From contig CAMDRI010000027.1 of assembly GCA_945906725.1 (NCBI GenBank), forward strand, positions 1-41,999: a stretch of DNA of 41,999 nucleotides, given 5' to 3'. Source of the stretch: Candidatus Kuenenia stuttgartensis. GTDB taxonomy: Bacteria; Planctomycetota; Planctomycetia; Planctomycetales; Planctomycetaceae. This document shows, one piece after another, positions 1-41,999 of the stretch. Every line of letters begins with the position of its first letter. Position 1 is the first letter of the stretch. The notes beneath the pieces are model-generated. The model did no database searches and was not told where the DNA came from. It worked only from the letters and a program-made list of their open reading frames with translations. A program made the translations under genes and the position numbers.

Positions 1-38
1 TTCAACTGCAAGTATGAACCTTTGCCAAACGCTTCGGA

Positions 39-125
39 TTGTCTCAGTGCTTGTCCCAGCGACTGAGACAAGCGCAAAACGCTCGCCGAAAGTGGTTATT
101 GATAAGCCGCTTACGACGAGCGTTT
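39..125. repeat. Nested inverted repeats downstream of tRNA-Ser
   Basis: TTGTCTCAGT at 39-48 pairs perfectly with ACTGAGACAA at 62-71. AAACGCTCG at 77-85 pairs perfectly with CGAGCGTTT at 117-125. An alternative pairing GCTTGTC (49-55) with GACAAGC (67-73) competes with the first stem. The region lies just 3' of the minus-strand tRNA gene, so it could act in transcription termination or 3' processing, but neither stem is followed by a clear T run. Confidence 0.55.
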
Positions 126-134
126 GGGAATCAA

Positions 135-224
<90 letters not shown>

Positions 225-246
225 GATCCGCGTGCGGACGGGCGGA

Positions 247-274
247 ACTATACCGGCCAAAAAATGGAAAGCAA
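247..274 (-). promoter_or_regulatory. Probable promoter of tRNA-Ser
   Basis: On the minus strand a -35-like TTGCTT (274-269) is followed, after a 16-base spacer, by a -10-like TATAGT (252-247). The -10 box ends 22 bases before the 5' end of the tRNA, leaving a leader of about 15 bases. Box sequences and spacing fit a housekeeping sigma factor. This is pattern reading only. Confidence 0.5.
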
Positions 275-339
275 CTTCGGTAAAACGGCGATCGGAGCAC
301 TTCGCTCGGCCGAGTGACGGTTCATGCTTCCGGTGATGC

Positions 340-627
340 TCAGCAGGTGCGCGACGGGTGTCGCGGACCAAATTCGATGTACGGCCGGCCGAGCCAACGC
401 TTGATGAGGATGATCTCGCCCGCATCGTTGCCTTCGATCGCGTGGCCGAGGAATTGCAAGGCATAGCCGACCACAAATGCGACCAGCGCCCACCAAGCTG
501 GGTACTGCTCGTACCACACCAGAAAGTGAATCGGCAGGATGAACGTCACCGGGAGAGCGACCAAATGGATGGCCAGATTTCCGGGATGTAGATGGCGTTC
601 ACGATAGTTTTGGAGAAAGCGGCGCAT
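340..627 (-). CDS. Mpo1-like (DUF962) small membrane protein
   Basis: A 95-residue protein with two hydrophobic segments (about residues 17-38 and 44-62). Pattern RHLHPGN (11-17), then GHAIEGN (61-67), matches the conserved His/Glu positions of the DUF962/Mpo1 family, whose yeast member Mpo1 is an Fe-dependent dioxygenase in 2-hydroxy fatty acid alpha-oxidation. Bacterial members are small and membrane embedded; their substrate is usually unknown. I chose the ATG at 627 because the reading frame upstream of it is low-complexity, Arg-rich and unlike protein. No strong Shine-Dalgarno is visible. The gene stands alone between the tRNA and a divergently oriented VWA gene. Confidence 0.72.
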   Translation of the reverse strand: MRRFLQNYRERHLHPGNLAIHLVALPVTFILPIHFLVWYEQYPAWWALVAFVVGYALQFLGHAIEGNDAGEIILIKRWLGRPYIEFGPRHPSRTC

Positions 628-720
628 CACGTTGGTCGCAGTCGAAGGAAGAAATCTTAGTCTTGGCGGATCGTAATGCCCTGACGCTCGGCTTGGAAAT
701 CTAGCCGGTGTCGCGAGACA

Positions 721-3243
721 ATGCCGCGCGGTTCGACCGAAGAGATTCGCAGAGGCTTGAGGCACTACGACACCGTGAGCAATTGGCTGCATCGCTGGTG
801 GGAAACATCTCTGGGCTTGCCGGCGGCGGAGCCGGGGCAAGTGTCGCGCTGGAGTTGGACGGCGCGACTGCCGTGGCCGTCCTGGCTACCGCCAGCGATC
901 GGCTGGCTGCTGCTGGTTGGATTGATGTTGGTGATCGTCGAGGTCTATCGGCGCGACGGGCGGTCGCTGGGCGTGCGACAACGGACTGTCTTGATCGGAT
1001 TGCGTTGTTTGGTGTTGTCGTTGGTGTTGCTGCTGTTGGCTCAAGTCAGCGTGTCGGTGGAGCGCACCGGACTGCCGTTGGTGGTGGTGTTGATCGACGA
1101 CTCGGCCAGCATGGGACTACGTGATGCGTACTCGGCAGACGAGGACCGCAAGTTCGTCGCGACGCTCGCCGGATCGAATTCTGCGACGGCGACCGCCGAT
1201 GCCGAGCGTTTGGAATTGGCACGGCGAATCCTGTCGCTAGACGACGGACGCTGGCTGCGCGAATTGCAACGCCGGCATAAACTCCGCGTCGAGAGATTCT
1301 CCGCGGAGGCAGTGCCGATCGGCGACGATTTGGCGGATGACGAAGCCGTGCGACGACTGATTGCGGAACTTGAGCGACTGCTGCCGACAGGCGATGTGAC
1401 TCGACCCGCTGAAGCCGTGCGGCAGGTGTTGAATCAAACGCGTGGAACGCCTCCCGCAGCGATCGTGCTGCTCACGGATGGTATTGCCAGCAGCGGCGAC
1501 GCTGATCGGCTGAGTGCGATCGTTCCGTTGGCTCGCGAGCGGCTAGTGCCGCTGTTTGTGATCGGCATTGGCAGCGATCAGCCGACGCGCGATGTGCAAC
1601 TTGCTGAGCTGATCGTGGACGACGTCGCGTTTGCCAACGATCCGCTGATGTTTTCTGCGAAGGTCAAGTCGTTCGGCCTGGCCGGGCAGGCTGCGAAGGT
1701 GGAGTTGCGCGAGCGCGGCAAGGAACGCAGCCTCGCGCGGCGGTCGATCAAACTGCCAGCGGACGGGCAAACGGTGTCGGTCGACCTGCTGTTCACTCCG
1801 ACACAGTCGGGGGATCACGAGTTTGAATTACTCGTCATCCCGCCACCTGGCGACGTGGATCGCGACAACAATCGGCTGTCGCGATCTGTCCGTGTTCGCG
1901 AAGGGAAATTGAAAATCCTGCTGGCGGACGGACTACCGCGCTGGGAATTTCGCGAGTTGAAGAATTTGCTCGAACGCGAACCGACCATCGAATTGCACAC
2001 GTTGTTGCAAGAGGCGGATCTCGAATTCGCATTGCAGGACGAGACGGCAAAGCCGCTGCAAGGCCGCTTCCCGCTGACGCGCGATGCGCTGTCGGCCTAC
2101 GATGTCTTGTTGCTGGGCGATCTGAATCCTGGTGCTTTCTCGCCCGGCGTGTTGGAGCATGTGCGTGAGTTCGTGCGCGAAGGGGGCGGGCTGTTGCTGG
2201 TGGCGGGATCGCAGCACATGCCGTTGGGATTTCGAGGCACGCCGCTCGAAACGCTGTTGCCGGTGGAACTCGACACCGCGAGCGTGCCGCCTCTCGACGC
2301 GGATTTGCGTGAGCCGTTTCAGCCGCGTTGGACCGAGGCGGGGCGATTGACCACTCCGTTATTTCGGCATCTGCAACTGGATGATCTGGCCACCGACGGC
2401 GGAACAGTAGATAGTGTTTCGGGCGACGTGTGGCGATCTCTGCCGGGACTGTTCTGGTTTTGCGACGCACCTCGACTGCGAGCCGGTGCGGTCGTGTTAC
2501 TGGAGCATCCACTGCGGCGCGGCGAAAAGTCCGCGAAAGACGGATTGCCGATCATCGCGTTGCAACGGTTCGGGGCCGGCAAAGTGCTGTTTCACGCGAC
2601 CGATGAATTGTGGCGCTGGCGTTTTCGCGAGAGCGAACGAATCTACTCGCGGTACTGGATTCAGGCATTGCGATTTCTCAGTCGGACGCAAAGCCTCGAC
2701 GGAGTGCGCGGCGTAGAATTCACCGCCGACCGCCAGACGTACCAACGTGGTGACGCCGTAAAGCTGCGGCTGCAAGTGCTCGACGAACGGCAACTCCCGG
2801 CGAGCGACTCGGCGACCGTGATGCTCGAGCGAGCGGAGGAGCCGCGGCGCAGCATCGAACTTGCTCGCGTCGCCAACTCGACGAACGTCTTCACCGGCGA
2901 GCTGCGTGGTCTGAGTGTCGGTCGTTTTCACGCATGGATTTCCGATCCTTCGTTTTCCGGCTCACCACCGGCGGTTGATTTTGCGATCGAGGCTCCGGAG
3001 CGCGAGTTGTTGCGGCGGCAGCTTGATCGAGCCGATCTCGAAGCCGCCACCCGCGCAACGCATGGCCGTTACTTCGCGTTGCACGAAGCCGACCGTGTTC
3101 CGGCCGAGATCCCCGCCGGGCAACCGGTCCCGCTGTCGGCCGCGACGGTCATCCCATTGTGGACTCGCTGGGAACTCATGCTGCTCTTCGCGAGTCTCCT
3201 CACCGCTGAATGGCTATGCCGTCGTCGCTGGCGACTGGTATAA
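721..3243 (+). CDS. VWA-domain membrane protein with glutamine amidotransferase-like region
   Basis: 840 residues. Two membrane helices lie near residues 58-76 and 90-108, and a C-terminal one near 817-834. A von Willebrand A domain follows the second helix: the MIDAS motif DxSxS is D126-x-S128-x-S130, and the later strand reads AIVLLTDG. Residues about 395-560 (PRWEFRELKNLL, then VREFVREGGGLLLVAG) resemble the amidotransferase-like fold seen in planctomycete and BatA-like VWA proteins, and it ends with the RFGAGKVLFHATDELWRWR block common in them. It probably sits in the inner membrane with its VWA domain binding a metal-dependent partner. The next gene, a DUF4175-like protein, is its usual companion. 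A GTG at 775 (giving an N-terminus at SNWLHRWW) is a possible alternative start; the upstream spacing to any ribosome site is poor for both. Confidence 0.8.
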   Translation: MPRGSTEEIRRGLRHYDTVSNWLHRWWETSLGLPAAEPGQVSRWSWTARLPWPSWLPPAIGWLLLVGLMLVIVEVYRRDGRSLGVRQRTVLIGLRCLVLSLVLLLLAQVSVSVERTGLPLVVVLIDDSASMGLRDAYSADEDRKFVATLAGSNSATATADAERLELARRILSLDDGRWLRELQRRHKLRVERFSAEAVPIGDDLADDEAVRRLIAELERLLPTGDVTRPAEAVRQVLNQTRGTPPAAIVLLTDGIASSGDADRLSAIVPLARERLVPLFVIGIGSDQPTRDVQLAELIVDDVAFANDPLMFSAKVKSFGLAGQAAKVELRERGKERSLARRSIKLPADGQTVSVDLLFTPTQSGDHEFELLVIPPPGDVDRDNNRLSRSVRVREGKLKILLADGLPRWEFRELKNLLEREPTIELHTLLQEADLEFALQDETAKPLQGRFPLTRDALSAYDVLLLGDLNPGAFSPGVLEHVREFVREGGGLLLVAGSQHMPLGFRGTPLETLLPVELDTASVPPLDADLREPFQPRWTEAGRLTTPLFRHLQLDDLATDGGTVDSVSGDVWRSLPGLFWFCDAPRLRAGAVVLLEHPLRRGEKSAKDGLPIIALQRFGAGKVLFHATDELWRWRFRESERIYSRYWIQALRFLSRTQSLDGVRGVEFTADRQTYQRGDAVKLRLQVLDERQLPASDSATVMLERAEEPRRSIELARVANSTNVFTGELRGLSVGRFHAWISDPSFSGSPPAVDFAIEAPERELLRRQLDRADLEAATRATHGRYFALHEADRVPAEIPAGQPVPLSAATVIPLWTRWELMLLFASLLTAEWLCRRRWRLV

Positions 3244-3260
3244 AAGGAGGGGCAAGCGGC

Positions 3261-3314
3261 TGAGGACTAGGGGGCAATGATTGACTCCGTGTGCTTATAT
3301 TCCCTAGCCCCTCA
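3261..3314. repeat. Imperfect inverted repeat between VWA and DUF4175-like genes
   Basis: TGAGGACTAGGG at 3261-3272 is nearly complementary to CCCTAGCCCCTCA at 3302-3314. The following stretch (to 3335) is a run of CCCTAAT-like units. It fills the 94-base gap between the two genes. The composition is unlike the neighbouring coding DNA, so it is likely a decayed copy of a dispersed intergenic repeat. Confidence 0.4.
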
Positions 3315-3337
3315 TCCCGAACCCCTAATCCCTCAAA

Positions 3338-6300
3338 ATGAATCTTCTCGACCAACTACGTGACCTGCGCCAACAAGTCCGTCGGCTGTTGTGGCTGACC
3401 GGATTTTGTTGGGCGCTGGTGGCGTTGCTGAGCGGGGCGTTGCTGATTGGTTTCGGCGATTGGCTGTTGCACTTTGACGATCGCGGATTGCGATCCGGTT
3501 TGCTGGCGGCATTGTTGGTCACGGTCGGATGGTTGGCGTGGCGACGATTGATTGCTCCGCTGCGTCGGCCGTTGTCGAACTTGGAACTGTCCAGTCATCT
3601 CGAATCGCACTTTCCGAAACTGCGCAGCCGCTTGGCGACTGCGGTTGAGTTTTTGGAACACGAGGTCAGTCCGAGCGTCGGCTCGCCGGAGTTGCAGCGG
3701 CGGTTGATCGACCAGACGGCGATAGAAGTGCGCTCGCTGAATTTCGGCGAAGTGCTCGACCGGCGTGAGACGCGGCGGGCGGTGTTGTCGGCGGTGGCAT
3801 TGTTTGGCATTGGGTTGCTGTTGTTCGTGTCAAATTCGGCGGCTGCATCGACGGCGATGAGGCGGTTGTGGTGGCCTCTGGCGGATCATCCGTGGCCGAA
3901 GCGGGTCGAGTTGCAGTTGGTGCGCGGCGATCTCACACCCGTGACAGGGTCGCCGGACAAGCCGTTACGGAACGTGCAAGGACAGCCGCTCGATTTGTTT
4001 GTGGTGAACGCTCGTGGTGCATTGCCGCAGTCGGTGCTGGTCGAGTTTCGTCAGCGCGGCCGACTGCCGCAGTCGGAGCCGTTGCGAACAGCGACTCTAC
4101 GTGATGCGTCAGGCATGTCGCGCGAGGTCGCGGCGATTCGATTGCCGATCGACGAAGGGGCGGTCGAGTTTCGAGCCGTTGGCGGCGACGATCACGAGAT
4201 GCCGTGGCACGAACTCCGGATCGTACCTCCTCCCAAACTGGAGTCGTTTCGCGTCGAGATCAACCCGCCGAGCTACACGGGGGAAGCGTCCACGACGCTG
4301 TTGGAAGGAGCGACTCAATTTCGTGCGACAGTTGGTTCGCGAGTGAAAGTCAGCGCGAAGACGAATCGGCCGGTGACTAGCGCCGTAGCGGATGCTGCCA
4401 GCATCCGCACGGACGTTGGCCACGAGATTTCGATCGCGCCGAAGGGACGCGATCTGGTCTGGCGGTTCGAGGTGCGGAGTTCCGGATCGGTGACTCAGCA
4501 ACTCGCGCTGACGGATCGGGACGCGTTTGAGAATCTGTCGGCGTTGCGATTGGAAGTCGTCGGCATCGTCGATCCGCCGCCCGTCGTGACTCTGGAACAG
4601 CCCGCGACCGATCAGCTCGTGACGGCGAACGCCACCGTGCGTCTCGCGGCGACCGCGCGAGACGAGCGGCGGCTTCGCGATGTGGCATTGGAGCACACTG
4701 TAGGGTGGGACAAGCTCGCTTCGAGCGCCGACCCACCAACCGCGCTCCCGGTGGGCCGGCGCGGCGAAACGCCACTGGTCCCACCCTACGAGTCGCCACA
4801 AAGTTCTGCGGACTGGCACGTTGAAAACGTGCCCCACGAGGACGGGGCGCGCGAGGCGGTCGTGCGGCTGGCTTGGCTGTTAAGCAAGCTCGATCCGAAG
4901 GTCGGTGATCGGATCGCTCTGCGAGTCGCCGCGTCGGATCACTGCGATGTCGGTGAGCCGCGTTTCGGTCGCAGCGTGACGCGGACACTGACGGTCGTCT
5001 CGCCGGAAGAAAAGCTGTCGGAGATCGCGCATCGCCTCGATCTGCTGCTGCATGAATTAGAATCGCTCGCCACGAAACAGTCGCAGACGAACGATCAAAC
5101 GGACTTGCTCCGCGTTCAAGCGGAGAAGGCGAGCGAATTCCGTCCGCAGGATCGCGACTCGCTCAAACGGGTCGAATTGGATCAACGGCAGATTGGTTCG
5201 CGGCTGACTGGCCGAGGCGACGGTGTCATCGCGCGCGCTCACGAATTGCTATTGCAACTCGAAGACAACCAGTTGAACGATTCGGTGACGCGTGAACGCT
5301 TGACTGACATTGCGACGGCAATCGAAGGGTTGGACCGTCAGACGCTGCCGACGTTGGAGAGCTTGTTGGGGCGTGTCGTGAAGGAAAGCGGCGGAACTAC
5401 GCCGCTCGCCGGCATTGCGGGATTGTTCCCGGAGATTGCCACGCGTCAGGGAGACGTACTGAAGACGTTGAATGATTTGATCCACGATTTGACGCAGTGG
5501 CGCGATCGGCGCGACTTGGCCCGCGAAGTTGGCGAACTCGCGAAGACGCAAGAGGCACTCAATCAAGACACGTCGGAACTGGCACCGCAGACGCTGGGAA
5601 AATCGGCGTCGCAGTTGCCGAGTCAGCAGCAGGCCGACGTCGCGAAGCTCGCGGACCGGCAGTCGCGGCAGGCTGAGCGCATCGAACAACTGCGACAACG
5701 CCTCACGCAGTCGTCGCGTGAAGGTCGGGAGGGCGAGGCTCCCGCCGAGCTGAAACGCGATGTGTCCGACAACGGCTCAGCGGGAGCCTCGCCCTCCCAG
5801 GATGCTACCGCACACGAGGTGGCGAACGAACTCGATCAGCGTACTCTGGCGGCGAAGGCGCGCGAGGCGGCGCGAGAAGTCGCCGAGAACAATCTCGGAC
5901 AGGCGGGCCGCACGCAGCAGCAACTCGCCGAGGAATTGCAGGCCCTCGCCGACAAGCTCGCGCAAACTTCAACGTCGAACACCGATGCAGCTGTTCGCGA
6001 GTTGCAGGAACTGGAAGGACAACTCGATTCGTTGACTCAGCAGCAGCGGAAGTTGCTCAATGAAACTCGCGCGGCGGCGGAGAAGGCCGACTCACTAACG
6101 CCGGACGAAGTTGCCGAGCTCGCCAAGGCTTTGCACGAACGACAAGCCGAAACGAAAAAGTCGGCGGAGGAATTGGCCGCGAAGTTGAAAGCGACTCGCG
6201 CCAACGAATCGCGTGAGGCACTGCGTCGCGCAAGCCGGCACATGCAGCAGGCGGCATCGCTATTGGCCGACAAGCAACTCGCTCGCGGAGTGGAAGAAGA

Positions 6301-7540
6301 GCAAACGGCGCTCGACGATTTGGAACAGGCGGGGCGCGATCTTGCGGCCGCTCGCAAAGCCGCGCAGCAGGAGCAACTCGCAGAGAAGACGAACGCACTC
6401 GCCGAGGCGGTGCGTGAATTGGCGGCTCGGCAAAAGACGGTCGTGGACGAAACGCAGCGGCTGTCGGCAGAGCAACAGAAATTGGGCAAATGGACTCGGC
6501 CATTGTCGAAGGCCGCGCTGAATCTCGGCGAGGCGGAGCAGGAACTCGCCGCCGCGACGGACGAGTTGTCGAAATCGCTGTCCGAAATCGAAGCGGTGCG
6601 GCTGACGCTCGACCGCGCGACAAACGATCTCGCTGCCGCTGCGTCGCGACTTCGAGAGAAGCAACTCGACGAAGAGACCACCCGCCGCGAACAGTCCGCG
6701 CTCCGCGCGTTGCAATCGCTGGCGGACGCGATCGCTCCGTCTCCCGATCCGGCGTCGAACGACGAAACCGCTCAACAGCCGCCGGATGGTCAGGAGAAAA
6801 ACGCGCAGCCGGAAGAGCCGGTGCCGCCCGTCGCACAATTGAAACTGTTGCGCGACTTGCAAGTCGATGTCGGAGACTGCACCCGATCGGCCGACGCTCG
6901 TGCACAGAAAACTTCGCCGAGTGACGACGAGTCAAAGCGTCGCATGTCAGAACTGCGTCAGATCGCCGACGACCAGCAATCCGTGCGTGACGCGATGTCC
7001 CGTCTGTTGGAGCAAGTTCCGGCTGCGGAGCCGACGGAAGATCCGCCCCCGGCAACTTCCGAGGAAACTGCACCGCGTAAGGCGGCGTTGTCGGCGATGC
7101 AACAATCGTTCGACAAACTCCGAGCGGCGGAGACTGGCAAGCCGACACAGGCGGCGCAGCAGTCAGCGATCGAATCGCTCGACGCGCTGTTGAAACGCTG
7201 GCAACAGCGAGCGACTCAGCAGCAGTCGATTGCACGCTCCGGCCAGCCGAGACCGATGTCGGACAAGACTCCGAACGAGAACTCGTCGACGACCGACGGC
7301 ACCGGTGGAAAACCGACGGGGCGGGATTCCGTTCAGGCTCGCAATTCGTCTGACCGCGAGCAGACCGGCAGTGACGCCCTCGCCGAACTCCGCCGCCAAC
7401 GCCAACTGCGCGAAGCGGTCTGGGGACACTTGCCTCCTGCACTCCGAGAAAAAATGCTCAACCTGCCGCACGACAAAACGCTGCCGAAATACTCCGAGCA
7501 CATCCGCCGCTACTACGAATCGCTGGCCGAGCAGGAATGA
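3338..7540 (+). CDS. Giant DUF4175-like coiled-coil membrane protein
   Basis: 1400 residues. Membrane helices lie near residues 20-40, 49-68 and 149-168, giving a short cytoplasmic N-terminus typical of DUF4175-type proteins. A beta-rich periplasmic part (about 180-560) follows, then about 700 residues rich in Ala, Glu, Gln, Lys and Leu with strong heptad character (about 565-1260), and a conserved-looking tail (about 1345-1400: REAVWGHLPPALREKMLNLP). It lies 94 bases after the VWA gene and in the same direction; such pairs are commonly linked in planctomycetes and their joint role is not established. Four palindromic repeat elements are read through in frame (near 4385, 4700, 4815 and 5727), adding peptide such as REGEAPAEL and GSAGASPSQ. 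No Shine-Dalgarno precedes the ATG at 3338. Confidence 0.75.
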   Translation: MNLLDQLRDLRQQVRRLLWLTGFCWALVALLSGALLIGFGDWLLHFDDRGLRSGLLAALLVTVGWLAWRRLIAPLRRPLSNLELSSHLESHFPKLRSRLATAVEFLEHEVSPSVGSPELQRRLIDQTAIEVRSLNFGEVLDRRETRRAVLSAVALFGIGLLLFVSNSAAASTAMRRLWWPLADHPWPKRVELQLVRGDLTPVTGSPDKPLRNVQGQPLDLFVVNARGALPQSVLVEFRQRGRLPQSEPLRTATLRDASGMSREVAAIRLPIDEGAVEFRAVGGDDHEMPWHELRIVPPPKLESFRVEINPPSYTGEASTTLLEGATQFRATVGSRVKVSAKTNRPVTSAVADAASIRTDVGHEISIAPKGRDLVWRFEVRSSGSVTQQLALTDRDAFENLSALRLEVVGIVDPPPVVTLEQPATDQLVTANATVRLAATARDERRLRDVALEHTVGWDKLASSADPPTALPVGRRGETPLVPPYESPQSSADWHVENVPHEDGAREAVVRLAWLLSKLDPKVGDRIALRVAASDHCDVGEPRFGRSVTRTLTVVSPEEKLSEIAHRLDLLLHELESLATKQSQTNDQTDLLRVQAEKASEFRPQDRDSLKRVELDQRQIGSRLTGRGDGVIARAHELLLQLEDNQLNDSVTRERLTDIATAIEGLDRQTLPTLESLLGRVVKESGGTTPLAGIAGLFPEIATRQGDVLKTLNDLIHDLTQWRDRRDLAREVGELAKTQEALNQDTSELAPQTLGKSASQLPSQQQADVAKLADRQSRQAERIEQLRQRLTQSSREGREGEAPAELKRDVSDNGSAGASPSQDATAHEVANELDQRTLAAKAREAAREVAENNLGQAGRTQQQLAEELQALADKLAQTSTSNTDAAVRELQELEGQLDSLTQQQRKLLNETRAAAEKADSLTPDEVAELAKALHERQAETKKSAEELAAKLKATRANESREALRRASRHMQQAASLLADKQLARGVEEEQTALDDLEQAGRDLAAARKAAQQEQLAEKTNALAEAVRELAARQKTVVDETQRLSAEQQKLGKWTRPLSKAALNLGEAEQELAAATDELSKSLSEIEAVRLTLDRATNDLAAAASRLREKQLDEETTRREQSALRALQSLADAIAPSPDPASNDETAQQPPDGQEKNAQPEEPVPPVAQLKLLRDLQVDVGDCTRSADARAQKTSPSDDESKRRMSELRQIADDQQSVRDAMSRLLEQVPAAEPTEDPPPATSEETAPRKAALSAMQQSFDKLRAAETGKPTQAAQQSAIESLDALLKRWQQRATQQQSIARSGQPRPMSDKTPNENSSTTDGTGGKPTGRDSVQARNSSDREQTGSDALAELRRQRQLREAVWGHLPPALREKMLNLPHDKTLPKYSEHIRRYYESLAEQE
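4385..4410. repeat. Short palindrome inside the DUF4175-like gene
   Basis: GCGGATGCTG (4388-4397) and CAGCATCCGC (4399-4408) form a perfect 10-bp stem with a one-base centre. It is preceded by GTA, so the element begins GTAGCGG. It is translated as VADAASIR. It fits the family of GTAG-led hairpins in this window. Confidence 0.55.
4700..4789. repeat. 90-bp palindromic element with 12-bp perfect ends, in frame
   Basis: GTAGGGTGGGAC (4700-4711) and GTCCCACCCTAC (4778-4789) are perfect inverted repeats bounding 90 bases, exactly 30 codons. The centre holds a further imperfect palindrome. The reading frame of the host protein continues through it, encoding a stretch from TVGWDK to LVPPYES that is unlike the surrounding domain. 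Confidence 0.8.
4815..4839. repeat. Hairpin element related to the one after panB
   Basis: GGCACGTT (4815-4822), loop GAA, AACGTGCC (4826-4833), then CCACGA. The hairpin downstream of panB (37969-37993) has the same 25 positions with two differences, C4819 to G and G4829 to C, which keep the base pair. It lies 25 bases after the 4700-4789 element and is read in frame. Confidence 0.7.
5727..5798. repeat. 72-bp palindromic element with 19-bp perfect arms, in frame
   Basis: The 19 bases at 5727-5745 (beginning GGGAGGGCGAGG) are the exact reverse complement of 5780-5798. An inner GAGC/GCTC pair (5747-5750 with 5775-5778) extends the stem. The 72 bases are 24 codons and are translated within the coiled-coil region, giving REGEAPAEL and GSAGASPSQ, a Gly/Ala/Pro-rich break in the heptads. 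Confidence 0.85.
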
Positions 7541-7793
7541 CGTACGTCAGCCTTCAGCTGACCCGATGGCACACCAGCGACGTTGATGGAGAGGAGTTCG
7601 TATCCGCATCTTTCGCCCTCCATTTTCCGCCAGCCCCCGGCCACTTTCGAAAGAGCTGGCGAAAGATCGACTTCCGCATTGAACGGCTGACCGGCGCCGC
7701 TGCGTACCACCACGCACGGAGCATCGGTAACATTCCCGCTTCGTTGACCGCGTCCGCGGAGTTTCGTCACCCCCAGATTCGAGTTGTCTGCCG
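7541..7793. other. Intergenic stretch with a half-copy repeat at its start
   Basis: 253 bases between the DUF4175-like and SLC13 genes. The first 30 bases hold a repeat fragment directly after the stop codon: CGTACGTCAGCC, then CAGCTGACCCGATGG, forming the hairpin GTCAGC/GCTGAC (7546-7551 with 7557-7562). It matches the left half of the element in scpA. In the rest I see no convincing gene, terminator or promoter. Confidence 0.6.
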
Positions 7794-9623
7794 ATGCTGT
7801 TTGGACATCCTTGGGAACTGTGGTTCTCGCTGGCCGTTGTGGGCGTGTTAGTTTATGGCCTGGCGCGCAACTTCGCGGCCGACATGATCACGATGGGGTG
7901 CCTGGCGTTGATCCTGGCAGTCAGTCCGTTCTCGGCCGGAAAGCTGCTGCCTTCGGTCGATCAAGCCGTCGCGGGGTTCGGAAACTCCGCGCTGCTGACC
8001 GTGGCGGTGTTGTTCGTGGTCGTCGCGGGATTGGTGCAGACCGGTGCGATGGCGATGGTCACAAAGCCCATCATCGGACAACCGCAGACCGTGGTGGCGG
8101 CTCAGACTCGGCTGTTGTTTCCGGTGATGGGGTTGAGCGCGTTTCTGAACAACACTCCGTGCGTGGCGATGTTCATGCCGGTGGTTGATGACCTTTGCAA
8201 GAAAAGCAAAATCAGCCCGTCGAAACTGTTTTTGCCGCTGAGCTACGCGTCGGTGTTCGGTGGCTGTTGCTCGCAGATCGGCACTAGCACGAACATCGTA
8301 ATTGCCGGGTTGATCGTGAAGGCGATTGACGATGGCAGGCTGCCCAAAGCATTTCCTCAGTTGGAGATGTTCGACATCACTTGGATCGGCCTGCCGGCGG
8401 CGGTGATTGGCTTGGTGTTCGTGATCGCTACGAGCAAGTGGTTGCTGCCCGATCGCAAGCCCGCGATCAGCCTGAGCGACGATCCTCGGCAGTACACGGT
8501 CGAGATGATTGTGCAACCCGGCGGCCCGATGATCGGACAGACGATCGAACAGGCGGGACTGCGTCATTTGTCCGGGCTGTTTCTGGCGGAGATCGAACGA
8601 GGCGAGAACATCTTGCCGGCCGTCGGTCCGACCGAACGGCTCCAAGAAAATGACCGACTGATATTCGTTGGCATCGTCGAGTCGGTCGTTGACTTGCAGA
8701 AGATCCGCGGTTTGCAGCCGGCGACGAATCAAGTCTTCAAGCTCAACGATCCGCGCACGCAACGGTGCTTGCTGGAGGCGGTGGTTTCGGATCGTTGCCC
8801 AATCGTCGGCAAGACGATTCGTGACGGGCAGTTTCGCAGCCGTTACGACGCGGCCGTGCTGGCAGTGGCTCGTAGCGGCGAGCGAATCAACGCGAAGATC
8901 GGTGACATCGTCCTGCGATCTGGCGACACGTTGCTGCTGGAGGCGCATCAATCCTTTGAGACCCGGATGCGAAATCGCAGTGACTTTTTTCTGGTCAGCA
9001 GCGTGCAAAACTCCGCGCCGCTGCGGCACGAGAAGGCTTGGATTGCGGTTCTGATTCTGCTGGTGATGGTCCTCGTGAATCTCGCTAAATGGTTCGACAT
9101 CCTGACTGCGGCGACGCTGGCGGGCGGACTGATGATCCTGACGAAGTGCTGCACCGCGCGCGAGGCTCGCGAGAGCATGGAAATGGGTGTGCTCATCAGC
9201 ATCGGCGCTTCGTTCGGCATCGGACGGGCGTTGGAAATGTCTGGAGCCGCGCAACTGCTGGCGGACAACCTGACCGGAGCTGCTCAGGCTTTTGGGGGCG
9301 GGCCGTGGGCGGTGCTGGCAGCGGTGTACCTCGCGACGATGATTCTGACGGAGCTCATCACGAACAACGCGGCAGCAGTGCTTGTGTTCCCGATCGCACT
9401 CGCGGCGGCTGACAAACTCCGCGTGAACCCTATGCCGTTCATCATATCGATCATGGTCGCCGCCTCGGCCGGCTACGCGACACCGACTGGATATCAGTGT
9501 AACCTGATGGTCATGGGACCGGGAGGCTATCGCTTCAGCGACTACCTGCGGATTGGCATTCCGCTTGACCTGCTGTACATGCTCGTGACCGTCGCACTGG
9601 CCCCGCTGGTCTGGCGGTTCTAA
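7794..9623 (+). CDS. SLC13/DASS-family transporter with two RCK_C domains
   Basis: 609 residues. Two blocks of membrane helices (about 1-215 and 410-609) flank a soluble part with two RCK_C (TrkA-C) domains at about 233-305 and 322-388. The paired family signatures are visible: SAFLNNTPCVAMF (about 115-127) and TELITNNAAAVL (about 519-530), equivalent to the Asn-Thr motifs that bind sodium and substrate in divalent-anion:sodium symporters. Members move sulfate, dicarboxylates or citrate; the substrate cannot be told here. The RCK_C pair suggests control by a bound ligand. No Shine-Dalgarno is seen before ATG 7794; this start gives a sensible first helix. Confidence 0.88.
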   Translation: MLFGHPWELWFSLAVVGVLVYGLARNFAADMITMGCLALILAVSPFSAGKLLPSVDQAVAGFGNSALLTVAVLFVVVAGLVQTGAMAMVTKPIIGQPQTVVAAQTRLLFPVMGLSAFLNNTPCVAMFMPVVDDLCKKSKISPSKLFLPLSYASVFGGCCSQIGTSTNIVIAGLIVKAIDDGRLPKAFPQLEMFDITWIGLPAAVIGLVFVIATSKWLLPDRKPAISLSDDPRQYTVEMIVQPGGPMIGQTIEQAGLRHLSGLFLAEIERGENILPAVGPTERLQENDRLIFVGIVESVVDLQKIRGLQPATNQVFKLNDPRTQRCLLEAVVSDRCPIVGKTIRDGQFRSRYDAAVLAVARSGERINAKIGDIVLRSGDTLLLEAHQSFETRMRNRSDFFLVSSVQNSAPLRHEKAWIAVLILLVMVLVNLAKWFDILTAATLAGGLMILTKCCTAREARESMEMGVLISIGASFGIGRALEMSGAAQLLADNLTGAAQAFGGGPWAVLAAVYLATMILTELITNNAAAVLVFPIALAAADKLRVNPMPFIISIMVAASAGYATPTGYQCNLMVMGPGGYRFSDYLRIGIPLDLLYMLVTVALAPLVWRF

Positions 9624-9669
9624 GCTGGTCCCAAGAGAACGTCTTCGAGGTGATCGAGAAGGGCTATCC

Positions 9670-12081
9670 ATGATCGGTGCGTTGCTGTGCATGCTGTTGG
9701 CCGCTGACGAACCGGCTCGAATTGCGCCGCCAACGGCCGAGCAATTGCGGTTCTTCGAGACCCGCGTCCGCCCCCTGCTCGTCGAGCATTGCCAAAAATG
9801 CCACGGTTCGAAGAAGCAGTGGGCCGGGTTACGATTGGACTCACGCGAGGCGCTGCTGCGAGGCGGAGATTCCGGCGCTGCGATCGTCCCCGGCGAACCG
9901 GCCAAGAGTTTGCTAATCCGCGCGGTGCGGCACGAAGACGAGAAGCTCAAGATGCCGGAAGACGGCAAGCTCAGCGATCGGCAGATCGCCGATCTCGTCC
10001 GCTGGGTCGAGATCGGTGCGCCCTTTCCGGACGCTTCGAAGACCGGTGCGCGGAGCCGCGATCCGAAGCACTGGGCGTTTCAACCGCCGACGGTTCCCGC
10101 GATCCCTGCGGTCAAAAATGGGGACTGGTCTCAGACCAACTTGGACAAGTTCGTCTTGGCGAAACTCGAAGCGGTCGGGCTTTCGCCTGCGGAAAAAGCC
10201 GACAAGCGAACGCTGATCCGCCGCGCGACCTTCGATTTGATCGGACTGCCGCCGACTTCGGCCGAAATCGACGCGTTCCTCGCGGACGATCGCAGCGATG
10301 CGTTCGCCCAAGTCGTCGATCGGTTACTGGCTTCGCCCGCCTACGGCGAACGGTGGGGGCGGCATTGGCTGGATGTCGCGCGATACGCGGACTCCAACGG
10401 GCTGGACGAGAACATCGCGCACGGCAATGCGTGGCGGTATCGCGATCACGTCGTCGCGGCGTTCAATCGCGATCAGCCGATCGACCGTTTCATCGTCGAG
10501 CAACTCGCCGGCGATTTGTTGCCAGCGGCCGATGAAGCTCAGCGGCACGCGCAGTTGATCGCAACCGGGTTCCTGTCGATCGGCCCGAAGGTCTTGGCCG
10601 AAGTCGATCCCTCCAAAATGCAGATGGACATTGTCGACGAGCAACTCGACAGCATCGGACGAGTGTTCCTGGGGCTGACGCTGGGCTGTGCTCGCTGTCA
10701 CGACCACAAGTTCGATCCGATCGAGACCGCCGATTACTACGGTCTGGCGGGAATTCTCAAAAGCACTCGAACGATGGACACCTATACGAAGGTCGCGAAG
10801 TGGCATGAGAACGAATTGCCGTCGGCGACGCTCACCGCCATGCGTGCCGAGTACGAAGCACAGCTCGCAACGAAGAAAAAGATCGTCGAGGAGTTTGTCG
10901 CTCAAGCCGACAAACAGGTTCGCGAGAAACTCGCCGCCGATGGCAACGTGAAGCCGCCGGACAAATTAGAGACGCTGTACCCCGACGCGACGAAGGCCGA
11001 ACTGACGAAGCTTCGCGAAGCGCTGACGACTCTCGAAAAGAATCCCCCGAACTATCCCGCTGCGATGGGAGTCGCCGAGGACAAGATCATCGACCTGGCG
11101 ATTCATGTGCGCGGCAACCCGCTCAAGCTGGGTGATGTCGTCCCACGCCGCACTCCGCTCGTCGTGGGTGGGCCGCAACCGCCACAGTTCGGGCCGACCG
11201 AAAGCGGCCGCCGGCAACTCGCCGAATGGCTGATCGATCCGCAACACCCGCTCACCGCGAGAGTCCTCGTCAATCGCGTCTGGCGTTGGCATTTTGGACG
11301 TGGGCTTGTTCGCACGACGGAGAACTTCGGATTGCTCGGAGAAGCACCGTCGCATCCAGAATTGCTCGACTGGCTGGCTCGACGATTCGTGGCCGATGGC
11401 TGGTCGCTCAAATCGCTGCATCGTTTGATTCTGAATTCCGGCACCTACCAGCAGAGCAGTTCGCCATCCGCTGAGGTCGCCGCTCGCGATCCAGAGAACC
11501 GGTTGTTCGGTCGATTCAACGTGCGGCGACTGGAAGCGGAGGAAGCTCGAGACTCGCTGCTCGCGGTCAGTGGCCAGTTGGACGCGACATTCGGTGGCAC
11601 GCTACTGAAGGTCAAGAATCGCGACTACCTGTTCGATCACACGTCGATCGACAAGACCGACTACACCAGCAGCCGCCGATCGTTGTACCTGCCGGTAATC
11701 CGCAACAACATTTTTGATTTGTTTCAGTTGTTGGACTTCCCCGATCCGGCCGTCCCCAGTGGCGACCGAGCAATGACCACCGTCGCGCCGCAAGCGCTCA
11801 TGATGCTCAACAGCGATTTCGTGATGCAGTCGGCCGATGGACTCGCCGCGCGACTGCTCGGCGAACCGGGTGACGACGACCAACGTCTCTCGCGAATGCA
11901 CGTCCTGGCCTACGGCCGCGAAACTTCCGCTGAAGAACGGCAGAAGCATCTGGCCTTTCTCATCAAAGTCGAACAGTCTGCCGTCGCGTCGGAACCAGAT
12001 CCCGACAAGCGACGTCGCCAAGCTTGGAGCGTCCTGTGTCACGTGATCCTCGCGGCCAATGAGTTCATTTACGTCCGCTGA
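9670..12081 (+). CDS. PSCyt1-DUF1549-DUF1553 planctomycete secreted cytochrome-like protein
   Basis: 803 residues. A short hydrophobic leader is followed by a PSCyt1 domain with a c-type haem motif CQKCH (41-45). DUF1549 (PSCyt2) spans about 140-350 and carries a second CxxCH, CARCH (340-344), in LGLTLGCARCHDHKFDP. DUF1553 (PSD1) spans about 513-780, with VLVNRVWRWHFGRGLV. The family is abundant in planctomycetes; its biochemical role is not settled, though c-type haem binding and links to polysaccharide use have been proposed. It is followed 62 bases later by a DUF1501 gene, its standard partner, with a G homopolymer between them. The leader is short, so a start further upstream is possible, but I see no better in-frame one. 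Confidence 0.93.
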   Translation: MIGALLCMLLAADEPARIAPPTAEQLRFFETRVRPLLVEHCQKCHGSKKQWAGLRLDSREALLRGGDSGAAIVPGEPAKSLLIRAVRHEDEKLKMPEDGKLSDRQIADLVRWVEIGAPFPDASKTGARSRDPKHWAFQPPTVPAIPAVKNGDWSQTNLDKFVLAKLEAVGLSPAEKADKRTLIRRATFDLIGLPPTSAEIDAFLADDRSDAFAQVVDRLLASPAYGERWGRHWLDVARYADSNGLDENIAHGNAWRYRDHVVAAFNRDQPIDRFIVEQLAGDLLPAADEAQRHAQLIATGFLSIGPKVLAEVDPSKMQMDIVDEQLDSIGRVFLGLTLGCARCHDHKFDPIETADYYGLAGILKSTRTMDTYTKVAKWHENELPSATLTAMRAEYEAQLATKKKIVEEFVAQADKQVREKLAADGNVKPPDKLETLYPDATKAELTKLREALTTLEKNPPNYPAAMGVAEDKIIDLAIHVRGNPLKLGDVVPRRTPLVVGGPQPPQFGPTESGRRQLAEWLIDPQHPLTARVLVNRVWRWHFGRGLVRTTENFGLLGEAPSHPELLDWLARRFVADGWSLKSLHRLILNSGTYQQSSSPSAEVAARDPENRLFGRFNVRRLEAEEARDSLLAVSGQLDATFGGTLLKVKNRDYLFDHTSIDKTDYTSSRRSLYLPVIRNNIFDLFQLLDFPDPAVPSGDRAMTTVAPQALMMLNSDFVMQSADGLAARLLGEPGDDDQRLSRMHVLAYGRETSAEERQKHLAFLIKVEQSAVASEPDPDKRRRQAWSVLCHVILAANEFIYVR

Positions 12082-12116
12082 CTCTTTCGTCCCGCCCCGT
12101 CTAGGCTTGCCACGGC

Positions 12117-12128
12117 GGGGGGGGGGGG
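12117..12128. repeat. Run of 12 G
   Basis: A homopolymer of 12 G lies in the gap before the DUF1501 gene, 15 bases before its ATG and just upstream of its GGAAAG ribosome site (12133-12138). An imperfect stem (CCCGCC at 12091 with GGCGGG at 12114) precedes it. Runs this long can slip in replication and are also prone to sequencing error. Confidence 0.9.
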
Positions 12129-12143
12129 TTCTGGAAAGTAAGC

Positions 12144-13556
12144 ATGTTTCACCACCGTATTTCCCGCCGACGCGCATTGAAACGATCCGCAGCCGGATTC
12201 GGTTCGCTGGCTTTGGCGTCGCTGTTGTCGGAGACGACTTCCGCGTCAGATGGCGTCGACCCGCTGGCGGTTCGGCCGCCGCATCATGTGGCGAGCGCGA
12301 AGCGGATCATCTTCTTGTTCATGAGTGGCGGACCTTCGCAGGTTGACACATTCGATCCGAAGCCACTGCTAGATCGAGACGATGGCAAGCCGTTGCCGTT
12401 TGACAAACCGCGCGTCCAATTCAACAGTACCGGCAATCTGCTCAAGTCGCCGTGGCGATTTCGGCAGCACGGTGACAGCGGCCTGTGGGTCAGCGAACTC
12501 TTTCCGCACTTGGCCCAGCGAGTCGATGACCTATGCATGATTCATTCGATGCACGGCACGAACGCGGCTCATGGCGGAGCGGTGATGAAGGTGCACACCG
12601 GCAGCGACAATTTCATTCGTCCCAGCATCGGTTCGTGGGTCAGCTACGGACTCGGCACAGAGAACGGCAATCTCCCCGCCTTCGTGACGATCTGTCCGAC
12701 GCTCGCCTTTGGCGGGATCAACAACTGGAGTTCCGCGTTTCTGCCGGCCGTCTATCAGGGGACGGCGTTCGGCGACGCCAGTGTCCCGTCCGAACGGGCC
12801 AAGGTGAGATACATCCGCAACTCGCGTTTGTCGCGCGAAGTCCAGCAACTGCAGCTTGAACGATTGGGCCAACTCAACCGTGAGCACCAGTTGCAGACCG
12901 GTCCCGAAGCGTCGTTGGAAGCTCGGATCAATTCGTTCGAACTCGCGTTCCGCATGCAGTCCGAGTTGCCGAAGGTCGAAGACTTGTCCGGCGAATCGAA
13001 GGCGACTCAGCAGTTGTACGGACTCGACGACCCCGTGACGGCGAACTTTGGCCGCATGTGTCTGATGGCTCGCCGCTTCGCCGAGTCGGGTGTGCGATTC
13101 ATTCAGGTCACGCACAACGACAATAAGGTTCAATGGGACCAACACGCCGATCTCAAGAATGGACACGAGAAGAACGCTCGCGAAGTCGATCTGCCGATCG
13201 CAGGCCTGTTGGCGGATCTCAAGGCGCGCGGGATGCTCGACGACACGCTGATCTGGTGGGGGGGCGAATTCGGCCGGACTCCGACGGCAGAGGGAGGCAA
13301 CAACGGCCGCGATCACAACCCGGACGGCTTCACGATGTGGCTGGCTGGCGGCGGCGTGAAAGGTGGCTTCCGCTACGGCAGCTCAGACGATTACGGCTAC
13401 TACGCCGCAGAGAACAAGGTCCACATTCACGACCTGCACGCGACGATGCTGCATCTGCTCGGCCTGGATCACGAACGCCTGACGTACCGCTACGCCGGCC
13501 GCGATTTCCGGCTGACCGATGTCGAGGGCAATGTCGTCGATGACTTGTTCGCATGA
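12144..13556 (+). CDS. DUF1501 (sulfatase-like fold) protein, Tat-exported
   Basis: 470 residues. The N-terminus RISRRRALKRSAAGFGS has an Arg-rich region before a hydrophobic stretch, as in Tat signals. The body carries DUF1501 hallmarks: FLFMSGGPSQVDTFDPKP near 55-72, GTNAAHGGAVMKVHTG, and WWGGEFGRTPT near 374-384, followed by HNPDGFTMW. DUF1501 belongs to the alkaline phosphatase/sulfatase superfamily; its activity is not known. It is the usual partner of PSCyt1-DUF1549-DUF1553 proteins and follows one here, so they probably act together outside the cytoplasm. The ATG at 12144 has GGAAAG 5 bases upstream. Confidence 0.93.
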   Translation: MFHHRISRRRALKRSAAGFGSLALASLLSETTSASDGVDPLAVRPPHHVASAKRIIFLFMSGGPSQVDTFDPKPLLDRDDGKPLPFDKPRVQFNSTGNLLKSPWRFRQHGDSGLWVSELFPHLAQRVDDLCMIHSMHGTNAAHGGAVMKVHTGSDNFIRPSIGSWVSYGLGTENGNLPAFVTICPTLAFGGINNWSSAFLPAVYQGTAFGDASVPSERAKVRYIRNSRLSREVQQLQLERLGQLNREHQLQTGPEASLEARINSFELAFRMQSELPKVEDLSGESKATQQLYGLDDPVTANFGRMCLMARRFAESGVRFIQVTHNDNKVQWDQHADLKNGHEKNAREVDLPIAGLLADLKARGMLDDTLIWWGGEFGRTPTAEGGNNGRDHNPDGFTMWLAGGGVKGGFRYGSSDDYGYYAAENKVHIHDLHATMLHLLGLDHERLTYRYAGRDFRLTDVEGNVVDDLFA

Positions 13557-13587
13557 GCTTGGGACTTCTGTCGGAAAACCATTGCTG

Positions 13588-14634
13588 ATGATCCTCAATG
13601 CGTATGCGATCTTGAGCGGATTCGTGGTGCTGCTTCGTGGCATCGCGGCGGTGCTGGTCATCGGTTTGGCGTATCATGTGCTGCGGAATCGGCGACGCGC
13701 CGAGTTTTCTCCAAGTGAGCGAACGGAATCAGAGAATCGCTTCTATCTGCTGTCGCTGTTGTCGACTTGGTTGTTAGGTTTGAGTTTGATTTCCTGGCCG
13801 CTGCTGTACCTGCTGCTGCAAAGCTACGTCCCCCATTGGCCCGGAGTGATGTGCATCTACGGTGTGACTCAAATCGGGGCTGGAAGTCGGGGAGCCAGCC
13901 GTTTCCTTCCGGATTTGATTGCCGCCTTGCAATGTCTCAAACCGGCCACTGTTTTTGTGAGTGGTGTGTGGTGGTTGCTGTATCGCATCCAGCGAAGTAC
14001 GCAGACTGGACCGCTGGTGGGACGAATTCTGCGAGTGCAATTGGGATTTGGAGTGTTGGCTCTGACTGACGCGGTGATTGAAGGGGTCTACTTGGTGATC
14101 CCCAAAAAAGAAGAGTTTCTATCCACAGGCTGTTGCACGTCGGGTGTCAGCGACCTGTCAGGTCGCTCAACCGCCTGGCTTGCCACGCTGTCCGATGGAC
14201 TTGGTCCGACGTGGTTGTCAGTGGTGTTTTACCTCGTCAACCTCGGGTTGGTGCTGGGGCTGTGGTATTTCCGTGGTTGTTGCCGACGACGCGAAAATAC
14301 TCCGGGGATGAGCCTCGTGTTGCTGGGCGCGGTTCTGGCTGCACCGGTGACCGCGGCCTACCTGATTGAGATCGCTGCGCCGGCCGTGTTGCGATTGCCG
14401 TATCATCACTGCCTCTACGACTTGATCCCGCGAGCACCAGACATGGTCTTTGCAATTGTGTTGTTTGTGATGGGGACTTGTTGCGTCGGTTGGGCGAGCG
14501 CGGTTCGATGGCTGGCGGATTTTCCGGAAACCAAGAACCGGGCGCGGCCAGAGCAGGACTGGTTGCTGTCCGCATGTGTGAGTTGTTACGTCGGTGCGAT
14601 CGTGATGACTTTTTTGGAAGTGTATTTGGTATGA
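13588..14634 (+). CDS. Polytopic Cys/His-containing membrane protein of the NosL-like cluster
   Basis: 348 residues with about eight predicted membrane helices. I do not recognise a named family. Notable residues are MCIYGVTQIG (about 89-98), TGCCTSG (about 182-188) and YHHCLYDL (about 271-278), suggesting metal or redox chemistry at the membrane. I used ATG 13588; the frame extends back into the DUF1501 gene (to 13519), but that part is not protein-like. The stop overlaps the next start (ATGA at 14631-14634), so the two are translationally coupled. A perfect 8-bp palindrome, GCGACCTG/CAGGTCGC (14150-14166), is read in frame within TSGVSDLSGRS. Confidence 0.7.
   Translation: MILNAYAILSGFVVLLRGIAAVLVIGLAYHVLRNRRRAEFSPSERTESENRFYLLSLLSTWLLGLSLISWPLLYLLLQSYVPHWPGVMCIYGVTQIGAGSRGASRFLPDLIAALQCLKPATVFVSGVWWLLYRIQRSTQTGPLVGRILRVQLGFGVLALTDAVIEGVYLVIPKKEEFLSTGCCTSGVSDLSGRSTAWLATLSDGLGPTWLSVVFYLVNLGLVLGLWYFRGCCRRRENTPGMSLVLLGAVLAAPVTAAYLIEIAAPAVLRLPYHHCLYDLIPRAPDMVFAIVLFVMGTCCVGWASAVRWLADFPETKNRARPEQDWLLSACVSCYVGAIVMTFLEVYLV
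14150..14166. repeat. Small palindrome inside a membrane-protein gene
   Basis: GCGACCTG (14150-14157), one base, CAGGTCGC (14159-14166). A perfect 8-bp stem inside a coding region, coding for SDLSGRS in a loop. It resembles the cores of the other in-gene palindromes here, but is short enough to be chance. Confidence 0.4.
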
Positions 14635-15089
14635 ACTTGCAACGAAGTCGTTGGGTCGTCCGAGGCATCGGACTGTTGATCGTGATCGGTCTGCCGATTG
14701 TGGGGACTTGGCTGCGTCGGCAATCGGATGAAGGATGCGCTCTGGACGGAATCCGCATCGACCCTGTGTTCGCGGTTCGGATCATCGATGCCCGCAATGT
14801 GGAGTCTCGGTTTTGCTGTCTGCAATGTGCCGTTTGGTGGGTCCAGCGACGAGGAGAAAAACCAAGACAAGTGTTTGTGACCGATGAAGCGAGCGGTCGC
14901 TGGCTCGAAGCGGAGTCCGCCTATTTTGTTCGCAGCGGAGTGATCACCAATGCCACGACAGGAAATCGTGTGCATGCTTTCCTGAACCGGTCGGATGCCG
15001 AGCGTCATGCGTCCGTTTCTCGCGGCACGATTTTGTCGGACCTCTCACGGCCGTTCGAAAACATTGCACGCGACGACCCGGCGAATTGA
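14631..15089 (+). CDS. NosL-like membrane-anchored protein
   Basis: 152 residues with one N-terminal membrane helix (about 11-27). EGCALDGIRIDPVFAV (34-49), FCCLQCAVWW (61-70) and VFVTDEASGRWLEAESAYFV resemble the NosL fold (the CxxC-like metal site, then the D-x-x-x-G-x-W-x-x-A-x-x-A-Y pattern); NosL is a copper chaperone for nitrous oxide reductase. Candidate ligands are C36, C62, C63 and C66. The start at 14631 overlaps the previous stop by four bases. No nosZ lies in this window, so a copper or other metal role in a different enzyme's assembly is the inference. The family call is by pattern only. Confidence 0.6.
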   Translation: MNLQRSRWVVRGIGLLIVIGLPIVGTWLRRQSDEGCALDGIRIDPVFAVRIIDARNVESRFCCLQCAVWWVQRRGEKPRQVFVTDEASGRWLEAESAYFVRSGVITNATTGNRVHAFLNRSDAERHASVSRGTILSDLSRPFENIARDDPAN

Positions 15090-15185
15090 CTTCTCTCCGG
15101 GAAAGCCAGAGTATTCTCGCGGATCATCGAAGAGGGCACTCGACCTTCTATTTCGATCGTTCCCAAGCTGGAGAGCACGAACGTC

Positions 15186-17117
15186 ATGATGCCGCAAGCT
15201 GCTTTTGCCCGACGATCGTCTCCATTCGGTTTCATCGTTTTCGCGTTGCTGTTGGGGCTTGCGGGTTGTTCGAAACCTGCTCCTGAGCCAGCCAAGCCAG
15301 TTGTCAGACCAGCCCCGCGCGAAAGTGGGACACCAGAATCCGATCGAGGCCATGACGCCGGAAATTCCGACATGACTGCCGCCACCCCCGGCGGACGGTT
15401 CGAGGATCGTGCGGTTGAGGCGGGAATCACGTTTCGGATGAACTTTCTTCCCAAAGAACAAGGCGAGAAATTCAAGATCAATCTGTATGACCACGGCTGT
15501 GGCGTGGTCGTCGGCGACTACGACGGTGACGGGCACGATGATCTGTATTTTCTGAATCAACTGGGACCGAATGCTTTGTACAAGAACAAAGGGGACGGCA
15601 CGTTCGTCGACGCGACAAAACAAGCCGGCGTTGGCGTGGGAGATCGGATTTGCGTGGCCGGCACGTTCGCCGATTACGACAACGACAACGATCAAGACCT
15701 GTTCGTGACCAGTACACGCGGCGGCAACATCTTGTTTGAAAACCAAGGGCATGGCATTTTCAAAGATGTCACACAGCGCGCGGGACTGGAATTGATCGCG
15801 CACTCTTCTACCGCCTCATTCGTCGATTTGGACCACGATAGCGATCTCGATTTGATCGTGACCAATACGGCTCAGTGGACCGGTGCCGAACTGGAAAGCG
15901 ACGGCAAATACTTTCCGGGTGTGACGAGTTACGACGACCTGGTCGTCAGTCCCAAGGAATTCAACAACATCTACAAGAACAACGGCGACGGGACGTTTGC
16001 GGACATCACCGAGATTTCGGGGCTGAAAGGCCAAGGCTGGGGCGGGGACGTGGCCGTCTTCGATTTCGACGCCGATGGACGGATCGATGTGCTGATCACG
16101 AACATGTTCGGCGCGAGCCAACTCTACAAAAATCTCGGAGACGCGACTTTCCGCGATGTCACGAAAGAGGCGCTGGAGCGAATTTCCTGGGGTGCGATCG
16201 GTGCCAAAGTGCTCGACTTCAACAACGACGGAAAACTGGATCTGTTCATCTCCGACATGCACTCCGACATGTGGCCTCCAGCAAATTTGTCTGACGCGTT
16301 GACGTACGCCATTCAAAACGCCAAGGTCAAATATTCGCTGGTCACCGGTGCCGGGGCGAAGTTTGGCAAACAAGCCGAAGAGATGGAGGCTCGCTTCGTG
16401 GATCGGTTGCAAGTGCGTTATGACGACGTAGTGTTTGGCAATTCGCTGTTCAAGAACTTGGGATCGGGCCGGATGGAGGAGATGTCAGATCGAGCCGGAT
16501 TGGAAACGTGGTGGCCGTGGGGGATTGCCGTCGGTGATTTTGATGGCGATGGATCGGAAGACATTTTTCTGGCGTCCGGCATGGGTTATCCTTTCGTGTA
16601 CTGGCACAACCACTTGATGATGAATAATCGGGACGAGACGTTTTCGGAACGATCCACCGAGTTGGGGATCGAGCCTCCGCGTGGAGGCACGTTTCAGCGA
16701 GATCAAATCGGCGGCGAGCGGGCGGCGCGGAGTTCACGCTGTGCGGCGACCGCGGACTTTGATGGGGACGGCCGACTGGAAATCGTGACCAACAACTTCA
16801 ACGATCGGCCGTACTACTATCGCAACAAATTGACTCCGCAAAACTTTGTCGCCTTCAAGTTGCAGGGAACGCGGAGCAATCATGACGCCATTGGAGCCGT
16901 CGCGCGAGTGTTTGTCGGCGATCAAATACTGACTCGCCAAGTCAATCCCGCCGGAGGATACCTGTCGCAGTCGTCCAAGACGCTGCACTTTGGATTGGGG
17001 AAACACGATCACATCGACCGCGTCGAAATCACTTGGCCATCAGGAACCGTCCAAAAGCTCGATCCGCCGAAGATCAACGCCGTGCATCAAGTCGTCGAAC
17101 CTGCGGAGTCCAACTGA
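15186..17117 (+). CDS. ASPIC/UnbV and VCBS-repeat (CRTAC1-like) lipoprotein
   Basis: 643 residues. Signal peptide with lipobox LAGC (about residue 28), so likely lipid-anchored. At least seven FG-GAP/VCBS calcium-binding loops are visible: DYDGDGHDDLYF, DYDNDNDQDLFV, DLDHDSDLDLIV, DFDADGRIDVLI, DFNNDGKLDLFI, DFDGDGSEDIFL and DFDGDGRLEIVT, spaced as beta-propeller blades. The C-terminal ASPIC/UnbV domain (about 555-635) has GAVARVFVG and GLGKHDHIDRVEITWPSG. Such proteins are extracytoplasmic binding scaffolds in planctomycetes. GGAGAG lies about 10 bases before the ATG pair at 15186/15189. It sits in the NosL/ABC cluster, which suggests that it is surface cargo or a receptor for that system. 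Confidence 0.92.
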   Translation: MMPQAAFARRSSPFGFIVFALLLGLAGCSKPAPEPAKPVVRPAPRESGTPESDRGHDAGNSDMTAATPGGRFEDRAVEAGITFRMNFLPKEQGEKFKINLYDHGCGVVVGDYDGDGHDDLYFLNQLGPNALYKNKGDGTFVDATKQAGVGVGDRICVAGTFADYDNDNDQDLFVTSTRGGNILFENQGHGIFKDVTQRAGLELIAHSSTASFVDLDHDSDLDLIVTNTAQWTGAELESDGKYFPGVTSYDDLVVSPKEFNNIYKNNGDGTFADITEISGLKGQGWGGDVAVFDFDADGRIDVLITNMFGASQLYKNLGDATFRDVTKEALERISWGAIGAKVLDFNNDGKLDLFISDMHSDMWPPANLSDALTYAIQNAKVKYSLVTGAGAKFGKQAEEMEARFVDRLQVRYDDVVFGNSLFKNLGSGRMEEMSDRAGLETWWPWGIAVGDFDGDGSEDIFLASGMGYPFVYWHNHLMMNNRDETFSERSTELGIEPPRGGTFQRDQIGGERAARSSRCAATADFDGDGRLEIVTNNFNDRPYYYRNKLTPQNFVAFKLQGTRSNHDAIGAVARVFVGDQILTRQVNPAGGYLSQSSKTLHFGLGKHDHIDRVEITWPSGTVQKLDPPKINAVHQVVEPAESN

Positions 17118-17147
17118 CGCCCGGTCGAGACGTGAGGAACACAGCGA

Positions 17148-17495
17148 ATGACTTCGACATTTCCTCGATTGATTTTGGCGAGTCTCATCGGGTTGTCTGC
17201 TGCGGCCAGCGCGATTGTCCTGGCGGAGTCCAGGCGGAATCCAGTGGCCGCTGTCCGGTCACGGGAGTTTCAGCAGATGCTCGGTGGGTTGGGATTTGGT
17301 CCGGCGATCGACTTGTCACGTTGCACGCTGGCCTTCGATCCGCGGCTCGGCCCGGTGTGCGAATCGCAGTTAGGTCCGATCCCCGGCGGCGGTTTCGTGT
17401 GTCCACATCACGCCTGTTCTGTCTTTGATTATTCGCCTGCGGTGGAACCACTGCTTCCGCGGGCTGAGGCCACGCCGGATGCGACTGTTTTTTGA
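17148..17495 (+). CDS. Small secreted protein with four cysteines
   Basis: 115 residues: an N-terminal hydrophobic signal (about 8-26), then a compact domain with Cys59, Cys71, Cys85 and Cys90. The segment GPIPGGGFVCPHHACSVFDY (78-97 region) has a Cys-His-His-Cys cluster that could bind metal or haem. I do not recognise a named family. GAGG lies about 10 bases before the ATG. Its stop overlaps the start of the ABC permease by 17 bases, so it is co-translated with the transporter and probably acts in the same pathway. Confidence 0.65.
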   Translation: MTSTFPRLILASLIGLSAAASAIVLAESRRNPVAAVRSREFQQMLGGLGFGPAIDLSRCTLAFDPRLGPVCESQLGPIPGGGFVCPHHACSVFDYSPAVEPLLPRAEATPDATVF

Positions 17496-18666
17496 AATTG
17501 CCCGCACCGGATTCGCCGCACTTTGCCTGCATCCCCTGCGCAGCGGGGTGACGATTTGTGTGGTGATGTCGATCCTGGTGCCGTACCTGGCCGGTGTCGG
17601 GTTGTCGCACGGCATTCGTGACGTCGCGGAAGATTCGCTGCGATTCGGCGCGGACCTGACTGTGACCGGAATTCGCTTCGGCCGCACGGTCCCCATTCCA
17701 CTGTCAGCCGTCGATGCGATTCGGCAAATCGAGGGAGTGAGCGAGGTCGTGCCGCGGATTGTGGGAGCTTTGTCGCTGGGCAAGAATCGAGAGCCAGCCG
17801 TGCTGGTGGGTTTGCCTCACGGTCGGTTGCCGAAGGATGTGACCTGGGTTCAGGGACAGTTTTCGGACTCCAGCGGCATGCACGAATTCGTCGTGGGAAC
17901 TCAATTGGCGACCCGGCTGAGCTTAAAGGTCGGGTCAATCATCCCGCCGTTCTATCGCAGCGCGAAAGGTGAGCGGTTAAGCAAAGTTGTGGGAATTCTT
18001 GCGCCCGATGCACCGCTGTGGCAGGCGAATCTCATGCTGACATCTTTGGAAACGGCGGCACAGGTTTTCGACCAACCCGATCAAGTCACATGTTTGTTGG
18101 TTTCCTGCCGCGCGGGTTACGCGGATCAGATCAAGACCGCGATCTTGCGCATTGCCTCGCCAGATTCTTCACGGGGAACGATTCGGTATCGAGTTGCCTC
18201 GAGACAGGAGTTGGGATCGTTACTTCCGAGCGGTTGGTTGCACCGAGAGGGGATTTTCAATCTGCACTTTGTGCTGGGGTTTGCGGTGGCGATTCTGGCG
18301 ATGCTGGTCACGTCGGGTGCAGGCTTGTCGGAACGCCGCCGCGAAATCGGAATTCTGAAAGCCACCGGTTGGCAGACGGACGAAATCTTGCTCCGAGGGG
18401 TCGTCGAGAGTTTGTTGCTGTGCTTGGCTGCGGCGTCTGGCTCGGTGGTCGTTGCGTTCGTTTGGCTAAAATGGCTGAATGGTCTGTGGATCGCCAGCGT
18501 GTTTCTGAACGGAGTCGATGCAGCGCCGAGCTTCGAGATTCCGTTTCGCCTGGTCCCCGTACCGGTGCTGTTGGCGTTTTTGATCTCGGCGATTGTCGTT
18601 CTGAGCGGCACCCTGTATCCCACTTGGCGTGCGGCCATCGTCCCGCCGCGAGACGCCATGAGGTGA
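17479..18666 (+). CDS. FtsX/MacB-like ABC transporter permease
   Basis: 395 residues. One N-terminal helix (about 18-40, after HPLRSG), a large periplasmic domain (about 41-265), then three helices near 275-295, 325-345 and 370-390: the FtsX/MacB topology. The stretch LSERRREIGILKATGW before the second of these is a hallmark of the family (coupling helix to the ATPase). Members extract lipoproteins, export peptides or transmit mechanical signals across the inner membrane. The ATG at 17479 is preferred over an in-frame ATG at 17425 because it puts a normal amphipathic start before the first helix. It overlaps the four-cysteine gene and is followed 3 bases later by the ATPase. Confidence 0.88.
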   Translation: MRLFFEIARTGFAALCLHPLRSGVTICVVMSILVPYLAGVGLSHGIRDVAEDSLRFGADLTVTGIRFGRTVPIPLSAVDAIRQIEGVSEVVPRIVGALSLGKNREPAVLVGLPHGRLPKDVTWVQGQFSDSSGMHEFVVGTQLATRLSLKVGSIIPPFYRSAKGERLSKVVGILAPDAPLWQANLMLTSLETAAQVFDQPDQVTCLLVSCRAGYADQIKTAILRIASPDSSRGTIRYRVASRQELGSLLPSGWLHREGIFNLHFVLGFAVAILAMLVTSGAGLSERRREIGILKATGWQTDEILLRGVVESLLLCLAAASGSVVVAFVWLKWLNGLWIASVFLNGVDAAPSFEIPFRLVPVPVLLAFLISAIVVLSGTLYPTWRAAIVPPRDAMR

Positions 18667-18669
18667 CCG

Positions 18670-19350
18670 ATGTCCGTGCTGTTGGAAACTCGAAACGTCA
18701 CCAAGATTTACCGACCAGGAACCCGAATGGAGGTTCGCGCGCTGGACGATGTTTCGCTGAGCGTGGCATCGCGAAGTAGTGTTGCATTCACAGGCCCTTC
18801 GGGATCGGGAAAAACTACGTTGCTGGCGCTGCTTGGAGCAATGGAGCGGCCGAGCCACGGACAGATTTTCTTTCAGGGTCGCGATCTCCGCAGCGACTCC
18901 GATGCGGAGTTGACTCGAATTCGTCGGAAGATGGGCTTCGTCTTCCAGGACTTCGCGCTCATTCCTTCGTTGGCGGTCTGGGAGAACATCACTTATCCGC
19001 TGATCCCGCGTGGCATGTCAGGAGGCGAGCGGCGGAAGCTGGCTCAATCGCTGCTGGACGAATTGGGCCTGCCCGAAAAGATCGACAAGCGTCCGCACGA
19101 ACTCAGTGGCGGCGAACAGCAGCGCGTGTCGATCGCCCGCGCACTGGCCGGTCGTCCGGAGGTGATCCTCGCCGACGAGCCGACCTCAAATCTCGATGAC
19201 GCGGCTGCTGTCGAGTTGATTGCCGTTCTGAAAAAGACACATACCGCTGGAACGACACTCATTCTCTCATCACACGATCCGCGAGTTCTCGCGATCGCTG
19301 AGACGGTTTACCGACTCAAATCCGGGCGACTGGTGGCGACTGATCGTTAG
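18670..19350 (+). CDS. LolD/MacB-type ABC transporter ATPase
   Basis: 226 residues, full length for the family. Walker A GPSGSGKTT (42-50), Q-loop at Q93 (GFVFQDFAL), signature LSGGEQQRV (145-153), Walker B ILADEP (166-171) and H-loop H202 (LSSHDP). It pairs with the permease 3 bases upstream; GAGGTG lies before its ATG within that overlap. LolD/MacB-type complexes serve periplasmic or outer-membrane traffic rather than substrate uptake. The gene ends the six-gene cluster; its stop overlaps the stop of the convergent DUF1552 gene (19347-19350), leaving no room for a terminator. Confidence 0.95.
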   Translation: MSVLLETRNVTKIYRPGTRMEVRALDDVSLSVASRSSVAFTGPSGSGKTTLLALLGAMERPSHGQIFFQGRDLRSDSDAELTRIRRKMGFVFQDFALIPSLAVWENITYPLIPRGMSGGERRKLAQSLLDELGLPEKIDKRPHELSGGEQQRVSIARALAGRPEVILADEPTSNLDDAAAVELIAVLKKTHTAGTTLILSSHDPRVLAIAETVYRLKSGRLVATDR

Positions 19351-20651
19351 ACCTCGGCGAGCCGTTCGTGGGAGTCACCGAAGTTTTTCAGAGGCACTCC
19401 GACCTTGTCGAGCAGCGACAGGTACAGACTGCACATCTTGCGGTTTGGCTTGTCGAGGTAATCGAGCACTCGGCCGGTCTTGATTTGGCCGCCGGCACCG
19501 CCAAGTAGGATGACTGGCAACTTGGTCGCGTCGTGGCTGCCGGTCAACATGCTGGAGCAATACATGATCATCGAGTTGTCGAGCGCGGTCCGTTCGCCCT
19601 CTTGAATCGCGTCCAGCTTGCGGGCGATGTAGGCGAGTTGTTCGATGAAGAATTGATTCACCTTCAGCCAGTCGGCGGTGTCCGAGTGCGACAGCAAATG
19701 GTGGATCATGTAATCGGCGCTGAGGTGCGGGAACCTCAGCGAGCTGTGATCGTTGTTGAGTTTCAGCGTGCAGACACGTGTCGTGTCCGTCTGGAATCCG
19801 AGCACCAGAATGTCGCACATCAGCCGCATGTGCTCGGAGATATCCTGTGGGATGCCGTCGGCCGGGCGCGGCACGTTGGGCTTGTCGAGCGTCGGCTTCC
19901 AGCCTTGCAGTTCGCCGCGCTTGCCAGCTTGCTCAATCCTTTGTTCGACTTCGCGCACGGAGTCGAGATACTCGTCGAGTTTTCGCTGATCCGACTTGCT
20001 GATCTGCTTCCGCACGTCGCTGGCGTCGGCGAGAACCGCATCGAGCACGCTCTTGTCGCCACGCTGCACTTCGTCTTTGAAAAGTCGATCGAACGCCAGC
20101 GACGGATACAACTCCAGCGGCGTCGGAGTGGTCGGCGACGACCATGAAATGTGCGAACTGTAAATCATCGAGTAATTCTTGTGGACCGACGGATTCGATT
20201 TCTCACAGCCAAGCACGAGGCTCGGCACTTTCGTCGATCGGCCGTGCCGTTGAGCGATCAACTGGTCGATGCTCGTGCCGGATCGAATATCGCCACCGGC
20301 CGTCAGCGGGGCACCGGAGAGGATGTTGCCGGTCATCGAACTATGAATGTTGCCCTTCAACGCCTCGGCATTGAACAGCCCTCGAATGTAGACCATCTTT
20401 TTGCGGAAGTCGGTCAGTGGTGCGAGCACCTTGCCGAGTTCCATCTGCTCGCCTTCCCCTTTGGCCCACCACTCCGTGCTGTGAAAACCGTTGCCAGAGA
20501 ACAGCACGGCCATTCGCACCGGAGCCTCGCTGGCCTTCTTTACCTTCGAGACGTCATCACCCCAAACGGCGATCGATTCCATCCACGGCAACGCCATCGT
20601 CACGCCGACGCCGCGCAAAAAAGTCCGACGCGAGAATTGGTGAGCATTCAT
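19347..20651 (-). CDS. DUF1552 protein, Tat-exported
   Basis: 434 residues. The N-terminus FSRRTFLRGVGVTMALPWM is a clear twin-arginine signal. The body has DUF1552 features: LFSGNGFHSTEWW, IRGLFNAEA, GTSIDQLIAQ, LVLGCE, and the C-terminal MIMYCSSMLTGSHDATKLPVILLGGAGG (19-residue pieces of a longer conserved block). Function is unknown. DUF1552 genes usually follow a gene for a DUF1587-DUF1585 protein, and here such a gene lies 27 bases upstream; both products are exported. ACGAGGT lies 5 bases before the ATG. Confidence 0.93.
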   Translation of the reverse strand: MNAHQFSRRTFLRGVGVTMALPWMESIAVWGDDVSKVKKASEAPVRMAVLFSGNGFHSTEWWAKGEGEQMELGKVLAPLTDFRKKMVYIRGLFNAEALKGNIHSSMTGNILSGAPLTAGGDIRSGTSIDQLIAQRHGRSTKVPSLVLGCEKSNPSVHKNYSMIYSSHISWSSPTTPTPLELYPSLAFDRLFKDEVQRGDKSVLDAVLADASDVRKQISKSDQRKLDEYLDSVREVEQRIEQAGKRGELQGWKPTLDKPNVPRPADGIPQDISEHMRLMCDILVLGFQTDTTRVCTLKLNNDHSSLRFPHLSADYMIHHLLSHSDTADWLKVNQFFIEQLAYIARKLDAIQEGERTALDNSMIMYCSSMLTGSHDATKLPVILLGGAGGQIKTGRVLDYLDKPNRKMCSLYLSLLDKVGVPLKNFGDSHERLAEV

Positions 20652-20678
20652 GATTGACCTCGTTGAGTGAAAGTCGGT

Positions 20679-23600
20679 TTATGGCGATTCGGCGAACTGA
20701 GCGTCGATGCCGCGAATCTCTCGAAATTGTCGGCTGCCAATGATTGTTTCGATTGCGGCTGAGAAACGGTAGTCGTGTTTTTGCAATTGTTGCTGCATCT
20801 CTTGCAGCAGTGGTTCGTCGGAGAGTTGGATGCCTCGTCCCAGCGAGTAGCCCAGCAGTTTGCGGCAGAACTGGCGGAGGACGGCGTCGCGGCGGGTCTT
20901 CAGCAGGTAATCGCGCAAGCCGGCCAAGCCGTCGATGGTGGTGCCGTCGGGGAGTTTCGTTTTCGTGTCGATCGGACGATTGCCGAGGTCTTTGTCGCGA
21001 CGGCGGCCAATGGCGTCGAAGCCTTCCAGCGCGAAGCCGAACGGGTCGATTCGCTGATGGCAGTTGATGCACTTCTCGTCGATGCTGTGCAGTTCCACGA
21101 GTTCCCGTACGGTCTTGCCTTCGGTGGCAGTTTCATCTTCGGGAAGTTGCGGAACGCCTTTCGGTGGCTTGGGGAGTTTCTCGCCGAGCAGGACTTCGCT
21201 GACCCAATTGCCTCGCAGAATTGGGCTGGTGCGTGACGCCCCCGATTGCTTGGCGAGCGTCGAGGCCATGCCCAGCAACCCGCCACGGCCGTGTTGCTTG
21301 AGATCGTTGACACGTTGCCAGTCGGCTCCGGTGATGCCCGCGACTCCGTAGAGTTTCGCCAGCCGTTCGTTGACGAACGTGTGGTCGGCGTCGAAGAAGC
21401 ACAGCACTGAGGCGTCGCGTTGGAAGGCATCGGTGAAGAAGCGAATCGATTCCTCGTACATGTCGCCGCGCACGGCGGCGAAATCCGGGAAAAACTTTTC
21501 GCTTTTCTCGTCGAGCGTGTCGAAGTCGTAGATGTGCAGCCACTGGCAGGCGAACTCGGTCGCTAGTCGGCGGACGCGAGCGTCTTGCAGCATCCGCCGA
21601 GCTTGCGCGGACAGCACGTCAAGATTGCGAAGCTGGCCGGATGCGGCGGCTTGTCGCAGTTCTTCATCGGGCTGCGACGACGACAGAAAGTAACTCAACC
21701 GGCTCGCAAGTTCCCAATCGGAGACCGGTCCGGCTGTCGTGCCCGGCGAGGCTTTTTCGAGTCGGTACAAAAACGCTGGCGAGACAAAGATCCGCGCGAG
21801 TGTGAATTGGAACGCCTCGTCGTGCGGCAGTTCTTGGTCGCGCAGCTTTCGATACAAGCCGCGCAGTTCGGTGACTTCCGAATCCTTCAGTGGTCGGCGA
21901 TAGGCTTGCGATGCGAACGCGATCAGCCAGTCGATGTGTTTTGGCTCGGCATCGACCAGCGTTTTGCGGAACGCCGCCGCTCGTTCGGCGAACGGCTTGC
22001 GGAGCGGTTCGAAGACTTTCGGATCGGCGTCCTGCGTCGCGTACTGAATCAGTTGCTCCAGTGCATCGACCTGCGTCAGGAAATCGAGACTGACGAATCG
22101 GAGTTCGTCCCACAGCACGTTGAGCCGCGCGGCCTGAGTTTCATCGAGCATCAGTCGCTGCAATTGATCGTCCTCGCGGTAGAAGTGGGCCAGCGTGACG
22201 ACCTCATCGACCGGCACGATCTTCGTGTAGCAGAGGGCGATCGGGAACACGGCGCGGAATGCGTCGAATGCCGCTTCCATCCGGCGGTGCGCGGCGCTGC
22301 CGTCGTTCACCAGCACCGGTGTCGAATGCGAAACTCCGCGATTGTTCGACGTCCACAGACCGTTGGCGTTGTTTTCGGTCGCCGTTGTGGGGAGCAGGCC
22401 GGAGGTTCGTTCTGCCTTCGCGGAGAGCACTTGCAGTTGGACGCTTCCTTCGGTTCCGGTCTCGCGATGCAGCGTGCCTGCGGAGACGAATTCGCACCCT
22501 TCAACGAGGTCGGCCGGCACTCGCACTTCGATGACGGTCGGGGCTTGAACGCAGAGGCTCGCGGGATCGACGGCGGAGCCGTTCGGATGTTTGCCAAAAT
22601 TTGCCGGATCAAGCCCCAGCGCGGATTGGTTGGAATCCTGCAGTGCGGCGGCTGGCTTTGATGTCAACGAATTTCGCGCCGCACTCAGTAGCGGGCCACC
22701 CAGCGAGGCAAGTTGGCGATACAGCACGGCATCCGGGCTATCCTTTATTTCGGTCGGGCCGGAGACGAGCAGCTTCTGAACGTCGTTGGCCATTCGTTGT
22801 TTGTCGGCGGCGGTCGCGGCCGATTGCCACTTCGTCAGGACCGAGCCGGCGACGATGACGGTCCCGGCACTTCCAGTGGTTGGTTCGGTGTAGAAGTGCC
22901 AGACCCCCGCGTTCCCGAGACTGTCGGCGTGCGGATTGCCGGCGAGGATATCGGGGGAGACGTCCTTGGCGAGATCCCATTTGCGGTCAGTAGCCGTGAG
23001 CGTCAGATCGACGGCCGTGAGATCGCACGAGTGATTGCCGTCGCGCGGGCTGATCACGAGCGAGACCAAATCGCCCGGCTTGGTCGAGACATTCTCGAAT
23101 GGGCCAACGTCGATCACTTTGGCTCCTTGCGAGATGCCGGTCGCGAGCCGTTGCCGTGTGTTGCCTCGTCGCAGTTCGAGCGTCCAGGCGACTCCGTTGC
23201 CACATTCGGGATGAGCATGTTGCACCTTCGCTTCGACGCGGGTCGTCGTTGCAATCGGGCTGCGCCAGCCGATAGCGACTTGCAGAGTCGGCGACGGATG
23301 CACGGCAATTCCGTGCGGCTTCATGTTGCCGGGAATGCGGACGTTCTGGTCAGACGAGTTCGCGACGACGCTCATCGCATTGTCGCTGACCCAGCCCTTC
23401 ACGAAGTCGTAGCCCGCCGAGGTCGCGACCTTCTGCGTCAGCAGTGAGTCGAGTTTCACCGCGCTGCCAGTGCCGATGCCGAGGTAGTCCAACCACGCCG
23501 CGAGCACGTCTGGTTCGACTCCATGTTTCTGCGCAAGCGGGCCGAGTTCCAGTTGATCCTTGGATTCGCCTGCCTCAGCCGCCGCCGCGAGGCACTGAGC

Positions 23601-24911
23601 GGTGCTCGCGAAAAGTTTCTCGCGCCGTGCTAGCAGTTGACGGCTCACCTCGCGCACGTCGCGCAGTAGAAGGTCCGGTCGCCCGGTGGCGACGAATCGG
23701 GGACGGTCCCAAATGACGAAGTCGCTGTCGCGGCCATCCCCCGCGTCGCTCGTGACGAGATACAGCGTGATCTCTTTCTGATCCGGGGCCGCCGCGAGTT
23801 TCACTTTGAGATCATGTCGCGCGGTGAGCGGAAGGACCGGCTCCTGCCAACCTTTTGGGCCGCCGACTTTGCCGATGTGCCCGACGCTCGTGAATCGCCA
23901 CAACGCTTGCTGCCAGCGAGCAATCTCCGCCGCAAGCGGAGCCGAGCCGTCGGCTTTGGCTGTTCGCCATTGGCCGCGTACCGTGTCGAGCAGCAGCGAC
24001 GATTCTTTGTCGTTCAACGTCTTCCAGAGAATGCCGAGGTACTTCGCATTCAGCGCATGCTTCTTCGCGACGTCGGCGATCGTCTTCTTGCCGGATTGCA
24101 GAAAGTCTCGCTCGGCGAGCGTCACTGCCAGGTATTTTTCGACCGCGAGCCGTCCGCCGTTGTTCGTGTCGAAAACGATCCCTTGCAAATTGACCTGCGT
24201 GCCGCCGCCGGCATCGGAGAACTCGCGGTACAGATTCCGAATCCGGTCGACCGTGTCGTTGGTCCAGTCGCTGCGATTCTGCGAGGGGGAGAAGCGAATT
24301 CCGTCCGGCAGCAACACGGCGTATTGAGCGATGTCCTTGCCCGCGTCGAAGTACTTCGTCAGCAGGGCAGGAGACATGACCAGCGCGTTGCCGGTGTTTG
24401 TGAAGCCCTCGCCCGCCGCGCTGTCGGCTGGGAATTCCTTCGCGGGACTCAATTCGACACCAGTCAGGTCGCGGATCGTGTGGGTGTACTCGGCATTGCT
24501 GAGCCGTCGCAGCACGACCGGTCCCGGATCACCGGCGCTGGCGTAGGCTTCGGAATTGAGATACCGCTCGACCCAGCCGCGCAGTTGCTTTTTCTGAGCG
24601 GCGGTCGGCTGCGGCTTCGCGTCCTTCGGCGGCATCTCGTTGGTGTCGAGCATCTCGACCACCATCTGCCACACGCGAGTTCCCTTCCGCACGTCAGCCA
24701 GCGCGGCGAAGCGTTCGAGGTCGAGTTCCCCTTCCTGCTTCGCGGTCGAATGGCAATTCAGACAGAACTGCTTGAGCACCGGTTTGATGTCGCGAGCGTA
24801 TTCGGTGCCGAGGACGTCGAAGGGGATCGGCTCGGCAGCGATGCTGTCGGACACGACACACGACACGATCAGCCAGAACAGACAACAGACTCGTCGAAAG
24901 TGACAGTACAC
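20679..24911 (-). CDS. DUF1587/1595/1592/1588/1585 planctomycete cytochrome-like giant protein
   Basis: 1410 residues, long for the family. Signal peptide (1-26), c-type haem motif CLNCH (50-54), DUF1587 about 133-200, then a 750-residue middle that I cannot assign, followed by DUF1595 (about 955-1025, ASQAYRRPLKDSE), DUF1592 (about 1035-1165, WELASRLSYFLSSSQPD), DUF1588 (about 1180-1300, with a second CxxCH, CINCH near 1281, in HQRIDPFGFALEGFD) and DUF1585 (about 1325-1400, LLGYSLGRG). The starting codon is GTG at 24911, supported by GGGAG 6 bases upstream. With the DUF1552 gene it forms a standard planctomycete pair, exported and possibly redox active. The long middle may hold carbohydrate-binding or PA14-like folds. 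Confidence 0.92.
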   Translation of the reverse strand: MYCHFRRVCCLFWLIVSCVVSDSIAAEPIPFDVLGTEYARDIKPVLKQFCLNCHSTAKQEGELDLERFAALADVRKGTRVWQMVVEMLDTNEMPPKDAKPQPTAAQKKQLRGWVERYLNSEAYASAGDPGPVVLRRLSNAEYTHTIRDLTGVELSPAKEFPADSAAGEGFTNTGNALVMSPALLTKYFDAGKDIAQYAVLLPDGIRFSPSQNRSDWTNDTVDRIRNLYREFSDAGGGTQVNLQGIVFDTNNGGRLAVEKYLAVTLAERDFLQSGKKTIADVAKKHALNAKYLGILWKTLNDKESSLLLDTVRGQWRTAKADGSAPLAAEIARWQQALWRFTSVGHIGKVGGPKGWQEPVLPLTARHDLKVKLAAAPDQKEITLYLVTSDAGDGRDSDFVIWDRPRFVATGRPDLLLRDVREVSRQLLARREKLFASTAQCLAAAAEAGESKDQLELGPLAQKHGVEPDVLAAWLDYLGIGTGSAVKLDSLLTQKVATSAGYDFVKGWVSDNAMSVVANSSDQNVRIPGNMKPHGIAVHPSPTLQVAIGWRSPIATTTRVEAKVQHAHPECGNGVAWTLELRRGNTRQRLATGISQGAKVIDVGPFENVSTKPGDLVSLVISPRDGNHSCDLTAVDLTLTATDRKWDLAKDVSPDILAGNPHADSLGNAGVWHFYTEPTTGSAGTVIVAGSVLTKWQSAATAADKQRMANDVQKLLVSGPTEIKDSPDAVLYRQLASLGGPLLSAARNSLTSKPAAALQDSNQSALGLDPANFGKHPNGSAVDPASLCVQAPTVIEVRVPADLVEGCEFVSAGTLHRETGTEGSVQLQVLSAKAERTSGLLPTTATENNANGLWTSNNRGVSHSTPVLVNDGSAAHRRMEAAFDAFRAVFPIALCYTKIVPVDEVVTLAHFYREDDQLQRLMLDETQAARLNVLWDELRFVSLDFLTQVDALEQLIQYATQDADPKVFEPLRKPFAERAAAFRKTLVDAEPKHIDWLIAFASQAYRRPLKDSEVTELRGLYRKLRDQELPHDEAFQFTLARIFVSPAFLYRLEKASPGTTAGPVSDWELASRLSYFLSSSQPDEELRQAAASGQLRNLDVLSAQARRMLQDARVRRLATEFACQWLHIYDFDTLDEKSEKFFPDFAAVRGDMYEESIRFFTDAFQRDASVLCFFDADHTFVNERLAKLYGVAGITGADWQRVNDLKQHGRGGLLGMASTLAKQSGASRTSPILRGNWVSEVLLGEKLPKPPKGVPQLPEDETATEGKTVRELVELHSIDEKCINCHQRIDPFGFALEGFDAIGRRRDKDLGNRPIDTKTKLPDGTTIDGLAGLRDYLLKTRRDAVLRQFCRKLLGYSLGRGIQLSDEPLLQEMQQQLQKHDYRFSAAIETIIGSRQFREIRGIDAQFAESP

Positions 24912-25048
24912 GGCGAACTCCCAAGCGTGGATAATTCTCGAACTGCGCCGCTCATTTTGAACGACTCGACCGTCATCTGGCGAGCCTCAGCCGGAATTCA
25001 GAATCGTTGTCGAGCCCTCGAATGGCAATCTTGCGAACACCGATCGGA

Positions 25049-27262
25049 CTACGCCGTGACAGCAGTGGATTTCGCGAGCACTCGGGCTTGTGCCGCAGAC
25101 GTGTCGAGTGACAGCGTGATTTCCATGCCCCAGGTGCCGTCCTGTCCGGCGAGAACTCGCCAATGCGGAACGACGGCACAGCTTTGATGCACGGCCTCGA
25201 AGCCTCGTTCGGAGTTGCTCACTGTTTGAATCGGGAAGGCCCACAGCGCGGCAGGTTCCGAAAATTCCATCGCGGCGTCGAGACCGAGCCACTCATCGAC
25301 AAGGCCGAGACGGTTGGTCTCCGGCAAGTCAAGAACGGATTGCAGTTGACCGAGCCGGCGGCCGGAAGCGTCGTAGAAGTAGCGGTCACTGACCTCGGCG
25401 GCCAGGCCTGCGAAGTTAAGTTCAACGGCGAAATTCAGCGGTTCGTTCGGCGGCAAGCCTTCGAGGAGGTACAGAACTTCGAGAGCCGTGCCACCGCTCG
25501 CGTTGATGGCGATTCGCTTCGTCAGCTTGATCTGATGGGGGCCAACTCTTCCGACTCGCGTGAGGACCGCTTCGACTCGTTCCGCTGAGCGGCGCAGCAG
25601 AGACTGAAACGCTCCCAACGCAAAATCGCCGATCTCGCCGTGACCGCGTTGGAAGTCGTCGAGCGAAGTGCCGTCGGCGAAGAAGTGATCGACGAAACTC
25701 TTGCGCGGTGTCGTGTCGTAGATCAGCTTTTGGTCGAGGTCGGGTTGCTTGAACTTCACGCCGCCGTTGGGATCGACTCCGCCGGTGCCGGATTGCAGCG
25801 ACCGGTCGAGTGCCGCTTGCTTGATCTTCTCGTGATACGGCTCAAAGCGGCGATCGAGCGTGGCCAACAAATTGTGGCGGATGCCGCGCAGGTCAAGCTC
25901 GTACAAATGTCCGCCGCGAGCGGGAGCGACAAACGCGACAAGTCGATCGCTCGCCAAGCGGATTTCCTTGCGGGCGTCGAAATCGAAGTCGTCCGAGTCG
26001 ATCCGCACCCACGGGCCGCTGCCGTTGTGATTCGCCGAGCCAAGCTGGCCGGCGACTTCTTCGAGGATATTGTCGGCGGAGATGAGGTGCTGATAGATCG
26101 CGTTCCGCAGATGCGGCAGATACAGCCCGCCGAACGAGCCGTGCCAATAAGGACAGTTGCATTGGCCGCGATACAACTCGGAGCGGGCTTCGGCCAGGCG
26201 GTCGTGATGTTCGCGCCGCGAATCGAGCCGTGTCAGCTCTTCGAGCCGGCTGCTGACCTGCAACGCTCGCGCGTACATTTCGTTGGACTCGGAATACTTG
26301 GAGCGGAAGTTGCGCCAGATGCCGCCACGAATGAACTGCTTGACTTCCGGCCACTCGGCGTCATCGGCGTGCTTTTTGTTAATCCTGGCGAGCGACAGTT
26401 GACGCTCTGGCGGCAGCACCCATTCGGTCATCTCGCGATAACTGCTGTCCGGTAGGAAGCAGCGGCCAACCGGCGGCACGTTGTCGATGCACTCGCTGAG
26501 CGTCGTGGTTTTCACCCAATCGCTGTTCGCTCGCAGCGTGTCGAAGAAGCGTCGCAGCCAGCCTCGATTGAAGACGAGATCGTGCGTGCCAGGCCAGACG
26601 CCAAACTTCTCGCCGTCGTCTCCACAGACGGCGATCGCGTTCGGATTTTTGGCCGCGAGATCCCGCAGAAAGTCGATGCTGGCCTCAGGGTCTTGCCAAG
26701 GAATCGTGTACCGCAGCCGCTCGGCGATCGGAACAATCGTCAGCACTTGACCTTCGTCCTCGGTGAGATAGTGCCCGAAAAGTTGCTCCGGCGACAGCCC
26801 GGCGTTGCGGAAGTGCGTGTCATCGAGCACCGTGAATTCGATCCCCGCCGACGCGATGTCGGACGCGAAGTTCTGTTCCCAAACACGTTCCGGCACCCAC
26901 ATACCGCGGATCGGCTGACCGAACAGACTTTCGAGATAGTCGGCGTAGAGCTTGATCTGGCCGACTCGATCGCGGCGCGGGATGCACGACAGGATCGGCT
27001 CGTAGAACGGCCCGCCGAGAATTTCGATTTGACCACGCTGAGCGAGTTCTTTCAGCCCGTCGATATATTCCGGGTGCGCGGTGACGAGCCACTCCAGCAA
27101 GCTGCCGGAGTTGTGGATCACGACCTTGATGTCGGGGTATTCGCGCAGCACTTCCAGAAACGGCGCGTAGCTGTCTCGATAGGCTGCCTCGAAGACACCC
27201 TCGAAGTTGCCGATCGGCTGGTGGTTATGAAAGACGAGTGAAAGTCGAATTGGGTTGGTCAT
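25049..27262 (-). CDS. GH57 family alpha-glucan enzyme (4-alpha-glucanotransferase/amylase type)
   Basis: 737 residues. The GH57 catalytic part opens with SLVFHNHQPIGNF (8-20). The nucleophile is E125 in GMWVPERVWEQ, and the acid/base Asp lies in CGDDGEKFGVW (D215/D216). These positions match the Thermococcus litoralis 4-alpha-glucanotransferase pair (E123, D214). DUF1925 and DUF1926-type C-terminal domains follow (about 300-420 and 430-730). It acts on alpha-1,4 glucans, probably in the cytoplasm since there is no signal peptide. AAGGGA lies 7 bases before the ATG. It is the last gene of a sugar group with a GalT-like enzyme and glucose dehydrogenase. Amylase against glucanotransferase cannot be decided by eye. 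Confidence 0.92.
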   Translation of the reverse strand: MTNPIRLSLVFHNHQPIGNFEGVFEAAYRDSYAPFLEVLREYPDIKVVIHNSGSLLEWLVTAHPEYIDGLKELAQRGQIEILGGPFYEPILSCIPRRDRVGQIKLYADYLESLFGQPIRGMWVPERVWEQNFASDIASAGIEFTVLDDTHFRNAGLSPEQLFGHYLTEDEGQVLTIVPIAERLRYTIPWQDPEASIDFLRDLAAKNPNAIAVCGDDGEKFGVWPGTHDLVFNRGWLRRFFDTLRANSDWVKTTTLSECIDNVPPVGRCFLPDSSYREMTEWVLPPERQLSLARINKKHADDAEWPEVKQFIRGGIWRNFRSKYSESNEMYARALQVSSRLEELTRLDSRREHHDRLAEARSELYRGQCNCPYWHGSFGGLYLPHLRNAIYQHLISADNILEEVAGQLGSANHNGSGPWVRIDSDDFDFDARKEIRLASDRLVAFVAPARGGHLYELDLRGIRHNLLATLDRRFEPYHEKIKQAALDRSLQSGTGGVDPNGGVKFKQPDLDQKLIYDTTPRKSFVDHFFADGTSLDDFQRGHGEIGDFALGAFQSLLRRSAERVEAVLTRVGRVGPHQIKLTKRIAINASGGTALEVLYLLEGLPPNEPLNFAVELNFAGLAAEVSDRYFYDASGRRLGQLQSVLDLPETNRLGLVDEWLGLDAAMEFSEPAALWAFPIQTVSNSERGFEAVHQSCAVVPHWRVLAGQDGTWGMEITLSLDTSAAQARVLAKSTAVTA

Positions 27263-27300
27263 TCACGAATCCCTTCGGGAGCGATTTTGGCCACAGGCGA

Positions 27301-27440
27301 CAATTTCCAAGTTCCAAATCCCAATGTCCAAGGAATGTCCAAATCACAAGTTCCAAATCCCAAACGAGAACTCCGTTTCGCCCGACGGCTATTGGGATTT
27401 CGAGTTTGGTCATTCCTTGGACATAGGGATTTGAACATTG
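27301..27440. repeat. Long imperfect inverted repeat between GH57 and galT-like genes
   Basis: Left arm about 27311-27362 and right arm about 27391-27435. Units TTCCAAATCCCAA, CCAAGGAATG and CAAATCCC in the left arm have complements TTGGGATTT, CATTCCTTGG and GGGATTTGAA in the right. The left arm repeats the AAGTTCCAAATCCCA unit twice. It fills most of the 189-base gap. It is A/T-richer than the genes around it and looks like a different repeat family from the GTAGG hairpins. Confidence 0.75.
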
Positions 27441-27451
27441 GAGCTTTCCTC

Positions 27452-28462
27452 TCACGCACCAGTCTCCGCCTGCCGCAGGAACGTCCCCGCCTCTTCCGGC
27501 GGGACCGAGTTGATGTAGAAGCCGGTACCCCACTCGAAGCCGGCCACGCCGGTCAAACGCGGAATGATTTCGAGGTGCCAGTGGTACGACTTCAAATCGA
27601 GGTTGTCGGCGTGAAACGGTGCGGTGTGCAGGATGTAGTTGTACGGCGGGTTGTCGAGCGCGACTTCCAGCTTTTGGAGTGTGGTCTTTAGGACGTGCGA
27701 CAGTTCGTCCACGTCGGGTTCCTGGACTGTTTCGTAGTGGCTGGAGTGCTGCTTCGGAAGGATCCAAGTCTCGAACGGGAACCGGCTGGCGAACGGGCAG
27801 AATACCGCGAAGTTCGGCGAGTCGAGCACGATTCGATGGGCGTCGTCCAGTTCCTGGCGGATCATGTCGCAGTAGATGCACCGTCCTCGCCAACCGAAAA
27901 ACTCCTTGGCACCCCGCATCTCTTCCGCAACCTGAATCGGCACTACAGGCGTCACAATCAACTGCGAATGAGCATGTTCCAGCGAGGCTCCGGCCGCAGC
28001 CCCTTCGTTTTTGAAGACCATCGGATGCACGAGCCGCTTGTCTCGTTTGAGGTCGACGAGCCGGTCGTGATACATCCAGAGCACTTCGCGGATATTCGCC
28101 GGGGGCAGGTTTGCGAACCGAGTCTCGTGTTGCGGGCAGTCGATGATGACCTCGTGAGCGCCGACTCCGTGCATGACGTCGTACATGCCGATGCCTTTGC
28201 TTTCGAGCTGTCCTTCGATTTTGAGCGCCGGGAACTTGTTTGGAATGCAACGGACTCGCCAGCCGCGCTGATTCGGAACAGAGCCGTGATTGCGATACGA
28301 GAGAATCTCGTTCGGGCAGGCCGATTCGTTCCCTTCGCAAAATGGGCAGAATTCTTCGGCGGCAGACTTCGGCGAGGTCTGATAGTCAGTCGGCCGTCTG
28401 GCGCGATCGGGCGCAATGATGACCCAGCGGCCGGTGATCGGATCCTTGCGGAGTTCAGGCAT
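27452..28462 (-). CDS. galT: GalT-like hexose-1-phosphate uridylyltransferase
   Basis: 336 residues, the usual GalT length. The zinc-type motif CPFCEGNE (C39, C42) and [10 protein letters not shown] are present. The active-site segment [16 protein letters not shown] places the nucleophilic histidine at H165 (H163-A-H165-S-Q167; many relatives have Pro in place of Ala164). A second HxH follows in [10 protein letters not shown]. The reaction moves UMP between UDP-glucose and a hexose-1-phosphate; in this glucan-linked setting glucose-1-phosphate with another nucleotide is possible. It lies between glucose dehydrogenase and GH57 genes on the same strand. The ATG at 28462 opens the conserved [14 protein letters not shown]. 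Confidence 0.93.
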
Positions 28463-28550
28463 GTCGTCATTTCTGAAGGAGGTTCACAAATGGAGTGCAG
28501 ACGACGGATTTGACTGACTCTCGCAAATTCGCGGAAGACAGGTTGTCGAC

Positions 28551-29654
28551 TTAGCCCTCCGCGACGTTCACGTACACCTTCAACGCCTCCTTCGAATCGA
28601 CGAGCTGCCGCATCATCTCCTGATAGTTGTCGAGACCGTTGACCGGGGTCGTGAGGATCTTTTGAGTGACGCCGGGATAGAAAATCTCGCCCTGGGCCAA
28701 TTCGCTGATGCCGGACTCGAAATGTCGGTAGTTGGCGTTCACCGACCCCAACAGCAATTTGTTGCCGAGCACCCAATTCAGATTGATGTGGTCCGTGTGG
28801 ACTTCGACTTTGCGTTGCCCGCCGGTGATGCTGGTCCAGACGATCGCTCCGTTGTGACCGAGCACACTCATCGCCTCGAATGCGATCTCGCTGTTTCCGG
28901 TCGCTTCGATGATCAGGTCCGGCTTGCCGGTGTGCTTGGCGAGTTCTGTCAGCGACATGCTCTGCGTGCTGACGTAGGTCGCTCCGTACGCTTCCGCGAT
29001 CTCGGCCTTGAGGCTGGGTTTCGTCCCGCGAGCGATCGTGAACACTTCGACGCCGCGGAGCCGCAGGATCAGCGTCACCAGCAAGCCGATCTGGCCGGCT
29101 CCGGTGACGTAGGCGATCTTCGGCTCCCACACGAGCAGCCGCTTTTGGGCTTCGTAGACTTGCTGAATCGCCTTGTCCGCGACGCTCATCGGTTCGGCTA
29201 GCACGCCCAGATGCTTCAGAACCGGCGGGACGCGGACAACGAACTCGGAGTCGTCAACGTAGTACTCGGTCAAGTAACCGTGCAGCAGGTTGATGCCGCG
29301 TTCGTAGTAAGTCTCTTCGCTGGTGATGTCCGAGCGGCCAATACGGTCGAAGATCGAGTTACCAGGACGGCGCACGGTGCAGGTGACATAGTCCCCCGGC
29401 TTGACATGACGCACGCCGGGACCGACTTCCTCGACGATGCCGAATGATTCGTGGCCGAGCACCAAGAAGTCGTAACCCGGCGGTGGATTGCCGTACAGCC
29501 CGTCGTTGATCTCGCGGTCTGTCGCATCAACACCGACCTTCAGCACTTTGACCAGCACGCCGCGACCATTCGGAACATCGGAGATTCGTGGTTTCGGTAA
29601 CTCGGCCAAATGAACGCTGTTTGGAATTCGCGGCTTGACGGCAATCGCTTTCAT
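28551..29654 (-). CDS. Glucose 1-dehydrogenase-like medium-chain dehydrogenase
   Basis: 367 residues. The zinc-site signature [12 protein letters not shown] (67-78) with D43, H68 and E69 follows the archaeal glucose dehydrogenase pattern rather than the Cys-type alcohol dehydrogenases. The nucleotide site is [12 protein letters not shown], with a glucose-dehydrogenase-type C-terminal domain. It would oxidise an aldose to the aldonolactone with NAD(P). I used ATG 29654, which starts MKAIAVKP; the frame upstream to 29765 has no family match. The gene is first of the minus-strand sugar group, divergent from scpA, with 131 bases between them for two promoters. Confidence 0.9.
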
Positions 29655-29785
29655 GGGAGCAGGCTCTTGAAAGTTGGACAGAGACTTGGCAGACGGGCCG
29701 TCACTCACAGCCCGGAAAGGAACCAGATTGTACGGAGTGGTCGGGCGAGATTCGACGAACTCCAACTCGCTGCTACAGTGCCGTC

Positions 29786-30610
29786 ATGACAGATGATTAT
29801 CGAGTGACCTTGCCGCGTTATTCCGGGCCGCTGGACCTGTTGCTGTTCCTGGTCCGGCGGAACGAATTGGATTTGATCGATCTACCGATCTCCGAAATCA
29901 CGGCGCAGTTTCAGAGGTATCTGAAAGCGTTGCAGTTTCTGGATCTCGATCAGGCGGGGGATTTTGTCGTGATGGCCAGCACGCTGCTGGAAATCAAAAG
30001 TCGACAGGCACTGCCAAATCCGGACGAGGAAGAAGAAGTCCCGGTAGAACCAGTGGACGATCCGCGCGGCGGGCTGATCCAGCAGTTGCTCGAATACAAG
30101 CGGTTCAAAGAGGCGGCGAAGGCTCTCGAAGAACGCGCGGCGGAATCGCTCGAGCGCTATCCGCGACTGAGTGATGAACGCCCCGACGCCGTGCGCGATC
30201 CGAGTGCCGATCGGATCAAAGGGGTCGAACTCTGGGACTTGGTCAGCGCGCTCAGCCGAGTGCTCGAACGCCGGGTCATCGAAGAGGAATCAAAGATCCG
30301 TTACGACGACACGCCGATCTCGGTCTACATCGATCAAATCGCGACGCGAGTCCGCGAGTTGGGCCGTGTCGGCTTCACAGCGTTGTTCGACAACGCCTCG
30401 CAACGCAGCCGGATCATCAGCATCTTTCTGGCGATTCTCGAACTGTTACGACATCATGGTTTCCGAGCCGACCAGGCCGATGCCTTCGGCGAGATTTGGA
30501 TTGTGCCACCCGACGTAGGTCAGCCTTTCCAGGCTGACCCGATGGTGCCATCGACGACCGATCCCGAACCGGGGCAGCCTGGAAAGGCTGACCTACAGGA
30601 GCCGACATGA
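29786..30610 (+). CDS. scpA: Segregation and condensation protein A
   Basis: 274 residues. The ScpA opening YSGPLDLLLFLVRRNELDL (residues 10-28 region) and ASTLLEIKSRQALP are diagnostic. ScpA is the kleisin that bridges SMC heads, with ScpB, to compact and separate chromosomes. The C-terminal winged-helix part ends near residue 245; the last about 30 residues come from a palindromic repeat (30515-30596), giving VGQPFQADP and GQPGKADLQ. The stop overlaps the next gene's start (ATGA at 30607). No scpB is visible in the window. Confidence 0.94.
   Translation: MTDDYRVTLPRYSGPLDLLLFLVRRNELDLIDLPISEITAQFQRYLKALQFLDLDQAGDFVVMASTLLEIKSRQALPNPDEEEEVPVEPVDDPRGGLIQQLLEYKRFKEAAKALEERAAESLERYPRLSDERPDAVRDPSADRIKGVELWDLVSALSRVLERRVIEEESKIRYDDTPISVYIDQIATRVRELGRVGFTALFDNASQRSRIISIFLAILELLRHHGFRADQADAFGEIWIVPPDVGQPFQADPMVPSTTDPEPGQPGKADLQEPT
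30515..30596. repeat. 82-bp palindromic element at the 3' end of scpA
   Basis: Bases 30515-30536 (beginning GTAGGTCAGCC) are the exact reverse complement of 30575-30596: a 22-bp perfect inverted repeat. Each arm is also self-complementary (CAGCCT/AGGCTG), so it can fold as one long stem or two small hairpins. It is translated at the end of ScpA. The left half recurs, degenerate, at 7542-7570. Confidence 0.88.
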
Positions 30611-31782
30611 ACGTTCTCTCGCGACTGACCGAATGGCATCCCGAACTGACCGCGGTGCGGCGCGAGCTGCACGCTCATCCGCAGACCGCGTTCGAGGAGA
30701 CGTTTGCTTCGGAACTCATCGCCTCGAAGTTGCAGGCCTGGGGCATCGAAACACATCGCGGACTCGCGAAGACCGGCGTAGTCGGCGTCATTCGCGGTAA
30801 GCAACTCGGCGATGCGCGGCTGCGCAGCATCGGATTGCGAGCCGACATCGATGCGCTCGATATCGAGGAACAGAATGACGTCCCGCATCGCTCGCAAAAC
30901 CCTGGCAAGATGCATGCCTGCGGTCACGACGGACACACGACGATGCTGCTGGGGGCTGCTCGGTATCTCGCCGGGTCACGCAACTTCGCAGGCACGGTGA
31001 ACGTCATCTTTCAGCCCGCCGAGGAAAACGAAGGGGGTGGCCGAGTGATGGTCGAGGAGGGGCTCTTCAACCAGTTCCCCTGCGACGCGGTCTTCGGTAT
31101 GCACAACTGGCCGGGGATGCCGGTTGGACATTTCGGCGTCTGCTCCGGCCCGATCATGGCCGCATTCGACGTCTTCGAGATCATCGTCCGGGGTCACGGG
31201 ACGCACGCCGCGATGCCGCACCTGGGGGTCGATCCGATCGTCGCAGCCTCGCAGATCGTCACCGCGTTGCAGACGATCGCCAGCCGCAACATGAATCCGC
31301 TCGATCAACTGGTCATCAGCGTCACGCAGATTCACGGCGGCGACACCTGGAACGTGATTCCGACGCAAGTGATGCTGCGCGGAACCGCTCGAACGTTTCG
31401 CAAAGAAGTGCAGGACATGGCCGAAGCCCACATGCGACGAATCGTGAGCGGCATCGCGACCTCGCTGGGAGCCTCCGCCGAACTGCACTACGACCGCCGT
31501 TATCCGTCGACGGTCAACACGCTGCAAGAAACTCAGTGGGCGGCCGAGGCGGCCGCCGACGTCGTCGGCACGCAGCACGTCGACACGAACGTTGCTCCCT
31601 GCATGGGTGGCGAGGATTTTTCGTTCCTGCTGCAAGAGCGACCCGGCTGCTACTTGTGGGCGGGCAACGGCCCCTCCGATAACGGCCGCGTACTGCACAA
31701 TCCGCGCTACGATTTCAACGACGACCTGCTGCCGATCGGAGCCAGCTACTGGGTGCGACTCACCGAACGGCTGCTCGCTTGA
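30607..31782 (+). CDS. M20-family amidohydrolase (hippurate hydrolase/N-acyl amino acid deacylase type)
   Basis: 391 residues, typical length. The metal-site motif HACGHDGHTTML carries C105 and H107; E139/E140 in QPAEENEGGG supply the catalytic and metal-binding acids, with H164 (GMHNWPG) and a late His (CMGGEDFS region, then RVLHNPRYDFND) completing the site. These enzymes remove acyl groups from amino acids or cleave small amides in the cytoplasm. The ATG at 30607 overlaps the scpA stop and has AGGAG 5 bases upstream, so it is coupled to scpA, a pairing I would not expect functionally. Confidence 0.92.
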   Translation: MNVLSRLTEWHPELTAVRRELHAHPQTAFEETFASELIASKLQAWGIETHRGLAKTGVVGVIRGKQLGDARLRSIGLRADIDALDIEEQNDVPHRSQNPGKMHACGHDGHTTMLLGAARYLAGSRNFAGTVNVIFQPAEENEGGGRVMVEEGLFNQFPCDAVFGMHNWPGMPVGHFGVCSGPIMAAFDVFEIIVRGHGTHAAMPHLGVDPIVAASQIVTALQTIASRNMNPLDQLVISVTQIHGGDTWNVIPTQVMLRGTARTFRKEVQDMAEAHMRRIVSGIATSLGASAELHYDRRYPSTVNTLQETQWAAEAAADVVGTQHVDTNVAPCMGGEDFSFLLQERPGCYLWAGNGPSDNGRVLHNPRYDFNDDLLPIGASYWVRLTERLLA

Positions 31783-31783
31783 C

Positions 31784-31829
31784 GTAGGATGGGCACTCTT
31801 GCCCGTCCCTGGTCGGGCAAGAGCACCCA
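31784..31829. repeat. GTAGGAT hairpin directly after the M20 stop codon
   Basis: The element starts one base after TGA (31780-31782) with GTAGGATGGGCACTC, and CTCTTGCCCG (31796-31805) pairs with CGGGCAAGAG (31814-31823). Its left 24 bases match an arm of the 32877-32947 element at 23 of 24 positions. It may end transcription of the M20 gene, but no T run follows. Confidence 0.82.
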
Positions 31830-31859
31830 ACCCAAGAGAACTCCTTTGGAGCACGAATC

Positions 31860-32876
31860 ATGATCGTTGTGATGAAGCGAACGGCGTCTCCCGAAGCGGT
31901 CCAGCAGATGGCTCGTAAAGTCGAAGAGATGGGCCTCAAGGCGCACGTCATCGTCGGTACGGAGCGAACCGTGATCGCTGCCGTTGGCGACAAGCGGAAC
32001 GGTGCGAAGGAGCTGCTCGAATCCTGTGACGAGGTCGAGCAAGTTGTCCCGATCCTCGCGCCTTACAAAGTCGCTAGCCGCGAGACGAAGCCGGAGTCAA
32101 CCGCGATTCGAGTTCGTGACTTGGTGATTGGCGGCGGCCACATCGGAGTCATCGCCGGCCCCTGCTCGGTCGAAAGCGAAGAACAGATTCTGCTCGCCGC
32201 CGAGCAGGTGAAAGCGGCCGGTGCGACTGGCCTGCGGGGCGGAGCCTTCAAGCCCCGCACCAGCCCTTACGCCTTCCAAGGGATGAAGGAAGAGGGACTC
32301 AAGCTGCTCGCCCTCGCCCGGGAGAAGACCGGACTCGCGATCGTCACCGAGGTGATGACTCCGCAACATGTCGAACTCGTTGCGAAGTACACCGACGTGC
32401 TGCAAATCGGTGCTCGCAACATGCAGAACTATCACCTGCTGCAAGCGGTCGGCGAGACTCGACTGCCGGTGCTGCTCAAACGCGGCCCATCGGCGACGAT
32501 CGAAGAGTTCTTGCTTGCAGCGGAATACATCCTCGATCAAGGCAATCAGCAAGTCATGCTCTGCGAGCGAGGAATCCGTACGTTCGAGACGCACACACGC
32601 TTCACGCTGCCGCTGGCGACAGTGGCCTACCTGCAGGAGAAAACGCACTTGCCGGTCGTCGTCGATCCAAGTCACGGGACCGGCATCGCATCGCTCGTGC
32701 CGTCGATGTGTCTCGCGGCGGTCGCGTGCGGCAGCGACGGGTTGATTGTCGAAGTTCATCCCGACCCGAAGAAGGCGATGAGCGACGGAGCACAATCGCT
32801 CGCGCCTGCCGTGTTCGCAGACACGATGGCTCGCTGCCGACTCGTGGCCGCCGCCGTGGGCAAAACGATTGGCTGA
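31860..32876 (+). CDS. aroF: 3-deoxy-7-phosphoheptulonate synthase (DAHP synthase, type I-beta)
   Basis: 338 residues. A 70-residue N-terminal ferredoxin-like regulatory domain ([10 protein letters not shown]) precedes the catalytic barrel; that layout marks the Thermotoga-type enzymes. Active-site landmarks are AGPCSVES (99-106, metal Cys102), [14 protein letters not shown] (128-141) and VVDPSHGTG. It condenses phosphoenolpyruvate with erythrose-4-phosphate, the first step of the shikimate pathway; the extra domain usually gives inhibition by Tyr or Phe. GGAG is 8 bases before the ATG. The gene is flanked by two copies of the same repeat (31784 and 32877). Confidence 0.95.
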
Positions 32877-32947
32877 GTAGGATCGAAACTCCTGCCCGTC
32901 TGTCTTTCGCATCGAAAATACAGGACGGGCAAGAGTGTCCATCCTAC
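32877..32947. repeat. 71-bp palindromic element filling the gap between aroF and a convergent gene
   Basis: It starts on the base after the aroF TGA and ends 4 bases before the stop of the minus-strand BON gene. The arms 32877-32900 and 32924-32947 match at 21 of 24 positions as inverted repeats (GTAGGAT ends, TGCCCGTC/GACGGGCA cores). It may serve as a terminator for both genes. Confidence 0.88.
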
Positions 32948-32951
32948 GTCG

Positions 32952-33317
32952 TCACCCTTTGCGTGGCAGTTCGCGAGTGCGATGGACTACCAAGTGATTC
33001 AGCACTTGTGTCGCTCCGCAAACGTGGCGAACGAGCGTGCTCGCGTCAACTTCGTCATCGGCTTCGAGCACCCCTTCCAGACACAGTCCGTCGCGAACGC
33101 GGCGCACCACAAGCGACGTGAAATTGAGGCTCGGTTCCTCCATGAGCCGATTGCGGACATCTTGCTCCAGACGATGCGGGTGCAGCAGCACCGAGTCGTC
33201 GGGCGACATCAACAAGGTATCGCAGCAGGCTGGCTTTTTCACATCCACGGCCGGATCGGGGCGAAGCGGAGCGGGGACTCGACGACGCACTTCCTCTGAA
33301 CGAGACTGTTTTCGCAT
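32952..33317 (-). CDS. BON-domain-like small protein
   Basis: 121 residues with no signal peptide. A basic N-terminal tail is followed (about 52-118) by LEQDVRNRLMEEPSL, VRDGLCLEGVLEADDEVD and VCGATQVLNHLVVH, the alpha/beta pattern of BON domains, which are thought to bind phospholipid or other membrane surfaces. A Cys pair, CC, lies near residue 33. I chose the ATG at 33317 because GGAAGGAAG lies just upstream at good spacing; the frame upstream to 33380 is open but lacks support. Confidence 0.68.
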   Translation of the reverse strand: MRKQSRSEEVRRRVPAPLRPDPAVDVKKPACCDTLLMSPDDSVLLHPHRLEQDVRNRLMEEPSLNFTSLVVRRVRDGLCLEGVLEADDEVDASTLVRHVCGATQVLNHLVVHRTRELPRKG

Positions 33318-33455
33318 GGCGACTTCCTTCCGTCGCGAGCGTTCATTCCATTGAGTCGCGACGACCTTGACGGGACTCATCCTTTCCCGTCGGTCACTAA
33401 GAGTGACGGTAAGTCTACCCAGCGAAATCCAATTGACGAGTCCAATTTGTAACGC

Positions 33456-33980
33456 TCACTTCAGCCGCGGCATTCCGCGAGCGACTCGCTCACGATTCAG
33501 CCGCTCGAAGGCTGACCGCTCGTCCTTCAACAGTTTGATGAGTTGCGAACCGGTGCAACTCAAAGAGTTCGCCGCCGCTGAATGCTCGAAATCGCACATC
33601 GCGAGCACATCCAATGCCTCGGCCAGGAGCATGGGGTAATCCAGATGACTCGGATTCACGGAGATTCGCCCGGCGCTGCAGCGGGATCGCCACAACTCTG
33701 AGGGCACGGCATCGGGTGCGCGATCCGTGCGGACTTCGACTGCCAAGCGAACTCGCAGACGGAACAGCGCGACCTGCCGGTTCTCCGCCTGACTGCGACG
33801 CTCGTTGCCCTCGGCTTCGATCCCGGTGAATTCGTGCTTGAGGACGACGGCGGTCTCGACCTTGTTGCGATGCTGACCTCCCGGACCCGAACGCCGCGTT
33901 CGCCGCTCTGAGCACTCGCGCAGCAAAACCTCCGAATCGAGCGTGGCGGGATGACGGTCGTGAGAATTGTCGTTCGGCAT
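33456..33980 (-). CDS. Class I release-factor-like (GGQ) protein
   Basis: 174 residues. The peptidyl-tRNA hydrolysis motif GPGGQHRNKVETAVVL has GGQ at 34-36 and resembles the domain of RF1/RF2 and ArfB. There is no codon-recognition domain. Instead of a short Lys-rich ArfB tail it has an added helical C-terminal region (about 95-174), ending RERVARGMPRLK. It could rescue stalled ribosomes, or be one of the planctomycete release-factor-like proteins of unknown role. The start is ATG 33980; a TTG at 34007 in the same frame is less likely. It is divergent from the MocA-like gene. Confidence 0.8.
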   Translation of the reverse strand: MPNDNSHDRHPATLDSEVLLRECSERRTRRSGPGGQHRNKVETAVVLKHEFTGIEAEGNERRSQAENRQVALFRLRVRLAVEVRTDRAPDAVPSELWRSRCSAGRISVNPSHLDYPMLLAEALDVLAMCDFEHSAAANSLSCTGSQLIKLLKDERSAFERLNRERVARGMPRLK

Positions 33981-34046
33981 CGCCAGTTTTCCGTCGAGGA
34001 GACACAATCGTCACGCATGATTTCAATTCGCCCATCGGATTGCCAC

Positions 34047-34679
34047 ATGGATTCCGTTTCTCGCCGAATGTTCGCCCTGATCCCCGCCGCTGGTCGCAGC
34101 CGTCGCATGGGCACATCGAAGTTGCTGCTGCCGTGGCAAGGCACGACGGTCATCGAACACTTGATCGGCACGCTGAATCGGGCAGACATCACGACTGTTG
34201 CGATCGTCATCCGCCCTGACGATCACGCACTGCAAGAAACTGTGCGACAAACGTCCGCCGTCGCGGTCGTCCCCGATCGCGAACCGCCCGAAATGCGAGA
34301 CAGCATCGAGATCGGCCTGCGAGCCATCCGCCAACAATTCGCCCCGACCGATGATGACGGTTGGCTGTTAATTCCCGCCGATCATCCGCTGATCGAACCA
34401 CAGGTGCTCGACGGATTGCTGGCTCGCTGGTCACATGGCGATTGCCAAGCGCTGCTGCCAACACTCGGCCAGCGGCGCGGACACCCGACACTCCTGCGGT
34501 GGTCACTGGCGGAGCGGATCGAACGGCTTCCGCGCGACGTCGGCGTCAACTCGCTGCTCCGTTCGTCGCCGGGCCTCGTCACCGAATGGCCGACCGACCG
34601 CGAGTCCGTGCTCGCCGATCTCGACACGCCGGAAGACTACGCCTTCTGGCAACGCCGACTGAATGACACGGGGAAGTGA
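34047..34679 (+). CDS. MocA/MobA-like nucleotidyltransferase
   Basis: About 210 residues. The N-terminal LIPAAGRSRRMGTSKLLLP (11-29) is the nucleotidyltransferase signature (LxxAxGxSxRxG and a Lys), followed by LLIPADHPLI and a late DLDTPEDY, typical of molybdenum cofactor cytidylyl-/guanylyltransferases. It would attach a nucleotide to molybdopterin; related proteins act on other substrates, and no other molybdenum gene is nearby. Three possible ATG starts lie at 34017, 34047 and 34068; 34047 keeps a short leader before the signature. Confidence 0.8.
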   Translation: MDSVSRRMFALIPAAGRSRRMGTSKLLLPWQGTTVIEHLIGTLNRADITTVAIVIRPDDHALQETVRQTSAVAVVPDREPPEMRDSIEIGLRAIRQQFAPTDDDGWLLIPADHPLIEPQVLDGLLARWSHGDCQALLPTLGQRRGHPTLLRWSLAERIERLPRDVGVNSLLRSSPGLVTEWPTDRESVLADLDTPEDYAFWQRRLNDTGK

Positions 34680-34698
34680 CACGCTGTTTCGCGAAGAC

Positions 34699-35145
34699 TC
34701 AACGCGGCCGATTCCGCCAAGTTGTTTCTCGCAATACGTCACTTTCATAGGTCTTCATGGCCTCGGTGGCCTGCCGGCAATCGGTTTCACCCAATCGATC
34801 CAGCGAATCGATCATCGAAGCTGACGCTGCGACCGCTCGCACCGCTGTCGAACGCACGACGGTTTTATGAATGTCGTAATCCGCCAGATTGCGTTCACTT
34901 CGTAACCAACTGAGATCTTTTCCAATCGACGCCAAACTTTCGACGCCGGAGTTTTCCAGGCGTCTCCAAAGATACGCATGGGCCAAATCGGCTCTGGGAA
35001 CCGCAAACCCCAAATGGTTTAACAGCCTGCGGCACTCGTGAAACGATGCGTAGTAAGCGCGACTGATCGCACAGCGCCATTCCGCTTCGGTGTGACCTCG
35101 GCTCCAAATCTGTGCGAGAGCCAGGAATTCACGGCCGGCGATCAT
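34699..35145 (-). CDS. HEPN-domain protein
   Basis: 148 residues, all helical. AEWRCAISRAYYASFHECRRLL (pattern RxAYYAxFHxxRxLL) and the later LRSERNLADYDIH are characteristic of HEPN domains, many of which are RNases in toxin-antitoxin and defence modules; the R-x-x-x-x-H type active site is only loosely matched here. The ATG at 35145 overlaps the stop of the upstream small gene (ATGA at 35142-35145), so both are made from one message. No nucleotidyltransferase (MNT) partner is recognisable. Downstream lie the MocA-like gene's 3' end and a short gap. Confidence 0.72.
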   Translation of the reverse strand: MIAGREFLALAQIWSRGHTEAEWRCAISRAYYASFHECRRLLNHLGFAVPRADLAHAYLWRRLENSGVESLASIGKDLSWLRSERNLADYDIHKTVVRSTAVRAVAASASMIDSLDRLGETDCRQATEAMKTYESDVLRETTWRNRPR

Positions 35146-35462
35146 TCCTGGTACTCCATGCCCAATCGAAAGACATGGGCCAAAGGAGCCGAACAGCAAC
35201 CAAACAACTCCGCGTTCCATTGCCAGCGTGCGGCCAGTGCTTGCTCCACTTCAGCAATTCGATCCTGAACCAAAATCGCGAGGTGTCGGTCGTTGGCAAT
35301 CTCGGGGTCGTCATCGATCTCGACATGCATCGGACAATCTGGGAACAACCTCTGCGTCATCGCCAGCACTCGATGTAATTCCTCAACGACGCCAAAGTCT
35401 TTCGCAACCTGTGTGACCTCGGCGGACAGCTCCATCACTCCGGGAAAGGTCGTTGTGGACAT
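35142..35462 (-). CDS. Small partner protein upstream of HEPN gene
   Basis: 106 residues; I do not recognise a family. HVEIDDDPEIANDRHLAILVQ (split: HVEIDDDPEIA, NDRHLAILVQ) has a DPE pattern and a strand-like segment, followed by a helix. No HTH or MNT motif is visible. The ATG at 35462 has AGGAG 6 bases upstream. The four-base overlap with the HEPN gene suggests a two-gene module; if it is a toxin-antitoxin pair, this is the antitoxin candidate by order and size. Confidence 0.65.
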   Translation of the reverse strand: MSTTTFPGVMELSAEVTQVAKDFGVVEELHRVLAMTQRLFPDCPMHVEIDDDPEIANDRHLAILVQDRIAEVEQALAARWQWNAELFGCCSAPLAHVFRLGMEYQE

Positions 35463-35520
35463 CGCGGACTCCTTAATAGACGGCACGGTGAAATACCGCG
35501 TCCATCTGCGAACGCCAAGG

Positions 35521-37614
35521 TCAATTTGCCGAGGTTGAGTTCGAGTCCACGATCGCCTCGGGCTCATCGACAAACACCGGCTTCGAAGCATCGAGGCCGA
35601 AGGTCGCGACTCCGGCGAACACGAACGCGATCAGTCCCAGCCAGAAAAGACTGTTCCATTCGGCGGCCGTGGGGTTCTCGCCGAGCAGATGGTTGTAGAG
35701 CAACGGCCCGAAGGCGGCTCCGAGATTGCCCCACATGTTGCCCCAGCCCAAGACCGATCCGACATATTTTCCTCCCGCATCCTGAGCGTACGCCCAGAAT
35801 GCTGACTGGCCGAGGTCCACCGAAAAGTAGATCAAACAAAACGCCGCTGTGAACGCCCACGGTGAATTGAGCGCCGACCCGGCTGGCTGAGCCGCGAAGT
35901 ACAGGCACATCCCATAGCCGCCCGCAGCGATGAACCGCGTGATGATCGGCGGCAAACTGCGGCTCCATTTCAGACCGATGCGCGGCAGGAGCCAATCGAC
36001 CAAGCGGCCTCCCAAGAATCCGCCACAAAGTCCGATTAAGTTCGGCATCATCACCATCATGCCCCGTTCCAAGATCGGAACGCTGTGCATTTCAATGAAG
36101 TACCGCGACAGCCAGGTCACCAAGAACACCCAGCCAATGTTCGTCCCGATTTGATTCGCGCAGTTGCACCACAAACTAAAATTGGTCACCAGCGGCCGAA
36201 TCGGCAATCGTCCGGCCTTGCTCGCCGGATCGGCGGCGGACGCCAGCCGTCCCGTTTCGATCAGAGCGCGTTCGGCCTCGTTGACTCGTGAATGGAGTTC
36301 CGGTCGCTCGCGAAACACGAGCCAAATCCCGATCGCCACGATCACGCCCGACAAGCCGTAAACGATCATCACCGGTCGCCAGCCGCGACCATAGAGCTTG
36401 CGAATTTCACCGGGGTAGGCCGCTTCCACCAGCAGGCGATTGAAGCGCCGCATTTCCTCCGGCGAGAGTTTCTCGTCCGCCTTCAGCCGCTTGGCGTACC
36501 CCACTCCCTCCCGCGGAAGATTGGCTTTGCCAAACGCCTCGGCGTCGTACAACTCGACTTGTTCGAGCGACAGGTTCAACGATTTGACGAGGTCGCTCCG
36601 ATCACTGTCAGCCAACTTGGGCTTGGGCTTCTGCTCGCCCAAATCGTGCTTCAGTCCCCAGGCTTTGCGATGTTGAGCGACCAATCCGCGCAGCTCTCGA
36701 ACTTTGAAATCCTCACCGATCTGTGCGATCTCGCTCCGCGTCTCCTGGGCCAAAGGTTTCGACAACTCCGTCGTGACTCGCTCAGCAGCCGGCCGCACCG
36801 GATCGTCGCGTGATTTTTTTTCCAGGGAATTCGTGATGGACTCCGCGATCTGTTCGATCGACTTGTCACTGCGCCAATGCTCGTCGATCAGCTTCGACAG
36901 GCGATCGCTCGCAAAAAACAGCCAACAACGCAGACGCAGACGCAGCCAAACGGACTTCGCAGCGTCGTCTCGGCCCGACTTCTCGGCTTCCACCTCGGCC
37001 AGCACGAGAGACCGAGCCGTATTCCGCGTCTCTTCCGAGACCGCTTCCAGGCGCGAACAAAGTCGCTCGGCGTCCAACAAGTCCGAGTCGGTGAACTCAA
37101 CGGGCGTGCCGAGCGGCACAAACAGAATCATCAGGACCGCAGTGAGCGCGGTCGCCATTGCTCCGCCGAACCGGCCGCCGATTCCGACCCAAGCACTGGC
37201 CGTCGCTCGCTTGGAGAGCGGTATCCAACGGCTGATGACGCCGCCGGCGGTCGGGTACGCTCCGGCTTGAGTGATGCCACACATCAGTCTCGCGAACAAC
37301 AGCATCGTAAAGCCGGCGACCAATCCCATCTGAGCCGTGAACAACGACCAGGCCACGACGTAGATCGACAGCATCAACCTCGCGCCAAACCGATCTGCCA
37401 GCCAGCCAGCCGGAACTTGAGACAGCGCGTAGGTCCAAAAAAAAGCGCTCTGAAACCAACTCATCTGTGTCTGTGTCAGGCCGAGGTCTTCCTTGATGTA
37501 GTCGCCGGCAAACGACACGCAAAAGCGGTCGAGGTACAACAGCACCGACATCAGCGTCAGCAGCAAGATAATCAGATGCCGGACGCCGCTTGGGCGGGAT
37601 GGTGCTTCGGACAT
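35521..37614 (-). CDS. MFS transporter with 240-residue periplasmic insert
   Basis: 697 residues, long for the family (about 400-450). Helices 1-5 lie near 11-30, 52-70, 80-100, 101-120 and 143-168, and the rest from about 413 on. Signature WLADRFGARL lies between helices 2 and 3, and GWRPVMIVYGLSG begins helix 6, as in anion:cation symporter (ACS) transporters. Residues about 171-411 are a charged, mostly helical insert in the loop between helices 5 and 6, which faces the periplasm. ATG 37614 has GGAG 5 bases upstream; the frame extends upstream to 37833 without protein-like sequence. A minus-strand terminator (37671-37709) lies just upstream, so it has its own promoter or is controlled by read-through. 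Confidence 0.88.
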   Translation of the reverse strand: MSEAPSRPSGVRHLIILLLTLMSVLLYLDRFCVSFAGDYIKEDLGLTQTQMSWFQSAFFWTYALSQVPAGWLADRFGARLMLSIYVVAWSLFTAQMGLVAGFTMLLFARLMCGITQAGAYPTAGGVISRWIPLSKRATASAWVGIGGRFGGAMATALTAVLMILFVPLGTPVEFTDSDLLDAERLCSRLEAVSEETRNTARSLVLAEVEAEKSGRDDAAKSVWLRLRLRCWLFFASDRLSKLIDEHWRSDKSIEQIAESITNSLEKKSRDDPVRPAAERVTTELSKPLAQETRSEIAQIGEDFKVRELRGLVAQHRKAWGLKHDLGEQKPKPKLADSDRSDLVKSLNLSLEQVELYDAEAFGKANLPREGVGYAKRLKADEKLSPEEMRRFNRLLVEAAYPGEIRKLYGRGWRPVMIVYGLSGVIVAIGIWLVFRERPELHSRVNEAERALIETGRLASAADPASKAGRLPIRPLVTNFSLWCNCANQIGTNIGWVFLVTWLSRYFIEMHSVPILERGMMVMMPNLIGLCGGFLGGRLVDWLLPRIGLKWSRSLPPIITRFIAAGGYGMCLYFAAQPAGSALNSPWAFTAAFCLIYFSVDLGQSAFWAYAQDAGGKYVGSVLGWGNMWGNLGAAFGPLLYNHLLGENPTAAEWNSLFWLGLIAFVFAGVATFGLDASKPVFVDEPEAIVDSNSTSAN

Positions 37615-37661
37615 GGCCACTCCTTGGCGGCCATGAAAACGGGGCCGCGAGGCGGACACCC

Positions 37662-37709
37662 TAAAAACAAAAAACGCTGTGAGCAACAACGAGTCACTCA
37701 CAGCGTTTT
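37662..37709 (-). terminator. Intrinsic terminator, minus strand
   Basis: AAAACGCTGTGAG (37671-37683) pairs perfectly with CTCACAGCGTTTT (37697-37709) around a 13-base loop. On the minus strand the stem is followed by a T-rich run (TTGTTTTTAG, 37670-37661). It would stop transcription from panB or from a leader before the MFS gene. Confidence 0.75.
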
Positions 37710-37943
37710 CGGGTTCGCCGAAGTTTGCAGTTGCGGGCCAACGCCTGCCACCACGGCGAGCGAGTTCAATTGCAGAGCTCGTGCCAAACTTGATTGCGAT
37801 TTTGAAAAGAGTTGTAAGTCCTTGCGGCGTCAAGCAATTTCGAGTTCACAAGTCATTTGGCGAGGAGAACCGTCGCTCTCGGCAAGCCAGGCACTTTGCA
37901 ACACCTGCGGCATTTTGCTCGGCCGATTGCCGCGTGTTGCATA

Positions 37944-37991
37944 GTGGGACAGGTATTGAACCTGTCCGGGCAGGTTGAAAACCTGCCCCAC
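37944..37991. repeat. Double hairpin just after panB
   Basis: Outer GTGGG (37944-37948) and CCCAC (37987-37991) enclose two stems: GGACAGGT/ACCTGTCC and GGCAGGTT/AACCTGCC (37969-37976 with 37980-37987). Read on the minus strand it begins 3 bases after the panB stop codon. Confidence 0.78.
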
Positions 37992-37994
37992 GAA

Positions 37995-38795
37995 TCACCG
38001 ATGGCTGTGAGCGTCATCGGGGAACGCCCCGGAGCGGACTTCGGCGATGAACTGTTGAGCGGCGCGAGTCGCCTCGGCTCGCAGTTCGGCGAAGTGTTTG
38101 ACGAACTTCGGATGGAAGCCGTCCGTCAGGCCGAGCATGTCGTAGCTGACCAGAACCTGGCCGTTGCAGTCGGGACCGGCTCCGATGCCAATGGTCGGGA
38201 CGTGGAGTTCACGAGTGATCTGGGCGGCGATGTCTCGCGGAACGAGTTCCAACAACACGCTGAATGCCCCGGCCTCTTGAGCGGCTCGCGCATCCGCCAG
38301 CAAACGGTGTTCGTCTCGCTGCACCTTCATGCCACCGAATTTGTGGACCGACTGCGGCTTCAATCCGACGTGAGCCATCACCGGAATGTCCGCCTCTGCC
38401 AACGCGGTGATTGTCCGAGCCTGGTTTTCGCCCCCTTCGAGTTTGACGGCGGCGGCTCCCGTTTCTTTCAGGATGCGGCCCGCGTTCTCGACCGCTTGAG
38501 CGGGGCTGACTTGAAACGACATGAACGGCATATCGACGATGACGAGCGCCTGGCGAACTGCTCGCGTAACGCACTTGGCGTGATAGATGATCTCGTCGAG
38601 AGTGACCGGCAATGTCGTCGAGTGCCCTTGGATGACCATGCCCAAGCTGTCGCCAACCAGGATCGAATCCACGCCGGCCGCATCGAACAGCCCTGCCCAG
38701 GTGAAATCGTACGCCGTCAACATCGACAGCTTGCGGCCTTCGGACTTGGCCTTCACGAAGCTGGGAACGGTCATCGTTGGACTGGGCTTGGTCAT
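37995..38795 (-). CDS. panB: 3-methyl-2-oxobutanoate hydroxymethyltransferase
   Basis: About 266 residues, the PanB length. Motifs include LTAYDF, ILVGDSLGMVIQGH (metal-binding Asp), VKLEGG, MAHVGLKPQ and IGIGAGPDCNGQVLV, all conserved in PanB. The enzyme makes ketopantoate from 2-oxoisovalerate and methylenetetrahydrofolate, first committed step of pantothenate and CoA synthesis. I prefer ATG 38795; a GTG at 38807 and an ATG at 38774 are possible. No panC or panD lies beside it. Confidence 0.96.
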   Translation of the reverse strand: MTKPSPTMTVPSFVKAKSEGRKLSMLTAYDFTWAGLFDAAGVDSILVGDSLGMVIQGHSTTLPVTLDEIIYHAKCVTRAVRQALVIVDMPFMSFQVSPAQAVENAGRILKETGAAAVKLEGGENQARTITALAEADIPVMAHVGLKPQSVHKFGGMKVQRDEHRLLADARAAQEAGAFSVLLELVPRDIAAQITRELHVPTIGIGAGPDCNGQVLVSYDMLGLTDGFHPKFVKHFAELRAEATRAAQQFIAEVRSGAFPDDAHSHR

Positions 38796-38807
38796 GGCAA
38801 CAAACAC

Positions 38808-38835
38808 TAACCCGAAGCGTCAGCGAGGGCGAGCG
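38808..38835. repeat. Short repeat-like fragment upstream of panB
   Basis: Sequence TAACCCGAAGCGTCAGCGAG in the 62-base gap. From memory, CCCGAAGCGT-AGCGAGG units occur as dispersed intergenic repeats in planctomycete genomes. I cannot confirm copies here; it occurs once in the window. Confidence 0.3.
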
Positions 38836-38857
38836 CTCCCAGTGACTTGGATCAGGA

Positions 38858-40180
38858 CTACTGAGCCGCCTCGTCGCTGCTCGCGGACGCACCGACATCC
38901 AGCTTCGACCATTTCCTGCTCGCCAGCTTCTTCAGCCCCTCGGCGGTGACCGAGCCGTTCTCCTTGAACGTCAGCGATTGCAGGCTCTGCATTTTCAGCA
39001 GCTTGCCGATGGCTGCGTCGGTGACGCCGGTCGTTCGGATCGTCAACTCCTTCAGATTGGGAAGAGCGACGATCACATCGACTGTTGCGTCCGTCATCTG
39101 CGGCACGGTCCAAATATCGAGCAGTTCCAGCGACTTGAGAGCCGCGAGATGCTTCAGGCCAGAGTCGCCAACCGACGTGATTTCGTGCAGGTAGAGACGC
39201 TTCAACTTGGGCAGGTCGTCGAAGACCTCCATTGCTCGATCGTCGATGTTGGGCAGGTCGCGAAGCGTCAGCCGAGTCAGATTCATCCCCTTGAGTGCGA
39301 GCACTCCTTCGGTACCGAAGCCCTGACAACGGAAGATTTCGAGCTGCGTCAATTTGCCCAGCTTGGCGAGATGCGGTCCCGACTGATCGGTGATCTGAAA
39401 ATCCTGGATCAACAGCGAATCCAGCGTTTGATTCTTGCTGAGATACTCCAAGCCCGCATCGTTGACCGCCGTGCTGCGGTGTTTGAACGCGGTGAGCTTC
39501 GGGAGTTCGGCGACGACCTCCAGCGCCATGTCCCCCGCTTCCATGTTGCCCCGCAGGTCGAGCGTGCGGAGTTCCTTCAGCTTTTCCAGCCGCCGCGCAC
39601 CGATGTCGTTGACTTGGTTCTGTACCAGAGTCAGCCGCTGGAGTTTGCCGAGTTCGCTGAGGATCTTGACCACTCCGTTGGTCATGTTCGTGTTCGACGA
39701 CAGATCGAGCTCGATGAGATTGGGAAACGATTTGACGATCATTTCGACCGTCGCGTCGTTGATGACCGAATTCGTCAGCGCGAGGCTAGTCAGCCCCTTC
39801 AGGCCGCTGAGCTTCGTAGCCATCTCGTGACCCAGTGTCCGGCAGTTGAAGATCTGCAGCTTTTCGAGATCGCTGAGCTTGCCGAACAGCGTCAAGTCGT
39901 CCGCCGTCAAATTCGATCCATCTTGAATGATGATTTCAGTCAGCAGGTCGCCGTCTTTCGGCGAGTACCTGGATCGCGAACCCAAAGAGTCGATCCGAGA
40001 TTTGGCGGCCTTGACGTCGTCCGCGCTGGCTGTCCCCTTCTTTGCGGCCGATGGCGGAGTCTTGTCCTTTGAGCCACTCGTGGAGTTCTCGCCAGTTCCG
40101 CCGCCAGAGCTTTCTGGCTTCGGACATCCCGCCAGTCCCAACAACCCAACAAGCAACACGACGTTCAAGCAACGCTTCAT
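38858..40180 (-). CDS. Leucine-rich-repeat lipoprotein
   Basis: 440 residues. Signal peptide with lipobox LAGC (Cys19), then a Ser/Gly/Lys-rich linker (about 20-70) that would tether the domain to a membrane. The rest is about 13 LRR units of the bacterial type, with the recurring pattern LxxLxxLxLxxxxIxDxxxxxL (for example LTSLALTNSVINDATVEMI and LRTLDLRGN). It is probably a surface or periplasmic recognition protein. No catalytic domain is seen. It lies between the oxidoreductase gene (across a 127-base gap with a palindromic element) and panB on the same strand. Confidence 0.9.
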   Translation of the reverse strand: MKRCLNVVLLVGLLGLAGCPKPESSGGGTGENSTSGSKDKTPPSAAKKGTASADDVKAAKSRIDSLGSRSRYSPKDGDLLTEIIIQDGSNLTADDLTLFGKLSDLEKLQIFNCRTLGHEMATKLSGLKGLTSLALTNSVINDATVEMIVKSFPNLIELDLSSNTNMTNGVVKILSELGKLQRLTLVQNQVNDIGARRLEKLKELRTLDLRGNMEAGDMALEVVAELPKLTAFKHRSTAVNDAGLEYLSKNQTLDSLLIQDFQITDQSGPHLAKLGKLTQLEIFRCQGFGTEGVLALKGMNLTRLTLRDLPNIDDRAMEVFDDLPKLKRLYLHEITSVGDSGLKHLAALKSLELLDIWTVPQMTDATVDVIVALPNLKELTIRTTGVTDAAIGKLLKMQSLQSLTFKENGSVTAEGLKKLASRKWSKLDVGASASSDEAAQ

Positions 40181-40219
40181 GACTTACATCTCGTTCAGTG
40201 CTCTGGAATCAACAGAGAA

Positions 40220-40282
40220 GTAGCCACGTTCGCCAGAACGTGGGCGATCTGCCAACGCCCACGTTCTGGCGAACGTGGCTAC
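40220..40282. repeat. 63-bp element with 27-bp perfect arms
   Basis: Bases 40220-40246 (beginning GTAGCCACGTTCGCC) are the exact reverse complement of 40256-40282, around a 9-base centre. Each arm is also partly self-complementary (CCACGTTC/GAACGTGG). It lies between the Gfo/Idh/MocA stop and the LRR gene start, so it could end the former's transcript or affect the latter's. Confidence 0.9.
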
Positions 40283-40307
40283 CTCGAAACTCAATTCGGA
40301 ACGACCA

Positions 40308-41792
40308 CTAATCCAAGCGGTAACCTTCCGGGTACTTCGGCTTGATCAGGTCAGCCACGCGTGGCGTCTTGAGCGACGCGAGGTTCGTGACTTTGAGGTT
40401 TTTGGCGTCCCATTCGACCTTCTCGCCCCAGTCACCCATTGATCCGTCGATTCCGCCGTTGGCGGCGGCCCAGACGGCCAGGTTGCCGAGCAAAATCGTC
40501 TCGGTGAGTGGGCCGGCTCGGTCCACGAAGTTCGACTTGGCGATCTTCGGATCGTTGGCTCGCTTCGCGCGGAACAACTCGTACATGTTGCTGAGGTCGT
40601 TGTTCCCTTTGTTCTCGGCCTTCTCGTAATCGACTTTGACCTTCTCAACACCCTTGAGTTCGTAGACGCCGCAATAGTCGTCCGCGCTGTAGAAGGCTCC
40701 CTTTTCGCCGACGATCAACACGCCGCTGTCCGAGACCTTCGTGATGCCGTGCTTCTCGAAGACTTCCATCGGCGGCTTGTTTCCCTTGCGGTCGTACCAC
40801 CAGAACGGAATCGCGGGGCGTTCGGACGTTTCGGGGAACTCGAACTTGATGACCGCACTGGCCGGGAAGCTGTCGAAATCGTGACCCGTGGACTTGGCGA
40901 CGACGGAAATCGGATCGCGCAGTCCGCACGAGGCGAACGGGACCGTCAACTGGTGGCAGGCCATGTCGCCCAACGCCCCACTGCCAAAGTCCCACCAGCC
41001 GCGCCACTGGAACGTGTGGTAGATGCCGGGCCAGAACTCACGCTTCGGTGCGACACCGATCCAGTTCTTCCAATCGACTCGCTCGAGCGCCTTTTCGATT
41101 TCTTCTTTCTTCTTCTCAATGATCTTCGGGGCGCTCTCAAGATCATCCATCTTCGCCTGAGCGGCGAACTTTTCCATCGTCATTCGACGACCCGGGCCTT
41201 GTGCCCACACCGGACGGTTCGACCACGCGAAGACTTCCTTCAGCGTTCCGAGCACGCCGGACTTGATTTGAGCGATCGCTTCTCGCGACGAGTCCAGGGC
41301 CGTCCCTTGGTTGCCCATCTGCGTGCAGACCTTCTTTTCGTCCGCAACTTTGGCCATCAATCGAGCTTCGTAAATCGTCCGCGTCAGCGGCTTCTGGGTG
41401 TAGCAACCGATCCCCAATCGCATGGCAGCCAGCGTGGCTGGAGCGTGCATGTGGTCTGGGGTGCTGATAGTGCAGATGTCAATCTTGCTGCCGTGCTTGT
41501 CGAGCAGTTCGCGATAGTCGGTGAACTTCTCGGCGTTCGTGAATTTGTCGGATTTTCCTTTGCTTTCCAGCGTATTGCGGTCGACGTCGCAAATCGCGAC
41601 GACGTTGCCGAACTGCGAGGCATTGCTCGAATCGCTGCCTCCTTTGCCGCCCACACCGATGTTGGCGACGTTGAGTTCCTCGTTGGCGGAGAGGACTCGA
41701 TCAGGATTCACCAGTCCGTGACCCACATAAGCGCCGACACCGGCGACGGTCACGTTCTTCATAAATTCACGGCGGGAGTTTTGGCGGCGCAT
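40308..41792 (-). CDS. Gfo/Idh/MocA-family oxidoreductase, Tat-exported
   Basis: 494 residues. The N-terminus RRQNSRREFMKNVTVAG is a twin-arginine signal. The Rossmann motif NIGVGGKGG (44-52) binds NAD(P), followed by ICDVD and the family block TPDHMHAPATLAAMRLGIG and YTQKPLTRTIYEARLM (each within 20 residues), with Lys in TQKP as the catalytic Lys. Such exported members are numerous in planctomycetes and act on sugars or inositols; the substrate is not identifiable. ATG 41792 has GAGGG about 9 bases upstream; the frame upstream to 41906 is repetitive DNA. Confidence 0.94.
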   Translation of the reverse strand: MRRQNSRREFMKNVTVAGVGAYVGHGLVNPDRVLSANEELNVANIGVGGKGGSDSSNASQFGNVVAICDVDRNTLESKGKSDKFTNAEKFTDYRELLDKHGSKIDICTISTPDHMHAPATLAAMRLGIGCYTQKPLTRTIYEARLMAKVADEKKVCTQMGNQGTALDSSREAIAQIKSGVLGTLKEVFAWSNRPVWAQGPGRRMTMEKFAAQAKMDDLESAPKIIEKKKEEIEKALERVDWKNWIGVAPKREFWPGIYHTFQWRGWWDFGSGALGDMACHQLTVPFASCGLRDPISVVAKSTGHDFDSFPASAVIKFEFPETSERPAIPFWWYDRKGNKPPMEVFEKHGITKVSDSGVLIVGEKGAFYSADDYCGVYELKGVEKVKVDYEKAENKGNNDLSNMYELFRAKRANDPKIAKSNFVDRAGPLTETILLGNLAVWAAANGGIDGSMGDWGEKVEWDAKNLKVTNLASLKTPRVADLIKPKYPEGYRLD

Positions 41793-41903
41793 GTGCGAAA
41801 GCCCTCGGCAAAGTGGAAAGTGACGGTCAATATGGAACGGTGACGATACCGTTGGTTTGGCGGGTTCGCAATCAATGCCCGCCGCCGTTAGACGGAGCGA
41901 CTG

Positions 41904-41999
41904 CAAAGTGCAAAGTGGAGGATGTGTGCCGACTGCTTAGTCACTTTGCACTCTGCACTTTACACTTGCCACTTTGCACTGCCACCCTCCCGTTGGTTG
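41904..41999. repeat. CACTTTGCAC-type repeats at the window end
   Basis: GCAAAGTGCAAAGTGGAGG near 41904-41922 is inverted relative to CACTTTGCACTCTGCACTTT (41942 onward) and CCACTTTGCACTGCC. A related GGCAAAGTGGAAAGTGACGG lies at 41808-41827. These are upstream of the oxidoreductase gene; the array may continue past the window. Confidence 0.7.

Follow-up and report, generated by a model that had tools for sequence, protein, structure and literature searches.

REP inverted pairs around aroF in Candidatus Kuenenia stuttgartensis and different REP families at the same stop codons

Two short palindromic elements flank aroF in the window, a 41,999-nucleotide stretch of contig CAMDRI010000027.1 from Candidatus Kuenenia stuttgartensis (GCA_945906725.1; 5.45 Mb, 268 contigs, completeness 92%). 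We consider it very likely that both are inverted-pair copies (BIME/REPIN-like) of one GTAG-tagged REP family, here called family A, which a RAYT mobilises and which persists at gene 3′ ends. The maintained unit would be an arm of 25 nt made up of GTAG and a short hairpin; a RAYT (single-tyrosine HUH transposase) would spread its copies in trans, and these would survive at gene 3′ ends, we propose, because insertions elsewhere harm genes or promoters. A copy lying exactly at a stop would leave the protein unchanged, because GTAG contains TAG. The family is of a known kind, and its turnover with other families at stop codons is unusual. Comparisons within the genus cover 12 genomes (G000, the window's own, and sisters up to G011), with genes called by a home-made hexamer caller.

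The two elements around aroF

The features discussed here are as follows.

136-224, minus strand: tRNA gene (Rfam)
30607..31782, plus strand: M20 amidohydrolase gene, TGA stop at 31780-31782 (PF01546, TIGR01891)
31784..31835: pair 1, a family A REP inverted pair lying 1 base past the M20 stop and 24 bases ahead of the aroF start, right arm decayed
31784..31808, plus strand: REP unit of pair 1, GTAG plus the hairpin GGATGGGC-ACTCTT-GCCCGTCC
31811..31835, minus strand: decayed REP unit of pair 1 (TTGGGTTGGGTGCTCTTGCCCGACC), 4 mismatches in the first 21 bases
31860..32876, plus strand: aroF, DAHP synthase, TGA stop at 32874-32876 (PF00793, NF006421)
32877..32947: REP inverted pair 2 (family A), 0 bases past the aroF stop and 4 bases ahead of the convergent stop
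32877..32901, plus strand: REP unit of pair 2, diverged, 4 mismatches in the first 21 bases
32923..32947, minus strand: REP unit of pair 2, 1 mismatch in the first 21 bases
32952..33380, minus strand: convergent ORF of 142 aa, family not found

The first-pass annotation described three near-identical arms abutting stop codons, and both parts of that description hold. Arm 31784-31807 agrees with the complement of 32924-32947 at 23/24 positions and with 32877-32900 at 20/24, the latter two agree at 21/24, and the stops lie where they were placed, with 1 base between the M20 stop (last base 31782) and element 1, none between the aroF stop (last base 32876) and element 2, and 4 between element 2 and the convergent stop, which begins at 32952. 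A fourth, decayed arm, the complement of 31815-31835 (4 mismatches in 21), completes element 1, so that the window carries two inverted pairs and not three arms. Pfam supports the names M20 and DAHP synthase (aroF), whereas the label 'BON' for the convergent ORF could not be upheld, as ORF 32952-33380 has no Pfam or NCBIfam match at E 0.001. The arm at 31784..31808 carries the commonest base at all 25 positions of a set of 271 arms, and this 25-mer folds into a hairpin of its own at -15.4 kcal/mol.

The pair between M20 and aroF is common to G000, G003 and G010, decayed in G004 and absent from G002, G008, G009 and G011; aroF had no match at the cut-off in the remaining four genus genomes. The first-pass annotation had suggested that the direct copies could recombine across aroF; in all seven sister genomes with a match, the gene is full-length and has no inner stop. 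In the slot 3′ of aroF, G010 carries a family A pair whose first G completes the TAG stop, and G003, G008, G009 and G011 carry palindromes that by eye are unrelated to family A; inspection by eye found no element there in G004 and an ambiguous case in G002. The window elements are two REP pairs, ordinary in kind, and pair 1 is old enough to be shared with three sister genomes.

The pairs might instead be selected as bidirectional terminators, or as stabilisers of the mRNA 3′ ends of the flanking genes. Consistent with this, the long hairpins at the window's elements are stable (-28.9 to -46.9 kcal/mol, z -3.2 to -8.6), they lie past stops and between convergent genes, and some palindrome follows aroF in 5/7 sister genomes and M20 in at least 5/7, as judged by eye. 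However, the aroF end in G004 has no element, and a search for intrinsic terminators (a G+C stem-loop plus a T run) gave five matches within 30400-33500 and none at either element, where no T-tract was found. The sole match at the Rfam gathering score in the window is the tRNA, and neither element matches.

The window holds other repeats. The ScpA ORF (29786-30610) contains at its 3′ end, downstream of its Pfam match, an inverted pair of another REP family (GTAGGTCAGCCTTTCCAGGCTGACC) at 30515-30596, so that the ScpA tail appears to be encoded by this pair. A family B pair at 40217-40285 (CCACGTTCGCCAGAACGTGG) lies 22-25 bases from the stop of a reverse-strand gene ending at 40308, and a 24-base inverted repeat (GGGAGGGCGAGGCTCCCGCCGAGC) at 5727-5798, within a 1400-aa ORF, is possibly a REP-like insert. 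At 33456-34007, a 183-aa ORF partially matches peptide chain release factors and ArfB, all below NCBIfam cut-offs.

Family A arms and their copies

As the first-pass annotation had anticipated, the arm has many further copies: at up to 3 mismatches we found 257 arms (126 + 131) in the whole 5.45 Mb genome, compared to none (0 + 0) for the reversed control pattern. Family A is present in 12/12 genus genomes at 50 to 270 arms each, with one match to the reversed control across all 12 (in G009). An exact 22-base scan of public genome contigs gave at least 109 stretches, and the 80 titles among the matches listed are all planctomycetes.

The conserved unit, taken from 271 arms counted once per distinct flank, is 25 nt long (GTAGGATGGGCACTCTTGCCCGTCC) with a sharp boundary at about 25 nt. 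Each arm contains the hairpin GGAYGGGC-ACTCTT-GCCCGTCC with GTAG 5′ of it; the tag is GTAG in 218/271 arms, GGAG in 18 and GTAA in 13, and the base preceding the unit is a pyrimidine (C or T) in 82% of the 271 and G in 3%. Within an arm, positions 6 and 23 co-vary (A-T or T-A) and are paired in 216/228 arms, compared to a mean of 158 and a maximum of 174 in 2000 shuffles. Between the two arms of a pair, agreement at the main variable positions 6, 7, 16 and 23 does not exceed that of shuffled partners (p 0.14 to 0.83; 114 pairs); of all 25 positions examined, four (2, 10, 14 and 25) have p values of 0.006 to 0.047. Spacers of the 114 pairs span 0-98 nt (median 17) and are largely unrelated. Because covariation is strong within arms and slight between them, the maintained unit looks like the single hairpin arm rather than the long palindrome.

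The chance-level agreement between arms argues against termination or 3′-end stabilisation as the function of the pair, as does the fact that 27 of the 57 elements in our placement sample were scored as single arms (some with a decayed partner below threshold). At one orthologous pair, 3′ of the gene L091, both arms have changed at loop position 16 between G000 and G010 and the long pairing is thereby kept, which is in line with such a function. With the arms of a pair barely co-varying and no T-tract at either element, dual terminators, which the first-pass annotation had put forward, are unlikely as the primary unit, and we hold the wider terminator or stabiliser account to be improbable.

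Gene-end placement and RAYT transposases

The placement sample comprises 40 stretches and the window, and since many own-genome stretches were picked for holding arms, no densities were estimated from them. Called ORFs contain 12 of the 57 elements; of the others, convergent gaps hold 18, tandem gaps 23 and divergent gaps 3, with 1 at an edge. The convergent count exceeds expectation (6.2 by intergenic length, 7.7 by gap number), the divergent count falls short of it (15.7 by length, 8.1 by number), and 19/23 elements in tandem gaps lie closer to the stop than to the next start (p=0.0026). In 14/57 elements a neighbouring gene uses the tag's TAG as its stop codon; these elements serve 17 gene ends (tag GTAG at 16, TTAG at the other), and three of the pairs supply stops to both convergent genes. 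In other planctomycetes (the 109 stretches, among the matches listed), 25 of 118 elements lie inside ORFs and TAG overlap occurs at 13/78 stop-side ends. Proximity to stop codons is real and general, and copies are not spread at random, in keeping with the bias that the first-pass annotation had raised.

Family A pairs lying wholly within called ORFs are candidate in-gene REP inserts: L100 8443-8514 (72 nt), L096 2778-2829 (52 nt), L086 11547-11604 (58 nt) and L076 13694-13782 (89 nt).

Family A shows the features by which REPs and BIMEs are recognised, namely a short (20-40 nt) palindrome with GTAG or a variant 5′ of it, high copy number with mostly extragenic placement (257 arms; 12/57 elements inside ORFs) and inverted pairs with outer tags (30/57 sampled elements). 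It is a family of GTAG-tagged REPs/BIMEs, a known kind. GTAG-tagged REP dimers (HH type) are described from organisms including Planctomycetes (R. baltica), and that study places REPs close to 3′ ends, with termini that often provide TAG stops (Di Nocera et al., 2013, PMC3733652); GTAG REPs providing TAG stops were thus already published in 2013. Family A resembles those HH dimers in its GTAG tag and in a short hairpin with alternative complementary residues and G-T pairs, and its copies resemble the REPs of that study in lying between tandem and convergent genes near 3′ ends, with TAG often serving as the stop and some copies in ORFs; the study lists 24 families, of which family A may be one. 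REPs of E. coli are reported within 15 nt of stop codons, with an effect on translation (described in PMC12306157). Copies in this genus likewise lie immediately 3′ of stops, where they may affect RNA, but the commonest single position is overlap with the stop itself.

The first-pass annotation pointed to a Y1 (RAYT-type) transposase behind the repeats; one flanked by family A was found in sister genome G005 and none so flanked in the own assembly. At 92% completeness this assembly has four Y1 genes, none with a family A arm in its locus, and all four were rejected as the cognate family A RAYT. At one of them, L031 on contig C96, two GTAG hairpins of different sequence abut each other about 45-95 nt past the stop; they are not family A.

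The G005 RAYT, L286, is the only one of 91 genus Y1 loci with family A arms on both sides of the gene. With up to 4 mismatches allowed, three arms precede the gene and two follow it, forming an inverted pair on each side with one extra arm. Its TAG stop touches or runs into the first downstream arm, and the family A copies at this locus are GGAG-tagged. L286 scores 73.6 bits against NF047646 REP_Tyr_transpos, below the cut-off of 80, and matches E. coli TnpAREP 4er8 at E 4e-4. A scan of the first 31 Y1 loci gave no family A arm, the scan of 71 gave L285 and L286, and that of all 91 gave in addition L406; L285 holds a family A pair and L406 a single arm, and the families at the flanks of the two genes are D and E. 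These two and family C, all also found at stops, have RAYTs of their own: family C flanks L409 and L410 (G011), family D flanks L285 (G008) on both sides and L284 (G002) downstream only, and family E flanks L406 (G010), with REP flanks inspected for filter-passing ORFs (21 hits; 29/57 ORFs) and those of other loci within the 71-locus scan only.

RAYTs, the GTAG guide and REPs near stops are all established subjects (PMC2817692, PMC8266576, PMC6006769, PMC3686654, PMC12306157). The L286 arrangement is like that of REPtrons, in which a Y1 HUH gene is flanked by cognate repeats with GTAG 5′ of the hairpin, as described for RAYTs/REPtrons and BIMEs (Nunvar et al., 2010, PMC2817692; TnpAREP study, 2021, PMC8266576). 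Two points differ: the own assembly has no family A REPtron, and the G005 one carries GGAG tags and has an inverted pair to either side of its gene plus a further arm.

In a tree of 29 RAYT-like ORFs, eight that are REP-flanked fall in one 10-row group and two more stand alone, and a 16-row group includes the four Y1 genes of the own genome; some branches are long and the grouping is tentative. Members of the 16-member group carry the motif PNHWH and mostly have no REP flanks. Among other planctomycetes, L130 contains a RAYT fragment and L111 a RAYT-like ORF with a weak arm. Several observations stand against spread of family A by a RAYT with survival at gene ends: the lack of a family A RAYT in the own assembly, the single locus among 91 with family A arms on both sides of its gene, the GGAG tags of the G005 copies, the copies in ORFs (12/57; 25/118 in the listed planctomycete matches) and the position of the own Y1 genes outside the mainly REP-flanked group of the tree. 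That a RAYT mobilises family A and that selection acts at gene ends is what we infer.

Paired arms near stops also look like the uptake-sequence terminators of Neisseria, which have this arrangement, and by that analogy the arms might be DNA-uptake-like sequences, paired, at gene ends. The GTAG tag, the hairpin within each arm, a RAYT flanked by the same repeat and the many coexisting families of the same build all argue against it, and we regard it as very improbable.

GTAG stops and the turnover of families

Among 1361 gene ends of the genus, a hairpin starts 0-1 nt past the stop at 64/236 GTAG stops versus 13/1125 other ends (2/128 other TAG, 4/727 TGA and 7/270 TAA), under self-defined hairpin rules by which a hairpin 3′ of a stop does not prove a REP. 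Hairpins tagged with GTAG start at the stop itself in 49 cases and in at most 6 at any position from 0 to 60 downstream, making stop overlap their commonest single position in the genus. Hairpins tagged with GTGG, a tag that cannot be a stop, number 0 at the stop and 17 at 0-12 nt. In an earlier set of 1130 ends, the hairpins 3′ of GTAG stops belong to 14 families.

Orthologue 3′ ends were compared across the genus for genes whose end overlaps an element. At the end of L091, a putative aldo-keto reductase gene (named by sequence look), the stop is GTAG in 11/12 genomes and TAA in G002. Family A lies 3′ of this stop in G000 and G010, family B (the one at 40217-40285 in the window) in G003 and family C (GTTGGGACTCCGTCCCGAC) in G008, G009 and G011, and G001, G004, G005, G006 and G007, all with a GTAG stop, have no hairpin. 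At L103, compared without G008 (whose sole match is a 32%-identical paralogue), family A is at the stop in G000 and G010, and the orthologues without a hairpin there end in GTAG in six cases and TGA in three. Two or more families occur in 7/14 occupied groups (of 109 groups), compared to 2.4 to 3.5 expected (p 0.0002 to 0.008), and in 6/14 compared to 2.2 to 3.3 when two similar hairpins are merged (p 0.003 to 0.03). That unrelated REP families share one stop codon across species appears to be new.

Element-free orthologues of occupied ends often already end in GTAG. With the reservation that some ends scored as element-free hold remnants or copies that have diverged (at the L094 gene, in G000 and G001), GTAG stops make up 24/75 element-free orthologues where the group has an element at the stop, 7/59 where elements are merely nearby and 30/374 where none is seen (at-stop versus nearby, p=0.017; versus none, p=9e-5; nearby versus none, p=0.32), and 13/60 at-stop orthologues once the two GTAG-richest groups are removed (p=0.001). 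This also looks new, and suggests that native GTAG stops may be landing sites. Di Nocera et al. (PMC3733652) have REP termini providing the stop, whereas here element-free relatives often already have a GTAG stop, and different families occupy it in different species. The literature, as partially surveyed, treats the GTAG tag as a guide inside the repeat; the same survey found neither a rule for REP site choice nor an account of one REP family taking the place of another at a stop codon.

Two readings of these patterns compete. In one, the stop codon would be a landing site in the genus: REP bodies of many competing RAYT families would insert directly 3′ of a native GTAG, keep it as their tag, leave the protein unchanged and replace one another over evolution. 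Elements of the IS200/IS605 type retain their target tetranucleotide, an analogy for a kept GTAG tag. We hold this reading tentatively, at somewhat less than even chances, and because free GTAG is too rare downstream of stops it is not our best explanation. A pure target model, with each copy on a pre-existing GTAG, is unsupported downstream of stops for the same scarcity: at 0-12 nt, GTAG occurs with a hairpin in 29 cases versus 7 in REP-free ends, and at the stop itself in 38 versus 94, whereas a pure landing rule predicts equal ratios.

The same ratios favour the other reading, in which every element carries GTAG with it and inserts at random, closeness to stops results purely from selection, and a GTAG stop in an element-free relative is the scar of an element since lost. 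GTAG-short-CTAC remnants agree with it, an example being GTAG-CTCGG-CTAC in G001 at the L094 gene, and from such remnants scars of lost elements probably do occur. Six of the 17 occupied groups have no GTAG stop among their element-free members, and the L085 protein of G000 stops 3 to 10 aa short of those of its 11 relatives. However, protein-neutral random landing predicts about 1 copy at the stop (an estimate from 33 copies over positions 0-12 and the 44% of genes in which G precedes the stop), compared to 49 observed, and hairpin-free relatives also end in GTAG, including the most distant (G005 and G006 at L091; G002, G004, G009 and G011 at L103). Random landing followed by selection and loss is to us a plausible account short of an even likelihood. 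A truncation model, with random in-frame hits in the last codons, was rejected because in 12/17 groups at least one occupied end matches the commonest element-free end, the other ends being shifted by -4, -3, -1, +1, +2 and +7 aa; it does fit L085, which is not among the 17 groups.

Repeated occupation of one stop codon by unrelated REP families offers natural before-and-after sites at which the target rule could be read, and the traffic of REPs may shape stop-codon usage.
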